From Pseudoxanthomonas sp. F37 (GTDB taxonomy: Bacteria > Pseudomonadota > Gammaproteobacteria > Xanthomonadales > Xanthomonadaceae), in assembly GCF_022965755.1 (NCBI RefSeq), contig NZ_CP095187.1, positions 3,757,001-3,821,000 of the forward strand: a stretch of 64,000 nucleotides of DNA, written 5' to 3'. The notes below the pieces were generated by a model. That model saw nothing but the letters and a program-made list of their open reading frames with translations, was not told where the DNA came from and made no database searches. Shown here piece by piece: positions 1 through 64,000 of this stretch. The first letter of the stretch is position 1. Each line of letters begins with the position of its first letter. A program made the position numbers and the translations under genes.

Positions 1-1
1 G

Positions 2-1399
<1,398 letters not shown>

Positions 1400-1523
1400 A
1401 CCACGGCGGCGGTGCCGTCCGACGGGCGGCGCCGCGCGTTTGCGCGGAATTGATCGGAATCAACGTGCCCGGCGCGCCATCCACGTACGTTGGCGGCCTG
1501 CCGGGCCACTACAGGAGCAACAG

Positions 1524-2552
1524 ATGGACAGCACCATGAAGGCCGCCGTCGTGCGGGAATTCGGCAAGCCGCTGGTGATCGAGGAAGTACCGGTGCCGCG
1601 CCCCGCGGCCGGCGACATCCTGGTCAAGATCGAAGCCTGTGGCGTATGCCACACCGACCTGCATGCCGCCGAAGGCGACTGGCCGGTGAAGCCCAATCCC
1701 CCGTTCATCCCCGGCCACGAAGGCGTCGGCCACGTGGTGGCCGTCGGCGCCGGCGTCAGCCACGTGAAGGAGGGCGACCGCGTGGGCGTGCCGTGGCTGT
1801 ATTCGGCCTGCGGCTACTGCGAGCACTGCCTGGGGGGCTGGGAGACGCTGTGCGAGACGCAGCAGAACACCGGCTACTCGGTCAACGGCGGCTTCGCCGA
1901 GTACGCCCTGGCCAACGCCGGCTATGTCGGCCACCTGCCGGACAACGTGGGCTTCGTGGAGATCGCGCCGGTGCTGTGCGCGGGCGTGACCGTCTACAAG
2001 GGCCTGAAGGTCACCGACACGCAGCCCGGCGACTGGGTGGTGATCTCCGGCATCGGCGGACTGGGCCACATGGCCGTGCAGTACGCCAGGGCGATGGGCC
2101 TGAACGTGGCGGCCGTGGACGTGGACGACGCGAAGCTGGCGCTCGCGCGCCGCCTGGGCGCCACCGTCACCGTCAACGCCAGGACCACCGACCCGGTGGC
2201 GTACCTGAAGAAGGAAATCGGCGGCGCGCACGGCGCCCTGGTGACCGCGGTGTCGCCGAAGGCCTTCGAACAGGCCATCGGCATGGTCCGCCGCGGCGGC
2301 ACGGTGTCGCTCAACGGCCTGCCGCCGGGGCAGTTCCCGCTGGACATCTTCGGCATGGTGCTCAATGGCATCACCGTGCGCGGCTCCATCGTCGGCACGC
2401 GCCTGGACCTGCAGGAGTCGCTGGCCTTCGCGGCGATGGGCAAGGTGGCCGCGACGGTGGCGACCGACCGGCTGGAGAACATCAACGACGTGTTCGCGCG
2501 CATGCACGCCGGCGCCATCGAAGGCCGCATCGTGCTGGACTTCGCCGCCTGA
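1524..2552 (+). CDS. adhP: Zinc-dependent alcohol dehydrogenase AdhP
   Basis: Medium-chain, NAD-linked alcohol dehydrogenase, 342 residues, cytoplasmic. Visible motifs are the catalytic-zinc site CGVCHTD and GHEGVG near the N terminus, the structural-zinc cysteines in [15 protein letters not shown], and the Rossmann glycine motif [13 protein letters not shown]. The start is the ATG at 1524, preceded by AGGAG at 1513; the longer open frame upstream has no ribosome binding site. It lies about 125 bp after the aldehyde dehydrogenase on the same strand, so the two probably convert a primary alcohol to the acid together. Family identity is secure; the physiological alcohol is inferred. Confidence 0.94.
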
Positions 2553-2561
2553 CGGCCCCGG

Positions 2562-2972
2562 ATGGCAGCGTCCGTGTCCGAGGCATCGCCGCCTGCGGTC
2601 GCCCCGCCCCTGCAGGTGATCGCGACGGCGCCGGCCTTGCAGCTGATCGACACGCTGCGCGGCCGGCACGGACCGGTGCTGTTCCACCAGTCCGGCGGGT
2701 GCTGCGATGGCTCCTCGCCGATGTGCTTCGCGGTCGCCGACTTCATCGTCGGCGACCACGACGTACGGCTGGGCGCGATCGGCGGGGCCGACGTCTACAT
2801 CAGCAGGCCGCAGTTCGAGTACTGGAAGCACACCCAGCTGATCATCGACGTGGTGCCGGGGCGCGGCGGCATGTTCTCGCTGGAGAACGGCGAAGGCGTG
2901 CGCTTCCTGGTGCGGTCGCGGCTGTTCACCGACGAGGAGTTCGCGGCCCTGCGCGCCGCCGGGCGGGTGTGA
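2562..2972 (+). CDS. DUF779 domain protein
   Basis: 136-residue cytoplasmic protein with the cysteine-rich DUF779 signature FHQSGGCCDGSSPMC and a later conserved W-K-H-T segment. DUF779 genes are regularly found beside acetaldehyde/alcohol dehydrogenase genes, as here (10 bp after adhP), which suggests a helper or regulatory role in aldehyde metabolism, but no biochemical function is established. The clustered cysteines could bind a metal. It ends one base before the stop codon of the opposite-strand gene, so the two genes are packed tail to tail without a terminator. Confidence 0.85.
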   Translation: MAASVSEASPPAVAPPLQVIATAPALQLIDTLRGRHGPVLFHQSGGCCDGSSPMCFAVADFIVGDHDVRLGAIGGADVYISRPQFEYWKHTQLIIDVVPGRGGMFSLENGEGVRFLVRSRLFTDEEFAALRAAGRV

Positions 2973-3371
2973 TCAGTCCGACGCCGCGGTTTCGCCCTGC
3001 GCGCGCTTGGTGCCATCAGCCAGCCTGGCTTCGCTGCTTCGGGCCGGCAACGGCATGACGCGCAGTCCACGCTGGCGGCACAGGTCGAAGGCCGGGTACA
3101 GGGCGCGGCGGCCATTGGCGAAGGCGATGTGCAGGTCGTGCACGCAGGCGTCGCTCTCGAGCTGGACGGTGACGGCATCACCACCGCCGGCCAGCCGGCT
3201 GCCAGCCAGCAGTTCGCGCCCGTTTTCGGCATCGACCGGCGAGACGGTGACCGACACGATGGCATCGTGCGCACGGTTGACCAGGTACAGGTAATGGGTG
3301 CGTTCCCCCGCGCAGGCGGCGGGAACGGCAACGACGGTCGCCCACAGGGCGAAGACGGACAGGCGGCACAT
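2973..3371 (-). CDS. Small exported protein of unknown function
   Basis: 132 residues from the ATG at 3371 (MCRLSVFALWATVV). The N terminus looks like a signal peptide ending near PAACAGE, so the product is probably periplasmic. Two later cysteines (in DACVHDL and DLCRQRG) could form a disulfide. The segment with VQLESDACVHDLHIAF recalls small beta-rich periplasmic domains, but I do not recognise a family. It is convergent with the DUF779 gene and divergent from the histidine kinase gene at 3573. Confidence 0.6.
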   Translation of the reverse strand: MCRLSVFALWATVVAVPAACAGERTHYLYLVNRAHDAIVSVTVSPVDAENGRELLAGSRLAGGGDAVTVQLESDACVHDLHIAFANGRRALYPAFDLCRQRGLRVMPLPARSSEARLADGTKRAQGETAASD

Positions 3372-3572
3372 GGCGTGATCTCCGGCAGGAAGGGCGCCGC
3401 CGCGGCACGGGAGCGTGCGCGGGGCGGCGGCATCACGCGCCCGCCAGGCGCCCGCGGCAACGGTTCTGGGATGAATCGTCGTGTCGGCGGTGCGGATCGT
3501 AGTGCGCGGCCATGCCGGCTTCCCGTGCTCCCCGTCGCGTCCTAGGATGCGCTCGCCGATCGGGAGTTGCGC

Positions 3573-4679
3573 ATGAAGATCCGTCTTGGCTCGCTGGAAG
3601 TCCGCCTGTCCCGGTATCTGGGCCTGTGGTCGCTGGTGGTGGTGGTGTTCGCCATGCAGGGCTGCGTCGACGACGCCGTCAATGCCCGCGTGTGGTCGCC
3701 GGTCACCTATCTGCGCTGGTCCGGCGTGCAGTGGCTGACGTGGGCCGGGCTGGCGCCGCTGGTGTTCCGGCTGGGCCAGCGGCACCCGCTCCCGTTCCCC
3801 CTGCCCCTCCGCGCGCTACTGCGGCACATCGGCTACAGCATCGGGGTCACCCTGCTGGCGATGGTGATCGGCGCGCTGGTGTCGTCGTTGTTCGAGCCCT
3901 CCGGCTTCGGCGAGCAACTGTGGCAGTTCGTCAGCAAGCACTTCGCCACCGGCCTGCTGGCGTATTGGGCGCTGCTCGCCGTGCAGCAACTGCTGCACTT
4001 CCAGGCCGAGAAGTCGCGGCGCGAACTGGAAGCGACCCGGCTGGCGAGCGAACTGGCGCAGTCGCGCCTGCAGGTGCTGAAGACCCAGCTGCAGCCGCAC
4101 TTCCTGTTCAACACGCTGCACGCCATCGTCACCCTGCTGGACGAGGACACGCTGTCGGCCGAGGACATGCTGCTGCGCCTGAGCGAACTGCTGCGCGCCT
4201 TCCTGGAGGACTACGACGGCCAGGAAATCCCGCTGCGCCGCGAACTGGAACTGCTGGAATTGTACCTGGGCATCCAGCGGCGGCGCTTCCGGGACCGCCT
4301 GGCCACGCGCATCCATGTCGCGCCCGACGTGCTGGACGCGGCCGTGCCCAGCCTGGTGCTGCAGCCGATCGTGGAGAACGCCATCCGGCACGGTATAGGC
4401 CGGCACGTCGGCGACGACTGCGTGGAGATCGACTGCCGTCGCGAAGACGGCATGCTGTGCATCGATGTCCGCAACCACAACAGCACGCTCATGGAGGGCG
4501 GCCAGGCGGGGGGCCACGGCATCGGCCTGTCCAACACACGCTTGCGCATGCGCGAGCTTTACGGCGACCAGGCCAGCCTGCGCCTGGACATGATGGTCCC
4601 GCGCGGCGTCGCCTGCCGGCTGCGGCTGCCGTTCCGCGAGCTGGACGACGGGCTGCCACCGGAGCACGTGCCCGCATGA
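3573..4679 (+). CDS. LytS/YpdA-type membrane sensor histidine kinase
   Basis: 368 residues. The N-terminal half has about four hydrophobic segments (around residues 15-130) and no recognisable periplasmic sensor domain. After a short helical linker comes the His_kinase (LytS/AlgZ) domain with the phospho-acceptor in LQPHFLFNTLH near residue 175 and the ATP-binding N-box LQPIVENAIRHGIG. A G-box GHGIGLSNTRLRMRELYG follows. The ATG at 3573 has GGGAG six bases upstream. It overlaps its response regulator by four bases (ATGA), so the pair is translationally coupled. The signal is unknown. Confidence 0.92.
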   Translation: MKIRLGSLEVRLSRYLGLWSLVVVVFAMQGCVDDAVNARVWSPVTYLRWSGVQWLTWAGLAPLVFRLGQRHPLPFPLPLRALLRHIGYSIGVTLLAMVIGALVSSLFEPSGFGEQLWQFVSKHFATGLLAYWALLAVQQLLHFQAEKSRRELEATRLASELAQSRLQVLKTQLQPHFLFNTLHAIVTLLDEDTLSAEDMLLRLSELLRAFLEDYDGQEIPLRRELELLELYLGIQRRRFRDRLATRIHVAPDVLDAAVPSLVLQPIVENAIRHGIGRHVGDDCVEIDCRREDGMLCIDVRNHNSTLMEGGQAGGHGIGLSNTRLRMRELYGDQASLRLDMMVPRGVACRLRLPFRELDDGLPPEHVPA

Positions 4680-5455
4680 AGCTCTCCGCGCTGGTGGTGG
4701 ACGACGAACCGATCGCGCGCCACGCGGTGGTGCGGCTGCTGCGCGAGGACCTGGACATCGCCGTGGCCGGCGAATGCGGGGACGGCGTGTCCGCGGTGGC
4801 GGCGATCCGCGACCTGTCGCCGGACCTGGTGTTCCTGGACATCCAGATGCCGGCGATCACCGGCCTGGACGTGGTGGCCACCATCGGCGCACCGCGCATG
4901 CCCGCCACCATCTTCGTCACCGCCTACGAGCAGTTCGCCGTGCGCGCGTTCGAAGCCAACGCGGTGGACTACCTGGTGAAGCCGTTCAGCCGCGAGCGCT
5001 TCGCCGAGACCCTGCGGCGCGCCAAGCAGCGGTTGGCCGCCGCGCGCGGGGCGGATGCGGACACGACGGCGCGCGTCATGCAGGCCCTGGCCGCGCTGCA
5101 GCGGCGGGAGGACTACCTGCAGCGCATACCGGTCCGCGAGGACGAGCGGGTGGTGCTGGTCGAGGTGGACCAGATCGTCTGGATCAAGGCCAGCGGCAAC
5201 ACCGTTCGCCTGCACCTGGCCGACCGCGTGCACGAACTGCGCGAGACCATGACCGCGCTGGCCGCGCGCCTGGACCCGCGCCACTTCGCGCGGGTGCACC
5301 GCTCGGCCATCATCAACGTGCGTCGCGTGCGGGAAATCCATCCCTGGTTCAACGGCTACCACGTGGTCACCATGGACACCGGGCAGCAGCTGCGCATGAG
5401 CCGTTACCAGCACGAGGCCTTCCTGCGGCTGGCCACGCTGGGCCGCGGGGACTAG
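4676..5455 (+). CDS. LytTR-family response regulator
   Basis: 259 residues. The receiver domain has the acidic pair in VVDDEP, the phosphorylated aspartate in LVFLDIQMP (about residue 54), TAYEQFA and the conserved lysine in VKPFSRERF. The C-terminal LytTR DNA-binding domain includes the family motifs DQIVWIKASGN, FARVHRSAIINV and QLRMSRYQHEAF. It is the cognate partner of the LytS-type kinase immediately upstream. LytTR regulators usually bind direct repeats ahead of a few target genes; no target is obvious here. Its TAG stop is shared with the opposite-strand gene through the palindrome CTAG at 5452-5455. Confidence 0.93.
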   Translation: MKLSALVVDDEPIARHAVVRLLREDLDIAVAGECGDGVSAVAAIRDLSPDLVFLDIQMPAITGLDVVATIGAPRMPATIFVTAYEQFAVRAFEANAVDYLVKPFSRERFAETLRRAKQRLAAARGADADTTARVMQALAALQRREDYLQRIPVREDERVVLVEVDQIVWIKASGNTVRLHLADRVHELRETMTALAARLDPRHFARVHRSAIINVRRVREIHPWFNGYHVVTMDTGQQLRMSRYQHEAFLRLATLGRGD

Positions 5456-5682
5456 TCAGCCCCGCCGGCGATCATGCGTGCCGCCTGCGCCTTGCCGGCG
5501 GCCAGGGCGTCGTAACAGGTGAAGTAATCGCGCCGCCCGTCGCGCCACACCTCGCTCCAGGCGCCGCCCTGCGGGGCGCGCACGCGCACCGCCAGCGACC
5601 AGGGCTGGTGGTCGTCGGCACGTTCGATCACCACTTCGACCAGATGCCCCTGGCAGGTCGAGAGGTCCACTTTCTTCTGCAT
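5452..5682 (-). CDS. Small hypothetical protein (76 aa)
   Basis: Begins at the ATG at 5682 (MQKKVDLSTCQG) and ends in the CTAG shared with the response regulator stop. The product is small and probably cytoplasmic, with a predicted beta-alpha pattern: VEVVIERADDHQPWSLAVRV, then WSEVWRDGRRDYFTCYDALAAGKAQ. I do not recognise a family. The W..G.RDYF.C.DAL.AGK pattern looks like a conserved domain rather than random coding, and codon use matches the neighbours, so I accept it as a gene with moderate confidence. Confidence 0.55.
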   Translation of the reverse strand: MQKKVDLSTCQGHLVEVVIERADDHQPWSLAVRVRAPQGGAWSEVWRDGRRDYFTCYDALAAGKAQAARMIAGGAD

Positions 5683-5783
5683 GCACGGGTCCCCGGCGGA
5701 AAGAAGGTGCGCCCTGCCTGGCCTGCGTTCCGGTCCGCCCTGGTCCATTCCGGCCAACGCGGAAAGCCGCCCACGCGGGCCAG

Positions 5784-6752
5784 TCACTCCGAGGCCACGC
5801 CTGCCAGTTGCAGCACCCAGGCCGGCACCTCGGGTTCACCGGCGTAGAAATCCTTCGGCTTCTTCTCCGCCATCGCCCAGCGGTGCAGCCAACTGGGACC
5901 GTAGCGGCCGTTGTAGCCGTCCTCGCCACGCGCGTAGGCCGGGTCGCGCATGGCTTCGTCCAGCGTCACCACGCGGTAGCCGCGCCGCTGCACGCCGGCC
6001 ACCAGGTCGGCATAGGCGACGGCGTTCAGTTCGTTCGCATGCAGCAGCCAGACCTGCGGCAGTGCGTAGCCCAGCAGGGCCTGCGACTGCCGTTGGTAGT
6101 AATCGACCTTGTTGAGCATGTAGGGAATGTAGCCGCGCTTGAGCCGCTCCAGCGTGGCCGCGCGCGCTGGCGCGTCGGGCGGGCCGTCGAGCACGTTGGC
6201 GTAGGCGAAGGCCCAGACCCATTCGCCGTTGTCGATGGTGACCGGCGCGATGCGGTAGCCGTGCTCGCCGAGAAAGGCCGACAGCGCGGCGCGGTCTTCC
6301 GGCGTGCGGCCGGCGCGCAGGTAGGGATGGCGGAACCAGCGCGGCACCTGGCCGCGTTCGGCCAACAGCGGACGCAGCACGCGCTCGCCGTCCAGGATGT
6401 CCTGCTTGAACGCAGGCAGCCCGACCGCGTGCAGGTCGACATGGCCGTACGTGTGGTTGCCCAGTTCGAAGCCGGCATCCCGCCAGTCGCGCAGCATCGC
6501 CACCCGCGCCGGCTGCACCTGCCCGGCGCTCTCCAGCTTGCCTTCATTGACGAATCCGACCACCGGCACGCCGGCCTGCTTCAGTTGCGCCATCAGCTGG
6601 GCATGGCGCAGCGGCAGGTCCGCCGCCGGGGTCTTGTCCATGCGCTGCCAGGGCAGGTCGTCGATGGTGATGGCGATGCGGCGGTCGGGCTCGGCGGCGT
6701 GCGCGCCGAATGCGAGCAGCACCAGCAGCCAGGCAGTGAACGGGAGGCGCAT
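5784..6752 (-). CDS. Secreted polysaccharide deacetylase family protein
   Basis: 322 residues starting at MRLPFTAWLLVLLAFGAHA, a clear signal peptide. The NodB-like fold is shown by the catalytic motif ITIDDLPW near the start and the metal-binding pair in NHTYGHVDLH, followed by a C-terminal segment VWLLHANELNA. Members hydrolyse N- or O-acetyl groups from cell-wall or exopolysaccharides in the periplasm. It runs in the same direction as the N-acetyltransferase gene upstream of it (79 bp gap), but a functional link is not obvious. A start further upstream is open in frame but would hide the signal peptide. Confidence 0.87.
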   Translation of the reverse strand: MRLPFTAWLLVLLAFGAHAAEPDRRIAITIDDLPWQRMDKTPAADLPLRHAQLMAQLKQAGVPVVGFVNEGKLESAGQVQPARVAMLRDWRDAGFELGNHTYGHVDLHAVGLPAFKQDILDGERVLRPLLAERGQVPRWFRHPYLRAGRTPEDRAALSAFLGEHGYRIAPVTIDNGEWVWAFAYANVLDGPPDAPARAATLERLKRGYIPYMLNKVDYYQRQSQALLGYALPQVWLLHANELNAVAYADLVAGVQRRGYRVVTLDEAMRDPAYARGEDGYNGRYGPSWLHRWAMAEKKPKDFYAGEPEVPAWVLQLAGVASE

Positions 6753-6830
6753 GCGTCGGCCGGTGTCGGGAGGGAAGAACGCGAGCTTACCCGCGCCCAC
6801 CGGCCCGGTCACCGGCACAACGCGCGCCCA

Positions 6831-7670
6831 TCACGCGCCCGGTGAGGTGGCGCTGCCCAGCCACGCCGCGATGGCGGCATGCAGGCCGGGATGCTCCGGC
6901 ACGCGGATGCCGAAGCCCTGCTGCAGTTCCGCGACCACCGCGTGCGCATCCGCCAGTGGCCAGCGCTCGCTGGCAAGGCCGGTGCGATGCAGCGCAACCC
7001 CGCCGCTGCCCAGTGTCCTGCGCCAGCCCGGGCCCGTGCGCGCCACCCGCAGCTGGCCCATGAACGGCGAGTCCGGATGCGTGCTGACGTACCAGTTGCC
7101 GACGACATGGTCGATCTCGGCCTGCGGCTGCAGATCGAACACATACAGTCGGCGCCATTGCCCGGCCACCTGCGCCTGCAGGGTGTACTGGTCGCCGTGG
7201 CGCGTGATGCGGTACGGCTCGTGCGGCGTGGACTGCACCGCCTCGGTGTCCAGGCGCAGCGGCGCGGTCGGCACCATGCCGCCGAAGCCGACATCGACGA
7301 CATGGCGCTCGCCGTCCACCGTCGCCAGCACCAGCAGGTGGGTGCGTGCGGGCACGGCGTCCTCCGCCTCGCCCATCAGCACGCGGGCGGCGATCGCCCG
7401 TGCGTCGAAGCCCAGCGTGTGCAGCAGGGCCAGGAACAGGCGGTTGAGTTCGTAGCAATAGCCGCCGCGGCCGTCGTGCAACAGCTTGCGCTCGAGCGAC
7501 GGCAGGTCCACCGGCACCGGCTGCCGCAGCAGCGTGGACAGGGTCTCGAACGGGAAGGCGGCGGTGTGGCGTGCCTGCAGCGCGCGCAGGGTGGCCAGGG
7601 TGGGCGCCGGGGGCTGGTCGTAGCCCAGCCGGCGCAGGTACAGCGCGGGATCGGTGAGCTTGGCAGGCAT
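6831..7670 (-). CDS. nat: Arylamine N-acetyltransferase (NAT)
   Basis: Transfers acetyl from acetyl-CoA to arylamines, hydrazines or similar acceptors in the cytoplasm. From the ATG at 7670 the protein is 279 residues, the usual bacterial NAT length. The catalytic triad is visible: Cys72 in RGGYCYELN, His111 in THLLVL and Asp126 in VDVGFGG. A longer frame reaches upstream to 7817, but its first 49 residues look unlike NAT and I reject them. The native substrate cannot be told from sequence. Confidence 0.93.
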   Translation of the reverse strand: MPAKLTDPALYLRRLGYDQPPAPTLATLRALQARHTAAFPFETLSTLLRQPVPVDLPSLERKLLHDGRGGYCYELNRLFLALLHTLGFDARAIAARVLMGEAEDAVPARTHLLVLATVDGERHVVDVGFGGMVPTAPLRLDTEAVQSTPHEPYRITRHGDQYTLQAQVAGQWRRLYVFDLQPQAEIDHVVGNWYVSTHPDSPFMGQLRVARTGPGWRRTLGSGGVALHRTGLASERWPLADAHAVVAELQQGFGIRVPEHPGLHAAIAAWLGSATSPGA

Positions 7671-7835
7671 GTGGACTCCTGGAAGGGGGGACGCCAGCCT
7701 GCGACCTCGAGGGCACTTGAGGTCAAGCACGCATGCCGGGCAGACCTTTTCCATACCTTCATCCCACGTGAGGAAGACTGTCCTGCGCTTGCGGCATGAT
7801 GCGTAAGCAAGTACCACCGACTCCGAGGATCACCG

Positions 7836-8861
7836 ATGCGTGCATGGCTGTTGCTGCCCTTCCTGCTGCTGACCTCCCTGGCCGCGCATGCGGCCGACCC
7901 CTGCCCGCAGCTGGCGCAGCAGACGCCCTCCGACGTCGCCACCCGCATCGCCGCCGTCGCCTGCCGCGAGCACCTGATGTGGTACCGCCCCTTCATCGAC
8001 CGCGAAGGCCGGATGGCGAACGCACCGATGATGGAAGCCGAATCGTCGCTGTTGTCGATCGGCGACGACCGTGCCTGGCAACGGGTGGCGCGCTACTGGC
8101 GCGACAGCGGCCTGCTGGGCGCCATCGGCCATCGCCGCGGTGCGACCGATTGCCTGTACGCGTCGGCGACCGGTCCCCAGGCCGACGCCTGCCGCGGCTT
8201 CGTGGTGGACACGCCCTGGTCGGCCGCCTTCATCTCGTGGGTGATGCGCGAAGCCAGGGTGCCGGGCTTCCGTGGTTCCAGCCGCCACTTCAGCTACGTG
8301 CGGGCGGCCTACCAGGACCCGACGACCAACGCCTTCGATGTCATCGACGTGGCCCGCGCCAAGCCCATGGTCGGCGACCTGATCTGCTACGTGCGCCAGT
8401 ACGACCGCCTGTTCGGCCATGAAGGCCTGCTGCCGCTGCTGCGCAACGGCACCGGGCTGGACATGCATTGCGATATCGTGGTGGCGGTGAACCCCGGCAA
8501 CGACAGCACCGCGTACGCGATCGGTGGCAACGTGCAGCAGAGCGTGACCATGCGGATGCTGCCGCTGAACCGCAATGGCGAGTTCTGGGGCGGGCTGCCG
8601 TTGCGGATCGGCGACGGCACGCTGTGCGCGCCCGACAACGAAACGGCCTGCAACATGAACCGCCAGGACTGGGCGGCGATCCTGCGCCTGAAATCGCCGG
8701 CGGCACTTGCCCGACTGCCGGGTTACCTGCCGCCCGTGCAGGACGCGCCCGACGCATCGCCGGAGAAGCAGGAATGCTGCGTGAACTGCGTGGTCGGTTC
8801 CGGCGTGCCACGCTGCCCTGCGGCGGCCCCCCAGGCCACCGAACCTGCCGCCCATCCCTGA
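7836..8861 (+). CDS. Exported DUF2272 domain protein
   Basis: 341 residues with a signal peptide (MRAWLLLPFLLLTSLAAHAAD). The central region matches DUF2272: VDTPWSAAFISWVMREA, a histidine-containing SSRHFSYVRAA segment and a GDLICYVRQ motif. The Trp-Ser-Ala/Phe-Ile-Ser and GDL pattern resembles CHAP/NlpC-type amidase folds, so a cell-wall or peptide hydrolase role is possible but unproven. Seven or more cysteines, including a CC pair near the C terminus, suggest disulfides and a periplasmic or secreted location. A small lipoprotein gene follows 21 bp downstream. Confidence 0.78.
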   Translation: MRAWLLLPFLLLTSLAAHAADPCPQLAQQTPSDVATRIAAVACREHLMWYRPFIDREGRMANAPMMEAESSLLSIGDDRAWQRVARYWRDSGLLGAIGHRRGATDCLYASATGPQADACRGFVVDTPWSAAFISWVMREARVPGFRGSSRHFSYVRAAYQDPTTNAFDVIDVARAKPMVGDLICYVRQYDRLFGHEGLLPLLRNGTGLDMHCDIVVAVNPGNDSTAYAIGGNVQQSVTMRMLPLNRNGEFWGGLPLRIGDGTLCAPDNETACNMNRQDWAAILRLKSPAALARLPGYLPPVQDAPDASPEKQECCVNCVVGSGVPRCPAAAPQATEPAAHP

Positions 8862-8882
8862 GCCGCGCCCCGGAGCCCTTCG

Positions 8883-9260
8883 ATGAAGCCACACCGCACC
8901 GCACCGATCGTCCGCCTGACCGCCACGCTGGCCACCTGCCTGGCGCTGGCCGCCTGCGCCAGCACGCCGGCCGCCCCCGCCTGGGTCCCGGGCCAGCAGG
9001 CCACGGTGGAAGGCCAGGTGGCCACCGTCGACACCACGCCCTGGACCTACGACGGCAGCGCGGTGGTCACGCTGGCCACGCCGACCGGCAACGTCGACGT
9101 GCACCTGCCGGCGCGCTGGAACCTGTGCAAGGCACCGCCGCCGGACGACGTGCAGGCCCTCAAGGCCGGCGACCGCGTGCGGGCGACCGGCACGGTCTCC
9201 GAACCGCATACGCTGGTGGTCTGCGAGCACGCCGGGCACGGGCTGCACCGCGCGCCGTAA
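8883..9260 (+). CDS. Small predicted lipoprotein
   Basis: 125 residues with a lipoprotein signal peptide: hydrophobic core then LALAACASTPA, the lipobox cysteine at about residue 25. The mature part has alternating beta-like stretches (TVEGQVATVDT, AVVTLATPTGNVDVHLP, DRVRATGTVSEPHTLVV) that look like a small OB-fold domain. It follows the DUF2272 gene by 21 bp, so the two may be co-transcribed. Function unknown. Confidence 0.72.
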   Translation: MKPHRTAPIVRLTATLATCLALAACASTPAAPAWVPGQQATVEGQVATVDTTPWTYDGSAVVTLATPTGNVDVHLPARWNLCKAPPPDDVQALKAGDRVRATGTVSEPHTLVVCEHAGHGLHRAP

Positions 9261-9326
9261 GCGCGGCTGGGCGGGCCTGCGCCCCACCCTCTGCGGGCGG
9301 CGGCGGATCGTGCGCTGCAACTAGCA

Positions 9327-9340
9327 TGTAAACGTTTTCA
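9327..9340. promoter_or_regulatory. LacI-family-type operator
   Basis: The 14-mer TGTAAACGTTTTCA is a pseudo-palindrome around a central CG with one mismatched pair, the shape of LacI/GalR-family operators. It sits 57 bp ahead of the start of the discoidin/glycosidase-like gene, where a sugar-responsive repressor would act. No LacI-family gene is in the window, so the regulator must lie elsewhere. Confidence 0.55.
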
Positions 9341-9396
9341 TCCCTAGTATCCGGCGCTCCCGTGGCCTGCCCGGCCTGCCCCCCTGGAGCCCTGCC

Positions 9397-12300
9397 ATGC
9401 CCCCCTTCGCGCCCGCGGTCCGCCCGCCCCTGGCCTTCGCGCTGCTCGGCCTGGCGGTCGGGTTGGCGGTCAGCCCGCTGGCCCATGCGGCAGACGCCCT
9501 CCCGCCGCGCGCCAGCTGGACGGCCACCAGTTCGGCCAGCACCACCGTGGAGATGGCCCCGGCCAAGGGCATCGATGGCGACCCGGCGACCAAGTGGGGC
9601 GGCGCGTTCTCGCCCGGGCACTGGTACCAGGTGGATTTCGGCAAGCGCATATCGGTCGGCGCGGTGGAGCTGCACTGGGAATGGGGCGGCGCGCGCGCGT
9701 ATTCCCTCCAGGCCTCCGACGACGGCAGGCACTGGCGCACCGCGTTCGAAACGCGCGATGGCGTGGGCGGCATCGAGTACGACGTGTTCCCCACCGTGCA
9801 GGCGCGCTACCTGCGGCTGACCGCGCCCGACCGCTCGGCGGACTGGGGCGTGTCGGTCTTCGAGTTCCGTCCCTATGCGGGCAGCGAGGCACCGCGCATC
9901 CGCGGCGTCGACGGCGACCCCGCGGCGTTGTGGTCCGGCGCGGGCCCGGCGCATGCGATGAACGCCAAACCCGCCGCGGACGGCATGCGACAGCTGCAGA
10001 TCGACCTGCCCAGGCCCATGTCGCTCGCCGGCCTGGAAGTGGCCTGGCAGCGGACGCCCCGTGCGGCGCGGCTGGAAGGCCGCCAGGCCGGTTCGGACCG
10101 CTGGATCGTGCTGGCGGAAGAGCCCAAGGCCTACGGCAGCACCGCGTTCCTCGCCGACAGCCAGGCGCGCACGCTGTCGGCGCTGCGCCTGAGCGTGCGC
10201 GGTGAAGGCCTGCAGGCGCCGACCTTGCAGCGTCTGCGCCTGATCGGGCCGACGCGGGTGATGACGGCGATAAAGCGCTACGAACTCGCCGCTTCGCGCG
10301 AGCACCGTGCGCTGTTCCCCTCCTCGCTGCACCAGCAGCAGGTGTACTGGACGGCGGTGGGCATCCCCGCCGGCCGGCAGAAGTCGGTACTGGACGAGTT
10401 CGGCCACGTGGAAGCCTTCAAGGGCGCGCCTCTGGTGCAGCCGGTGTGGCGCGATGCCGGCGGTCGAGCGAGCGCGGCCAATGCCGACACGCCGATCACC
10501 CACGCGTTGCGCGAGGGCTGGATGCCGATGCCCACCGTGCAGTGGTCGCCGCAGCCCGGCCTGGAACTGACCACCGCAGCGATCGCCATCGAGCAGCGCG
10601 GCGCGCCGGTCACGCTGGTGCGCTACCGCCTGCGCAACACCGGTACCACGCCCGTGTCAGGCAGCTTCAATCTGCTGACCCGGCCGATGCAGGTCAGCCC
10701 GCCGTGGCAGAACGGGGGGCCCTCGCCGATCCGCGACATCACCGTCGGCCGCGGCGATGCCGCGCAGGTGACGGTCAACGGGCGCACGCTGTTGCAGTCG
10801 CTGACGCCGGTGGCGCGCGCCTCCGCGTCGGCGTTCGGTGCCCATGGCGAGGGCGAGATCACCGGCCTGCTGATGGCCGATGCGTTGCCCGATGCGCAGC
10901 AGGCGCACGACGACAGCGGCCTGGCGGCCGGCCAGCTGGGCTACGACGTGGCGCTGGCGCCGGGCGCGACGCAGGACATCGTCATCGCCTTCGCCCTCGG
11001 TGAGGCACGCATCGATCCGGCCAAGCCGCTGCCGGACGCGCCCGCGCTCGACCTTGCCGCGCTGACCGGCCCGAAGGCCTTCGACACGCTCAGCGACCAG
11101 GTGGCCGCGCAATGGCAGGCGCGCCTGGGCCGCATCGGCCTGTCGCTGCCGGACGCGTCGCTGGTCGACATGCTGCGGGCGCAGGCGGCGTACATGCTGA
11201 TCAACCAGAGCGGACACGCCATGCAGCCGGGCCCGCGCAACTACAACCGTTCCTTCATCCGCGACGGTGCGGCGACGGCGGCCACGCTGGTGCGCATGGG
11301 CATGGCCAAGACCGCGCGCGATTACCTGCAGTGGTACGCCGGCCATGCGGTGCACGAGAACGGCCTGGTCTCGCCGATCCTCAACGATGACGGATCGGTC
11401 AACACCGGTTTCGGTTCCGACATCGAGTACGACAGCCAGGGGCAGTTCATCTGGCTGGTCGCCGAACTGGCGCGGCTGGACGGCGGTGCGCGCAGCGTGC
11501 GCGACTACCAGGACAAGGTGACGCGCGCGATGAAGTTCATGCAGGCACTGCGCGAGCGCACGATGGTGCCCGGCTATCTCGCCGACCAGCCGGCGCCGGA
11601 ACGTTTCCACGGCATCCTCGCGCCCTCGATCAGCCACGAGGGCTATCCGGTGCCCACGCATAGCTACTGGGACGACTACTGGGCGCTGAAGGGCTGGCAC
11701 GACGGGGCGTGGCTGGCCGAGCAGTGGGGCGATGCGAAGACCGCCGCCTGGGCACGCGGGCAGTACGCGGCGCTGCGCGCGTCGATGGCCGCATCGATTC
11801 GCGCGACCATGAAGTGGAAGGGCATCGACACCGTGCCCGCCGATGCCGACATGGGCGGCAGCGACCCGACCAGCCTGTCGATCGGCCTGGATCCGGCCGG
11901 GCAGCAGGACGTGATGCCGGCCGACGCGCTGACGACCACCTTCGACCGCTACCTGGACGACGTGCGCAAGCGCGATACGCCCGGCGCGCTGTACGCGTAC
12001 ACGCCGTACGAGATCCGCAATGTGCTGACCTATGTGCATCTCAACCGGCCGCAGGAAGCGCACGAGCTGCTGATGCGCTTCCTGGGCCATCGTCGCCCCG
12101 CGCCGTGGCAGGTGCTGGCCGAGGTGGTGTACTCGGACGCGCGCCATGCCATCTATCTGGGCGACATGCCGCATACCTGGATCGGTTCGGAATACGCACG
12201 CGCGATCTTCGGCATGCTGATGCACGAAGGCGACCAGGCGCTGTCGCTGCTGCCCGGCACGCCGCCCGCGTGGGTGGCGGGCGACGGCCTGCGCGTGGAC

Positions 12301-12528
12301 GGCCTGCCGACGGCCTACGGCACGCTGGCCATGACCGCCCGCCAGCAGGGCCGGACCCTGCGCGTCACGCTCGGCCCGGGCCTGCGCAAGGACACCGCGC
12401 TGACGGTCCGCTGGCCCAACCGCACGAAGCCTTCGCAGGTGACCGTGGATGGCAAGGCCGTGGCCGACTTCGACGATCAGGGCCTACGCACTGCCACGCC
12501 GTTCAAGGAACTGGTCGCGACCTGGTGA
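9397..12528 (+). CDS. Secreted discoidin-domain, glycosidase-like protein
   Basis: 1043 residues with a signal peptide ending near SPLAHAADA. Residues about 35-160 form an F5/8 type C (discoidin) carbohydrate-binding domain (KGIDGDPATKWGG, GHWYQVDFGKRISVGAVELHWEW). A second, degenerate copy follows (GVDGDPAALWSG). The C-terminal half, from about residue 560, reads as a helical (alpha/alpha)6-barrel catalytic domain: NYNRSFIRDGAATA, DSQGQFIWLVAELAR, then SYWDDYWALKGWHDG and LGDMPHTWIGSEYARA. This suggests hydrolysis of a complex glycan in the periplasm or outside the cell; the exact glycoside hydrolase family is not clear. Its 3' end overlaps the convergent mddA by 26 bp. Confidence 0.8.
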   Translation: MPPFAPAVRPPLAFALLGLAVGLAVSPLAHAADALPPRASWTATSSASTTVEMAPAKGIDGDPATKWGGAFSPGHWYQVDFGKRISVGAVELHWEWGGARAYSLQASDDGRHWRTAFETRDGVGGIEYDVFPTVQARYLRLTAPDRSADWGVSVFEFRPYAGSEAPRIRGVDGDPAALWSGAGPAHAMNAKPAADGMRQLQIDLPRPMSLAGLEVAWQRTPRAARLEGRQAGSDRWIVLAEEPKAYGSTAFLADSQARTLSALRLSVRGEGLQAPTLQRLRLIGPTRVMTAIKRYELAASREHRALFPSSLHQQQVYWTAVGIPAGRQKSVLDEFGHVEAFKGAPLVQPVWRDAGGRASAANADTPITHALREGWMPMPTVQWSPQPGLELTTAAIAIEQRGAPVTLVRYRLRNTGTTPVSGSFNLLTRPMQVSPPWQNGGPSPIRDITVGRGDAAQVTVNGRTLLQSLTPVARASASAFGAHGEGEITGLLMADALPDAQQAHDDSGLAAGQLGYDVALAPGATQDIVIAFALGEARIDPAKPLPDAPALDLAALTGPKAFDTLSDQVAAQWQARLGRIGLSLPDASLVDMLRAQAAYMLINQSGHAMQPGPRNYNRSFIRDGAATAATLVRMGMAKTARDYLQWYAGHAVHENGLVSPILNDDGSVNTGFGSDIEYDSQGQFIWLVAELARLDGGARSVRDYQDKVTRAMKFMQALRERTMVPGYLADQPAPERFHGILAPSISHEGYPVPTHSYWDDYWALKGWHDGAWLAEQWGDAKTAAWARGQYAALRASMAASIRATMKWKGIDTVPADADMGGSDPTSLSIGLDPAGQQDVMPADALTTTFDRYLDDVRKRDTPGALYAYTPYEIRNVLTYVHLNRPQEAHELLMRFLGHRRPAPWQVLAEVVYSDARHAIYLGDMPHTWIGSEYARAIFGMLMHEGDQALSLLPGTPPAWVAGDGLRVDGLPTAYGTLAMTARQQGRTLRVTLGPGLRKDTALTVRWPNRTKPSQVTVDGKAVADFDDQGLRTATPFKELVATW

Positions 12529-13270
12529 GTCCCGGCGATCCGCTCGAAGGGCGCGTTCCCGGCACCAGCATGGGCACGCGCCGGCGATAGTCCTCGTACT
12601 CCGGCAGCGCGGCGACCAGGTCGCGTTCTTCCCAGCGGATCGCGAGCAGGATGTAGATGGTCGTCGTCACCGCGAACAGCAGGTGCGTCACCGTCATGGT
12701 CGGCGTGGCCCAGAAGGTCAGCAGCCAGGCCAGGTACAGCGGATGGCGGATCCAGCGGTACACGGTCGGCGTGCGGAAGGGCAGCGCGGTGTAGGGCCTG
12801 CCCCGGAACTGCAGCCAGACCTGGCGCAGGCCGAACAGGTCGAAGTGGTTGAGCAGGAACGTGGTGTACAGCAGCAGCGCCCAGCCGGACGCATAGAGGG
12901 CGTACAGGAGGGCGCGCGCCGCCGGGTCCCGCACCTCCCACACCGTACCGCCCAGCGGACTCCACAGCCAGAACAGCAGGATCAGCGCCAGGCTGGACAG
13001 CAGCGTGTAGGTGCTGCGTTCGGCGGATTCGGGGATCAGCCGCGTCCACGCGCGCTTGAACGCCGGACGCGCCATCACGCTGTGCTGCACGGCGAACAGG
13101 GCCAGCAGGCCCAGGTCGATCAGCAGTGCGGTGGCCAAGGGCGCGGTCGGCGCCGAGTCCATGCCCTTGGGCACCCACAGGTTGCCGATGAAGCCGATGG
13201 CGTACAGGAACGTGGCGAAGAACACGGCGTAGCAGACCACGCCGTAGAGCAGGATCAGTGTGCGTTTCAT
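12503..13270 (-). CDS. mddA: Methanethiol S-methyltransferase (MddA)
   Basis: Integral membrane enzyme that methylates methanethiol to dimethyl sulfide using SAM. The protein is 255 residues from the ATG at 13270 (MKRTLILLYGVVCYAVFF) with five or six hydrophobic segments. The C-terminal motif TVYRWIRHPLYLAWLLTFWATP, followed by EERDLVAALPEYEDYRRRV, is the conserved SAM-binding half of the NnrU/isoprenylcysteine methyltransferase fold. AVQHSVMARPAFKRAW is characteristic of the MddA group. The family call is strong; discrimination from other NnrU-like methyltransferases rests on overall similarity. It is divergent from the LuxR-fusion gene across a repeat-containing promoter region. Confidence 0.82.
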   Translation of the reverse strand: MKRTLILLYGVVCYAVFFATFLYAIGFIGNLWVPKGMDSAPTAPLATALLIDLGLLALFAVQHSVMARPAFKRAWTRLIPESAERSTYTLLSSLALILLFWLWSPLGGTVWEVRDPAARALLYALYASGWALLLYTTFLLNHFDLFGLRQVWLQFRGRPYTALPFRTPTVYRWIRHPLYLAWLLTFWATPTMTVTHLLFAVTTTIYILLAIRWEERDLVAALPEYEDYRRRVPMLVPGTRPSSGSPGLTRSRPVP

Positions 13271-13361
13271 CGGAACCTCGCGATGCATGCGCGGCAGGGC
13301 CGGGGGAGCGCTGCCTGCGCGGGACGGGAGGCGCCAGCGTCGCCCGCCTGCGCCGGCCACG

Positions 13362-13422
13362 GCAGGGGAACAATGTCCCGACGTGTGGCCCCGCGCACGC
13401 ACCGCAGGGGAGCAATGTCCCG
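13362..13422 (+). promoter_or_regulatory. Two tandem 19-bp repeats, likely operators
   Basis: A 19-bp sequence beginning GCAGGGGA and ending CAATGTCCCG occurs at 13362-13380 and again at 13404-13422 with a single base change. Start-to-start spacing is 42 bp, four helical turns. Each copy contains GGGA and TCCC arms around a short core. The downstream copy lies just before a possible -10 box (TACACT at 13425-13430) for the gene at 13459, so a bound protein would control it and perhaps the divergent mddA. Confidence 0.55.
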
Positions 13423-13458
13423 GCTACACTGCGGACCGGTTCCCTCCGGGACGGCCGC

Positions 13459-14511
13459 ATGCAGCAGGCGATCCGCTACCTGACCACCGGCGACGGCACG
13501 CGCCTGGCGTGGGCTTCGCTCGGCAGCGGGCCGGTGCTGGTGAAGGCGGCCAACTGGCTGAGCCACCTGGAATACGACCTGGAAAGCCCGATCTGGCGCC
13601 ACTGGTACCGGTTCTTCGGCGAACACTACCGCCTGCTGCGCTACGACGAACGCGGCTGCGGCATGACCGGCGGCGACGCCCGCGGCCTTACCCTGGACCA
13701 TTGGCTGGGCGACCTGGAAGCCGTCATCGACGCGGCCGACCTGCGCGAACCCTTCGCGCTGATGGGCGTCTCGCAGGGCGCGGCCGCCTGCATCGCCTAC
13801 GCGGTGAAGCATCCGCAGCGCGTCTCCCAACTGCTGCTCTACGGCGCCTATGCGCGCGGCCCGTACGAGCGGGGCAATGAGGAAGCGGCGCGCCTGTACC
13901 GCGCCATCATCGACATCGCACGGGTCGGCTGGACCGATCAGAACCCGGTCTTCCGCCAGGTCTTCACTTCGCGCTTCATTCCCGGGGCCAGCGAGGCCCA
14001 GGTGCATTGGTTCAACGAACTCGCGCGCCTCACCACCACCGCGGAGGCGGCAGGCTGCCTGCTGGAAGCCCGCGCGCACATCAACGTCACCGCCCTGCTG
14101 GGCCAGGTCGCGGCGCCGACCCTGGTCCTGCACGCGCGGCAGGACTGCGTGGTGCCGCTGGAGGAGGGTCGCCTGCTGGCCGCGGGCATTCCCGGTGCGC
14201 GCTTCGTCGAGCTGGACTCGCGCAACCATGTGCTGCTGGAGCACGAGCCGGCGTGGCAGCGCTTCCGCCAGGAAACACTGGCGTTCCTGGGCGGCGCGCC
14301 GCGCGGCGATGACCGCCTGGCCGCGCTGACGCCGCGCGAACGCGAGATCGTCGCCGCGCTGGTGTCCGGGCAGACGAATGCGCAGATCGCGGCCTCGCTG
14401 TTCATCAGCGACAAGACCGTGCGCAACACCCTCACCCGCATCTACGAGAAGCTGGGCGTGCAGTCGCGGACGCAGGCGATGGCGCTGTTGCGGGGGGCGG
14501 TGGTGGAGTGA
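13459..14511 (+). CDS. Alpha/beta hydrolase fused to a LuxR-type HTH domain
   Basis: 350 residues in two parts. Residues 1 to about 275 form an alpha/beta-hydrolase fold with RYDERGCGMT, the nucleophile elbow GVSQGAAA, an acid in LHARQDCVVP and the histidine in LDSRNHVLLEH. Residues from about 288 form a LuxR/GerE helix-turn-helix: LTPREREIVAALVSGQTNAQIA, then SDKTVRNTLTRIYEKLGVQSR. The hydrolase part probably senses or cleaves a small ester-like ligand and the HTH then binds DNA. The ATG at 13459 follows GGGACGG. Paired upstream repeats suggest self-regulation (inference). Confidence 0.88.
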   Translation: MQQAIRYLTTGDGTRLAWASLGSGPVLVKAANWLSHLEYDLESPIWRHWYRFFGEHYRLLRYDERGCGMTGGDARGLTLDHWLGDLEAVIDAADLREPFALMGVSQGAAACIAYAVKHPQRVSQLLLYGAYARGPYERGNEEAARLYRAIIDIARVGWTDQNPVFRQVFTSRFIPGASEAQVHWFNELARLTTTAEAAGCLLEARAHINVTALLGQVAAPTLVLHARQDCVVPLEEGRLLAAGIPGARFVELDSRNHVLLEHEPAWQRFRQETLAFLGGAPRGDDRLAALTPREREIVAALVSGQTNAQIAASLFISDKTVRNTLTRIYEKLGVQSRTQAMALLRGAVVE

Positions 14512-14527
14512 GCCGGCACCAGGAACG

Positions 14528-15481
14528 CTAGTCCGCGATCACCCATCGTCCATTGTCCTGCAGCACCACTTCGAAGCGCGCCCACTGCCGGAACTCGTCG
14601 GGACTGGCGACACCGGCCGTGCCTGCCTGTTCGCCCGCGACCACGCGGTACTGCAACGCCGGGCCTTCGCCTTCCAGCACGTGGCGCACGCTCCACAGGC
14701 GGCCGAGCTTGCCGTTGCTGTAGTGGCGGCCGCGGATGATCGCGTCCGGGTGGGTGATGTTGCGCTCGGCGTGCTGCTTGGCCAGTTCCAGCAGTTCGGT
14801 GAGGTTCTCGGTGGTGATGTCCACGTAGGAGTTGAGCTGTTCCATCGCCGCGGAAAAGTCTTCCTGGGTCAGTTCGAACTGGCGCTGCGCGGGCTGGGTG
14901 ATGCGCGAGGCCTGGCGGCGGCGGTGCAGGTGGGCCGGGTAGCGGCGCCACGGGAACAGCGCGTTGAAGGCGATGGCCATGGACAGGATGGCCGCCACGT
15001 TGACCAGCACGGGCATCAGCAGGTAGCCGTAGCCCAGCGCGTGCACGTCCGGGCCGCCGATCACCGCGGCCAGGGCGGTGGCGCCGCCGGGCGGGTGGAT
15101 GCAGCGCAGGTAGTACATGCCCAGCACGGCCAGGCCCACGGCGACGGCGGCGGTCCAGGCGTGGCCGGGGACCAGTTTCTGGCAGCTCACGCCGATGAAG
15201 GCGGACAGCAGGTGCCCGCCCACGACGGCCCAGGGCTGCGACAGCGCGCCCTGGGGCACGGCGAACAGCAGCACGGCGGAGGCACCCATCGAGGTGACCA
15301 TCAGCGCGCCGCCGACGGCCGATGCGGCTTCGGTGGGGAACGTCCACCGCGTCAGCCCGTACACCGCCAGGATGCCCAGCAGCGCGCCGATGCCCGATAT
15401 CCACTTCTCGCCATGGCGCGTGGTGTTGCGCTCGATGCCCAGCAGCAGGCGCAGCTCGGTGAGGGGGGAATGGGGGCTCAT
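14528..15481 (-). CDS. HPP-family integral membrane protein
   Basis: 317 residues. The first 180 or so contain about five transmembrane segments and the family hallmark CIHPPGGATAL; ALMVTSMGASAVLLFAVP is also conserved. HPP proteins are inner-membrane proteins, some linked to nitrite or other anion transport. The remaining 130 residues form a soluble tail (LTQEDFSAAMEQLNSYVDIT, then AERNITHPDAIIRGRHYSNG) that may be a cytoplasmic regulatory domain. It converges with the LuxR-fusion gene. Transport substrate unknown. Confidence 0.82.
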   Translation of the reverse strand: MSPHSPLTELRLLLGIERNTTRHGEKWISGIGALLGILAVYGLTRWTFPTEAASAVGGALMVTSMGASAVLLFAVPQGALSQPWAVVGGHLLSAFIGVSCQKLVPGHAWTAAVAVGLAVLGMYYLRCIHPPGGATALAAVIGGPDVHALGYGYLLMPVLVNVAAILSMAIAFNALFPWRRYPAHLHRRRQASRITQPAQRQFELTQEDFSAAMEQLNSYVDITTENLTELLELAKQHAERNITHPDAIIRGRHYSNGKLGRLWSVRHVLEGEGPALQYRVVAGEQAGTAGVASPDEFRQWARFEVVLQDNGRWVIAD

Positions 15482-15642
15482 GGGCAGCAGGGTGGGGAGG
15501 GGCGCCGCAGTCTATGCGAATCCGCCCGGGGCACGGGGCGCGGATCGGTCCCGGTGGGCCGGGTTTCCCCCGGGCCGCGGCGGGGCCTACACTCGGGGCA
15601 GGCCGTGGGGGCACGGGCCGAATGCAACAGGGGACCAGGCTG

Positions 15643-16314
15643 ATGATTCTGACGCTTCCCGATCTGATCACGCCCGAGGAGCTCGTGCTGATCAAGCAGA
15701 AGCTGGCGGCGGTGCCGTTCGCCGATGGCAAGGCGACGGCGGGGGAACTGCTGCACGCCAAGAAGCAGAACCAGCAGATCCCCTGGGATCATCCGGTGAT
15801 GAAGGACATCACCAACCTGGTGATGCAGGCGCTGGGGCGCCACGATGCGTTCATGAGCGCCGCCCAGCCGCGGCGGCTGGCGGCGATGCTCGTGAGCCGT
15901 TACGGGCCGGGCATGGCCTACGGGTCGCACGTGGACTCGGCGGTGATGGGGGCGCCGCACCATGTGCGCAGCGATGTGTCGTTCACGCTGTTCCTCAGCG
16001 AGCCGGACACGTACGAGGGCGGGGAGCTTGCGTTCGAGGTGGCCGGCAGCGAGGTGTCGTTCAAGCTGCCCGCGCGGTCGGCGATCTGTTATTCGACCGG
16101 GCAGTTGCACCGGGTGCGGCCGGTGGAAAGCGGGGAGCGGCTGGCGGTCGTGGGCTGGGTGCAGAGCCTGGTGCGCGACCCGGGCATGCGCGAGCTGCTG
16201 CACGATCTGTCCACGGCGCGCGAGTTGCTGGTGGGCAAGGAAGGGGTGGAGCGTTCGCTGGAGTTGGTCAACAAGTGCTATTCCAATCTCCTGCGGCGCA
16301 ACGCCGAGCCCTAG
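15643..16314 (+). CDS. Fe(II)/2-oxoglutarate PKHD-type hydroxylase (PiuC/YbiX family)
   Basis: Cytoplasmic non-haem iron dioxygenase, 223 residues from the ATG at 15643. The metal site is visible as HVD in YGSHVDSAVMGA and the distal histidine in TGQLHRVRPV, with the 2-oxoglutarate-binding arginine a little later (ESGERLAVVGWVQS). PiuC/YbiX homologues are usually encoded near TonB-dependent siderophore receptors and respond to iron, but no receptor gene or obvious Fur box is present here. The target of hydroxylation is unknown for the family. Confidence 0.9.
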   Translation: MILTLPDLITPEELVLIKQKLAAVPFADGKATAGELLHAKKQNQQIPWDHPVMKDITNLVMQALGRHDAFMSAAQPRRLAAMLVSRYGPGMAYGSHVDSAVMGAPHHVRSDVSFTLFLSEPDTYEGGELAFEVAGSEVSFKLPARSAICYSTGQLHRVRPVESGERLAVVGWVQSLVRDPGMRELLHDLSTARELLVGKEGVERSLELVNKCYSNLLRRNAEP

Positions 16315-16359
16315 GACGCGGCCATCCTGCGTAGGGGGCTCGCCCGCCGTCTGCGGGTA

Positions 16360-16677
16360 TCAGGGGCGGGCGCTGAGCAATCCCATGCGGCGGAACCCCA
16401 TTTCCAGCGGCACGGTCACCAGCGGCGGCACGGCGGCGATGACGGCCAGCAGCGTGGCCCACCACGGCCAGCGCAGGCGCAGGGCGGACAGCGCGGTGAC
16501 CACCACGTAGAACAGGAAGGCGCCGCCATGCAGCGGGCCGAACACCTTGACGCCCAGGTCGTTGCCGGTGGCGCCGTACTTGAACGCCATGCCGATCAGC
16601 AGACCGGCCCAGGTGAAGCCTTCCAGGAAGGCAGCGACGGCGAACAGGCGCCCGGCGGGCGCGAGGGATCGGGACAT
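16360..16677 (-). CDS. DUF3817 membrane protein
   Basis: 105 residues with three hydrophobic segments. It contains the typical DUF3817 elements FLEGFTWAGLLIGMAFKY, GPLHGGAFLFYV and WWATLLAVIAAVPPLVTVPLE. An inner-membrane location is expected; function is not known for the family. The 3' portion of this gene (16361-16552) is repeated downstream at 17075-17266 as a diverged, broken copy. Confidence 0.85.
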   Translation of the reverse strand: MSRSLAPAGRLFAVAAFLEGFTWAGLLIGMAFKYGATGNDLGVKVFGPLHGGAFLFYVVVTALSALRLRWPWWATLLAVIAAVPPLVTVPLEMGFRRMGLLSARP

Positions 16678-16836
16678 GGAGGAACTCCAGTGAGGGAATG
16701 CCGCGACGCGATGGCGGCGGCGCTGGCTAGCTGGGGGATTCTAGCCACATCGGAAGATACGAAGGCTGCGCTCACGCCCACCGACATGGTTTGTAATGCG
16801 ATGCAGGTCGGCCGCGACCCATCCACGGCCCCGTGG

Positions 16837-17074
16837 GGGTGTCGCTGCGGCCGAAGCCGTCCGTGCCCAGCACCGTGTACGCCATCGGCACGAACGCGCG
16901 GATCTGGTCCGCGTACGCCCGCACGTAGTTGGTGGCGGCGATGGCCGGGCCTTGGCGACCTTCCAACAGCTCGGTCACGTGGGCCTTGCGCGGCGGCGGC
17001 GCTTCCGGGTCCAGGCGGTCCCAGTGCTCGGCGTCGAAGCCGTCGCCGTGTAGTTCGTTGAAGCTGGAACATGC
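16837..17074 (-). pseudogene. Diverged aceE 3'-region fragment
   Basis: This stretch aligns base for base with aceE positions about 20193-20430 in the same orientation. On the minus strand it still translates to CSSFNELHGDGFDAEHWDRL, then TELLEGRQGPAIAATNYV and VPMAYTVLGTDGFGRSDT. The corresponding AceE residues are nearly identical. Neither the start nor the end of aceE is present; after SDT the reading turns into unrelated sequence. Its right end abuts a fragment of the DUF3817 gene out of frame. It is a remnant, not a functional gene. Confidence 0.85.
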
Positions 17075-17266
17075 CAGGTGCGAGCGCTGAGCAATCCCAT
17101 GCGGCGGAACCCCATTTCCAGCGGCACGGCCACCAGCGGCGGCGCGGCGGCGATGACCGCCAGCAGCGTGGCCCACCACGGCCAGCGCAGTCGCAGGGCG
17201 GACAGCACGGTGGCGACGGCGTAGAACAGGAAGGTGCCGCCATGCAGCAGGCCAAACACTTTGACG
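17075..17266 (-). pseudogene. Diverged DUF3817 gene fragment
   Basis: 192 bp matching the DUF3817 gene at 16361-16552 at a constant offset of 714 with scattered substitutions. On the minus strand it encodes VKVFGLLHGGTFLFYAVATV, then RWPWWATLLAVIAAAPPLV and MGFRRMGLLSAR. The original stop codon is replaced by the junction with the aceE fragment, and the 5' 125 bp of the gene are missing. The similarity ends abruptly after TTGACG at 17266. No start codon or ribosome binding site remains. Confidence 0.85.
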
Positions 17267-17341
17267 GCGCTCGCTGACGTGGGGGAGTTTTGCAGGGAAA
17301 GTTCGGGCTGGTATCGCGTGGGCTTAGCCGACGATGCAGCG

Positions 17342-17773
17342 CTACGGGCTTTGGCTCGTGCGGGAAACGCTGCGGGCGACATCCGGGTTGTCTCGGTAGT
17401 AGGCGGCGTTGTCCGCCAAGGCGTGCCACCGCTCGTAGTCGGACAGCACGCGGCGCAGGTCGGCAATGGCGGCGATCACCACCTCGTCCGGCGGAGTAGC
17501 TTGACCGGCCAGGTAGCCGTCCAGCAGTTCCAGCATGCAACGTATCCGGTCCAGGCAGGTCTCGGATTCGTGATAAGCGGCAAGACTGATGCGGTCAAGC
17601 TCGTCCCTCTCGCGTGGCGCGATGCCGACGTCCGCCAGCGTGGTGCCCGCTTCGCCTTGCAGCAGATCCAACAGCCGCTGCAGCGAGGTCTGGCTGACAT
17701 CGCCGACGTCTCGGCCAAACGATGCTTCCATGGGCTCATAACGTGTGCCCTCTGTGTTGCGGTTCGCTTCCAT
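17342..17773 (-). CDS. Hypothetical helical protein (143 aa)
   Basis: Starts at ATG 17773 with GGAGG eight bases upstream, so it is probably translated. The sequence is charged and almost entirely helical (SLQRLLDLLQGEAGTTLADV, then CLDRIRCMLELLDGYLAGQ and ERWHALADNAAYYRDNP), with no signal peptide or membrane segment. I do not recognise a family. It is divergent from the small Xre regulator at 17966 and sits in a lower-GC islet, so it may be an accessory gene controlled by that regulator. Confidence 0.6.
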   Translation of the reverse strand: MEANRNTEGTRYEPMEASFGRDVGDVSQTSLQRLLDLLQGEAGTTLADVGIAPRERDELDRISLAAYHESETCLDRIRCMLELLDGYLAGQATPPDEVVIAAIADLRRVLSDYERWHALADNAAYYRDNPDVARSVSRTSQSP

Positions 17774-17899
17774 GTCGAATCCTCCGGTTGTGATTGGCCG
17801 CAGCGGAATCGATCCGCCGCCTTAGCTCTGCGCCTATGCGTTTCGCAGTACGAGTCACATTTGAACCGCGACGGCCCACGAGCAAAGCGCACTCTCAAT

Positions 17900-17918
17900 A
17901 TATCTGTTTTACAGATAT
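17900..17918. promoter_or_regulatory. Palindromic operator between Xre gene and divergent ORF
   Basis: ATATCTGTTTTACAGATAT is a perfect 8-bp inverted repeat with a 3-bp spacer. A second perfect palindrome, CAGATATCTG (17912-17921), overlaps its right arm. A possible -10 box (TATAGC) lies at 17931 and the Xre start at 17966. Position and symmetry fit an autoregulatory site for the Xre protein that could also control the divergent gene at 17773. Confidence 0.6.
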
Positions 17919-17965
17919 CTGCAACTCCGATATAGCTTAGGTGCGGTCTCGCGAATGCGACCCGC

Positions 17966-18211
17966 ATGTCACCCAAGTCGATCCATAAAGACGAGTATCA
18001 AATCCTGCTGCGGTTGCTGCGGGAGATGCGTGCGAAAGCGGGTCTGACGCAGGCCGAGCTGTCGGCCGCCCTGGAGCGCCCGCAGTCTTATGTGAGTGAT
18101 GTGGAGCGAGGAATCCGCCGGATGGATCTGTTGCAGATCAGGGACTATTGCCTTGCCTGCGAGACTACGCTGCCAAGTTTCGTGAAAGCGCTTGAGGGGG
18201 AGCTCAAGTAG
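17966..18211 (+). CDS. Xre-family helix-turn-helix regulator (81 aa)
   Basis: Small DNA-binding protein consisting of one HTH_3 domain: LREMRAKAGLTQAELSAALE, then QSYVSDVERGIRRMDLLQIR. It has the typical helix 2 (TQAELSAAL) and recognition helix (QSYVSDVERG). There is no extra domain, as in phage-type repressors and antitoxin-like regulators. The upstream palindrome suggests autorepression. It stands in a lower-GC islet together with an unknown gene and HicAB, consistent with horizontally acquired DNA. Confidence 0.85.
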   Translation: MSPKSIHKDEYQILLRLLREMRAKAGLTQAELSAALERPQSYVSDVERGIRRMDLLQIRDYCLACETTLPSFVKALEGELK

Positions 18212-18392
18212 GCGTGCGCATGAACGCGTATGAAGCAAAGGTCAGCGCCATTTCACAGGCAAGAAATTCCTGTAGCTTTGCCTATACACCAGTAGCATCG
18301 ACGCGATCTGCTAGGGAGCTTGGCCCTGCAGAATGACTTAAGCCACATCCTTGCAACAATCTTGCCTCTCTTTATCCACAAGATCGACAGCA

Positions 18393-19487
18393 TCATCCGC
18401 TTAAGGATAAAAACAGGCGAGCTCGCTCTAGCTCCTCTCGCAGCCCGGCACGAAAAGCGGCATCCCTGTACCCATGCCCTTCGACATACCCAAACGTCGA
18501 CCGTAACTCCCCCTCGACCACACTCAGATTCCCCCACCCAATCACCCGGTCACCCCACAGCACTGGCAACGCGTAATACCCCAGCTTTCGCTTCGGCGCC
18601 GGCGTGTACGCCTCGAAGCGGTACGTCCAGCCCCAGAACATCTCGAACCGCCGCCGGTCCCACACCACCGGATCGAACGGCGTCAGCAGCCGCACCTGGT
18701 CATCCGGCTTCCAGCGCCGCGAGCGCGGATCCTCGTCCGCCGGCCAGTACCAGTCCACCCCCTCCACCCGGGCCGTGCCCAGCCGCTGGCGCGCCCGCTT
18801 CAACGCCGCCGCGCGCAGGCCTTCCCATTGCGGCACCCCGCGGCGCAGATAGGCCAGCAACTGGCCCAGGCTGGCCGCCGGCAACGGCGCGTACTTGCGC
18901 ACGATGATGTCCAGCAACGCATCCAGCCGCGTCTCCGCATCCGACATCGCAACCGGTGACGCATCACCGATCCGCGGCGCATACACGCGCGTACCGCCCT
19001 CGCGGCGCGCGACCCGCAGCAGGCCGCGGTAATGCATGCCGTCCAGCAGCTGCGTGCTCGCGTTGGACGAACCGCCGAACCAGTTGGTCGTCTTGCCATG
19101 CCCGAAGTGCGCATCCACGTCGCGCGGATGCGCCGTGCCGCGCTCGCCGACGAAGGCCAGTACCGCCTGCGCCTGCTTCCAGCGCGCGGGCGTCCACACC
19201 TCGCGCGCCTTGCGCGGATGCATCAGCTGGTGATGCTCGCGCGGCAGGAAGCCGTAATTGACGAAGAAATCTTCCTCCAGCGGCAGTCGCGGATACCGCC
19301 TTTCCAGGTCCCCGGCGCGATAGCCGGCGACGCGGTGGCGCAGGGTCAGGTCCTGCGCGCGTGCCGGCGCCCGGATCGGATCAGCCTGCACGAAGCCCAG
19401 CCGCTGGATCGCCCGCGACAGCGTGGTCGGCTTGAACAAGCTGCGGGCGACGGCATAGCGGCGCAGGTGATCGAGGGTGAGCGTCAT
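18393..19487 (-). CDS. YcaQ/AlkX-like winged-helix DNA glycosylase family protein
   Basis: 364 residues, cytoplasmic. It matches the HTH_42 (AlkZ/YcaQ) family: GFVQADPIRAPARAQDLTL near the N terminus, DFFVNYGFLPREHHQLMHPR, three winged-helix repeats, and the C-terminal LLTPFDPVVWDRRR, then FRFEAYTP-like and YALPVLWGDRVIGWGN segments. E. coli members excise bases or unhook interstrand crosslinks in DNA. The subgroup resembles YcaQ more than Streptomyces AlkZ. The start ATG at 19487 precedes a conserved TLTLDHLRRYAVAR. Function is inferred from the family. Confidence 0.82.
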   Translation of the reverse strand: MTLTLDHLRRYAVARSLFKPTTLSRAIQRLGFVQADPIRAPARAQDLTLRHRVAGYRAGDLERRYPRLPLEEDFFVNYGFLPREHHQLMHPRKAREVWTPARWKQAQAVLAFVGERGTAHPRDVDAHFGHGKTTNWFGGSSNASTQLLDGMHYRGLLRVARREGGTRVYAPRIGDASPVAMSDAETRLDALLDIIVRKYAPLPAASLGQLLAYLRRGVPQWEGLRAAALKRARQRLGTARVEGVDWYWPADEDPRSRRWKPDDQVRLLTPFDPVVWDRRRFEMFWGWTYRFEAYTPAPKRKLGYYALPVLWGDRVIGWGNLSVVEGELRSTFGYVEGHGYRDAAFRAGLREELERARLFLSLSG

Positions 19488-19526
19488 GCGGCGCGGCCCA
19501 TCACCGCATCACCCTTCGCCACGCGC

Positions 19527-19739
19527 TCATGCCGCGACGTCGATGTACTCCACCTGGCTCGAAGGCACCGGAATGGCCACGCCGTCCTCGCGCAATCCGG
19601 CCAGATGCAACGCAATGGCGTCGTGGATCAGTACTTCCACCTCGGCCTTGGTGGCACCGGTGGCCACGCAACCCGGCAGGTCCGGGACATACGCGGAATA
19701 GTTGCCGCCAGCTTGCTCGATGACGATGGCGTAGCGCAT
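19527..19739 (-). CDS. hicB: HicB-family antitoxin
   Basis: 70 residues with the HicB fold: MRYAIVIEQAGGNYSAYVP, the conserved DLPGCVATGATKAEV and HDAIALHLAGLREDG. The start is the ATG at 19739, preceded by AAGAGGTGAC. HicB binds and neutralises HicA and often represses the operon. This one is short, without a separate C-terminal DNA-binding domain. It lies 5 bp after hicA on the same strand, so the order is toxin then antitoxin, the common hicAB arrangement. Confidence 0.9.
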   Translation of the reverse strand: MRYAIVIEQAGGNYSAYVPDLPGCVATGATKAEVEVLIHDAIALHLAGLREDGVAIPVPSSQVEYIDVAA

Positions 19740-19744
19740 GGAAG

Positions 19745-19939
19745 TCACCTCTTGATCCCGGCCTGCTTCAGGATGCTGGCCAATGTCCCGGGCGCCACAT
19801 CATCACCCGGCTTGCCGGCGACTGTCACGCGGCCTGGAAGCGTGGGGTGCTTGAACTGCCGGTGGCTGCCGGTCTGGCCCACCTGCTGCCAGCCCGCGTC
19901 CTTGAGTTGTTGCAACACATCGCGAATCTTGGGTGGCAC
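19745..19939 (-). CDS. hicA: HicA-family mRNA interferase toxin
   Basis: 64 residues beginning at GTG 19939 (VPPKIRDVLQQLKDAGW). The ATG at 19947 is out of frame, and AAGGA sits eight bases before the GTG. The double-stranded-RNA-binding-like fold shows the catalytic histidine His26 in TGSHRQFKHPT, followed by PGRVTVAGKPGDDVAPGTL and SILKQAGIKR. HicA cleaves mRNA and tmRNA to arrest growth until bound by HicB. All expected residues are intact, so the toxin looks functional. Confidence 0.9.
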   Translation of the reverse strand: MPPKIRDVLQQLKDAGWQQVGQTGSHRQFKHPTLPGRVTVAGKPGDDVAPGTLASILKQAGIKR

Positions 19940-19993
19940 GTTCGCATTCCTTGCGAAGGGATTCCATCGTCCCTGCTCACATTCCGTTCCGAG

Positions 19994-20023
19994 ACTCCCT
20001 CCCCCGCAGGCGGGAGAGGGAGT
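19994..20023. terminator. GC-rich hairpin between aceE and hicA
   Basis: An inverted repeat with arms ACTCCCTCCCCCGC and GCGGGAGAGGGAGT (one mismatched pair) lies 9 bp after the aceE stop and 55 bp before hicA. No T-run follows. It could end aceE transcripts or protect their 3' ends; very similar CCCTCTCCCGC repeats are common in proteobacterial intergenic DNA. Confidence 0.5.
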
Positions 20024-20031
20024 GTATGACC

Positions 20032-22725
20032 TCAAACCCCAATCGGGTTCGCCTTCTCCACATCGATCTTGTACTGCTTGATCGCGCGGGAGACGTCCTT
20101 GGCGGTCATCTTGCCTTCCTTCGCCAGGGCGGCGATGGCGGCGTGGGCGATGTAGTAGCGGTCCACCTCGAAGTGGCGGCGCAGGTTGGCGCGGGTGTCG
20201 CTGCGGCCGAAGCCGTCCGTGCCCAGCACCGTGTACGCCATCGGCACGAACGCGCGGATCTGGTCCGCGTACGCCCGCACGTAGTCGGTGGCGGCGATGG
20301 CCGGGCCCTGGCGGCCTTCCAGCAGCTCGGTCACGTAGGCCTTGCGCGGCGACTTCGCTTCCGGGTTCAGGCGGTTCCAGCGCTCGGCGTCGAAACCATC
20401 GCGGCGCAGCTCGTTGAAGCTGGGGCACGACCAGATGTCGGCGGTCACGCCGAAATCCTTGTCCAGCAGCTCGGCCGCGGCGATCGCCTCGCGCAGGATG
20501 GTGCCGCTGCCCAGCAGCTGCACGCGCAGCTCGCCCTTCTTCGGCTTGCCGGCGTCGGTGAGCAGGTACATGCCCTTGATGATGCCCTCGGCCGCGCCTT
20601 CCGGCATGTCCGGGTGGGTGTAGTTCTCGTTCATCAGGGTGACGTAGTAGTACTCGTCCACCTGCTCCTGCAGCATCTTCTGCATGCCGTGCTGCAGCAC
20701 CACCGCCACTTCGAAGCCGAAGGTCGGGTCGTAGCTGCGCACGTTGGGGATGCCGCCGGCCACCACGTGGCTGAAGCCGTCCTCGTGCTGCAGGCCTTCG
20801 CCGTTGAGCGTGGTGCGGCCCGCGGTGCCGCCCAGCAGGAAGCCGCGCGTGCGCATGTCCGCCGCCTGCCAGGCGATGTCGCCGATGCGCTGGAAGCCGA
20901 ACATCGAGTAGTAGATGTAGAACGGCAGCATGGGCACGTTGCTGACCGAATAACTGGTGCCCGCCGCCATCCACGACGACATCGCACCCGGCTCGCTGAT
21001 GCCCTGCTGCAGCACCTGGCCGGACTGGTCCTCGCGGTAGTACATCAGCTGGTCGGCATCGACCGGCTTGTACTTCTGGCCGAACGGCGCGTAGATGCCG
21101 ATCTGACGGAACATGCCTTCCATGCCGAAGGTGCGCGCCTCGTCGGCCACGATCGGCACCAGGCGCGGGCCCACCTGCTTGTCGCGCAGGGCGATGTTCA
21201 GGCCCTGCACGAAGGCCATGGTGGTGGAGATTTCGCGGTCGCCGGTGCTCTTGAGCAGGCGGTCGAAGGCTTCCAGCCTGGGCGTCTCGAACGACTGGCT
21301 GGCCTTGCGGCGGCGCTGCGGCAGGTAGCCGCCCAGCGCGGCGCGGCGTTCCTTCAGGTACTGCACTTCCGGCGAGTTCTCGCCCGGGTGGTAGAACGGC
21401 ACCTGCGACGCTTCTTCCAGCTGCTTGTCGGTGACCGGGATGTTGAAGCGGTCGCGGAACGTGCGGATGGCCTCGTCGTCCAGCTTCTTGGTCTGGTGGG
21501 TCGGGTTGAGCGATTCGCCCGCCGAGCCCATGCCGTAACCCTTCACCGTCTTGGCCAGGATCACCGTGGGCATGCCCTGGGTGTTCACCGCCTCGTGGTA
21601 GGCCGCGTAGACCTTGTGCGGATCGTGGCCGCCGCGGTTGAGGCGCCAGATGTCGTCGTCGGACAGGTTGGCGACCATGGCCGCCGTCTCCGGATACTTG
21701 CCGAAGAAGTTGTCGCGCGTGTACTTGCCGCCGAACGCCTTGCAGTTCTGGTACTCGCCGTCGACGGTTTCCATCATCAGCTTCTTCAGCACGCCGCCGG
21801 TGTCGCGGGCGAGGAGCGGATCCCAGTAGCTGCCCCACAGCAGCTTGATGACGTTCCAGCCGCCGCCGCGGAACACGCCTTCCAGTTCCTGGATGATCTT
21901 GCCGTTGCCGCGCACCGGGCCGTCCAGGCGCTGCAGGTTGCAGTTGACCACGAAGATCAGGTTGTCCAGGCCCTCACGGCCGGCCAGCGCGATGGCGCCC
22001 AGGGTTTCCGGCTCGTCGCTCTCGCCGTCGCCGATGAAGCACCACACCTTGCGGTCGGACTTCTCGATCAGGCCGCGGTGCTCCAGGTACTTCATGAACT
22101 GCGCCTGGTAGATGGCCGCCAGCGGGCCCAGGCCCATCGATACGGTGGGCGTCTGCCAGTAGTCCGGCATCAGCCACGGGTGCGGGTAGGACGAGATGCC
22201 CTGGCCGTCGACTTCCATGCGGAAGTTGTCCAGCTGCTGTTCGCTGATGCGGCCTTCCAGGAACGAGCGCGCGTAGATGCCCGGCGCGCTGTGGCCCTGG
22301 ATGAACAGCAGGTCGCCCGGGTGGTTGTCGCTGGGCGCGCGCCAGAAGTGGTTGAAGCCCACGTCGTAGAGCGTGGCGCCGGAGGCGAAGCTGGCGATGT
22401 GGCCGCCCAGGTCGCCGGGCTTGCGGTTGGCGCGCACCACGGTGGCCATCGCGTTCCAGCGGATGATCGAACGGATGCGCCATTCCAGCGCGGCGTCGCC
22501 CGGGCTCTTGGCCTCGTTCTGCGGCGCGATGGTGTTGACGTATTCGGTGGTGGGCGAGAACGGCAGGTAGGCGCCGGCGCGGCGGGTGACTTCCACCATG
22601 CCTTCGAGCAACTGGTGAGCACGCAGGGCGCCGTTCTTGTCGATCACCGCCTGCATGGAATCGATCCATTCGCGGGTCTCCTGCGGATCCGGATCGCTCT
22701 GCAACATGTCGTTCAACCAGTTCAT
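20032..22725 (-). CDS. aceE: Pyruvate dehydrogenase E1 component (homodimeric)
   Basis: Thiamine-diphosphate decarboxylase of the pyruvate dehydrogenase complex, converting pyruvate to an acetyl group on E2 lipoate. From the ATG at 22725 (AGGAG seven bases before) it has 897 residues, the usual homodimeric AceE length. Landmarks are DPDPQETREWIDSMQAVI, the TPP-binding GDGESDEPETLGAIALAGR with downstream N (FVVNCNLQRLDGPVRGN), and AYTVLGTDGFGRSDTR near the C terminus. The E2 and E3 genes are not adjacent. A fragment of its 3' third is duplicated at 16837-17074. Confidence 0.97.
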   Translation of the reverse strand: MNWLNDMLQSDPDPQETREWIDSMQAVIDKNGALRAHQLLEGMVEVTRRAGAYLPFSPTTEYVNTIAPQNEAKSPGDAALEWRIRSIIRWNAMATVVRANRKPGDLGGHIASFASGATLYDVGFNHFWRAPSDNHPGDLLFIQGHSAPGIYARSFLEGRISEQQLDNFRMEVDGQGISSYPHPWLMPDYWQTPTVSMGLGPLAAIYQAQFMKYLEHRGLIEKSDRKVWCFIGDGESDEPETLGAIALAGREGLDNLIFVVNCNLQRLDGPVRGNGKIIQELEGVFRGGGWNVIKLLWGSYWDPLLARDTGGVLKKLMMETVDGEYQNCKAFGGKYTRDNFFGKYPETAAMVANLSDDDIWRLNRGGHDPHKVYAAYHEAVNTQGMPTVILAKTVKGYGMGSAGESLNPTHQTKKLDDEAIRTFRDRFNIPVTDKQLEEASQVPFYHPGENSPEVQYLKERRAALGGYLPQRRRKASQSFETPRLEAFDRLLKSTGDREISTTMAFVQGLNIALRDKQVGPRLVPIVADEARTFGMEGMFRQIGIYAPFGQKYKPVDADQLMYYREDQSGQVLQQGISEPGAMSSWMAAGTSYSVSNVPMLPFYIYYSMFGFQRIGDIAWQAADMRTRGFLLGGTAGRTTLNGEGLQHEDGFSHVVAGGIPNVRSYDPTFGFEVAVVLQHGMQKMLQEQVDEYYYVTLMNENYTHPDMPEGAAEGIIKGMYLLTDAGKPKKGELRVQLLGSGTILREAIAAAELLDKDFGVTADIWSCPSFNELRRDGFDAERWNRLNPEAKSPRKAYVTELLEGRQGPAIAATDYVRAYADQIRAFVPMAYTVLGTDGFGRSDTRANLRRHFEVDRYYIAHAAIAALAKEGKMTAKDVSRAIKQYKIDVEKANPIGV

Positions 22726-22957
22726 TCCCACTCCTGTTGCGCCGCGCGTGGGGCACGGCGTTGCCGTTCTTGTAGAGCCTTGAAGTGTAACGCACGCACC
22801 CCGCGCCCAACCCGGCTACGCAGGCGTATGGAAGGGACATTGCGTGCCTGTCCCGGGACAGCGACCACACCAAAATCAGACCTTTGCGCTATTGCATTGC
22901 AGCATGCCCCGCCGGCGTATGATCGCCGTCCAGGGGAAGGCTGCGATCAGGGTCGGC

Positions 22958-24988
22958 ATGCGCGACACAGTGCCCAACGATGTCGTGCCAGAGAAGGAGG
23001 CCGCCGGCGCCGCGCACTGGCGCAGCAGCCTGCGCACGCGCATTGCGCTGTGGGCCGGCCTGGTGAACGTGGCGCTGCTGCTGTTGCTGGTGCTGGGGAC
23101 GGCCTGGTTCGCCCGCCGGCTGATCCTGGACGACGCCCGCCGCGACACCCATGCCACCACCCAGGAGGCCGCGCAGCGGCTGGACGGCGCGCTGCACGTG
23201 GTGACCATCACCACCCACGGCATCTCCGACCTGGTGGGGGGCGCGCAGCTGTCGCCGGACGAACTGACGGCCACCCTGCGCGCCATGGTGAAGGCCACGC
23301 CCGGCTGTGCCGGCGGCCTGCTGATCCTGGAGCCGCGCACGCGCAGCGACCTGCCGTTCGCCCGCTACGTGGCCGCCGATGGCCGCGACCGTGACTTCAT
23401 CGCCGACGGCTACCCGTTCCGCGCACAGGGCTGGTACCAGCGCACCGTCGCCTCGCCCGGCGGCTGGTGGTCCGAGCCCTACCTCAACCAGACCGCCGGC
23501 GGCGTGTGGATGGTCACTTACAACATGCCGCTGCGCGATCCGGGCCGCGGCGCGCTCACGCGCGGCATGGTCAGCCTGGACCTGCCGCTGGCCAACCTGA
23601 CCGGAATGGTCGACTCGCTGGCGCACCTGCCGGGCTGGCGGGTCTCGCTGGTGGCCCCGGCCGGCACCCTGGCGCTCAATCCCGAGGTGGGCGTGGAGCG
23701 GCGGGAGGCGCTGGACGACTACATCGCCCGCGCCGGCCGCCACGACCTGGGCGAGGCGGCCCGCGCGGTGCGCCAGCGCCAGCCGCTGCAGTACGCGCAT
23801 ACCGACGCCATCAGCCTGGAACGTCGCTTCACCGTGGTGGAACCGGTCGGCGACAGCGGCTGGACCCTGTTGGTGGCGCAGTCCTACGAACTGGTCATGG
23901 CCCGCCTGACCGACGCGCTGTGGCGGCTGGCCGCGGTCGGCGCGCTGCTGGCGCTGGCCTGCATGCTGGTGGTGCGCAAGCTGGCGCGCCACGTCAGCCA
24001 GCCGGTGGAAGGCCTGTCCTCGGCCGCCGCGCGGCTGGGACGCGGCGAGTACGACATGCCGGTGCCCTACGTGGCGCGGCGCGACGAGGTGGGGCAGATG
24101 GCGCGCACGCTGGAACATGCGCGCGGTTCGATCCAGCGCCAGCTGCGCGAGATCGCCGACATGACGGCCGCGCGCCAGAAGCTGGAGAGCGAACTTTCGA
24201 TCGCCCGCGAGATCCAGCAGGCCATGCTGCCGCCCGGACTGGCCATCGATCGCGAACACGCGCACCTGGAAGCCTATGCACGGCTGGAACCGGCCAAGGC
24301 GGTGGGTGGCGATTTCTACTGCTTCATCCAGACCGATCCGGACGGCCTGTGGTTCGCCATCGGCGATGTGTCCGACAAGGGCGTGCCGGCGGCGCTGTTC
24401 ATGGCGCGCACGGTGACGGTGCTGGAAGTGGCGGCCAGCACGCACGATTCGCCCGAGCGCGTACTGGCCGAGGCCTCGCGCCGGCTGGTGCAGGGCAACG
24501 ACGCCTGCATGTTCGCCACCGTGCTGTGCGGGCGCGTGGACGTGCGCACGGGCGCCTGCGTGCTGGCCAGCGCGGGCCATGACGCGCCCCTGCTGCTGCA
24601 CGCGGACGGACGCGTCGAGACGCTGCCCGTGCAGCCCGGGCCGCCGCTGGGATTCGAGGTGGGCGATGTGTTCCCGCTGTGGTCCGGAACGGTTCCCTCC
24701 GGCGCCACCCTGCTGGCCTGGACCGATGGCATCACCGAGGCCTTCGATGCCGAAGACCGCGCCTTCGGCGCCGAGCGCATTCCGGGCGCCCTGCAGCCCG
24801 GCGCGACCGCGCGCGAACAATGCGAAGGCCTCATCGCACAGGTTCACGCATTTACCGGCGCCGCGTCGCAGTCCGACGACATCACCGCGCTCGCCCTCCG
24901 TCGCCGGCTGGACAACGCCGCCGCTTCCCCCGAAGCTCCGCCACCACAGGAGACCGCACATGCAGATGCGACTGTTCATCCCCCGTGA
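22958..24988 (+). CDS. Membrane SpoIIE/RsbU-type PP2C phosphatase with Cache and HAMP domains
   Basis: About 676 residues from MRDTVPNDVV; earlier in-frame ATGs at 22904 and 22919 have no better ribosome binding site, so the start is tentative. Order: transmembrane helix (ALWAGLVNVALLLLLVLGTA), periplasmic double-Cache sensor with GWYQRTVASPGGWWSEPY, second helix, HAMP (SQPVEGLSSAAARLGRGEYD), short coiled coil, then the PP2C domain. The latter shows AREIQQAMLPP, KAVGGDFYCF, IGDVSDKGVPAALFMA and QSDDITALALRR metal motifs. It should dephosphorylate a STAS anti-anti-sigma protein when its sensor binds a ligand. It heads a four-gene operon. Confidence 0.9.
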   Translation: MRDTVPNDVVPEKEAAGAAHWRSSLRTRIALWAGLVNVALLLLLVLGTAWFARRLILDDARRDTHATTQEAAQRLDGALHVVTITTHGISDLVGGAQLSPDELTATLRAMVKATPGCAGGLLILEPRTRSDLPFARYVAADGRDRDFIADGYPFRAQGWYQRTVASPGGWWSEPYLNQTAGGVWMVTYNMPLRDPGRGALTRGMVSLDLPLANLTGMVDSLAHLPGWRVSLVAPAGTLALNPEVGVERREALDDYIARAGRHDLGEAARAVRQRQPLQYAHTDAISLERRFTVVEPVGDSGWTLLVAQSYELVMARLTDALWRLAAVGALLALACMLVVRKLARHVSQPVEGLSSAAARLGRGEYDMPVPYVARRDEVGQMARTLEHARGSIQRQLREIADMTAARQKLESELSIAREIQQAMLPPGLAIDREHAHLEAYARLEPAKAVGGDFYCFIQTDPDGLWFAIGDVSDKGVPAALFMARTVTVLEVAASTHDSPERVLAEASRRLVQGNDACMFATVLCGRVDVRTGACVLASAGHDAPLLLHADGRVETLPVQPGPPLGFEVGDVFPLWSGTVPSGATLLAWTDGITEAFDAEDRAFGAERIPGALQPGATAREQCEGLIAQVHAFTGAASQSDDITALALRRRLDNAAASPEAPPPQETAHADATVHPP

Positions 24989-25397
24989 GCACGCCCGCGT
25001 GGACGACCTCAATGCGTCGCTCGAGGCCGTGCTGGCCAACAACGGCGTCAGCCGGGCCATCCAGGGCGACGTGCGCCTGATCGTCGAAGAACTGGCGAGC
25101 AACGCCATCGAACACGGCGACCTGGCGCGCGTGGACGCGGAAGAACACGAACTGTGCGTGGACATCGCCATCCGCGAACACCTGCTGACGCTGGAGTTCC
25201 GCGAGAGCGGCGCGGCCTTCAATCCGCTGGAGCAGCCGCCCCCGGACCTGGACGCCGACATCCTGGACCGCCCCACCGGAGGACTGGGCCTGCACCTGGT
25301 GCGGCAGGTATCGGAACAGGCGACCTACCAGCGCGTCGGCAACTACAACGTGGTGCGCCTGACCCTGCGCATCCCCACCGAGGAGAACGGAGCATGA
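24960..25397 (+). CDS. RsbW-like anti-sigma serine kinase (HATPase_c)
   Basis: 145 residues with the GHKL ATPase motifs: N-box IVEELASNAIEHGD, G1 FRESGAAFNPLE, and G2 PTGGLGLHLVRQVSE. This short stand-alone form is typical of RsbW/SpoIIAB kinases that phosphorylate STAS antagonists and bind partners such as sigma factors. The ATG at 24960 has CAGGAG just upstream and overlaps the phosphatase gene by 29 bp. It overlaps the following STAS gene by ATGA. The output partner (sigma factor or other) is not in the window. Confidence 0.9.
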   Translation: MQMRLFIPREHARVDDLNASLEAVLANNGVSRAIQGDVRLIVEELASNAIEHGDLARVDAEEHELCVDIAIREHLLTLEFRESGAAFNPLEQPPPDLDADILDRPTGGLGLHLVRQVSEQATYQRVGNYNVVRLTLRIPTEENGA

Positions 25398-25780
25398 GCC
25401 TGCGCATCGAGATCCTGCCGCCGGGCAAGGGCAGTCAGCGCGTCGCGGTGGGAGGACGGCTGGACACCCACACCTACGAAGACCTGGATGAAGCACTGGC
25501 GCCGCTGCTCACCCGCCAACTGCACTCGCTGGTGCTGGACCTGTCGGGGCTGGACTACATCAGCAGCGCGGGCATCCGCTCCATCTTCAAGGCACGCAAG
25601 ACGCTGGCCCCGCACGGCGGCAAGGTGCTGCTGGTCAACCCGCAGCCACAGATCCAGAAGGTGCTGGACATGGTCAAGGCGGTGCCGTTGAACGAAATCT
25701 TCTCGTCCACCGCCGAGGCCGACGCCTACCTGGACCTGATGCAGCGCCGGGTGCTGGAGGCCGGCGAAGACGAGGACTGA
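25394..25780 (+). CDS. STAS-domain anti-sigma factor antagonist (first copy)
   Basis: 128 residues forming a single STAS domain: VGGRLDTHTYEDLDEAL, LHSLVLDLSGLDYISSAGIR, then HGGKVLLVNPQPQIQKVLD. The phosphorylatable serine is in the DYISSAG motif, as in SpoIIAA/RsbV. It is translationally coupled to the kinase gene upstream. Together they form a partner switch: the kinase phosphorylates this serine and the PP2C protein removes the phosphate. A second STAS gene follows, about 60 percent identical by eye. Confidence 0.92.
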   Translation: MSLRIEILPPGKGSQRVAVGGRLDTHTYEDLDEALAPLLTRQLHSLVLDLSGLDYISSAGIRSIFKARKTLAPHGGKVLLVNPQPQIQKVLDMVKAVPLNEIFSSTAEADAYLDLMQRRVLEAGEDED

Positions 25781-25881
25781 CGAACGCCGGCCGCCCCGTC
25801 TCACTTTTCCATTACGATCCGACCTCCCCCCTCCTCCCCGGGCCGCCCCCACCCGGCACATCCGCTGCACCGAGATGCCCG

Positions 25882-26265
25882 ATGACATTGGAGATTGAGG
25901 TCTACCCACCGGTGAACGGCAACCAGTACGTGATGCTGGGCGGCCGGCTGGACACGCTGAGCCACGCGCAGCTGGACCAGGCGCTGGCCCCGATGCTGGC
26001 CGCGCGCCCGCAGGCGCTGGTGCTGGACCTGGCGCACCTGGACTACATCAGCAGCGCCGGCGTGCGCAGCATCCTGAAGGCACGCAAGGCGCTGGCCCCG
26101 CACGAGGGGCGGCTGCTGGTGGTGCACCCGCAGGAACAGATCCGCAAGGTGATCGAGATCGTGCAGGCCGTGCCGATGGACGAGATCTTCGAGTCCACCG
26201 CCGACGCCGACGCCTACCTCGACGCGCTGCAGCGGCGCATTCTCGATGGCGAGGAAGACCAGTGA
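25882..26265 (+). CDS. STAS-domain anti-sigma factor antagonist (second copy)
   Basis: 127 residues. A paralogue of the preceding gene: LGGRLDTLSHAQLDQALAPM, ALVLDLAHLDYISSAGVR, then HEGRLLVVHPQEQIRKVIE, ending with a similar acidic tail. The conserved serine in DYISSAG is kept. It is separated from the first STAS gene by about 100 bp that include a T-rich run, so it may have its own promoter. Two antagonists for one kinase could bind different anti-sigma partners or integrate two signals (inference). Confidence 0.92.
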   Translation: MTLEIEVYPPVNGNQYVMLGGRLDTLSHAQLDQALAPMLAARPQALVLDLAHLDYISSAGVRSILKARKALAPHEGRLLVVHPQEQIRKVIEIVQAVPMDEIFESTADADAYLDALQRRILDGEEDQ

Positions 26266-26271
26266 CGTTAG

Positions 26272-26940
26272 CTAGCCGGCAAGTCCAAAGCCCCGGGTGA
26301 AGTACCACAGCATGATGATGGCGTTGACGACACCATGAACTACGGCTCTCTGTGCCGAGCTGAACCCCTTCGCCAGTGCGAACCAGCACAGGACCATTGA
26401 CACGGCGAATGCCCAGATCATCGCGCCTGTGTGAACCAGTGCAAAAACTGCGGAAACAAACAGCGACGCCCACCAACGACCGATAATCCCCACTGCCCCC
26501 TGCAGCAGGAGATGGCGCACCACTTTTTCTTCGAAGATCGGCGCCGTCAGCACGGCACTGGAACATCCCACTACAAGTGCGATCACACTTGCATTCGCAA
26601 TATCGAAGAACTGGGTGTTGCCCCAAGCGAATATTGCCACCCAAGCAAGCGCCAAGGCAGCGCCGATGGCACATAGAAGCAGGAAAAGCCTGCTGCTCCA
26701 TCGAACGATATTGACCTCGGGATAGAGCTTCATCAACACCAGCGCCACCAGTAGCTCCGCGAGGGGCTTTGCACCCACTGCACCGACGTGGCTCATCAGT
26801 GCAACCATGGCACCGCACAACAGGGAGCCGAGGCTTCCGGCAAGGAATAGCCCAGCGGATTCCGATCTCGAAAGCACTGTCATGTTGCTTCGCACGGGAC
26901 CGAAGAAGGAGGAGAGCGGAGCCACCCCTTTCCGACGCAC
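26272..26940 (-). CDS. CPBP-family intramembrane protease (possible bacteriocin immunity/processing)
   Basis: Up to 222 residues with about six transmembrane segments. The CPBP (CAAX/Abi) motifs are complete: EEKVVR (E137, E138, R142), FALVH (F166, H170) and HGVVN (H202, N206). The GTG at 26940 directly follows the stop of the upstream peptide gene; a later ATG at 26883 (MTVLSRSES) is an alternative start and neither has a strong Shine-Dalgarno. CPBP proteins act as intramembrane endopeptidases, and several are immunity proteins beside bacteriocin genes. Lower GC than the neighbours suggests transfer. The cassette role is inferred. Confidence 0.78.
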   Translation of the reverse strand: MRRKGVAPLSSFFGPVRSNMTVLSRSESAGLFLAGSLGSLLCGAMVALMSHVGAVGAKPLAELLVALVLMKLYPEVNIVRWSSRLFLLLCAIGAALALAWVAIFAWGNTQFFDIANASVIALVVGCSSAVLTAPIFEEKVVRHLLLQGAVGIIGRWWASLFVSAVFALVHTGAMIWAFAVSMVLCWFALAKGFSSAQRAVVHGVVNAIIMLWYFTRGFGLAG

Positions 26941-27135
26941 TCAGAAGACGCGCGTGATGATGCCAGGGACAGTGATCGGGCTCACTGCCAGAAAGGACCA
27001 AACAGCCTTTGCTGCGTATCCCCAGTCAGCTCCGGTACCCGTGCATGAAACCGACGTATCCGTACCGACGGACACGGTACAGGTCATCTCTCCCCCTTCG
27101 ACGCAATCCAGCTCTTTCATTTTCAGCGTACGCAT
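26941..27135 (-). CDS. Double-glycine-leader peptide, putative bacteriocin precursor
   Basis: 64 residues from ATG 27135 with AAGGAG seven bases upstream, an excellent ribosome binding site. Residues 1-15 (MRTLKMKELDCVEGG) match the class II bacteriocin/microcin leader pattern: hydrophobic and acidic positions, EL, then V-x-G-G as the predicted C39-peptidase cleavage site. The 49-residue mature part has Cys19 and Cys31 in a Gly/Ser/Thr-rich segment, then Trp38-Gly39-Tyr40 and a hydrophobic stretch (residues 41-60). The CPBP gene starts right after its stop. No ABC exporter is nearby. I infer a secreted antimicrobial or signalling peptide. Confidence 0.68.
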   Translation of the reverse strand: MRTLKMKELDCVEGGEMTCTVSVGTDTSVSCTGTGADWGYAAKAVWSFLAVSPITVPGIITRVF

Positions 27136-27313
27136 CTTGAATCTCCTTCAGTGTAGTCGCGCCCACTCCATTGCGAGGCGCGCCCCGAATCTATCGGGCG
27201 TTCAAACGTATCAGTCCACCTCTCGGAAAACCATGCGCGCGAGATGGCATTCCGTGACAATTCGTGTCATCTCACAACAAGTACCCTTTGCAATTCAGTC
27301 TCTTGGAATTCCC

Positions 27314-27353
27314 TGTCAGCAGGACTGTACAAGTTCAGTCAGAATTGCTGACA
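27314..27353. other. Nested inverted repeat in the peptide upstream region
   Basis: TGTCAGCA (27314-27321) and TGCTGACA (27346-27353) are perfect inverted arms, and ACTG/CAGT inside them extend the pairing. The structure lies in the gene-free, low-GC stretch 27136-27514, which otherwise holds a small TGACA-N5-TGTCA palindrome (27255-27269) and a REP-like pair. It could be an operator or part of an untranslated RNA; nothing more can be said. Confidence 0.4.
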
Positions 27354-27414
27354 CTCGCCCGAGATCAACGCAGCAGCCGCGGATGCCGGGAGCCAAGGAA
27401 GAAACCTGGTTGTC

Positions 27415-27497
27415 GTAGGAATGACGTGAGTCGCGACGGCATGAATCAGGCGTCCTGGCCTCTGATGGCAGACGGTCGCGACTCATGTCGCTCCTGC
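27415..27497. repeat. REP-like inverted pair (GTCGCGAC family)
   Basis: Two oppositely oriented copies of a short palindromic unit containing GTCGCGAC and GACGT/CATGTCGCTCC flank a 37-bp spacer (left copy 27415-27437, right copy 27475-27497). The same unit pair occurs at 41318-41388. Such GTCGC-rich intergenic repeats are abundant in Xanthomonadaceae. Confidence 0.65.
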
Positions 27498-27514
27498 AGC
27501 ATCCGCAATAAAAA

Positions 27515-27534
27515 ACGCCCCGCATGCGGGGCGT
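27515..27534 (-). terminator. Rho-independent terminator of maeB
   Basis: A perfect 20-bp palindrome, ACGCCCCGCATGCGGGGCGT, followed on the minus strand by a run of T (AAAAAA at 27510-27515 on the plus strand). It lies 27 bp beyond the maeB stop codon. A shorter T-run on the other side makes it weakly bidirectional. Confidence 0.9.
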
Positions 27535-27560
27535 TTTCCGTTCCGGCGATTCGCCGTGCC

Positions 27561-29858
27561 TCAACCCGGCCCGCTGCGCTCGGCCTCGCGTTGCTGGCGG
27601 ATCTGCGCGTCCACGGCGGCGATGGCGGTCATGTTGATCACCCGCCGCGGCGTGGCGCTGGTGGTCAGGATGTGTACCGGCTTGGAGATGCCCATCAGGA
27701 TGGGGCCGATGGCCACGCCATCGGTGACCACGCGCACCATGTTGTAGGCGATGTTGGCCGCATCCAGGTTGGGCAGCACGAACAGGTTCGCGCGCCCGCT
27801 CAGCGTGCTGCCCGGCATGATCCGGTTGCGCAGCACTTCGTCCCAGGCAGTGTCGCCCTGCATCTCGCCGTCCACGTTGAGGTCCGGCTTGCGCTTGAGC
27901 AGCAGCTCGCGCACCTTGCGCATCTTCAGCGAGCCCGGGGTTTCGTGGCTGCCGAAGTTGGAGTGCGACAGCAGCGCGATGCGCGGCTCGATGCCGAACA
28001 GCTTCAGCCGGTAGGCCGCCTGCAGCGTGGCCTCGGCGATCTGCTCGGCGGTGGGGTCGTCCTGCACGTGCGTGTCCAGGAAGAAGTACGCGCCCTGGTT
28101 GTTGATCACGCCGGTCATGGCCGAGGTGGACTGCACGCCCGGATCCAGCGGAATCATGCTGCGCACATAACCCAGCTTCTTGTGGAAGCGCCCGACGATG
28201 CCGGTGATCAGCGCATCCGCCTCGCCGCGCGCCACCATCACCGAGGCGATCAGCGTGGGCCGCGAACGCATCAGGTTCTTCGCCGCCGCCGGGGTCACGC
28301 CGCGGCGCGCGGTCAGCGCGTGGTAGTGCTGCCAGTAGTCGTTGAAGCGCGGATCGTCGTTCTGGTTGGTCAGCTCGAAATCCACGCCCGCGCGCATGCG
28401 CAGGCCCAGGCGCTGGATGCGCGCGTCGATCACTTCGGGGCGGCCGATCAGGATGGGGAAGGCCAGGCCTTCGTCGATCACCGTCTGCACGGCGCGCAGC
28501 ACGGTCTCTTCCTCGCCTTCGGCGTACACCACGCGCTTGATGTCGGCGCGGGCGCGGTCGTACACCGGCTTCATCATCAGGCTGGTGCGGTAGACGAACT
28601 GGCCCAGCTTCTCGCGGTAGGCCCACATGTCGGCGATCGGCCGCAGGGCCACGCCGGAATCCATGGCGGCCTGCGCCACCGCGGCGGCCACTTCCACCAG
28701 CAGGCGCGGATCGAACGGGCGCGGGATGAGGTATTCGGGGCCGAAGCAGGGCACGTCGTCGCCGTAGGCGCTGCCCAGGTCGGACGCTTCGCGGCGCGCC
28801 AGGTTGGCGATGGCATGCACGCAGGCCACCTTCATCGCCTCGTTGATGACGGTGGCGCCCACGTCCAGCGCGCCGCGGAAGATGTACGGGAAGCAGAGCG
28901 CGTTGTTGACCTGGTTCGGGTAGTCGCTGCGGCCGGTGCCGATGATGGCGTCCGGGCGCACGGCCTTGGCGTCGGCCGGCGAGATCTCGGGGTTGGGGTT
29001 GGCCAGCGCCAGGATGACGGGCTTGTCCGCCATGGTGGCGACCATCTCCGGCTTCAGGATGCCGCCGGCCGACAGGCCCAGGAAGATGTCCGCGCCGTCG
29101 ACGATCTCGGCCAGCGAACGCTTGCCGGTGTCGCGCGCGTAGCGCGCCTTGTCCGGGTCCAGGTTCGGGCGACCGGTGTAGATCACGCCGTCGCGGTCGA
29201 AGGCCAGGATGTTCTCCGGTTTCAGGCCCAGCGCCACCAGCATGTCCAGGCAGGCGATGCCCGCCGCACCGGCGCCGCTGGTGGCCAGCTTCACCTCGCC
29301 GATCTTCTTGCCCACCACCTCCAGCGCATTGACCACCGCCGCGCCGACGATGATCGCGGTGCCGTGCTGGTCGTCGTGGAAGACCGGGATGTTCATCCGC
29401 TCGCGCAGCTTGCGCTCGACGATGAAGCACTCCGGCGCCTTGATGTCCTCCAGGTTGATGCCACCGAAGGTGGGTTCGAGCGAGGCGATGATGTCGACCA
29501 GCTTGTCCGGGTCGGTCTCGTCGATCTCGATGTCGAACACGTCGATGCCGGCGAACTTCTGGAACAGCACGCCCTTGCCTTCCATCACCGGCTTGCCGGC
29601 CAGCGGGCCGATGTTGCCCAGGCCCAGCACCGCGGTGCCGTTGGTGACCACGGCCACCAGGTTGCCGCGCGCGGTCAGCTCGCTGGCACTGGTGGGATTG
29701 TCGACGATCGCCTCGCAGGCATAGGCCACGCCCGGCGAATAGGCCAGCGCCAGGTCGCGCTGGGTCAGCATCGGCTTGGTCGGCGCGACCTTGATCTTGC
29801 CGGGCGGGGATTGCCGGTGGTATTCCAGCGCGGCCTGCTTGAAATCGTCGTTCGTCAT
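27561..29858 (-). CDS. maeB: NADP-dependent malic enzyme (MaeB)
   Basis: Oxidative decarboxylation of malate to pyruvate, supplying NADPH, in the cytoplasm. The protein is 765 residues with the MaeB hybrid architecture. The N-terminal malic enzyme part has [47 protein letters not shown] and [11 protein letters not shown]. The C-terminal phosphotransacetylase-like domain starts near residue 430 ([35 protein letters not shown]). The latter is regulatory (acetyl-CoA binding in homologues), not an active Pta. It is next to dctA, consistent with growth on C4-dicarboxylates. Confidence 0.96.
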
Positions 29859-30035
29859 CGCGGAAATGGTGCCTGTGGTGAAGGCGGGGGAGCGGCAATT
29901 CTAACCGGTCCCCGCCAGAGCCGGATTTCGCGGGTGCGGCGTCACGTCACACCACGGTCTGGCGTGCGGCGGTGGTCGCGGCCCCGCACGCGCAGGCATG
30001 GCCGTGGTGCCTGCGCGGATGCGGCGGCGCCTGCG

Positions 30036-31391
30036 TCAGTCGGCCGTGAGCCGCATCGGGTCGCCCGGCCCGGCGGCGGGGTCCGGCGCGGCGGCGATGG
30101 GCGTGGAAGGCCCGCCCAGCGCGCGCGCCAGCGCGTCGCGGTCCAGCGCGTTCTCCCAGCGCGCCACCACCAGCGTGGCCACCGCATTGCCGGTGAAGTT
30201 GGTCAGCGAACGGCATTCGCTCATGAAGCGGTCGATGCCCAGGATCAGCGCCATGCCGGCGACCGGCACTTCCGGCACCACGGCGAGCGTCGCGGCCAGG
30301 GTGATGAAGCCGGCGCCGGTGACGCCGGCGGCGCCCTTGGAACTCAGCATCGCCACCAGCAGCAGCATGATCTGGTGGCCCAAGCTCAGCTCGGTGTTGG
30401 TGGCCTGGGCGATGAACAGCGCGGCCAGGGTCATGTAGATGTTGGTGCCGTCCAGGTTGAACGAGTAGCCCGTCGGCACCACCAGCCCGACCACCGATTT
30501 GGACGCACCGGCGCGCTCCATCTTTTCCATCAACGACGGCAGCGCGGATTCGGAGGAGGAAGTGCCCAGCACCAGCAGCAACTCGGCCTTGAGGTAGCGG
30601 ATCAGGCGGAAGATCGAGAAGCCGCACCACCACGACACCAGCCCGAGGATGACGATCACGAACAGCAGCGAGGTGAGGTAGAACGACCCGACCAGCCACC
30701 CCAGGTTGACCAGCATGCCGACGCCGTACTTGCCGATGGTGAAGGCGATGGCGCCGAAGGCGCCGATCGGCGCGGCCCGCATCAGCATGTGCACCAGCCG
30801 GAACACCGGCGTGGTCAGCGCCTCCAGCAGGTTCAGCACCGGGCGTCCCTTCTCGCCGACCATCGCCAGCGACAGGCCGAACAGCACGGCGACGAACAGC
30901 ACCTGCAGGATGTTGTCGCCCACCAGCGGACTGACCAGGGTCTTGGGGATGATGTCCATCAGGAAGCCGACCAGCGACAGTTCGTGCGATTTCTGCACGT
31001 AGTCGTTGACCGCGGACTGGTCCAGGTCGGCCGGGTTGATGTTCATGCCGGCGCCGGGCTGCACCACGTGCGCCACGACCATCCCGACCACCAGCGCCAG
31101 CGTGGAGAAGAACAGGAAGTAGGCCATCGTCTTGGCGAACACGCGGCCGACCGTGCGCAGCTGGGTCATGCCGGCGATGCCGGTGACGATGGTCAGGAAG
31201 ATCACCGGCGCAATGATCATCTTCACCAGCTTGATGAAGGCATCGCCCAGCGGCTTCATCGCTTCGGCCAGCGCCGGCTCGAAATGGCCCAGCGTCGCGC
31301 CCAGCACGATGGCCACGACCACCTGGACGTAGAGTTGCTTGTACAGCGGCTGCCGGGATGGCGGCAGGACGGCGGCTTCGGCCAGGTGCAT
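30036..31391 (-). CDS. dctA: C4-dicarboxylate/H+ (Na+) symporter DctA
   Basis: 451-residue inner-membrane transporter of the DAACS family that imports succinate, fumarate and malate. It has eight or so transmembrane segments, the serine-rich re-entrant loop [12 protein letters not shown], the NLDGTNIY motif in [18 protein letters not shown] and the C-terminal [20 protein letters not shown]. The start is the ATG at 31391. A promoter-proximal motif at 31463-31487 is shared with the porin gene. The divergent hybrid kinase at 31524 is probably its sensor, as in DctB/DctA systems. Confidence 0.96.
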
Positions 31392-31462
31392 GGGAAGGCT
31401 CCGGGTGCGGGCAGGGCGCCGCCCGGATCGGCGGCCCGGATGTTGTACCCCCGCTTCGCCGC

Positions 31463-31487
31463 GGCACCGATAACCTATTGGTACTAG
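31463..31487 (-). promoter_or_regulatory. Conserved 25-bp operator upstream of dctA
   Basis: Read toward dctA, the site begins CTAGTACCAAT, then AGGTT, then ATCGGTG. It contains the inverted half-sites ACCAAT-N5-ATCGGT. 21 of 25 bases match the site at 34906-34930 ahead of the porin gene, in the same orientation relative to the downstream gene. It ends about 72 bp before the dctA ATG. The LuxR-type regulator at 34192 is the natural candidate to bind it. Confidence 0.65.
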
Positions 31488-31523
31488 CCCACGCCGCGGC
31501 GGTGCGCCCGTAGACTGGCCACC

Positions 31524-34169
31524 ATGCTGCGCACGCGCCGCCACCGCCAGACCCTGCTCATCGTGCTGCTCACCGTGGGGGGCGCGGTGTTGGCCATGAC
31601 GATGGCCTACCGCTGGGCCGTCGCGCGCGCCCAGCGCGACGAGACGGCCCAGCTGCACCGCCAGCTGGGCCTGCACTCGCAGGCGCTGCAGCAACGCATC
31701 GACCGCTACCGCACCCTGCCGCAGGTGCTGGCCCAGGATCCGGACCTGCGCCGCGCGCTGTCGGGGCCGGTGGATGACGCGCGCCGCGATGCGCTGAACC
31801 GGCGCCTGGAGGATGCCAACAGCGTCACCCGCTCCTCCACGCTCACCCTGATCGACCGCCGCGGCATCGCGCTGGCGGCCAGCAACTGGCGCGGACCTTC
31901 CAGCAACGTCGGCGAGGATTACAGCTTCCGTCCCTACGTGCAGCAGGCGCTGCGCCACGGGCGCGGCCAGTTCTACGGCATCGGCCTGACCACGGGCGAG
32001 CCCGGCTACTTCCTGTCCCAGGCCATCACCGGTAGCGACGGGCGGGTCGCCTGCCTGGTCGTCATCAAGATCGAGCTGGACGCGCTGGAGCAGGAGTGGC
32101 TGCAGACGCCGGACATCGTGCTGGTCAGCGACGCGCACGACGTGATCTTCCTCGCCAGCGGCGACGCCTGGCGCTACCGCACGCTGCGCCCGCTCACCGC
32201 GCGCGACCGGCGCGACATGGCCGCCACGCGCCAGTATGCGCATCAGCCGCTCCCACCGCTGCGCGTGCAGGCGCTGTCCTCGGATCCGGACAGCGCGCGC
32301 CGCGTGCGCGTGCTGGACCCGCCGCTCGCCGGACCGGTGCTGTGGCAGTCGGTGGCGCTCCCGGGCGAAGGCTGGCGCCTGCACCTGCTGCACGACGCGG
32401 CCTCGATCGATGCGGCAGCGCGCACAGCGGCGGTCGCGGCCGGCGGCGGCTGGCTGGCGCTGTCGTTCCTGGCGTTGTTCATGCAGCAGCGGCGGCGCCT
32501 GGCCGCACTGCGGCAGCGCAGCCGCGCCGAACTGGAAGCCGTGCTGCAGCAGCACGCGCAGGAACTGCGCACGGCCCAGGACGGCATCGTCGAAGCTGCG
32601 CGCTCGGCCGATGCGGGCCTCAGCCGCAGCCTGGAACACCTGCCGCAGGGCGTGGTGATCATCGACGCCGACCTGCGCCTGGTGGCGTGGAACTCGCGCT
32701 ACCTGGACCTGTTCCGCTTCCCGCCGGACCTGATCCACGTCGGCCGGCGGATCGAGGACGTGTTCCGCTACAACGCGCGTCGGGGCCTGCTGGGTCCGGG
32801 CCCGGTAGAGGAGGCGATCCAACGCCGGCTGGACCACCTGCGCAGCGGCAAGCCGCACATGCGCGAGAGCGAGAAGGAGGACGGCGTGGTGCTGGAGATC
32901 CGCGGCAACCCGTTGCCGGACGGCGGCTTCGTCACCAGCTATGCCGACATCACCAGCTACAAGACCGCCGCCCGCGAGCTGCGCTCGCTGGCCGATGCGC
33001 TGGAGCATCGCGTGGAGGAACGCACGCGCGCGCTGGCCCAGGCCACCCAGGCGGCCGAGGACGCCAACCGCTACAAGACGCGCTTCGTCGCCTCGGCGGT
33101 GCACGACCTGCTGCAGCCACTGAATGCGGCGCGCATGTTCGTCTCCGCGCTGCGCGGGCGCCTGCCCGACGACGAGGCGCGTCGCATCGCCGACCATGTG
33201 GACAACGCGCTGGTCGCCCAGGACGCGATCCTCAACAGCCTGCTGGACATCGCGCGGCTGGAGTCCGGTGCGCTGCCCACGCGCGTGGGCGACTTCGCGC
33301 TCGCGCCGCTGCTGGAGACGCTGGTGCGCGAGTTCGGCATCCTCGCCGCCGACCGCGGACTGAGGCTGGAAAGCGTGCCGACGCGCGCCGTCGTGCGCAG
33401 CGACGAAGCCCTGCTGCGGCGCATCCTGCAGAACTTCCTGTCCAACGCGGTCCGCTACACGGCGCGCGGGCGCATCGTGCTGGGCTGCCGGCGCACCGCC
33501 GACGGCGTCCGCATCGAAGTGCACGACACCGGGCCCGGCATTCCCGCCGCGCACCAGCGGGAGATCTTCGAGGAATTCCGCCGGCTGGACGATGGCGTCA
33601 ACAGCGACCGCGGCGCCGGCCTGGGCCTGGCCATCGTCGAGCGCATCGCGCGGCTGCTCGGCCATCCCATCGGCCTGCGTTCCTCGCCCGGTCGCGGCAG
33701 TGTCTTCAGCGTGTCCGTCCCGCGTGGCGACGCCGCGACGGCGGTCGCCCCTCCGCCCACCGCTGCCGAGCCGGACGACGGCTCCTCGCTGCAGGGCTGC
33801 GCGGTGTGGTGCATCGACGACGATCCCCGCGTTCGCGAGGCGGCGCGCGCGCTGCTCGAACGCTGGTCGTGCCGGGTCACCCTGGCCGCGGGCGCGGACG
33901 AAGCGCTGGCGGCGGCGCGCGCCGATGCGGTGCCCGACCTGGTGCTACTGGATGTCCGCCTGGGCGCGGTCACGGGCCCCGAGCTGTACGGGGCCCTGGC
34001 CAGGCGCTGGAAGCGCGAGGTGGCGGTGATCCTGGTCACCGCCGAACGCGACGACGCCGTGCGCGCGCTGGCCCGGCAGCATGGCTGGGGCTTCCTGTCC
34101 AAGCCGGTGAAGCCGGCCGCCCTGCGCGCACTGATGATGCAGACCCTGCTGCGCGGCCGCGAGCGGTAG
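31524..34169 (+). CDS. Hybrid sensor histidine kinase, DctB-like input
   Basis: 881 residues. Order: transmembrane helix (about 8-28), periplasmic double-Cache/DctB-type sensor ([17 protein letters not shown]-like region with GEDYSFRPY), second helix near 310, PAS domain ([19 protein letters not shown]), HisKA with [10 protein letters not shown], HATPase ([30 protein letters not shown]) and a C-terminal receiver ([24 protein letters not shown]). It is divergent from dctA by 132 bp and near a LuxR-type regulator, so it probably senses C4-dicarboxylates and passes phosphate to that regulator. The ligand is inferred from domain and context. Confidence 0.9.
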
Positions 34170-34191
34170 CCGCCCCCGGGCGTGGGCCGCA

Positions 34192-34836
34192 CTACCGGTC
34201 GGCGCCCCCTTCCTGCTCCAGTGCCTTCACCAGCAGCGCGGCCTGGGTGCGGCTGTTGCATTCCAGCTTCTTGAGGATCGCGGTGACGTGCACCTTCACC
34301 GTGTTCTCGGCCAGGCCGAATTCGTAGGCGATCTGTTTGTTCAGCAGACCATCGGCCAGGCTGAGCAGCACGCGGAACTGCTGCGGGGTGAGCTGGGCCA
34401 GCCGCGCTGCCAGCCGCGCATCGGCTTCCGAGCGTTCGGCGGTGATCGGGGGGAACCAGGTACCGCCGTCCAGCACCGCACGCACCGCGGTCCCGATGAC
34501 CTCCACCGGCGAGGACTTGGGGATGAACCCGGCCGCGCCGAACTGCTGAGCGCGGCGGATCACCGGCGGATGGTCGTTGGACGAGATGACGATCACCGGC
34601 ACGTCCGGGCGTTCGCCGCGCAGGTACACCAGCGAGGAAAACCCGCGCGCCCCCGGCATGGTCAGGTCGAGCAGGATCAGGTCGCAGTCGGGGTCGTCGG
34701 CCAGCGCCGCGGTCAGCGCCGAAGCGCTGGCCGCTTCCCGCCAGGACACCGGCCCCAGCAGTCCGTCCAGCGCATGCACCACCGCCGCGCGGAACAGCGG
34801 ATGGTCGTCGGCGATGAGGATCTTGTGCGCAGTCAT
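34192..34836 (-). CDS. NarL/LuxR-family response regulator
   Basis: 214 residues from ATG 34836. The receiver has IADDHPLFRAA, the phosphorylated Asp in LILLDLTMPGA and the conserved lysine in IPKSSPVEV. The GerE-type HTH follows: LTPQQFRVLLSLADGLLNKQ, then GLAENTVKVHVTAILKKLEC. It converges with the hybrid kinase and is divergent from the porin gene. The shared motif ahead of porin and dctA, with LuxR-type dyad symmetry, makes both plausible targets. Confidence 0.93.
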   Translation of the reverse strand: MTAHKILIADDHPLFRAAVVHALDGLLGPVSWREAASASALTAALADDPDCDLILLDLTMPGARGFSSLVYLRGERPDVPVIVISSNDHPPVIRRAQQFGAAGFIPKSSPVEVIGTAVRAVLDGGTWFPPITAERSEADARLAARLAQLTPQQFRVLLSLADGLLNKQIAYEFGLAENTVKVHVTAILKKLECNSRTQAALLVKALEQEGGADR

Positions 34837-34905
34837 GGCGCCAGTCTGGCACGGCACGCCGGCGTTGCGCCGCTGCCGCGCAGCGGCGCGGCGCGCGTCG
34901 GCGCC

Positions 34906-34930
34906 CTAGTACCAATGCGTTATTGGTGGC
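34906..34930 (+). promoter_or_regulatory. Conserved 25-bp operator upstream of the porin gene
   Basis: Begins CTAGTACCAAT, then GCGTT, then ATTGGTG; the core ACCAAT-N5-ATTGGT is a perfect 6-bp inverted repeat. It matches the dctA site in 21 of 25 positions. It lies 53 bp before the porin ATG at 34983 and 70 bp from the divergent regulator start, so it could also serve autoregulation. Confidence 0.65.
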
Positions 34931-34982
34931 CGGCACCCCCGCTGCCATCGTGCCGGGCACCGCCACCGACGCCGCCTCCGCC

Positions 34983-36155
34983 ATGCATCCCGATCCGCGC
35001 GCATCCCGCTATGCCCTCGCCGCCGTCCTCCTGCTGCTTGCCGGGACTGCGCTGGCGGACAGCGACGGGGACCGGCCCGTCACCGCCAAGGTGGGCGGTC
35101 GCCTGCATTGGGATATCGCCCGCTTCGACAACGATGCGCGCGGCACGCCCAATGCGGACGATGCGGACCTGCGCGCGGCCTGGCTGGACCTGTCGGGCAG
35201 GTTCTACGGCCTGGGCTACAAGCTTGAAGCCGACTTCGCCGGCGACGAAGTGCTCGCGCGCGATGTCTACCTCACCCGCAAGTTCGCGGCCGGCACCCTC
35301 ACCCTGGGCCAGTTCAAGCAGTACGTCACCCTGGACGACCGCGTCAGTTCCAACCATACCGTCTTCGTCGAACGCAGCTACCTGGGCCAGGCGCTGGCAC
35401 CCACCTACCGGCTGGGCGCGGCTTGGCTGTCGGCACGCGACGGCTACACGCTGGGCGGTGGCGTCTACAGCCTGGAAAGCATCGACGTGTGGCAGACCCG
35501 CGGCCGCGCCGCGGCGATGCGCGCCAGCCATGCGCCATGGCGCGAGGCCGGACACGTGCTGCACGTGGGCGTGTCGGCGGCACGCGAGGACTACGACCAT
35601 CCCGGTGCCGGCGGTGCTGCGGCGCTGCGCGTGCGCGTGCGTCCGGCGGGCGTGTTCTCCGACAACAGCCGGCTCACCGTGCTCGACTTCGCCGACGGAC
35701 GGGACACCCGGGTATCGAAGGCGTCGCTGGAGCTGGCCGGCGTGAACGGCGCATTCTCCTACCAGGGCGAGGCCGCCGTCGCGCGGTATGCCGACGGACA
35801 GCAGACCGGGCGGCTGACTGCCGCCTACCTCCAGGCCGCCTGGATGCTGACCGGCGAGATCCGCCCCTACGATGCCAAGCATGGGCGCTTCGGCCGCATC
35901 CAGCCGGCCGCGCGCGGGGGCGCGTGGGAAGTGGCACTGCGCTATGACGCGCTCGGCGGGCGGCAGCGCGTGGACGGCGGGCCGACCCAACGCGATCGCG
36001 CCGTCGACGCCTGGACGGCGGGTGTGAACTGGTATCCGCGCCCGCACCTGCGGCTGATGCTGGACTACACCGACAGCCGCAGCCGCGACCGGCAGCTGGG
36101 CACGGTACTGGACCGCACGCGGGCCGTGGCTGGACGGCTGCAGGTGGACTTCTGA
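34983..36155 (+). CDS. OprP/OprO-type outer-membrane porin
   Basis: 390 residues with a signal peptide ending near LLAGTALADS. The mature part shows amphipathic beta strands and the OprP-family pattern: GGRLHWDIARFDND, LRAAWLDLSGRFYGLGYKLE, then LTLGQFKQYVTLDDRVSSN and a C-terminal phenylalanine (GRLQVDF). OprP-like porins pass anions; here the shared operator with dctA suggests entry of dicarboxylates across the outer membrane. An earlier GTG at 34923 falls inside the operator and I reject it as the start. Confidence 0.85.
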   Translation: MHPDPRASRYALAAVLLLLAGTALADSDGDRPVTAKVGGRLHWDIARFDNDARGTPNADDADLRAAWLDLSGRFYGLGYKLEADFAGDEVLARDVYLTRKFAAGTLTLGQFKQYVTLDDRVSSNHTVFVERSYLGQALAPTYRLGAAWLSARDGYTLGGGVYSLESIDVWQTRGRAAAMRASHAPWREAGHVLHVGVSAAREDYDHPGAGGAAALRVRVRPAGVFSDNSRLTVLDFADGRDTRVSKASLELAGVNGAFSYQGEAAVARYADGQQTGRLTAAYLQAAWMLTGEIRPYDAKHGRFGRIQPAARGGAWEVALRYDALGGRQRVDGGPTQRDRAVDAWTAGVNWYPRPHLRLMLDYTDSRSRDRQLGTVLDRTRAVAGRLQVDF

Positions 36156-36167
36156 CGCACGAGGGTT

Positions 36168-37412
36168 TCAGCCGCCCGTCGGATCGGCGAGCCGGTCCAG
36201 GCGGATGCGGTTGGCGAACAGCGAAAACGCCAGCACGCCGGCCAGGCCGTTGGCGCGGCTGACCCAGCGCGGCAGCCAGCGCGGCGGGGCCAGCACGCCG
36301 TCCTCGAACAGGGGCTCGAAGGCGGCAACGTCCTCCAGCGTCATCTTGCCGGCGAACAACCGCCGGCACAGCCGCAACCGGTCCTGCTGCAGCGAGCGGC
36401 GGAAGAAGGTGTGCACGCCGATCAGGCCGCGCAGGTACACCGTGTCCTTGGTGAAGGCCGCCCCGCCGGTGGTGGGCACGCCGCGGAACACCCGCTGCGC
36501 CGAGGAGAAGCTTTCCGCCTGGCTCTGCCCCGCACCGCGGAAATAGTCGAAGACCTGGATGAAGTCGGCGCCGGCCAGGGCCATGGCCACCGCCTCGATG
36601 CGCAGGCTGATGCGCTTCATGCGCTCGATGTCGATGCTGCCGGTGATCTGTTCGGCGAAGGTCGCCAGGCCCTCCTGGGTGACGGTCACCCGCGGCGAAG
36701 CCAGCGCCAGGCTGGGCAGCACCGTCTGCTCGCGCCCGTTCAAGGCGGTCAGCGAATGCACCAGCGCCTCGTGCTGCAGCAACTGCCGGCGGTCGTAGTC
36801 GCTGAAGGCGGCGCCGTGGCGCAGGCGGATGCGGGTGGCGCCGGCCGCCGCCTTGGCGATCAGCGTGGGGTCCAGCTCGACGGTGATGACGCGGCCGTCG
36901 AAGAACTCGTCCAGGTCCGCCTGCAACTGCAGCTGCAGGGCGGTGGCCGATACCGGGATGTGTTCTTCCGGAGCCAGCAGTTCGTGGTCCAGGTCGTTGG
37001 CGATGGCGATGAAGTGCCCGGCCGCTTCGCGCGTGGTCGGACCGTCGCCGGGCAGGCATTCCTCCGGCGTGCCGAACAGCGCCACCGAGTGCGTGGTCAC
37101 CGTCGGCGTGCCCAGCGACTCCAGCAACTGCGCGGCGGTGTCCCAGCTGTGCACCGAATCGCGCAGGTAGCATCCCAGCGGATGCGCGGGGTCCGCGGCG
37201 GCGGCGATGGCGGCCAGTTCCCGGCGCGCATCGCCGAAGTCCAGGCGCGGGTACTCGATCGCCGGCAGCGCCGGCTGGCCGCGTGCCACGCCCGCCAGGA
37301 AGCGGGTCTGGGCGTCGGCCGGCCAACTGGCCAGGCTGAGCAGCCTGATGCCGCGCACGGCCTTGACCAGGCGCTCGTCGAGCGCGGCGTGATGGGCGAT
37401 GTCGGGCTGCAT
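36168..37412 (-). CDS. DUF1704 / QEGLA-motif protein, putative metallopeptidase
   Basis: 414 residues from ATG 37412, with GGGAGGATCC just before it. It carries the motif that names the family (VTQEGLATFAEQ) and an HExxxH zinc-binding-like motif in LLQHEALVHSL. Together HExxxH and the glutamate of QEG match the active-site pattern described for the MATCAP/DUF1704 peptidases. A long alpha-helical C-terminal region follows (TKDTVYLRGLIGVHTFFR). Annotated relatives are called flavohemoglobin-expression modulators, but peptidase activity is the better-supported idea. It is divergent from gltS by about 100 bp. Confidence 0.83.
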   Translation of the reverse strand: MQPDIAHHAALDERLVKAVRGIRLLSLASWPADAQTRFLAGVARGQPALPAIEYPRLDFGDARRELAAIAAAADPAHPLGCYLRDSVHSWDTAAQLLESLGTPTVTTHSVALFGTPEECLPGDGPTTREAAGHFIAIANDLDHELLAPEEHIPVSATALQLQLQADLDEFFDGRVITVELDPTLIAKAAAGATRIRLRHGAAFSDYDRRQLLQHEALVHSLTALNGREQTVLPSLALASPRVTVTQEGLATFAEQITGSIDIERMKRISLRIEAVAMALAGADFIQVFDYFRGAGQSQAESFSSAQRVFRGVPTTGGAAFTKDTVYLRGLIGVHTFFRRSLQQDRLRLCRRLFAGKMTLEDVAAFEPLFEDGVLAPPRWLPRWVSRANGLAGVLAFSLFANRIRLDRLADPTGG

Positions 37413-37514
37413 GGATCCTCCCTGGCGCACACTGTAGCCCAGCGCATGCGGTGGCCGGCACAAGCGCCCACGCCTGGACTATGCTCGGCGCTCTTCCATC
37501 GGTGCGGGGGCGGC

Positions 37515-38717
37515 ATGCTGGAACTCGACGCGGTGCAGACGCTGGCCTTCGCCGGCCTGGCCCTCTTCCTCGGTTATGCGCTGTGCCGCGTGGTCCCGCT
37601 GTTCAACCGCTACAACCTGCCGGCGCCGGTGATCGGCGGCCTGGTGGTGGCGCTGGCCGTGCTGGTGGCGCGCAGCCGCGAGGTCACCCTGTTCACCCTG
37701 GACACCAGCCTGCAGGCGCCGCTGATGATCGCCTTCTTCACCACCATCGGCGTCAACGCCAGCGTGGCGCTGCTGCGGCTGAGCGGCCGGCAGGTGGTGG
37801 TCTTCCTGTTGCTGGCGAGCGTGTTCGCGGTGGTGCAGAACCTGCTGGGCATGGCGGTGGCGATGGGGTTCGGCCTGCACCCGCTGTTCGGCGTGCTGGC
37901 CGGCTCGACCACGCTGACCGGCGGGCCGGCGACGGGCCTGGCGTTCGCGCCGCTGTTCGAACAGGCCGGCGTGAGCGGTGCGGAATCCATCGCCGTGGCC
38001 TCGGCGATGGCCGGCATCCTGTGCGGCGGCCTGCTCGGCGGTCCCGCGGCGACCGTGCTGATCCGCCGTCACAAGCTGTATGGCGGCGTGCGCCTGGGCG
38101 CGCCGGACGAATCGGCGGCCGAACCGCTTGGCGCGCGCGATACGCCGGACTTCGCCACCCGCGAATCCAACGCGCTGAAGAGCATCGTGGTGATCCTGGT
38201 GGCGATGTGGCTGGGCGCCGGGGTCAGCGCCGGGCTGAGCGCGGCGGGCCTGACCCTGCCCGCCTACGTCGGCGCGATGATGGTGGGCGCGCTGATCCGC
38301 TACCTCGACGACCGCACCGGCTGGATCCGCCTGCCGGTGGCCACCACCGACCTGATCGGCAACGTCTGCCTGTCGCTGTTCCTGGCGGTGGCGCTGATGA
38401 ACCTCAAACTGTGGGAACTGGCCGGCCTGGCCGCGCCGCTGCTGGTCAACTTGGCGCTGCAGGTGGTGGTGGTGGCGCTGTTCTGCGGCGTGGTGTTCCG
38501 GGTGATGGGCCGCGACTACGACGCGGCGGTGATGGGCGGCGGCTTCATCGGCTTCATGCTGGGCACCACGGCCAATGCGATGGCGGTGATGCGCACCCTG
38601 GTGGAACGCTATGGCATGGCGCCGCGCGCATTCCTGGTGGCGCCGCTGGTGGGCGCGTTCTTCATCGACTTCACCAACGCGCTGATCATCACCGGGTTCA
38701 TCAATCTGTGGGATTGA
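37515..38717 (+). CDS. gltS: Sodium/glutamate symporter GltS
   Basis: 400-residue inner-membrane carrier of the ESS family importing glutamate with Na+. It has about ten hydrophobic segments in two inverted halves. The pore-loop motifs appear as AGSTTLTGGPATGLAFAP in the first half and a GGFIGFMLGTTANAMAVM segment in the second; LPAPVIGGLVVAL near the N terminus is also typical. The ATG at 37515 follows GGGGGCGGC. The gene ends shortly before a hairpin repeat shared with the convergent rsgA. Confidence 0.95.
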   Translation: MLELDAVQTLAFAGLALFLGYALCRVVPLFNRYNLPAPVIGGLVVALAVLVARSREVTLFTLDTSLQAPLMIAFFTTIGVNASVALLRLSGRQVVVFLLLASVFAVVQNLLGMAVAMGFGLHPLFGVLAGSTTLTGGPATGLAFAPLFEQAGVSGAESIAVASAMAGILCGGLLGGPAATVLIRRHKLYGGVRLGAPDESAAEPLGARDTPDFATRESNALKSIVVILVAMWLGAGVSAGLSAAGLTLPAYVGAMMVGALIRYLDDRTGWIRLPVATTDLIGNVCLSLFLAVALMNLKLWELAGLAAPLLVNLALQVVVVALFCGVVFRVMGRDYDAAVMGGGFIGFMLGTTANAMAVMRTLVERYGMAPRAFLVAPLVGAFFIDFTNALIITGFINLWD

Positions 38718-38757
38718 TCGATCCCTGGAGTTGAACGAGCGTTGATACTCATCGACC

Positions 38758-38783
38758 GTCATCCCGGCGAAGGCCGGGATGAC
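38758..38783. repeat. GTCATCCCGGC hairpin repeat, possible bidirectional terminator
   Basis: Arms GTCATCCCGGC and GCCGGGATGAC are perfect 11-bp inverted repeats around GAAG. It lies between the convergent gltS and rsgA. The same family, as GTCATCCCAGCG..., occurs repeatedly in the array at 47091-48190. Confidence 0.75.
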
Positions 38784-38798
38784 GATAGGGGCATACGG

Positions 38799-39923
38799 CT
38801 AGCGCTTGCCGTATTTGTCGGCCAGCCGCTTGTTCAACGCCTTGTTCTGCACTTTCGCATTGGCCTTGTCGGCCAGGCGCGAGGCCAGCTTGTCGGCCGC
38901 CGCGGCGACTTCGTCGCGCAGCTTGAGGTAGTTGAGGAAGCGGCCCTCGTCCAGCTCCTCGCGCTCGATCGCCGCACGCACGGCGCAGCCCGGTTCGCGC
39001 TGGTGCGAGCAGTCGCGGAACCTGCACTGCGCCGCCAGCGCTTCGATGTCGGCGAAGCCGCCGTCGGCCAGGTCTTCCTCACCGGTGGGCTTGAGTTCGC
39101 GCATGCCGGGGGTGTCGATCAGGCAGGCGCCAGCGGGCAGCGGAATGAGCGCGCGGAACGTGGTGGTGTGGCGCCCGCGCGAGTCGCTTTCGCGGACTTC
39201 GCCGGTCTTCATGCGCTCGTCGCCGAGCAGGGTGTTGGTCAGCGTGGACTTGCCCGCGCCCGACGACCCCACCAGCACCACCGTATGGCCCGGTTCCAGC
39301 CACGGGGCCAGCTGCGCGACGCTGCCGGCATCCTTCGCATTGACGGTGAACACCGGCACGCCCTGCGCGGTGAGGTCGGCCAGCACCTCCACCGCGTCCT
39401 CGGCGTATTCGGTGCGGTCGGCCTTGGTCAGCACCACCACCGGCTGCGCGCCGCCGCCACCGACCAGCAGCAGGTAGCGCTCGATGCGGCGCGGATTGAA
39501 GTCCGCGTCCAGGCCGCAGACGATGAACACCGTATCCACGTTCGCGGCGATCACCTGCTGGTGGTAGTGCTCGCCGGCCGCCCCGCGCTTGATCCCGGTA
39601 TGGCGCGGCAGCAGCGCCACGATGCGCGGGCGCCGGGAGGCGGCGCCCTCCAGCAGCACCCAGTCGCCGACGGCGGGGCGTTCGTGGGCGGGGAACCGCG
39701 GACGCTGCCATTCGGGAAGCGACTCGGCCTTGACGCCCACGCCCGGCGCATCGGCCACCACGTAGCCCGAGCGGTGCTGCTCGATGACACGTGCCGGGGT
39801 GGCGCCGGGATGGGCTTCCATCGCGGCCCGCCAGGCGCTGTCCTCCGGTTTCCCCGTGTAAGGCCAGCCGATCGACCGCAGAAGGGTGACGTCGGGCACG
39901 CTGGGGACGGGGGTTTCGGGCAT
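38799..39923 (-). CDS. rsgA: Ribosome small subunit-dependent GTPase A (RsgA)
   Basis: Circularly permuted GTPase that assists late 30S subunit maturation. About 374 residues from ATG 39923 (ATG 39932 is an equal alternative; neither has a strong ribosome binding site). Order: OB-fold (ERPAVGDWVLLEG), permuted G domain with G4 VLTKADR, G1 GSSGAGKST, G2 region with TTTFRAL and G3 DTPGM, then the zinc finger CRFRDCSHQREPGC. A lysine-rich tail follows (ADKANAKVQNKALNKRLADK), suited to rRNA contact. Confidence 0.95.
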   Translation of the reverse strand: MPETPVPSVPDVTLLRSIGWPYTGKPEDSAWRAAMEAHPGATPARVIEQHRSGYVVADAPGVGVKAESLPEWQRPRFPAHERPAVGDWVLLEGAASRRPRIVALLPRHTGIKRGAAGEHYHQQVIAANVDTVFIVCGLDADFNPRRIERYLLLVGGGGAQPVVVLTKADRTEYAEDAVEVLADLTAQGVPVFTVNAKDAGSVAQLAPWLEPGHTVVLVGSSGAGKSTLTNTLLGDERMKTGEVRESDSRGRHTTTFRALIPLPAGACLIDTPGMRELKPTGEEDLADGGFADIEALAAQCRFRDCSHQREPGCAVRAAIEREELDEGRFLNYLKLRDEVAAAADKLASRLADKANAKVQNKALNKRLADKYGKR

Positions 39924-40024
39924 GGCGCGCATTCTAGACGGCCCCTGAAGCCGACGGGGCCGGACGGCCCAAATATCCGCTAAGCTGGCCCTCCCCAACT
40001 CATTCGCCCCTCCGCGGTTCCGCC

Positions 40025-41305
40025 ATGCCCACCCCGCCCGTCAAACCGCTCGCCACGCGCGAACGCCTGTCCGAAGTCCGCTACGAGATCCGGGGCGAAC
40101 TGGCACGGCGAGCCCGCGAGCTGGAGGCCCAGGGGCAGAAGCTGATCAAGCTGAACATCGGCAACCCGGGCGCCTTCGGTTTCCGCGCGCCGGAGCACCT
40201 GCAGCGCGCGATCGCCGACGACATGGGCCGCACCGATCCGTACACCCACCAGCAGGGCCTGCCCGCCGCACGCGACGCCATCGCCGCGGTGTATGCCCGG
40301 CGCGGCACGCCGGATGCGCACCCGGACCGCGTGTTCGTCGGCAACGGCGTGTCGGAACTGATCGACCTGTCGCTGCGGGCACTGCTCAACCCCGGCGACG
40401 AAGTGCTGGTGCCCTCGCCCGACTATCCGTTGTGGTCGGCCGCCACCATCCTCAACGATGGCCGCCCGGTGTATTACCGCTGCGATCCGGACAACGATTT
40501 CCTGCCCGATCCGGTCGAGATCGAGCAGCTGGTCAGCTCGCGCACCCGCGCCATCGTGCTGATCAACCCCAACAACCCCACCGGCGCGACGTATCCGCGC
40601 GAGCTGCTGGAGCGCATCGTCGCCATCGCGGCCAAGCACCGCCTGCTGCTGATGGTCGACGAGATCTACGACCAGGTGCTGTACGACGGCGCGGGCTTCG
40701 TGCCGGTGGCGCCGCTGGCCGGCGACGTGCCCTGCATCACCTTCAGCGGCCTGAGCAAGGTGCACCGCGCCTGCGGGTGGCGCGTGGGCTGGGCCGTGGT
40801 GTCCGGCCACGGCGACGTGGTGCGCGACTTCCTGCACGCGATGGACCTGCTCAGCGCGCTGCGCCTGTGCGCCAACGTGCCCGGCCAGTACGCCATCGAG
40901 GCGGCGGTCAACGGCCCGGATACGATCAGTGCCTTGTGCGCGCCGGGCGGACGCCTGTACGAGACCCGCCGCGCGGTGATCGAGGCCTGCGAGGCCAGCA
41001 CCCACCTGGCGCTGGTGAACCCGGCCGGCGCGCTGTACGCGTTCCCGTCCGTCGTCGGCGATGCCGCCAAGGGCTTCGACGACCACACGTTCGCGCTGGA
41101 ACTGATGGAGACCGAAGGCGTGCTGGTCGTGCCGGGCTCCAGCTTCAACGTGCCCTACCGCCACCACTTCCGCGTCACCCTGTTGCCCGATGCGGCCACC
41201 ATGCGCGAAGTCTTCGCCCGCATCGACCGGGCCCTGACGCGCCGCGCGGAAGCGGCCACCAAGGTGGTGCCGATCAAGGGCAAGCCGCGGCCGGCGGCGG
41301 CGTAA
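40025..41305 (+). CDS. alaA: Alanine-synthesising aminotransferase AlaA (class I/II, PLP)
   Basis: 426 residues, cytoplasmic, glutamate-pyruvate aminotransferase type. Conserved features are LNIGNPGAFGFRAPEHL, SPDYPLWSAAT, INPNNPTGATYPRELLE, the aspartate in VDEIYDQVLYDG, the PLP lysine in FSGLSKVHRACGWRVGW and the substrate arginine in HHFRVTLLPD. Similarity is stronger to the AlaA/YfbQ group than to aspartate aminotransferases. It is divergent from rsgA with about 100 bp between them and is followed by a REP-like pair. Confidence 0.92.
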   Translation: MPTPPVKPLATRERLSEVRYEIRGELARRARELEAQGQKLIKLNIGNPGAFGFRAPEHLQRAIADDMGRTDPYTHQQGLPAARDAIAAVYARRGTPDAHPDRVFVGNGVSELIDLSLRALLNPGDEVLVPSPDYPLWSAATILNDGRPVYYRCDPDNDFLPDPVEIEQLVSSRTRAIVLINPNNPTGATYPRELLERIVAIAAKHRLLLMVDEIYDQVLYDGAGFVPVAPLAGDVPCITFSGLSKVHRACGWRVGWAVVSGHGDVVRDFLHAMDLLSALRLCANVPGQYAIEAAVNGPDTISALCAPGGRLYETRRAVIEACEASTHLALVNPAGALYAFPSVVGDAAKGFDDHTFALELMETEGVLVVPGSSFNVPYRHHFRVTLLPDAATMREVFARIDRALTRRAEAATKVVPIKGKPRPAAA

Positions 41306-41317
41306 GCCGGATGGCAT

Positions 41318-41388
41318 GTGGGGGAGCGACGCAAGTCGCGAAGCGTTTTCCAATGGGCCTATCGCGACTGACGTCGCTCCCACCTACA
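41318..41388. repeat. REP-like inverted pair (GTCGCGA family)
   Basis: Left copy GGGGAGCGACGCAAGTCGCG (41321-41340) and right copy TCGCGACTGACGTCGCTCCC (41362-41381) are inverted relatives of each other around a short spacer, and of the pair at 27415-27497. The stem-loop lies between alaA and the SGNH gene. Confidence 0.7.
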
Positions 41389-41400
41389 GGGTAGGCATCA

Positions 41401-42048
41401 ATGACCACGATCTCCGCCCCGCATACCACCGCCCTCACCACCGAACTGCGCTACCTCGCGCTGGGCGATTCCTACACCATCGGCGAGGCGGTGGACGACG
41501 CCGGCCGCTGGCCCCTGCAACTGGCCCGCCTGCTGCGGCAGGAGGGCGTGCTGCTCGGCGACCCGCGCATCATCGCCACCACCGGCTGGACCACCGACGA
41601 ACTGGATGCCGCCATCACCGCCGCCGAACCGCTGGGCCAGTACGACTTCGTCACCCTGCTGATCGGCGTGAACAACCAGTACCGCGGCCGCGACGTGGAG
41701 GAATACCGCACGCAGTTCGCCGCACTGTTGTGGCGCGCCATCGGCCTGGCGGGCAACCGGCCCGGACGGGTGCTGGTGCTGTCGATTCCCGACTGGGGCG
41801 TGACCCCGTTCGGGGCGCAGTCCGGCCGCGATGTCGCACAGGTCGCACGCGAACTGGATGCCTACAACCTGGCGGCGCGCCAGGCCTGCACGCAACGCGG
41901 CGTGGCCTTCGTCGACATCACCTCAGTCAGTCGGGCGCAGGGTGCCCAGCCCGGGATGGTGGCCGATGACGGCCTGCATCCGTCCGCCGCGATGTACGCC
42001 GAGTGGACGCGACTCGCGTTTCCGGTGGCCCATCACCTGCTGGCGTAG
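41401..42048 (+). CDS. SGNH/GDSL-family hydrolase
   Basis: 215 residues without signal peptide, so probably cytoplasmic. Block I has the nucleophile serine in LALGDSYTIGE, block III the asparagine in LLIGVNNQYRG and block V the Asp-His pair in DDGLHPSAAMYAEW. These make a complete SGNH esterase/lipase active site. It follows alaA after a REP-like element, so co-transcription is uncertain. The ester substrate is unknown. Confidence 0.9.
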   Translation: MTTISAPHTTALTTELRYLALGDSYTIGEAVDDAGRWPLQLARLLRQEGVLLGDPRIIATTGWTTDELDAAITAAEPLGQYDFVTLLIGVNNQYRGRDVEEYRTQFAALLWRAIGLAGNRPGRVLVLSIPDWGVTPFGAQSGRDVAQVARELDAYNLAARQACTQRGVAFVDITSVSRAQGAQPGMVADDGLHPSAAMYAEWTRLAFPVAHHLLA

Positions 42049-42106
42049 CGTGCGCTGCGCGCACCACCCATGAATCCGTCAGCGCGCGTCGTGCGCATGG
42101 CGCAGG

Positions 42107-42919
42107 CTACGCGGCGGCGATGGCCGCCAGCGGCGCCGCATCCGACTCCGGCAGCACCGTGCGATAACCCTGTGCGTCCAGCCACGCCAGCAGCTGTGCC
42201 AGGATCGCCACGTTGTGCCCGTGCGCCGCGCCCTCATGCAGCAGCACGATGGCGCCGGGCGCGATGCCGCGGGTGATGCGCGCCAGCACCTGGTCGGGCC
42301 GGCAGTCCACGCCGTCGAAGCCGCGCGCGCTCCAGGCCACGCGCGCCAGACCGTGCCGTTTCAGCGACAGCCCCACGAACGGGTTGGTCATGCCCACCAC
42401 GCTGCGGTACCAGCGCGGCGTCTGCCCGGTGATCGCGGTGAGGATGGACTGCGTGCGGCCGATCTGGTCTTCCATGGCGGCCGGACCCAGCCGCCAGAAG
42501 CGCGTATCGGGGTGATCGGCGCTGTGGTTGCCGATGCCATGGCCGCGGTCGCGGATGGCCTGGACCCGCGCCGGATGCGCCCGGGCCCGTTCGCCCACCA
42601 GGAAGAACGTGGCCCGGGCCCGGTGGCGGTCCAGCAACTCCAGCATCGCGGCGGTCTCGTCAGAGGGCCCGTCGTCGATGGTCAGCCAGACCACCCGCTC
42701 GGCCGTCGGCAACCGCGACAGGGCCGGGCAGAACAGGGTGGCGCGCGGATGCAGCGTGGCCGCGACCACCAGCAGGTGGGTGGCCACCATCACCGGCAGG
42801 CCGATCTGCCAGCCGAACCGCCACCACAGGCAGGCCACGCCCACTTGCGAGAGCACCAGCAGGCCCAATATCAGGCCGGGACGGCGCGGCGGACGATGCA
42901 GTGTTCCTGTCGTGCTCAT
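42107..42919 (-). CDS. Membrane-anchored polysaccharide deacetylase family protein
   Basis: About 270 residues from ATG 42919 (an ATG five codons earlier at 42934 is possible). Two hydrophobic segments near the N terminus (LILGLLVLSQVGVACLWW and GLPVMVATHLLVVAATL) anchor it. The NodB domain then has WLTIDDGPSDET, the metal pair in GNHSADHPDTRFW and the C-terminal LLHEGAAHGHN. Predicted to deacetylate a cell-envelope glycan on the periplasmic face. It is divergent from grxD. Confidence 0.87.
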   Translation of the reverse strand: MSTTGTLHRPPRRPGLILGLLVLSQVGVACLWWRFGWQIGLPVMVATHLLVVAATLHPRATLFCPALSRLPTAERVVWLTIDDGPSDETAAMLELLDRHRARATFFLVGERARAHPARVQAIRDRGHGIGNHSADHPDTRFWRLGPAAMEDQIGRTQSILTAITGQTPRWYRSVVGMTNPFVGLSLKRHGLARVAWSARGFDGVDCRPDQVLARITRGIAPGAIVLLHEGAAHGHNVAILAQLLAWLDAQGYRTVLPESDAAPLAAIAAA

Positions 42920-42973
42920 GCCCCATGATGCCATGGGGCGTAGAATTCCCCTCCCGCTGACCGGTACCCGTCC

Positions 42974-43903
42974 ATGTCCCTCGATCCCGCCCTGCGCTCG
43001 CGCATCGAATCCCTCCTGCAATCCAACCGCGTGGTGCTGTTCATGAAGGGCCAGCCGGCCATGCCGCAGTGCGGCTTCTCGGCCAAGGCGGTGGGCGCGC
43101 TGTCGGCACTGGGCGTGGACTACGCGCACGTCAACGTGCTGGCAGACCAGGAGATCCGCGAGGGCATCAAGGTCTACGGCGACTGGCCGACCATCCCGCA
43201 GCTGTACATCGACGGCGAACTCGTCGGCGGCAGCGACATCATCGAGCAGATGACCAACTCCGGCGAGCTGGCCACGCTGCTGGGCCTGGAAGCGCCGGAC
43301 CGCACGCCGCCGGCGATCACCATCACCCCGGCCGCCGCCGAGATGCTGCAGAACGCGGTGGCCGACGCCGGCCCGGGCGCGGCGCTGGCGCTGTCGATCA
43401 ATGCGCAGTTCCAGCCGAACTTCCAGCTGGCGCAGTTCGACGCCAACGCCATCGCCAGCGAATCCAACGGCGTGCGCGTGCAGTTCGACCTGGCCAGCGC
43501 GCGCCGCGCCGACGGCATCACCATCGACTGGGTGGACGACATCCGCGGCAAGGGCCTGGCGATCGACAACCCGAACGCGCCCCGTCCCGTGCAGGCGCTG
43601 TCGCCGATGGACGCCGACGCCAAGGTGCGCGCCAGCGAAGTGCTGCTGGTGGACGTGCGCCCGGCCGACGAGCGCGCCATCGCCTCGGTCAAGCTGCCGT
43701 TCAAGACCTTCGACGGCAACGGCCGCGCCGAACTGGAAGCGCTGCCGAAGGACACGGCCCTGGCCTTCCTGTGCCGCAGCGGCGGCCGCAGCCAGCAGGC
43801 GGCGGAAGAGTTCCGCGCACTCGGCTTCTCGAACGTCTACAACATCACCGGCGGCATCAACGCCTGGGCCGACGACGTGGACGGTACGCTCGGCAAGTAC
43901 TGA
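42974..43903 (+). CDS. grxD: Monothiol glutaredoxin / A-type carrier-like / rhodanese fusion
   Basis: 309 residues in three parts. Residues 1-107 are a monothiol glutaredoxin (Cys33 in PQCGFS, WPTIPQLYIDGELVGGSDI), which binds and passes on Fe-S clusters. Residues about 113-203 look like an A-type (IscA/ErpA) carrier domain: ITITPAAAEMLQNAVADAG, ESNGVRVQFD, then ITIDWVDDIRGKGLAIDNPN. However, all three cluster-binding cysteines are absent. Residues about 220-309 are a rhodanese domain with catalytic Cys267 in FLCRSGGRSQQ. The protein probably serves Fe-S trafficking; the middle domain may only be structural. Confidence 0.88.
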   Translation: MSLDPALRSRIESLLQSNRVVLFMKGQPAMPQCGFSAKAVGALSALGVDYAHVNVLADQEIREGIKVYGDWPTIPQLYIDGELVGGSDIIEQMTNSGELATLLGLEAPDRTPPAITITPAAAEMLQNAVADAGPGAALALSINAQFQPNFQLAQFDANAIASESNGVRVQFDLASARRADGITIDWVDDIRGKGLAIDNPNAPRPVQALSPMDADAKVRASEVLLVDVRPADERAIASVKLPFKTFDGNGRAELEALPKDTALAFLCRSGGRSQQAAEEFRALGFSNVYNITGGINAWADDVDGTLGKY

Positions 43904-43930
43904 GCCGGCACCTTCCACGGGGCATACGGG

Positions 43931-43959
43931 AAAGCGGGCTTCGGCCCGTTTTCTTTTTG
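43931..43959 (+). terminator. Rho-independent terminator of grxD
   Basis: Stem CGGGC-TTCG-GCCCG (43935-43948) flanked by AAAG before it and TTTTCTTTTT after it, 32 bp downstream of the grxD stop codon. The UUCG-type loop and T-rich tail are classic. Confidence 0.92.
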
Positions 43960-43972
43960 CACCTGTTCAAGA

Positions 43973-44039
43973 GCATCGCGCCCATGGGGCGCTCCTACAG
44001 AGGAACCCGCTTAGTAGGAGCGCCCCATGGGCGCGATGC
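43973..44039. repeat. Long inverted repeat (CGCCCATGGGGCG family)
   Basis: Two perfect 26-bp inverted arms (43973-43998 and 44014-44039), each containing GCGCCCATGGGGCGCTCCTA or its complement, enclose a 15-bp loop. The same element recurs at 44690-44765 with the arms in the opposite order, so both flank the DUF924 gene. Confidence 0.85.
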
Positions 44040-44085
44040 CTTCGTTCACGCCCAGCGTCGCACCCCTCGGACCCACGCCGCTCGC

Positions 44086-44625
44086 CTATCCCGAGAAGCC
44101 GCCGCTGGCCAGGTAATCGCGCTCCTCCTGCGTCGACACGCGGCCCAGCGCCTCGTTGCGGTGCGGAAAGCGGCCGAAGCGCGCGATCAGGTCGTAGTGC
44201 AGCTGCGCATACCTGATGTAGTTCTCGTCACCGGTGGCCCGGAACAGGCCCAGCGAACGCTGCTGGTCGTCCAGCGCCTCGGAATGCTCGAACGGCATGT
44301 AGAAGAAGATCTTCAGCGCCGGATCGACCTGCGCGTCCAAGCCCGCCTCGACGGCCCGCGCGGCGTAGTGCCGGGCCAGGCCGTCGGTGGCATAGGAGTG
44401 CGCGCTCTGGCGGAAACAGTTGCGCGGGAACTGGTCCAGCAGCAGTACCAGCGCCAGCGCGCCGTCGGCATCGCCCATCCACCCTTCGAGTTCCCGCCGC
44501 GCCGCGCGGAAGTGCAGGCCGCGGAAGCGCTGGTCGAACTCGGCGTCGAACGCATCGTCGTTGGCGAACCACTTCTCGTAGCCGGCGTTCTTCCAGAAGG
44601 CGATGACGTCGCTGCTGTTGTCCAT
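44086..44625 (-). CDS. DUF924 family protein
   Basis: 179 residues from ATG 44625, preceded by GGAGAAGA. The family pattern is clear: VIAFWKNAGYEKWFANDDAF, then ALALVLLLDQFPRNCFRQSA and FFYMPFEHSEALDDQQRS. HYDLIARFGRFPHRNEALGR near the C terminus is the most conserved block. The protein is all-helical (TPR-like) and cytoplasmic; no function is established. It is bracketed by two copies of a long inverted repeat. Confidence 0.88.
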   Translation of the reverse strand: MDNSSDVIAFWKNAGYEKWFANDDAFDAEFDQRFRGLHFRAARRELEGWMGDADGALALVLLLDQFPRNCFRQSAHSYATDGLARHYAARAVEAGLDAQVDPALKIFFYMPFEHSEALDDQQRSLGLFRATGDENYIRYAQLHYDLIARFGRFPHRNEALGRVSTQEERDYLASGGFSG

Positions 44626-44689
44626 GTTCTTCTCCTGTGGAGACTGCGCCGGATACACCTCGATGCACCGGGGCGTTGCCCAACATCAT

Positions 44690-44765
44690 GTAGGAGCGCC
44701 CCATGGGCGCGATGCTCTGCTTCTCGAATATCGACAACGGCATCGCGCCCATGGGGCGCTCGTAC
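44690..44765. repeat. Second copy of the CGCCCATGGGGCG inverted repeat
   Basis: Arms at 44690-44715 and 44740-44765 (26 bp each, one mismatch) around a 24-bp loop. Each arm equals an arm of the element at 43973-44039. It lies between the DUF924 gene and amn. Confidence 0.85.
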
Positions 44766-44781
44766 AGGTGGTGATGGCGGC

Positions 44782-45558
44782 CTACTCGTCGAACCGCAGA
44801 TGCCGCACCGACTTCCCGTTGCGGCGGATCAGCCTGAGCGCTTCGATGCCGATGGTGATGTGGTTCTCGACGAACGAGGAGCTGACCTTGGCGTCGCTGG
44901 CTTCGGTCTTCACGCCTTCGGGGATCATCGGCTGGTCGCTGACCAGCAGCAGCGCGCCGCAGGGGATGCGGTTGGCGAAGCCGGCGGCGAAGACGGTGGC
45001 GGTTTCCATGTCGATGGCCATGCAGCGCATCGCCCGCAGGCGCTCTTTGAACGCGATGTCGTGTTCCCACACGCGGCGATTGGTGGTGAACACCGTGCCG
45101 GTCCAGTAGTCGTGGCCCAGGTCGCGGATCATCGTGGACACCGCACGCTGCAACGCGAACGCAGGCAGCGCCGGTACCTGGGGCGGCAGATAGTCATCGC
45201 TGGTGCCTTCGCCACGGATGGCGGCGATCGGCAGGATCAGATCGCCCAACTGGTTCTTCCGCTTCAGGCCACCGCACTTGCCCAGGAACAGCACCGCCTT
45301 GGGACAGACCGCACTGAGCAGGTCCATCATCGTGGCGGCATTGGGGCTGCCCATGCCGAAGTTGATCATGGTGATGCCGTCGGCGGTGGCGCTGGCCATC
45401 GGCCGGTCCAGGCCGACGATGGGCGCGCCCGTCAGCTGCGAGAACACGTTGAGGTAGCCGCCGAAATTGGTCAGCAGGATATGCTCGCCGAACTGGTCCA
45501 GCGGCACGCCGGTGTAGCGCGGCAGCCAGTTGTCGACGATCTCGCTCTTGTCCTTCAT
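44782..45558 (-). CDS. amn: AMP nucleosidase (short form)
   Basis: 258 residues, cytoplasmic. It hydrolyses AMP to adenine and ribose 5-phosphate. It matches the phosphorylase-like C-terminal domain of Amn: FGMGSPNAATMMDLLSAVCP, LFLGKCGGLKRKNQLGDLI, RGEGTSDDYLPPQVPALPAF, the substrate-binding CMAIDMETATVFAAGFAN and LLVSDQPMIPEGVKTE. The N-terminal regulatory domain of the E. coli enzyme (484 residues) is absent, as in many non-enteric forms. The protein ends in RHLRFDE. Confidence 0.9.
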   Translation of the reverse strand: MKDKSEIVDNWLPRYTGVPLDQFGEHILLTNFGGYLNVFSQLTGAPIVGLDRPMASATADGITMINFGMGSPNAATMMDLLSAVCPKAVLFLGKCGGLKRKNQLGDLILPIAAIRGEGTSDDYLPPQVPALPAFALQRAVSTMIRDLGHDYWTGTVFTTNRRVWEHDIAFKERLRAMRCMAIDMETATVFAAGFANRIPCGALLLVSDQPMIPEGVKTEASDAKVSSSFVENHITIGIEALRLIRRNGKSVRHLRFDE

Positions 45559-45672
45559 GGAAGCCTCTTTTTCTTGTTGTTGTACGGCGATTCTGGCACG
45601 ACTGCGACCGATGCACTTGGCAAGCCGCGGCGCCGCCGGTTAGGTTTCGGGTCTCTTCCAGGGGAACACACG

Positions 45673-47094
45673 ATGCGAACGACCTTGCTGGCCGGGCTGA
45701 TCCTGGCCTCGCTGGGCGGCGGCGCGCTGGCCGCCACGCCCGCCTCCCGCTTCACCCAGGACCCGTACCCCAGCACCTACCGCGCCATCCCGTCGGCGCC
45801 GGTGCTGCTGGCCAACGCGACGGTGCTGACCGGCACCGGCGAACGCCTGGACGGCGCCGACGTCCTGCTGGCCGACGGCAGGATCGTGGCCGTGGGTCGC
45901 GGCCTGTCCGCGCCGGAGGGCGCCACCCGCGTGGACGCCACCGGCAAGTGGGTGACGCCGGGACTGATCGACGTGCACTCGCACCTGGGCGTGTACCCCA
46001 GCCCGGGCGTGAAGGCCCACAGCGACGGCAACGAGATGACCGCGCCGGTGACGGCCAACGTGTGGGCCGAGCATTCCATCTGGGCGCAGGACCCCGGCTT
46101 CCACACGGCGCTGGCCGGCGGCGTGACTTCGCTGCAGATCCTGCCCGGCTCGGCCAATCTGGTCGGCGGCCGCGGCGTGACGCTGAAGAACGTGCCGTCC
46201 ACCAGCTACCAGGGCATGAAGTTCCCCGGCGCGCCGTGGGGCCTGAAGATGGCCTGCGGCGAGAACCCCAAGCGGGTGTACGGCGGCAAGAGCGGCCCGG
46301 CCACGCGCATGGGCAACGTGGCCGGCTACCGCGCCGCCTTCATCGACGCCAGCGAATACCTGAAGAAGAACGCGCCCAAGCCCCAGCAACCGAAGAAGAA
46401 GCGCTGGTGGGAGCGCGCATCCGGCGACGACAAGGCCGACAGCTCCGGCGACAGCGGCGGCAAGCGGGACCTGAAGCTGGACACGCTGGCGGGCGCGATC
46501 AATGGCGAGATCCTGGTGCACATCCACTGCTACCGCGCCGATGAGATGACCACGATGCTCGACCTGGCGAAGGAGTTCGGCTTCAAGGTGGCGGCGTTCC
46601 ATCACGGCGTGGAGGCCTACAAGCTGGCCGACCGGCTGGCGCAGGAAGGCGTATGCGGGGCGCTGTGGGCCGACTGGTGGGGCTTCAAGATGGAGGCGTT
46701 CGACGGCATCCAGGAGAACATCGCGCTGGTGGACCGTCCCGCGAACAGTTGCGCCATCGTGCATTCGGATTCGGACGAGGGCATCCAGCGCCTGAACCAG
46801 GAGGCGGCCAAGGTGATGGCGAATGCGCGCCGGGCCGGCATGGGCGATATCCCACCCGAGCGCGCCATCCGCTGGGTGACCAGCAACGCGGCCAGGTCGC
46901 TGGGCATCGCCGAGCGCACCGGCACGCTGGAGGCCGGCAAGATGGCCGACGTGGTGGTATGGAACCAGAACCCCTTCAGCGTGTACGCCAGGGCCGAGCA
47001 GGTCTATATCGACGGCGCGCGTCTCTACGACCGCGGCGACCGCAGCAGGCAGCCCGTCTCCGACTTCATGCTGGGCCAGGAGGTGCTGCCGTGA
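45673..47094 (+). CDS. Secreted amidohydrolase (imidazolonepropionase-like), metal site intact
   Basis: 473 residues with a signal peptide (MRTTLLAGLILASLGGGALA). A metal-dependent hydrolase of the amidohydrolase superfamily: GLIDVHSHLGVYPSP (the HxH pair), VHIHCYRADEMTTML and FHHGVEAYKLADR supply further ligands, and VHSDSDEGIQRL carries the catalytic aspartate. A lysine- and serine-rich insert (KPQQPKKKRWWERASGDDKA) is unusual. Relatives act on cyclic amides or Xaa-Pro-type dipeptides in the periplasm. Its stop overlaps the GTG of the first repeat unit (GTGA), so it was once directly coupled to the second amidohydrolase. Confidence 0.88.
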   Translation: MRTTLLAGLILASLGGGALAATPASRFTQDPYPSTYRAIPSAPVLLANATVLTGTGERLDGADVLLADGRIVAVGRGLSAPEGATRVDATGKWVTPGLIDVHSHLGVYPSPGVKAHSDGNEMTAPVTANVWAEHSIWAQDPGFHTALAGGVTSLQILPGSANLVGGRGVTLKNVPSTSYQGMKFPGAPWGLKMACGENPKRVYGGKSGPATRMGNVAGYRAAFIDASEYLKKNAPKPQQPKKKRWWERASGDDKADSSGDSGGKRDLKLDTLAGAINGEILVHIHCYRADEMTTMLDLAKEFGFKVAAFHHGVEAYKLADRLAQEGVCGALWADWWGFKMEAFDGIQENIALVDRPANSCAIVHSDSDEGIQRLNQEAAKVMANARRAGMGDIPPERAIRWVTSNAARSLGIAERTGTLEAGKMADVVVWNQNPFSVYARAEQVYIDGARLYDRGDRSRQPVSDFMLGQEVLP

Positions 47095-48072
47095 GCCGCA
47101 TGCAGCCAGCGTCCATGCCGTCATCCCAGCGCAAGCTGGGATCCATCTTGCTTTTGCTTCGCCGCAACAGCCCAACGTCAACATGGGTCCCAGCGTTCGC
47201 TGGGACGACGGTGAAATCGTTGGGTTTGGCCACTGTGTTGGCGTCCGCCTCTTCCGCTGCCTTCGGCCACCAGGAGGTGCTGCCGTGAGCCGCATGCAGC
47301 CAGTGTCCATGCCGTCATCCCAGCGCACGCTGGGATCCACTTTGCTTTTGCTTCGCCGCAACCGCTCAACGTCAACATGGGTCCCAGCGTTCGCTGGGAC
47401 GACGGTGAAATCGTGGGGGTTGGCCTCCGTGCCGGCGTCCGCCTCTTCCGCCACCTTCGGCCATCAGGAGGTGCTGCCGTGAGCCGCATGCAGCCAGCGT
47501 CCATGCCGTCATCCCAGCGCACGCTGGGATCCACCTTGCCTTTGCCTCGGCGCAACCGCTCAACGTCAAGATGGGTCCCAGCGTTCGCTGGGACGACGGT
47601 GAAATCGTGGGGGTTGGCCTCCGTGCCGGCGTCCGCCTCTTCCGCAACCTTCGGCCATCAGGAGGTGCTGCCGTGAGCCGCATGCAGCCAGTGTCCATGC
47701 CGTCATCCCAGCGCACGCTGGGATCCACCTTGCTTTTGCTTCGCCGCAACAGCCCAACGTCAACATGGGTCCCAGCGTTCGCTGGGACGACGGTGAGATT
47801 GTGGGGGTTGGCCACCGTGCCGGCGTCCGCCTCTTCCGCTGCCTTCGGCCATCAGGAGGTGCTGCCGTGAGCCGCATGCAGCCAGCGTCCATGCCGTCAT
47901 CCCAGCGCACGCTGGGATCCACTTTGCGGTCGGGTTTGAAACCCAAAGCAGGTGCAAAAGCAACGTCAACATGGGTCCCAGCGTTCGCTGGGACGACGGT
48001 GAGATTGTGGGGATTGGCCTCCGTGCCGGCGTCCGCCTCTTCCGCTGCCTTCGGCTATCAGGAGGTGCTGCC
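47091..48072 (+). repeat. Five tandem repeats of the 5' end of the downstream amidohydrolase gene
   Basis: Units start at GTG 47091, 47285, 47479, 47673 and 47867 (lengths 194, 194, 194, 194, 206); a sixth copy, from 48073, is the start of the next gene. Each unit holds GTGAGCCGCATG, a GTCATCCCAGCG/CGCTGGGAT palindrome, then CCCAGCGTTCGCTGGGACGA, a signal-peptide-like stretch and AGGAGGTGCTGCC. The latter supplies a ribosome binding site for the next GTG. Read from its own GTG, each unit encodes 65 residues (69 in the last) ending FGHQEVLP (FGYQEVLP in the last), and its TGA overlaps the next GTG by GTGA. Because 194 is not a multiple of 3 the frame changes every unit. The last unit has a 12-bp net insertion near 47930. 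Confidence 0.9.
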
Positions 48073-49445
48073 GTGAGTCGCATGCAGCCAGTGTCCATGC
48101 CGTCATCCCAGCGTACGCTGGGATCCATCTTGCTTTTGCTTGGCCGCAACCGCCCAACGTCAACATGGGTCCCCGCGTTCGCTGGGACGACGGTGAAGGT
48201 GCTGGCCGTGGCGATGGCATTGGCGTCCACCTCGTTCGTCACGCTCGCTCAGGATGTCCTTATCCGCAACGCCACCGTGCACACCGCCGGTGCGCAGGGC
48301 ACGCTGCAGAACGCGGACGTGCTGGTGCGCAACGGCGTGGTGCAGGCCGTCGGCAGCGGGCTGGCGGCATCGGCTGCGGCGACGGTGGTGGAGGCCAACG
48401 GCCGTCCGCTGACGCCGGCCTTCTTCGGCGGCATCACCGAGATCGGCATCGAGGAGGTCTCCGGCGAATCCTCGACGGTGGACGCGGCGGTGACGCTGCA
48501 GGACCAGCCCATGCGTCCTGAGTTCGACGTGACGCTGGCGTACAACCCCGCGTCGGTGGTGATCCCGGTGGCGCGCGTGGAAGGCATCGGCTTCACCCTG
48601 CTGGCGGCCTCGACCGGCGGCTCCTTCATCGCCGGCCAGGGCGGCGTGGTGCGGCTGGACGGCAGCGCCGACCCGGTCGGCCCGCGCGCGCTGTTCGTAC
48701 GCCTGGGCGGCGGCGCGTCCGAGCTGAGCGGCAAATCGCGCGCGGCGCAGTGGATGTTGCTGGACCAGATGGTCGCCGAGGCCCGCGGCCGGGTGCCGGT
48801 GGATTCGCCGCACGCGCTGCTGACGCCGGCAGGCCGCGCCACGCTGGCGCGCTACCTGGCCGGCAACGGCCGCATCGTGGTGGCGGTGAACCGTGCCGCC
48901 GACATCCGCCAGCTGCTGCGCTGGGCGCAGCGCGAGAACGTGCGCATCGCCATCGCGGGCGGCGCGGAGGCCTGGAAGCTGGCGCCGCAGCTGGCGCACG
49001 CCAGGGTGCCGGTGTTCGTCGACGCGCTGGCGGACCTGCCGGCGGACTTCGACCAGATCGGCGCCACGCTCGAGAATGCGGCGCGGCTGGACGCGGCCGG
49101 CGTGGCGGTCAGCTTCTCGCAGGCCGGCGATGCCTCGCACAACGCGCGCAAGATCCGCCAGCTGGCGGGCAACGCCGTCGCCAACGGGCTTTCGTGGGAA
49201 GACGGCCTGGCCGGACTGACCCGGGTGCCGGCGGAGGCGTTCGGCGTAGGCGACCGCGTGGGCACGATCGCGCCCGGCAAGCTGGCCGACCTGGTGCTAT
49301 GGAGCGGCGACCCGCTGGACGTGGCCCACACGGCGCAGCAGGTATGGCTGGGGGGCGCGCGATGCCGATGCGCTCGCGCCAGACCGAGTTGCGCGACCGC
49401 TACCTGCAGCAGGCGGGCCCGCTGCCGCGCGCTTATTCGAAGTAA
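48073..49445 (+). pseudogene. Second amidohydrolase-like gene, frameshifted near its 3' end
   Basis: From GTG 48073 the N terminus contains 37 residues from the palindromic repeat (MPSSQRTLGSILLLL, VPAFAGTTV) before the signal-peptide-like VKVLAVAMALASTSFVTLAQ. The body resembles the amidohydrolase family (DVLIRNATVHTAGAQGTLQN, VGDRVGTIAPGKLADLVLWS), but the HxH position reads TPAFFGGITEIGIEEVSGES. It therefore lacks the metal histidines. After VWLGG the frame breaks at six G (49350-49355). The expected end RAMPMRSRQTELRDRYLQQA, ending PRAYSK, is in the next frame and stops at 49445. A slippery GGGGGGC or an indel explains this. Confidence 0.78.
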
Positions 49446-49460
49446 CCCGCCCGCCTGGGT

Positions 49461-51143
49461 TCAGTCCACGGAGGCGCCCTCGGGCGCCTTCGTGTTTCCG
49501 GGGACGCGCTCCGGGGCGTCTTCCCTCACCACCCGGTCGCCGCCGGCACGCTTGGCCACGTACATGGCCTGGTCGGCGCGCGCGATCAGCGACGCCACCG
49601 AATCCCCGTCGCGCGCCTGCGCGGCACCGATGCTGGCGGTGACACCCACCTCCACGCCATCCACCCGGGCGCAGTCGCGCCGGATGCGCGCGCCCACCTG
49701 TTCGGCGATGCGCATGGCCGCCGGCAGTTCCACCCCCGACAGCACCAGCACGAACTCCTCGCCACCCAGCCGGCCGAGCTGGTCGCCGTACTGGAACTGC
49801 TCGCTCACCGCGCGCGTCACCGCGCGCAGGCAGGCATCGCCCAGCGCATGCCCATGGCGGTCGTTGACCTGCTTGAAGTTGTCCAGATCGATGAACAGCA
49901 GCGACACCGGAATGCGCTCGCGCTCGCGCTCGATCAGCGCCCAGTCGAGCCGGTGCTCGATGCCGCCGCGGTTGAGCACGCCGGTCAGGCCGTCGCGTTC
50001 GGCATGCGCCTTGGCGCGATCGCGTTCGCGCCGGAAGGTCAGCATGCGGTCGGCCAGGCCCAGCGCCAGCACCACCGCGGTGAACGCCTGCACCCACGGC
50101 AGGCCGTATTCGAGCCAGGGCTCGGCGCGTTCGCCCACGCTGAAACGCAGCGCCCGCGCCATGGTGAAGGCCAGCAACGGCACCCAGGCGATCAGCACGT
50201 AGGCGGCATGCCGCTGGCCGCGGCGCCAGGCCACCACCAGGGTCACCAGGGCGATCGCATTGGTCAGCAGGAACAGGGCGTTGGCGATGTCGGGAAACCA
50301 CGCCTTGTCGGCGGGCCACGGCGACAGCAGCAACACCAGCGTCAGGCCGCATCCATAGGCGCCGACGGCACGCACGGCCGACGCCAGCCGCGGCGTGACC
50401 TTGCGCAGGCCGGCGTAGTCCAGCCACAGGTATACCAGCAGGATGGTGGCCAGCGTGCCGACGGCCCAGATGCCCTGGGCACCGAAACGCGCCAGCACCG
50501 AGAGCCCTGGCCACGCGTACGCCTCGCCGTACGAGCACAAGGCGTACAGCAGCTGGAACAGCATCGCCCCCGCATACAGCAGGTAGACGCGATCGCGCAG
50601 CATGGCCCAGAACAGCAGCACCGCCAGCGAGACGCCCAACACCACGCCGATCGCCGGAAGCACCAGGCGCACGTGCCACAGGTCGGCGGCCGCGTAGGCC
50701 GGGCCCGACTCCACGGCCACCCGCAGGGGATAGCGCGCGCCCTCGACCTTCACATGGACAGGCCCTTCGCCGGTCAGCGGGAACACCAGCGCCCGCCGGC
50801 TGTAACGCGGGTCTAGATGGGGGCTGAAGATGTCCTGGCGCCGCACCGTCCCGCCCCGTGGGTCCTGCACGCTGACCCGCGCCGTGTAGGGGTGGTAGAG
50901 CACCAGCAGCGGTTCGCGCACCCCCGGACGTGGCGTGATGCGCCACTCACCGTTGCCGATCACGCGCATGGACGCACCACCGCTTTCGAAGCGGCGTTCC
51001 GAGAACAATCCGGCGCGCTGTCCCGCCTGCCGTTCCAGCGCCTGCGGCTGGATGCGGTCGACGTGCACGATGTTTTCCCCTCGTGCGCCCGCCACCGCCG
51101 GCAAGGCCAGAAGCAGCAGCAGCATCCACCGCCCCTGTTTCAT
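49461..51143 (-). CDS. Diguanylate cyclase with 7TM-DISM sensor
   Basis: 560 residues from ATG 51143, with a signal peptide (WMLLLLLALPAVAGA). The periplasmic 7TMR-DISMED2-like domain (about 40-190) is followed by seven transmembrane helices (7TMR-DISM, about 200-390). The C-terminal GGDEF domain (about 410-550) has DGLTGVLNRGGIEHRL, FIDLDNFKQVND and the active-site GGEEF. The RxxD inhibitory site five residues upstream reads QYGD, so product inhibition is probably weak. It should make c-di-GMP in response to an extracellular ligand. Two CRP/Clp-type sites lie in the shared promoter region with the DegV gene. Confidence 0.93.
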   Translation of the reverse strand: MKQGRWMLLLLLALPAVAGARGENIVHVDRIQPQALERQAGQRAGLFSERRFESGGASMRVIGNGEWRITPRPGVREPLLVLYHPYTARVSVQDPRGGTVRRQDIFSPHLDPRYSRRALVFPLTGEGPVHVKVEGARYPLRVAVESGPAYAAADLWHVRLVLPAIGVVLGVSLAVLLFWAMLRDRVYLLYAGAMLFQLLYALCSYGEAYAWPGLSVLARFGAQGIWAVGTLATILLVYLWLDYAGLRKVTPRLASAVRAVGAYGCGLTLVLLLSPWPADKAWFPDIANALFLLTNAIALVTLVVAWRRGQRHAAYVLIAWVPLLAFTMARALRFSVGERAEPWLEYGLPWVQAFTAVVLALGLADRMLTFRRERDRAKAHAERDGLTGVLNRGGIEHRLDWALIERERERIPVSLLFIDLDNFKQVNDRHGHALGDACLRAVTRAVSEQFQYGDQLGRLGGEEFVLVLSGVELPAAMRIAEQVGARIRRDCARVDGVEVGVTASIGAAQARDGDSVASLIARADQAMYVAKRAGGDRVVREDAPERVPGNTKAPEGASVD

Positions 51144-51212
51144 GTTGCCCCATGCGTTCGGTGGGAGTGTCGGGCGCGGCCGGCCCCCGAACAAGCCGGC
51201 GCGCATCATATT

Positions 51213-51228
51213 TGTGACATATATCACA
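51213..51228. promoter_or_regulatory. Perfect CRP/Clp binding site
   Basis: TGTGACATATATCACA is an exact match to TGTGA-N6-TCACA. It is 70 bp upstream of the diguanylate cyclase start. In Xanthomonadaceae the CRP homologue Clp recognises this sequence and is inhibited by c-di-GMP. Confidence 0.8.
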
Positions 51229-51303
51229 TCGAGATTGCGGCACAGGCCGGCCCGGAAACGGGATGGAGGCTTGGTTTCGGGCTCCGGGCCGCCGCGACAA
51301 AAA

Positions 51304-51319
51304 GGTGATGCGTATCACA
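51304..51319. promoter_or_regulatory. Second CRP/Clp-like site
   Basis: GGTGATGCGTATCACA matches TGTGA-N6-TCACA at nine of ten positions. It is 91 bp from the perfect site and 91 bp before the DegV start at 51410. Confidence 0.65.
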
Positions 51320-51409
51320 CTTCATGCGTTTACGCGACGACTTGCCCGCCGTTGTCCGCTAGTTTTGCGGAGATAAGCACAAATGCGACGGATGCCGGGA
51401 GGGGCTGAG

Positions 51410-52357
51410 ATGCGCATTGGGATAGTCGTGGACTCTGCGTGCGACCTGCCGCTGGAGTATCTGGAACGGAACAACATCGTCATCCTGCCCATCACGGTGC
51501 GCATCGGCGAAGCCGTGCTGGCCGATCACCGCGACGAGCAGGCCACGCTGAGCTTCCTGCACGCGCACGTGGCCGAGCGCGGTCACGAGGCCGAGACCAC
51601 GCCGTTCACCGTCAACCAGATCCGCGACCTGTTCCTGGGCCGGCTGGTGATCGACTACGACCATGTGTTCTGCATGACGATCACCAAGACGCGTTCGCCG
51701 ATCTACGACAACGCGATGCAGGCCAGTTTCGCCATCCTCAACGATTACAAGCCGGTGCGGCAGGCCGCGGGCCACAACTCGCCGTTCGCACTGCGCGTGA
51801 TCGACACCCAGAACCTGTTCGCCGCGCAGGGCATCACCGCGGTGGAAGCCGTGCGCATGCGCGACGCCGGCGCCGGCGTGCAGCAGATCCGCGTGCGCCT
51901 GGAAGAACTGGCGCAGAACACCCACGGCTACATGATTCCGCGCGACCTGTACTACCTGCGCAACCGCGCCCGCACCAAGGGCGACCGCAGCGTCGGCCTG
52001 CTGAGCGCGGCGCTGGGCAGCGCGCTGGACATCAAGCCGGTGCTCTACGGCCACGCCGGCAACACCGAGCCGGTGGCCAAGATCAAGGGTTTCGAGAATG
52101 CGGTCGAGCAGATGTTCAAGTTCACCGGCAACCGGGTGATGGCCGGACTGATGACGCCCACCGTCTGCCTGAGCTATGGCGGCGAACTGTCCGAGATGCG
52201 TGCCCTGCCCGGCTACCAGCGCCTGCGCGACATCTGCGAGAACAACAAGGTGGAGGTGTTCGAAAGCGTCATGAGCCTCACCGGCATGGTCAACGTGGGC
52301 AAGGGCGCGGTGGTGGCCGCCTTCGCCGCGCCGCCCGCACCGTTCAAGACGGCATAA
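51410..52357 (+). CDS. DegV family fatty-acid-binding protein
   Basis: 315 residues from ATG 51410, with GGGAGGGG seven bases before it. Typical DegV features: RIGIVVDSACDLPLEYLE at the N terminus (the DSxCDL motif), then MTITKTRSPIYDNAMQAS, VIDTQNLFAAQGI and LSAALGSALDIKPVLYGHAG. DegV/FakB proteins bind fatty acids; in Firmicutes they present them to the kinase FakA. No FakA partner is present here, so the role in this organism is open. It shares its upstream region and two CRP/Clp-type sites with the divergent diguanylate cyclase gene. Confidence 0.9.
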   Translation: MRIGIVVDSACDLPLEYLERNNIVILPITVRIGEAVLADHRDEQATLSFLHAHVAERGHEAETTPFTVNQIRDLFLGRLVIDYDHVFCMTITKTRSPIYDNAMQASFAILNDYKPVRQAAGHNSPFALRVIDTQNLFAAQGITAVEAVRMRDAGAGVQQIRVRLEELAQNTHGYMIPRDLYYLRNRARTKGDRSVGLLSAALGSALDIKPVLYGHAGNTEPVAKIKGFENAVEQMFKFTGNRVMAGLMTPTVCLSYGGELSEMRALPGYQRLRDICENNKVEVFESVMSLTGMVNVGKGAVVAAFAAPPAPFKTA

Positions 52358-52412
52358 CGACGGCCTAACGCGGCAAGGCTACGCTATGCCCCAGGCTCGA
52401 ACCGGGGGCGCC

Positions 52413-52757
52413 ATGGCGGTCCGCTACTACATCAGTCTTCCCGATCCCGCCCGCGCGCGCGGCGGCGATCCGGCTTTCAGTTTCGACGCGCACGGCGCGG
52501 AGGAATTCGCCGCACAGCTGCAGCATGCGCTGCGCACCAGCAGCCTGTTCGAGCGCTGGCGCGCACGCCAGGACGATCCGGATGAAGTCGACCCCGGCCT
52601 GGGCGCCGTGGACCCCGAGGCCGCGGTCGCCGGGCAGCAGGACGATCTCAGCATCCTGCTGGTCGCCCGCTCCTCCATCCCCGGCCATGTGTTGAAGCAC
52701 CGCCTGCGCTTGCTGGCCGGGGGCGCGTGGGAACTGCGCGACGTGGCCGCGGCCTGA
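52413..52757 (+). CDS. Hypothetical protein (114 aa)
   Basis: From ATG 52413 (MAVRYYISLPDPARARGG). The composition is soluble, with an alpha/beta pattern: GAEEFAAQLQHALRTSSLFE, then ARSSIPGHVLKHRLRLLAGG and WELRDVAAA. I do not recognise the family, though short proteins of this type with an ALR..LFERWR motif seem to be conserved in related bacteria. It overlaps the next gene by 31 bp, and the gap after degV is 55 bp, so it may belong to one transcript. Confidence 0.62.
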   Translation: MAVRYYISLPDPARARGGDPAFSFDAHGAEEFAAQLQHALRTSSLFERWRARQDDPDEVDPGLGAVDPEAAVAGQQDDLSILLVARSSIPGHVLKHRLRLLAGGAWELRDVAAA

Positions 52758-53437
52758 GCGGCCGCACGCCCGTCCTGTTGGCCTGGAGCGGCGGCAAGGA
52801 CGCGGCGTGGACGCTGCACGTGCTCCGGCAGCGCCCCGATGTCGATGTCGTGGGCCTGCTGACGACGGTCACGCGCGAGCACCAGCGCGTGTCGATGCAG
52901 GGCATCCGTCGCAGCGTGCTGCATGCGCAGGCGCGTGCCGCCGGCCTGCCGCTGATCGAGGCGATGATCCCGGCGCAGTGCGCCAACGCCGACTACGAAA
53001 CCGCCATGGCCTCCGCACTGGCGGAGGCCGCGGCGCGCTGGCCAGGCCTGCGCACCCTGGCGTTCGGCGATCTCTTCCTCGAGGACATCCGCGCCTATCG
53101 CGTGCAGAACCTGGCAAGGGCCGGCTGGGAGGTGATGACGCCGCTGTTCGGCGCGGATACCGCCAGGCTGGCGCGCGAGATGCTGGCCGGCGGCCTGGGG
53201 GCCCGGTTGTGCTGCGTGGACACGCAGCAGCTGGACGCCCGCTTCGCCGGCCGCACCTTCGATGAAACCCTGCTTGGCGAGCTGCCGGGGAACGTCGATC
53301 CCTGTGGCGAGAACGGCGAGTTCCACACCTGCGTGTGGGCCGGCCCGATGTTCGCTGCGCCGCTGGCGCTCGCACCGGGCGGTACCGAGCTGCGCGACGG
53401 GCGTTTCGCCTTCACCGACTACGCCGTGCCGGATTGA
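52727..53437 (+). CDS. Dph6-related ATP pyrophosphatase
   Basis: 236 residues from GTG 52727; no ATG is available ahead of the motif. The PP-loop SGGKDAAWTL near the N terminus and the downstream CCVDTQQLDARFAGRTFDE, followed by GNVDPCGENGEFHTCVWAGP, are the hallmark of the diphthine-ammonia ligase/MJ0570 family. Bacteria lack diphthamide, so the true substrate is unknown; an ATP-dependent amidation or thiolation is likely. It overlaps the hypothetical gene upstream and the convergent monooxygenase gene. Confidence 0.87.
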   Translation: MGTARRGRGLSGRTPVLLAWSGGKDAAWTLHVLRQRPDVDVVGLLTTVTREHQRVSMQGIRRSVLHAQARAAGLPLIEAMIPAQCANADYETAMASALAEAAARWPGLRTLAFGDLFLEDIRAYRVQNLARAGWEVMTPLFGADTARLAREMLAGGLGARLCCVDTQQLDARFAGRTFDETLLGELPGNVDPCGENGEFHTCVWAGPMFAAPLALAPGGTELRDGRFAFTDYAVPD

Positions 53438-53778
53438 TCCGCCTGCGGCCACTCGGCCAACGGCACCAGCACCTGCGGCTCGCGCGGGCCCTGCAGCAGA
53501 TCGGGCAGGCGCGCCTCGTAATCGCGCCGGTAGGGCTTGTCCTGCCGCGCGAGGAAGGTGGCCACGTCGGGCTCGGCCCAGCGCTCGTAGAGGGCGAACA
53601 GCGTCGGGTCGTTCGCGTCGCGATGGAGCGCGCACGACAGGAAGGTATCTTCCTTCGACATCGCGTCGACGATGTCGTGGACCGCCTGCAGCCATGCATC
53701 GACGCACTCCGGCTTCACGCGCAGACGGACGTAGAACACCAGCGGCCCGCGCGGGACCGCCATCTCTTCACGGTTCAT
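53419..53778 (-). CDS. Antibiotic biosynthesis monooxygenase (ABM) fold protein
   Basis: 119 residues with a dimeric ferredoxin-like ABM domain: [20 protein letters not shown], then [20 protein letters not shown] and [20 protein letters not shown]. Its ATG overlaps the fghA stop (ATGA), so it is the last gene of the frmR-frmA-fghA operon. Homologues act as quinol or haem-type monooxygenases or merely bind small molecules. In this operon it may deal with a by-product of formaldehyde stress (inference). The 3' end overlaps the convergent Dph6-type gene by 19 bp. Confidence 0.84.
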
Positions 53779-54604
53779 CGATGCAGGGCCTCCGCGTGGT
53801 GCGCCAGGTGGTCGCCGATGAAACTGGCGATGAAGTAGTAGCTGTGGTCGTAGCCCGGCTGCATGCGCAGGGTCAGCGGGTGGCCGGCGGCCGCCGCGGC
53901 GGCCTGCAGCAGTTCCGGCTTCAGCTGCGTGCGAAGGAATTCGTCCGCATCGCCCTGGTCGACCAGCAGCGGCAGCCGTTCCGTGGCCTGCGCGATCAGT
54001 TCGACGGTGTCGTGCGCCCTCCAGGCGGCGCGATCCTCGCCCAGATAGGCGGCGAATGCCTTTTCGCCCCACGGCACCTGCGTGGGCGCGACGATCGGCG
54101 AGAACGCCGAGACGCTGCGGTAGCGGCCGGGGTTCTTCAGCGCGATGGTCAGCGCACCGTGCCCGCCCATCGAGTGCCCGCTGATCGCGCGTGCGCCGGT
54201 CGCCGGGAATTCCGCTTCGATCAGCGCCGGCAGCTCGTGGAGGACGTAGTCGTACATGCGGTAGTGCGCCGCCCATGGCGCCTGCGTGGCGTTGACGTAG
54301 AAGCCCGCGCCCTTGCCCAGGTCGTAGCCTTCGGCATCGGCCACGCCGTCGCCGCGCGGACTGGTGTCCGGCGCGACGAGGATGATCCCGTGTTCGGCCG
54401 CGTAACGTTGCGCGCCTGCCTTGGTGATGAAGTTCTGCTCGGTGCAGGTCAGGCCCGACAGCCAGTAGAGGACCGGCAGCTTCTGCGCTTCCGCCTGCGG
54501 CGGCAGGTAGACGGCAAACCGCATGGTGCAGCCCAGCGTGGGCGATGCATGTTCGTAGACGTCCTGCCAGCCGCCGAAGCAGGCGCGGTGTTCGACGCGT
54601 TCCA

Positions 54605-54605
<1 letters not shown>
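53775..54605 (-). CDS. fghA: S-formylglutathione hydrolase
   Basis: 276 residues. It hydrolyses S-formylglutathione to formate and glutathione, the second step of formaldehyde oxidation. Motifs include [20 protein letters not shown] (oxyanion-hole loop), DTSPRGD, the nucleophile elbow [11 protein letters not shown], and the catalytic residues in [10 protein letters not shown] and PGYDHSYYF. Its start codon overlaps the frmA stop by one base (TGATG), indicating coupled translation. Confidence 0.96.
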
Positions 54606-56091
<1,486 letters not shown>

Positions 56092-56106
56092 ACGGGCGGG
56101 TCTCGG

Positions 56107-56122
56107 ATAGTGGGGGGAGTAT
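56107..56122. promoter_or_regulatory. FrmR operator
   Basis: ATAGTGGGGGGAGTAT resembles the TACT-G6-N-AGTA operator of the RcnR/FrmR family: flanking ATA/TAT and a central run of six G. On the minus strand the overlapping TATACT (56118-56123) makes a -10 box for frmR, so repressor binding would block RNA polymerase. Confidence 0.75.
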
Positions 56123-56392
56123 AACTGAGCCGACCCCGCACATGAAGCCCCGCGCATCGGTGAACGGGGGACCAGGGTTGCGACCAACGGGCCAAACTAT
56201 GGTCAATCCGGTGGCCAGCCAAGCGTCAGGGATGCGGGGTTATCCGCCCCTACTCGACGGGCGCACCCCGATACGGACCATGGCGAGACGCCTGCTCAGG
56301 GGTTCCTGCCCCCCTTTTGGCAGCCTACCTTCAGAATATCCGGCGCTGCCCTCCGGGCCTTTATCCACATATCGGGGCACGACATTGCACTT

Positions 56393-56416
56393 GTCCGCTT
56401 CCGGCCAGAAGCGGAC
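56393..56416. repeat. GTCCGCTTC palindrome in a gene-poor stretch
   Basis: Arms GTCCGCTTC and GAAGCGGAC around CGGCCA form a perfect 9-bp stem. It lies in the 299-bp gene-free stretch 56123-56421. This is the widespread FWPEAD-type repeat, whose translation (DVRFWPEADK) is often miscalled as a gene. I see no other gene in this stretch. Confidence 0.7.
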
Positions 56417-56421
56417 GTCCA

Positions 56422-58047
56422 TCAACTGGGCAACTCAACCAGCCCCCTTGCCGTCAGGCTCAGGCGTCGGGTGGGCCTGATGGACTCCACGAAGTCCGTG
56501 TCATGGCTTACGAGCACCATTGCACCTTCGTAGTTCTGAAGCAGTTGTTCTAGCTGCAGAACAGCTTCCAGATCGAGGTTATTGGTAGGCTCGTCCAGCA
56601 ACAGGAACTGTGGAGACTCATCTGCGTGCAGAACGCAGGCAAGGGTTGCCCGCAAGCGCTCTCCGCCGGACAGCGCGGTGACCGGCAGCTTCATGCGATC
56701 GCCACGGAATCCCAGCCTTGCCAGTACATCGGCGCGTTCCTGCGGTAAAAGGCGGGGCGCTTTGTCTTCAAAATTCTCGGCTAGCGACTTCGCAGGCGCC
56801 AACTGATCCAGGCGCTGACTGAGATAGGCTGCACGGGTGGTGCCTATGCGAAGTTCCCCAGCCGAAGGGTTCATCTCGCTAGCCAGGATTCGCAGGAGCG
56901 TGGTTTTCCCCACGCCGTTGTCCCCCATCAGCGCAATGCGCTCTGGCCCGCGGATCGTCAGTGTGATCCCGGCAGCACCCCAAAGGGGGCTCTCTTGGCC
57001 AAGAGCCCGCACGCTCTCCGCGGTCAGTACGTGCTGCGTGGCACCTACACGCGTGGCAGGCAGTGAAAAGCGCGGCACGGTAGAGGAGGCGGCGTCCTGC
57101 TCGGCACTCCGCAGCGCGCTTCGCATCTTGTCGACGCGTTCGGCATGCACACCAGCCGCTTTACCGGCGGAAACTTCGGCTCGGCTTGCCAGCGTTCCTG
57201 CGACGATTCTTGGCAGTCCTGCAACGGGGGCCTTGCGCGCGGCATTGGATGCACGCCGGTCCGCACGCTCGCGAGCCTGATGCATCTCGTGCTTCTCGCG
57301 TCGTAGTTCCTTGCGTAGGTGCTGCACCTGCTGTTCGGCACCGAGCTGCTCGCGCTCGGCGACAGACCGGTAGGCGCTGTAGCCACCTCCGACCATGCGA
57401 AGGCGCGCGGGCTGCAGTTCCGCGATTTCCTGCATGTCCTCCAGCAAACCTCGATCGTGGCTTGCCACCAGGAGGCATCCACGGAACGACTCCAACACGG
57501 TGCGCAGCCTTTGGCGTGCTTTCCGGTCCAGGTGATTGGTGGGTTCGTCCAACAGCAGGACATCAGGCGTCCTCAGCAGCTGGGCCGCCAGCGCCAATGC
57601 CATTGTCTCTCCGCCGCTGAAAGTGGAGATCTCCCGCTGCAGGCAGACGTCATGCAGGCCAAATGCCGACAGCTGCAAAGCGACGCGCTCGCGCAGATTC
57701 CAGTGACCGTCGGCGCGCTCCAACTGTGTGGCATCGGCTGCGCCGGCGAGCACGGCATCCACCGCATTCAGCGCATCGGTGACACCCAGCAGCTCAGCAA
57801 CCGTCGCATAGGCGGCGCCGTTCCAGTACTGCCGCAGGTAGCCCACTCGACCGGCGATGTCGATGATGCCGGCCTGCAATGGAAGCTCGCCCGCTAACAG
57901 GCGTAGCAACGTTGTCTTGCCTGCCCCATTGGGCGCGACAAGGCCGATCCGCGATGGACCAAAGACGAATGACAAATCGGCGAAGACGGACGTGCCGTCT
58001 GGCCACGAAAACGACAGGCGGGATGCGCGGATGCAGGCGCCGGACAT
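56422..58047 (-). CDS. ABC-F family ATPase (ribosome-associated)
   Basis: 541 residues: two ABC domains, no transmembrane segment. First domain: Walker A APNGAGKTT, signature STFSGGETMALAL, Walker B VLLLDEPTNHLD. Linker about residues 230-310 (charged, helical, KELRREKHEMHQARERADRR). Second domain: GDNGVGKTT, TALSGGERLRATL, LLLDEPTNNLD. This is the ABC-F layout of translation factors and antibiotic-resistance proteins. Length and linker are compatible with either. GC and codon use are lower than in neighbours and a leader hairpin precedes the ribosome binding site, suggesting an acquired, possibly inducible gene. Confidence 0.87.
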   Translation of the reverse strand: MSGACIRASRLSFSWPDGTSVFADLSFVFGPSRIGLVAPNGAGKTTLLRLLAGELPLQAGIIDIAGRVGYLRQYWNGAAYATVAELLGVTDALNAVDAVLAGAADATQLERADGHWNLRERVALQLSAFGLHDVCLQREISTFSGGETMALALAAQLLRTPDVLLLDEPTNHLDRKARQRLRTVLESFRGCLLVASHDRGLLEDMQEIAELQPARLRMVGGGYSAYRSVAEREQLGAEQQVQHLRKELRREKHEMHQARERADRRASNAARKAPVAGLPRIVAGTLASRAEVSAGKAAGVHAERVDKMRSALRSAEQDAASSTVPRFSLPATRVGATQHVLTAESVRALGQESPLWGAAGITLTIRGPERIALMGDNGVGKTTLLRILASEMNPSAGELRIGTTRAAYLSQRLDQLAPAKSLAENFEDKAPRLLPQERADVLARLGFRGDRMKLPVTALSGGERLRATLACVLHADESPQFLLLDEPTNNLDLEAVLQLEQLLQNYEGAMVLVSHDTDFVESIRPTRRLSLTARGLVELPS

Positions 58048-58062
58048 GGGTTCCTCCTTTAG

Positions 58063-58110
58063 TCGCCTGACATGAGGCGATCACAGCTGAAGCTCCCCAC
58101 AGTCGGGGGG
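58063..58110 (-). promoter_or_regulatory. Structured leader of the ABC-F gene
   Basis: Two hairpins precede the ABC-F ribosome binding site AAAGGAGG (58053-58060). The proximal one has arms TCGCCT/AGGCGA (58063-58068, 58075-58080) directly before it; the distal one pairs CTCCCC with GGGGGG (58093-58110). An ATG at 58117 opens a short reading frame through both. The layout recalls attenuation leaders of ABC-F resistance genes. Confidence 0.45.
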
Positions 58111-58186
58111 TGCTCATGCGTCTCAGGGGAACGGGGCTATCACACGTCCAGCGGGCTCCAAGTTCACTTCGGTCACGGATATTGTG

Positions 58187-59545
58187 TCAGCACGAGGCGC
58201 CGTTGTGCTGAACGTTCGACGAAGACGGGGAGTTCAGCTCGATCGTTGCCTGGAGACCGCCACCGTCCCGATTCGAAAGTCGTAGTGCGCCGCCGAGTGC
58301 CTGGGTGAGTTGCTGTGCGATGGCCAACCCAAGGCCTGTGCCGCCCGTGCCGCGACACCGTGATGGTTCGAGCCGCTGAAAAGGTTTCACTACATTCTCC
58401 AACTGCTCGGGCGGAATACCAGGTCCACGATCAAGCACATCGATATGGATCCGCTCCGCTTCATCGATGCGCAGTCTGGTCTCGACATCGCCGGCGTAGT
58501 TGAGCGCGTTGTCGATCAGGTTCTGCAGGATTCGACGCAGTACTTGGGGATGGGTGTCGTGAGACGCAGAGCCTCGGGTAGAGAGCACCACGGCGCGCCC
58601 GGCGTCCTGATAGTCAGCCACGACACTTTCCAGGAATGCCGCCATGTCCAGTCGAACCGCCGGGCCCAACGTGACTGACGCGCTTCGAGCGTAGCTTAGG
58701 CCTTCGCGCACCAACAGGCTGAGTTGGTCGATATCGCTCAGCATCTTCTCCTGCTCGGCGGTGGCCTCCAGTGCCTCTGCCCGCAGCCTCAGGCGGGTAA
58801 TGGGTGTCTGCAGATCATGCGAAATGGCGGCAAGGATCTGGGTCCGCTCGGCCACGTGTGTCGCGACGCGCGTCTGGAGTAGATTGAGTGCGCTCGCTGC
58901 CTGAGCCACCTCCCACGGCCCATCCTGGGGCAATGGCGCACCATTGCCGGCGGGATCCATGTGCTCGGCCGCCTTCGCGAGCTGAGCCAGAGGGCCCGTA
59001 GCCAGTCGAACGGCAACGCCCACGCAGATCAACAGCAACGCCCCCTGCGCGACCAGTACCCATGGCAACCAGCGCGCCAAGGGCATCAGTGAGGGCGTCA
59101 CCTCGATGGTCAGAAGCTGGCCGTCGTGGAGCGTCAGCTCCACCTCGTAGCGTTCCGGCTCAATGGACACAGCTCGCGGCCGTAGCGTGTACTCACGCCC
59201 GAGCGCGTCGTCGATCAATCCTGTCACTTGGCGCGAGCGTGAGGTGGACAACGGCGTACCCGCCTGTGCTGGCCGCAGGAGGTAGCGATACGTCCGGCGC
59301 TCAAGGCGGGGAATCCACTCGCTCCGTTGATCCGCGGGCAGGTTCTCCAATAGCGCAACGCTGACAGGAATGTCCTCATAGAGGTTCCTGAGCATCATCG
59401 ATCGGGTGGCATCCGCCCGCTCCTCGAACAGCAGCGCGAAGGACAGTCCGTGCGCGAGTAGCAAGCCCGCTCCCAATATCAGTAACAGGCGCGTCCTGAG
59501 TGTTCTGGGTAGCCACCGGGTGAAGGCACGGCGCGGCAGGTTCAC
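58187..59545 (-). CDS. Membrane sensor histidine kinase (EnvZ/PmrB-like)
   Basis: 452 residues. Two transmembrane helices (about 18-40 and 165-185) enclose a periplasmic domain of about 125 residues with no known fold. Then HAMP (GPLAQLAKAAEHMD), HisKA with the phospho-acceptor in AAISHDLQTPITRLRL, and HATPase with NLIDNALNYAGD, DRGPGIPPEQ and GTGLGLAIAQQLTQALGG. It overlaps its response regulator by 4 bp. The pair is divergent from the redox-stress cluster beginning at 60528, which it may control. Confidence 0.92.
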   Translation of the reverse strand: MNLPRRAFTRWLPRTLRTRLLLILGAGLLLAHGLSFALLFEERADATRSMMLRNLYEDIPVSVALLENLPADQRSEWIPRLERRTYRYLLRPAQAGTPLSTSRSRQVTGLIDDALGREYTLRPRAVSIEPERYEVELTLHDGQLLTIEVTPSLMPLARWLPWVLVAQGALLLICVGVAVRLATGPLAQLAKAAEHMDPAGNGAPLPQDGPWEVAQAASALNLLQTRVATHVAERTQILAAISHDLQTPITRLRLRAEALEATAEQEKMLSDIDQLSLLVREGLSYARSASVTLGPAVRLDMAAFLESVVADYQDAGRAVVLSTRGSASHDTHPQVLRRILQNLIDNALNYAGDVETRLRIDEAERIHIDVLDRGPGIPPEQLENVVKPFQRLEPSRCRGTGGTGLGLAIAQQLTQALGGALRLSNRDGGGLQATIELNSPSSSNVQHNGASC

Positions 59546-60285
59546 GGCTCTTCGCCTTCAAGAACGACGGCCTGGCTGAACACGTAGCCCTCGCTTCGAA
59601 CGGTCTTGATGTACGTCTGCTCCCGCGCACCGTCGCCAAGACGCTGTCGAAGCCTGCTGACAAGAAGATCGATCGAGCGGTCGAAAACTTCCGCATCACG
59701 TCCCTGCGTCAGGTTGAGCAGCTGGTCGCGGCTCAGCACGCGTTGCGGATGGTCGATGAATACCCGAAGCAGACGAAACTCGGCCCCGCTCAAGGGGTAC
59801 GCCGTCCCGGCCTTGTCCATCAGATGGCGGGCGGTGGTGTCCAGGCGCCAGTCGCCGAACCCGATCCACCGGCTGGCCTCGGAGACCTGAAGGTTCGGAG
59901 GAAGCATGCGCGCACGGCGTATCACAGCGTTGATGCGTGCCAGAAGCTCCCGCGATGAGAAGGGCTTGCTGACGTAGTCGTCAGCGCCCATCTCCAATCC
60001 AATGATGCGGTCGGTCTCGTCATCGCGGGCGGTGAGCAGCACCACCGGTACCGCCCGGTGCTTTCCGGCACGGAGGTTCCTGCAGAGGGACAGGCCGTCT
60101 TCACCGGGCATCATCACATCGAGCACGACCAGATCCACGTCGCTGGTATCCAGAACGCCACGCATCTCGCGTCCGTCGGCTGCCAAACTGACGCGTAGAC
60201 CATTCCGCTTCAGGTAGTCGCCCACCATCTGACGGATGTCTCGGTCATCGTCGACGACGAGGATGTGATCGGTGTGGGACGACAT
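59542..60285 (-). CDS. OmpR-family response regulator
   Basis: 247 residues from ATG 60285. Receiver domain: VVDDDRDIRQMV, phosphorylation aspartate in LVVLDVMMPGEDG, TARDDETDRIIGLEMGADDY, KPFSSRELLARI. C-terminal winged helix: GAEFRLLRVFIDHPQRVLSR, FDRSIDLLVSRLRQRLGD and TVRSEGYVF. It is translated with the kinase gene. A direct repeat in the divergent promoter region (60388-60402) has the 10-bp spacing preferred by OmpR/PhoB dimers. Confidence 0.94.
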   Translation of the reverse strand: MSSHTDHILVVDDDRDIRQMVGDYLKRNGLRVSLAADGREMRGVLDTSDVDLVVLDVMMPGEDGLSLCRNLRAGKHRAVPVVLLTARDDETDRIIGLEMGADDYVSKPFSSRELLARINAVIRRARMLPPNLQVSEASRWIGFGDWRLDTTARHLMDKAGTAYPLSGAEFRLLRVFIDHPQRVLSRDQLLNLTQGRDAEVFDRSIDLLVSRLRQRLGDGAREQTYIKTVRSEGYVFSQAVVLEGEEP

Positions 60286-60387
60286 ATGTCGGAGCTCCGG
60301 AGGTGCGGCCACGCCTGGCCACGGATCTGTCGCAGGGGATGGTAGCGCCAGTGGGCCTCCCGCCAAGCGGGCGGATGTCGCTTGTTT

Positions 60388-60402
60388 GTATCAGAACGTA
60401 TC
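60388..60402. promoter_or_regulatory. Direct repeat GTATC-N5-GTATC
   Basis: GTATCAGAACGTATC holds two GTATC half-sites one helical turn apart, the classic head-to-tail arrangement bound by OmpR/PhoB-type regulators. It lies between the response regulator (start 60285) and the SDR gene (start 60528), 126 bp ahead of the latter. Confidence 0.45.
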
Positions 60403-60527
60403 CACGGGCCGGTTCCGGGAAAAGGGCGACAAATCTCCCTGCATCCAGACACGTCCCGGATACCGGACGGGCGCGAAATGGGCCATCGCCGCGGAGCCCC
60501 CGTCGGCCACACTCGAAGGAAACGACG

Positions 60528-61268
60528 ATGAACACCTCTGAATCCCCCACCCCCAAGGCTGCTCTGGTTTTCGGCGGTTCCCGCGGCATCGGTGCGGCCA
60601 TTGCGCGCCGCCTGGCCCGTGAGGGCTACGCCGTTGCCCTGACCTACGCTTCGCGCGCCGACAAGGCCGCCGACGTGGTCGCCGCCATCCAGGCCGATGG
60701 CGGCCAGGCCATTGCCCTGCAGGCCGACGCAGCGGATCAGCATGCCATCACGGCCGCCGTCGCCGTCGCCACCGCCAGGCTGGGCACCCTGCACGTCGCC
60801 GTCGTCAATGCCGGCGTATATCAGGGCGGTCCTCTGGAGCAGTTTCCGGTCGACACGCTGGATCTGATGCTGTCGGTCAACGTTCGAGGTGTCTTCCTTG
60901 CGATCCAGGCTGCGGCCGCCAAGATGGCCGATGGCGGCCGAATCATCACGATCGGTAGCAACACCGCCCAGCGCAGCGGATCGGTCGGTGGAAGCGTCTA
61001 CGTCATGACAAAGGCCGCCGTCGCCGCGCTGGTGCGTGAAGTGGCACTGGATCTGGCACCGCGCAAGATCACGATCAACAACATCCAGCCGGGCCCGATC
61101 GAGACCGACATTACTGCCGGCTTCCTCGACCATCTCGCTGAGCGCAGCCCATTGCAACGCGTGGGACGCCCAGAAGAAGTCGCATCGCTGGCGGCCTATC
61201 TGGTCAGTGCCGAGGCCAGCTACATGACAGGCGCCAGCCTGACGATGGACGGCGGTTACTCCATCTGA
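60528..61268 (+). CDS. Short-chain dehydrogenase/reductase (SDR)
   Basis: 246 residues, cytoplasmic NAD(P)-dependent oxidoreductase of the classical SDR type. The cofactor motif is FGGSRGIGAAIARRL, the NAG-equivalent is VVNAGVYQG, and the catalytic set is Ser in TIGSNTAQRS and YVMTK (Tyr and Lys); PGPIETDI follows. FabG-like closing motif MTGASLTMDGGYS is present. The ATG at 60528 follows AAGGAAACGACG. It is the first gene of a same-strand series reaching the window end, likely an operon responding to the divergent two-component system. Substrate unknown. Confidence 0.92.
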   Translation: MNTSESPTPKAALVFGGSRGIGAAIARRLAREGYAVALTYASRADKAADVVAAIQADGGQAIALQADAADQHAITAAVAVATARLGTLHVAVVNAGVYQGGPLEQFPVDTLDLMLSVNVRGVFLAIQAAAAKMADGGRIITIGSNTAQRSGSVGGSVYVMTKAAVAALVREVALDLAPRKITINNIQPGPIETDITAGFLDHLAERSPLQRVGRPEEVASLAAYLVSAEASYMTGASLTMDGGYSI

Positions 61269-61341
61269 ATAGACCGCGGCACGCACACGCGTGCCGCGCC
61301 TCCCGATCCATCCCTTCATCCACCCTGCTGGAGGATCCACC

Positions 61342-62370
61342 ATGTTCGCGATCTCTGCTTCGAATCCCCGCCGTCCGCGCGCCCTGTCATGGCTGGCGGG
61401 TACCTTCCTGATGTTCAGCGGAACCGCATTCGCGCAATCGGCGACTCAAGCGGCTTCTCCAACGCTGCCGCCCGAGTTGGTGGCCAATAAGCACGTCGAT
61501 GCGGGAGACCTGCGTATCGGTTACGCCGACCTCGGTCCTGCCAAGGGTGAAGTCATCATCCTGCTGCATGGCTGGCCGTACGACATCAACAGCTACGCGG
61601 AAGTCGCGCCGCAGTTGGCGGCACGCGGTTACCGCGTGATCGTTCCACATCTGCGAGGCTATGGAACGACCACCTTCTTGTCCGCCGACACGCCACGCAA
61701 CGGGCAGCCGGCTGCACTCGCGTCCGATGTGATCGCATTGATGGATGCCCTCAACATTCGTCGCGCGACGCTGGCCGGCTATGACTGGGGCGCGCGCTCC
61801 GCGGACATCGTGGCAGCCATATGGCCCGAGCGGGTCAAGGCGCTCGTGTCGGTCAGTGGATACCTGATCGGCAGCCAGGAGGCCAGCCGCAAACCTCTTC
61901 CGCCGTCGAGCGAACTGCAGTGGTGGTACCAGTTCTACTTCGCCACCGACCGAGGCCAGGCCGGGTACACGCAGTACACCCACGACTTTGCGAAGAAGAT
62001 CTGGGAACTGGCGTCCCCGCAGTGGAAGTTCGATGACGCCACGTTCAACCGTAGCGCTTCCGCGCTGGACAACCCCGACCACGTCGCCATCGTCATCCAC
62101 AACTATCGCTGGCGCCTGAGCCTGGCCGAGGGCGAACCGAAGTACGCGGCTCTGGAGCAACGTCTGGCGCAGGCACCGGTCATCAAGGTGCCGACCATCA
62201 CCATCGAGGGCGATGCCAACGGAGCCCCGCACCCCAAGCCGGAGACGTATGCCACCAAGTTCGTAGGCAAATACGAGCACCGCACATTCACGGGCGGCGT
62301 TGGACACAACCCGCCGCAGGAGTCGCCCGCCGAGTTCATCCAGGCGGTCGTCGACGCCACCCACCTGTGA
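61342..62370 (+). CDS. Exported epoxide-hydrolase-like alpha/beta hydrolase
   Basis: 342 residues with a signal peptide (ALSWLAGTFLMFSGTAFAQS), so periplasmic. Alpha/beta hydrolase of the epoxide hydrolase/haloalkane dehalogenase group: oxyanion HGWPYD, nucleophile aspartate in LAGYDWGARSADIV, and the catalytic histidine in GGVGHNPPQESP. The use of Asp rather than Ser as nucleophile favours epoxide or halide substrates over esters. The ATG at 61342 follows GGAGGATCCACC. It is the second gene in the redox cluster. Confidence 0.87.
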   Translation: MFAISASNPRRPRALSWLAGTFLMFSGTAFAQSATQAASPTLPPELVANKHVDAGDLRIGYADLGPAKGEVIILLHGWPYDINSYAEVAPQLAARGYRVIVPHLRGYGTTTFLSADTPRNGQPAALASDVIALMDALNIRRATLAGYDWGARSADIVAAIWPERVKALVSVSGYLIGSQEASRKPLPPSSELQWWYQFYFATDRGQAGYTQYTHDFAKKIWELASPQWKFDDATFNRSASALDNPDHVAIVIHNYRWRLSLAEGEPKYAALEQRLAQAPVIKVPTITIEGDANGAPHPKPETYATKFVGKYEHRTFTGGVGHNPPQESPAEFIQAVVDATHL

Positions 62371-62386
62371 ACGGAGGAGCACCCGA

Positions 62387-62896
62387 ATGAAATCGATCAG
62401 GACGTTGCTGCTGGTAACGCTGGCCGCAGGCTCCGCGCTGGGCTTGGTGGGCGTGGTGCAGGCATACGACAGCACCCGCCCAGTCTCACCCATCTACGGC
62501 GTCCAGCTGCCCGATGGCTATCGCGAGTGGCCCTTCATAGCACCAGCGCAGGAGGCCGCACCGCTGGACGAGTTACGCGTCGTGGTCGGAAATTCCAAGG
62601 CCATGCGCGCCTATCGCGAGAACCAGCGCCCGTTTCCCGACGGAACAGTGCTGGTGAAGCTGGCCTGGAAGCATGAGCAGTCACCGGACTTTGCACCCGC
62701 CTCCATTCCCGGTGCGGCCACCACCGTCCAGGTCATGGTCAAGGACTCACGCAGATACGCGAGTACGGGCGGGTGGGGCTACGGACGTTTCATCGATGGG
62801 AAGCCCGTCGATGAAGCCCAGCACAAGACCTGCCATGCATGCCACGCAGCCCGCGTGAAAGACCGCGACTACGTTTTTACACAGTACGCCCGCTAA
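62387..62896 (+). CDS. Periplasmic cytochrome P460 family protein
   Basis: 169 residues with a signal peptide (MKSIRTLLLVTLAAGSALG, cleaved near VQAYD). A single c-type haem site C149-H-A-C152-H153 sits near the C terminus, and upstream are family segments YGVQLPDGYREWPFIAPAQE, GTVLVKLAWKHEQSP and DGKPVDEAQHKTCHACH. P460-family cytochromes oxidise hydroxylamine or related reduced nitrogen compounds; the lysine crosslink that defines true P460 cannot be judged here. It follows the epoxide-hydrolase-like gene by 16 bp with GGAGGAGC as ribosome binding site. Confidence 0.85.
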   Translation: MKSIRTLLLVTLAAGSALGLVGVVQAYDSTRPVSPIYGVQLPDGYREWPFIAPAQEAAPLDELRVVVGNSKAMRAYRENQRPFPDGTVLVKLAWKHEQSPDFAPASIPGAATTVQVMVKDSRRYASTGGWGYGRFIDGKPVDEAQHKTCHACHAARVKDRDYVFTQYAR

Positions 62897-62935
62897 CCAA
62901 TCCGCTCTTCAACTTCTTCCGACTGGAGATAACTC

Positions 62936-63352
62936 ATGAACGCAATCGACACCGTGCTTTACACCGGCAAGACGCACACGGTCGGTGGCCGTGAAGGCCA
63001 CACCCGCAGCGACGATGGCCAGCTCGATGTAGCTCTCTCACCTCCCGGCAGCCGACGTCCGGGTACCAACCCGGAGCAGTTGTTTGCGGCGGGCTGGTCA
63101 GCCTGCTTCGAAGGTGCGATGGGCATCGCGGCCCGCAAGCTTCGCGTTGCCTTGCCCGCTGACACCGCCATCGATGCGGAAGTCGACCTCGGAAAGGTGG
63201 GTGAGGAGTATCAGCTCCAGGCTCGCCTGGCCATCTCACTGCCTGGAATTGCATCCGAACAGGCACAGGCCATCGTCGACGAAGCGCATCGCACCTGCCC
63301 GTACTCCAAGCTTTCGCGAGGCAACATCGACGTACAGATTCGCTTGGTCTGA
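62936..63352 (+). CDS. OsmC/Ohr-family peroxidase
   Basis: 138 residues, dithiol peroxidase that reduces organic hydroperoxides. The two redox cysteines are Cys57 (GWSACFEGAM) and Cys121 (RTCPYSKLSRG), and the N-terminal part has YTGKTHTVGGREGHTRSDD and LSPPGSRRPGTNPEQLF. Overall it matches Ohr more than OsmC (TCPYSK). The ATG at 62936 is preceded by GGAGATAACTC. It lies 39 bp after the P460 gene in the same operon. Confidence 0.92.
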   Translation: MNAIDTVLYTGKTHTVGGREGHTRSDDGQLDVALSPPGSRRPGTNPEQLFAAGWSACFEGAMGIAARKLRVALPADTAIDAEVDLGKVGEEYQLQARLAISLPGIASEQAQAIVDEAHRTCPYSKLSRGNIDVQIRLV

Positions 63353-63475
63353 AGTAACGGCACGTGTCCCAAGGCATTCAAAGGCGATCCGGATACAAAT
63401 GTCCGGGTCGCCCGACATAAAGCGCTGACACAGCCGCGATGCAATAGACACCTCCGCCGCGCCGATGGTTCTCCC

Positions 63476-64000
63476 ATGATCGAATATGCACTGGCTGCCC
63501 TAGCGGGCATGGCCACCATCCTCTCTCCCTGCATCCTGCCCATCCTTCCCATCGTCCTGGCGACAGGTGCCGGAAAAGATCGGGTAACGCCCTTGTGGAT
63601 CATTGCCGGCTTCGTCGGCAGCTTTGCCGCCAGCGGCATCCTTTTGGGCGTTCTGGCGGCGTCTTCCGGGGAGCTTCAAGCAAGTATTCGCACCAGCTCG
63701 ATCGTAGTGCTGATGCTGGCCGGCCTGGCTTGCTTCTGGCCAACCCCCTTTGAGCGGTCAGTGGCATGGGTGCAAACGCAATGGCATCAGGTGAGGCCGG
63801 CCGGCCCTGGCTTGCTTCAAGCCAGCGGAAGGTCCGGCGCGCTGCTTGTTGGCGCTTCGCTTGGGCTGGCGTGGACGCCATGTGCGGGCCCCGTCCTTGC
63901 TTCGGTGCTTGCTTTGGCTGCGAGTTCGCAGTCACCCGCGAAAGCCAGCGGGATGCTTGGACTCTACGCAATCGGCGCCGGCATTCCGATGTTGCTGATT
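63476..64000 (+). CDS. CcdA/DsbD-like transmembrane thiol-electron carrier, 3' end outside window
   Basis: Starts at ATG 63476 (MIEYALAALAGMATILSPC) and is still open at the right edge after 175 residues. Hydrophobic helices carry the two membrane cysteines in LSPCILPILPIVLATGAG and AWTPCAGPVLASVLAL, the defining pair of CcdA/DsbD. These proteins move reducing power from cytoplasmic thioredoxin to periplasmic partners. Context with an Ohr peroxidase and a c-type cytochrome suggests delivery to envelope redox proteins or cytochrome maturation. Confidence 0.9.
   Translation, partial: MIEYALAALAGMATILSPCILPILPIVLATGAGKDRVTPLWIIAGFVGSFAASGILLGVLAASSGELQASIRTSSIVVLMLAGLACFWPTPFERSVAWVQTQWHQVRPAGPGLLQASGRSGALLVGASLGLAWTPCAGPVLASVLALAASSQSPAKASGMLGLYAIGAGIPMLLI

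Follow-up and report, generated by a model that had tools for sequence, protein, structure and literature searches.

Conserved pairing of a double-glycine-leader peptide with a CPBP membrane protein in Xanthomonadaceae

A small gene for a peptide with a double-glycine (GG) leader and the gene for a CPBP (Abi/Rce1-like) membrane protein that follows it make up a cassette which, as sequence comparison confirms, is conserved and co-inherited among relatives. The pair lies in the window, by which we mean the whole 64-kb stretch of DNA that was analysed. The original prediction had described it as a bacteriocin-like or signalling peptide with an immunity or processing partner, and of that proposal the conserved pair and, in some relatives, its linkage to a C39 exporter are now in place. 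We lean towards a reading in which the GG-leader peptide resembles a class II microcin and CPBP is its immunity protein. The copy in the window has probably been orphaned, and may be kept for immunity or be in decay. The features discussed are:

25882–26265, forward strand: left flank, presumably a STAS-domain (anti-sigma antagonist-like) gene, 127 aa (ORF)
26266–27372, no strand: low-GC insert of ~1.1 kb between the STAS gene and maeB, right edge approximate
26272–26883, reverse strand: CPBP (Abi/Rce1-like) membrane protein, 203 aa from the probable ATG at 26883 (PF02517; alignments A4 and A6; structure model)
26884–26940, reverse strand: intercistronic gap of 57 nt, with a strong stem-loop in most relatives and none in the window copy
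26941–27135, reverse strand: GG-leader precursor gene, 64 aa (ORF; homologues; dN < dS)
27091–27135, reverse strand: double-glycine leader, MRTLKMKELDCVEGG (leader model A5; published consensus)
27143–27148, reverse strand: Shine-Dalgarno sequence AAGGAG, 7 nt before the ATG (sequence)
27561–29858, reverse strand: right flank, which we take to be an NADP malic enzyme (maeB)-like gene, 765 aa (ORF)

The peptide gene encodes a GG-leader precursor

The 64-residue gene and its good ribosome-binding site are as originally predicted, and so is the layout of the precursor: a GG leader of 15 residues and a predicted mature part of 49 residues, with cysteines at precursor positions 19 and 31 and a hydrophobic C-terminal half. 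Summed over its residues, the predicted mature peptide has a mass of about 5,055 Da, or 2 Da less if a disulfide forms. AAGGAG-type sites also lie upstream of most of the peptide homologues listed. Apart from a T for E at position 3, the leader fits the published consensus for Gram-negative GG leaders, M[RK]ELx3E[IL]x2[IV]xG[GA] (PMC9200625), and its length falls within the ~15–20 residues expected of the GG/GA leaders of class II microcins. A profile search for the leader, proposed with the original prediction, was carried out on the window's own genome with leader model A5, which matched the window leader at E 7.7e-6 and itself contains that leader.

The precursors of relatives are 31–58% identical to that of the window over their whole length. 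For seven of nine homologue pairs, which are all those with a computable dS, dN was lower than dS (window against L049, over 64 codons: dS 1.80, dN 0.34); the remaining two had a saturated dS. In other words, the ORF evolves as a coding sequence, which speaks against the concern, raised with the original prediction, that it might not be translated; an over-called or chance ORF is ruled out by the homologues, the pairing with CPBP and dN < dS. Both cysteines are missing in L056 and in three S. maltophilia peptides, and one is missing in L027, so a disulfide is no family trait. Among Pfam and NCBIfam no model covers the peptide, and matches are weak at most: Bacteriocin_IIc (PF10439) reached 17.5 bits on the window peptide, below its cut-off of 27.1, and matched one of the 12 members of alignment A3 at E ≤ 0.1. 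The predicted structure of the peptide (mean pLDDT 59.0) was too weak for use.

The peptide core and CPBP occur together in relatives

To count the peptide across the family, profiles were run against 345 genomes, with at most 17 or 18 candidates per genome scored, which makes all of the following counts lower bounds. A 15-row profile found the peptide core in at least 14 genomes from five genera at E < 1e-9, and in at least 16 at E ≤ 0.001; a three-row profile found it in at least 20 at E ≤ 0.01. Because the 15-row profile takes in nearly all of the 14 strong genomes, its E-values are circular, and the three-row profile is the fair test. This smaller profile recovered ten further genomes of the 14, at E-values from 1.9e-30 to 2.2e-3, eight of them at E ≤ 2.2e-10.

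The presence of the pair in other Xanthomonadaceae, which the original prediction had left to be looked for, was borne out, with both leader and pair kept in relatives. A CPBP protein of the same family is encoded within the 1.5-kb flank, downstream of the peptide, in 13 of the 14 strong loci (the exception, G152, has the peptide without CPBP) and beside none of ten weaker or partial peptide matches (Fisher p 5.6e-6, relatedness ignored, with peptide and CPBP profiles that were built from most of those loci). This count leaves out the short locus L043, and takes L039 and L042 once, as they coincide with L131 and L132. CPBP therefore tracks the peptide core, not GG leaders in general. CPBP was absent from 29 control loci taken around the STAS genes of genus members. 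A three-row CPBP profile detected the protein in 11 of 13 wide loci (L029, one of the 13, is a partial match), with nine further loci at E ≤ 8.5e-20.

A scan of named genomes gave nine CPBP relatives: four in Pseudoxanthomonas, one each in Lysobacter penaei and Stenotrophomonas sp. VV52, and three in S. maltophilia records; the one from strain VV52 (L069) has no recognisable peptide beside it. Searched across the class, the peptide matched in three of 369 genomes, of which two matches were convincing and already known, while the third was weak, its ORF being unlike the peptide. Within the window's own genus, peptide and CPBP occur together in two of 38 genomes; four more have remote CPBP matches alone, and one more (G006) has a partial peptide match.

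The CPBP protein and the stem-loop before it

As originally predicted, the protein carries all three CPBP motifs (EExxxR, FxxxH and HxxxN), and in a scan that covered the window protein alone it passed the cut-off of PF02517 (Rce1-like; 31.7 bits against 22.4). The motif residues E118, E119, R123, H151, H183 and N187 are invariant in all ten rows of alignment A6, made up of the window and nine named records. In alignment A4, ten of 12 rows have all three motifs, L027 and L051 being the exceptions; the CPBP protein of G178 (L051) lacks the motifs, and that of G012 has a K in place of the second Glu. The AlphaFold2 model has seven helices (mean pLDDT 89.2), and its nearest solved fold is SpdC (6u0o), presumably an Abi-type protein, at probability 1.00 and TM 0.54 with a weak E of 0.029; it was the only structure match listed near probability 1. 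A sequence search of the PDB with A4 gave no matches. Processing of the MrtJ type was ruled out, as the NF033192 model scored 21.7 bits on the window CPBP, under its cut-off of 75.

CPBP does follow the peptide, but the view that it begins directly after the peptide stop did not hold up as well. The ORF can also be read from a GTG at 26940, which touches that stop; the ATG at 26883 is probably the true start, because in several relatives the peptide stop and an ATG are separated by a stem-loop. The first 60 nt past the peptide stop contain a perfect stem of at least 8 bp in ten of 15 loci, compared to 26 of 196 control gene ends from the same sources (p 1e-5), with stem sequences that vary from locus to locus. 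The folding z, computed for the peptide loci, was −2 or lower in 11 of the 15. Five loci failed the perfect-stem test, namely the window, L051, L053, L073 and L074; among these, L051 (z −4.1) and L074 (z −3.5) fold strongly despite having no perfect stem, L053 and L073 reach −1.2 and −0.6, and the window copy, with a stem of 5 bp at most and a z of +0.3, has no stem-loop.

Exporters beside the cassette and elsewhere in relatives

Genes around the loci were called by codon-position GC, with no trained gene finder, and names given without a search were assigned by eye. An exporter adjoins the pair in four of 12 wide contexts: a C39-ABC exporter comes after CPBP in L028 and L049 (C39, HlyD) and in L056 (C39 called), and in L057 CPBP is followed by HlyD and then C39. 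In the S. maltophilia loci L072–L074, peptide, CPBP, C39 and an HlyD-like ORF (HlyD by eye) stand consecutively. As the pair in these loci continues into a C39-ABC exporter, mostly with HlyD, the full form of the cassette is, judged by gene order, a four-gene operon of peptide, CPBP, C39-ABC exporter and HlyD adaptor.

In five further carriers, all from the Pseudoxanthomonas group, the exporter lies away from the cassette, in separate islands with HlyD and C39, and the cassette may therefore use an exporter in trans. Seven of nine exporter islands (the four of the window's own genus included) have GG-leader ORFs between HlyD and C39. An exporter-type C39 gene (E ≤ 1e-29, with a frame of at least 700 aa) was found in 12 of 13 carriers compared to five of 15 own-genus non-carriers examined (p 0.002), a comparison confounded by genus, since 11 of the 13 carriers come from other genera and all 15 non-carriers (15 of 36) from the own genus. 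Of the two own-genus carriers, one has such a gene. The non-carriers G107, G120 and G200, from other genera, all have one, and adding them brings the non-carriers to eight of 18.

Several observations on GG-leader genes were made along the way. The islands L114, L116, L117 and L119–L122, from the own genus and the Pseudoxanthomonas group, combine HlyD and a C39 exporter with diverse GG-leader ORFs, at least one per island. Near the cassette and maeB, L053 and L055 (Pseudoxanthomonas group) have three further GG-leader ORFs each, and in L055 (G162) the window-type peptide itself is without an in-frame leader. The window's own genome has a second GG-leader ORF (L113 6944–7114, reverse strand; G000:C1:154943–155113), which reads MKELNASEVQMVSGG and then 41 aa; it is followed by a hairpin-like sequence. 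A LysM-like gene ~0.7 kb away carries two ADFSGV..VDSTA repeats, and the same motif is present in a GG peptide of G120 (L134).

The only candidate exporter of the window genome is damaged

A PF03412 search of the whole genome, as suggested with the original prediction, gave two C39 matches, none of them in the 64-kb window, so the earlier statement that the window holds no exporter stands. One of the two is a C39-ABC gene and the sole exporter-type C39 gene of the genome, at G000:C1:2723904, ~1.06 Mb from the cassette. In one open frame it is 82% identical to the L057 exporter over 682 aa; its homology starts at residue 7 of L057, its own first codons being lost, and a GTG behind AAGGA could start an exporter of near-normal length. 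Its HlyD partner is lost, with two relics just upstream (corresponding to residues 19–42 and 266–305 of the L057 ORF), and the other HlyD-like proteins of the genome are remote (best E 3.9e-8, 31%). The second C39 gene, L026, was ruled out as an exporter: it encodes a free peptidase, which we take to be FapD-like, near a Gly/Asn-rich protein. By eye, this long Gly/Asn-rich protein looks amyloid-like.

A Gln precedes the catalytic Cys in nine of 12 exporters listed, and L025, L119 and L122 have Pro, Ser and Ala there. In the crystal of a related protease, according to the available text of the source, this Gln lies off the oxyanion (PMC6363468). Loss of the Gln, considered as proof that the far exporter is dead, was on these grounds reduced to a hint. 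No exporter-type C39 was found in G012, the other carrier of the genus, which is a draft of about 70 contigs. The suggestion that an exporter is supplied from elsewhere is weakened by the lost adaptor gene and first codons and by G012, where none was found. As the far exporter is damaged and its HlyD lost, the window peptide may not be exported. The absence of a local exporter, the damage to the only candidate and the missing stem-loop are the reasons why we regard the window copy as probably an orphan.

The cassette lies in a low-GC insert between the STAS gene and maeB

As the original prediction had noted for the genes, GC is lower than in the surroundings, at 56.5% for the insert compared to 68.6% and 69.2% in the flanking stretches. 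On the right, the point at which homology is regained varies with the relative, from 27369 to 27415. The STAS gene has a match in 30 of the 38 genus genomes. A gene with a maeB-like N-terminal sequence pattern adjoins the cassette in seven Pseudoxanthomonas-group loci, and in L050 a STAS gene flanks the cassette on the opposite side, oriented relative to it as in the window. G001, which by its STAS protein (98%) is the closest genus relative, has, at L082, just 16 bp between the stretches that match window positions 25801–26258 and 27415–28200 (96% and 93% identity), and the cassette is also absent at L083, L085, L086, L088, L089 and L092. In G012, the cassette and the STAS gene are on different contigs. 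Either the cassette was inserted at a site that these genomes share, or it is an old resident that most of the genus has lost. A phage or plasmid origin was rejected: neither 50,697 phage nor 72,556 plasmid records contained a match for the peptide, and the plasmid records contained none for CPBP. A REP-like palindrome (gtcgcgac) lies at 27415–27505, at the right edge of the insert, and similar palindromes are seen at the corresponding junction in genus relatives without the cassette.

Function of the cassette

If the pair is microcin-like, the C39 domain of the exporter would cut after the GG motif, and the mature peptide (~49 aa, with one possible disulfide and a hydrophobic C-terminal part) would be pumped out through HlyD and a TolC-type channel, to act on the membrane of related bacteria. 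CPBP, seated in the inner membrane, would shield the producer, and the stem-loop would keep the peptide mRNA above the mRNA of the downstream genes. Immunity is somewhat favoured as the role of CPBP, and processing is the less likely one, because of its position after the peptide, its pairing with the core and not with the leader, and the loss of motifs in one member. As a tentative extension, which we hold to be rather doubtful, the family could be a distinct kind of peptide weapon among Gram-negative bacteria, with a glutamic-type intramembrane protease as its immunity factor; it would spread as a two-gene satellite cassette, borrow the exporter of separate multi-peptide GG islands and be able to persist as an immunity-only passenger after exporter loss.

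For the window copy itself, we see about an even chance that it is a non-functional relic, its peptide unexported and both genes drifting after loss of the exporter and adaptor; this is compatible with a microcin-like role for the family. The lack of HlyD and of first codons at the sole exporter-type C39 gene points that way, as do the absence of such a gene from G012, the missing stem-loop, and the presence of the cassette in so few genomes of the genus (two of 38). Against drift, neither ORF is broken, and the leader, the ribosome-binding site and every CPBP motif are in place; the far exporter is, in one open frame, 82% identical to that of L057 over 682 aa and has a possible GTG start behind AAGGA for near-normal length; and its deviating first residues are no peculiarity, as the Gln found in nine of the 12 exporters listed is also replaced in L119 and L122.

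We consider it unlikely that the peptide is a pheromone or other signal which CPBP helps to process, export or trim. The precedent for this is SilX of Streptococcus anginosus, a CAAX protease beside a bacteriocin locus, which in the available text is reported to be needed for production and not for immunity (PMC9298176). The conservation of the CPBP motif residues in all ten rows of A6 would suit such a role, and so would the regulator-like neighbours seen by eye, namely a two-component-like gene pair in L051 and L052, at ~2 kb from the peptide, and, in L027, a LysR-type gene adjoining it. Nevertheless, no regulator is common to the loci as called, and precursors no more than 31–58% identical to that of the window suit bacteriocins better than a conserved signal. 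C39 exporters, moreover, remove GG leaders on their own, which leaves no need for a second protease. That two unrelated genes happen to be adjacent and the peptide ORF is over-called can be dismissed, since the weak library matches of the peptide are set against a conserved pairing, a leader, a ribosome-binding site and dN < dS.

Comparison with known systems

The microcin-like reading finds a parallel in Gram-positive bacteria, where Kjos is said to have described, in 2010, CPBP/Abi immunity proteins of class II bacteriocins with the CPBP gene beside the GG-peptide gene; here, in contrast, the host is Gram-negative and the exporter comes with HlyD. According to the available text of PMC9298176, some CAAX proteases give immunity, and SilX, like the protein described here, is a CAAX/CPBP protein in a GG-bacteriocin region, whereas its reported role is signal processing. 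In RaxX–RaxAB of Xanthomonas, from the same bacterial family, the GG leader is likewise removed by a C39 exporter; unlike our peptide, RaxX is tyrosine-sulfated with RaxST, and the available accounts mention no CPBP. Among the literature matches listed, with most subscription literature outside the scope, none dealt with a CPBP partner in GG-peptide operons of this bacterial family. The cassette thus adds a peptide family without a Pfam or NCBIfam model, connects a CPBP protein with GG-leader export operons of Gram-negative hosts, and makes testable both the protection of Gram-negative GG-peptide producers by CPBP and the need for its catalytic residues.

The mcbABCI genes of Moraxella catarrhalis also form a four-gene cluster of two secretion genes, a GG peptide and an immunity gene; the immunity protein there, McbI, is 74 aa long, and nothing in the accessible part of the source calls it a CPBP protein. 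Class II microcins of the MccV/colicin V type consist, according to the available texts, of precursor, immunity protein, PCAT, MFP and TolC (PMC13174018, PMC11494933). A GG peptide with C39 exporter, adaptor and membrane partner is of this known kind. The system described here differs in that its partner is a CPBP protein of ~200 aa, its peptide is without a Pfam or NCBIfam model and the window copy is unlinked to an exporter; it shares with the class II microcins the GG leader and, in some relatives, a C39 exporter, an HlyD-type adaptor and a membrane partner whose genes accompany that of the peptide.
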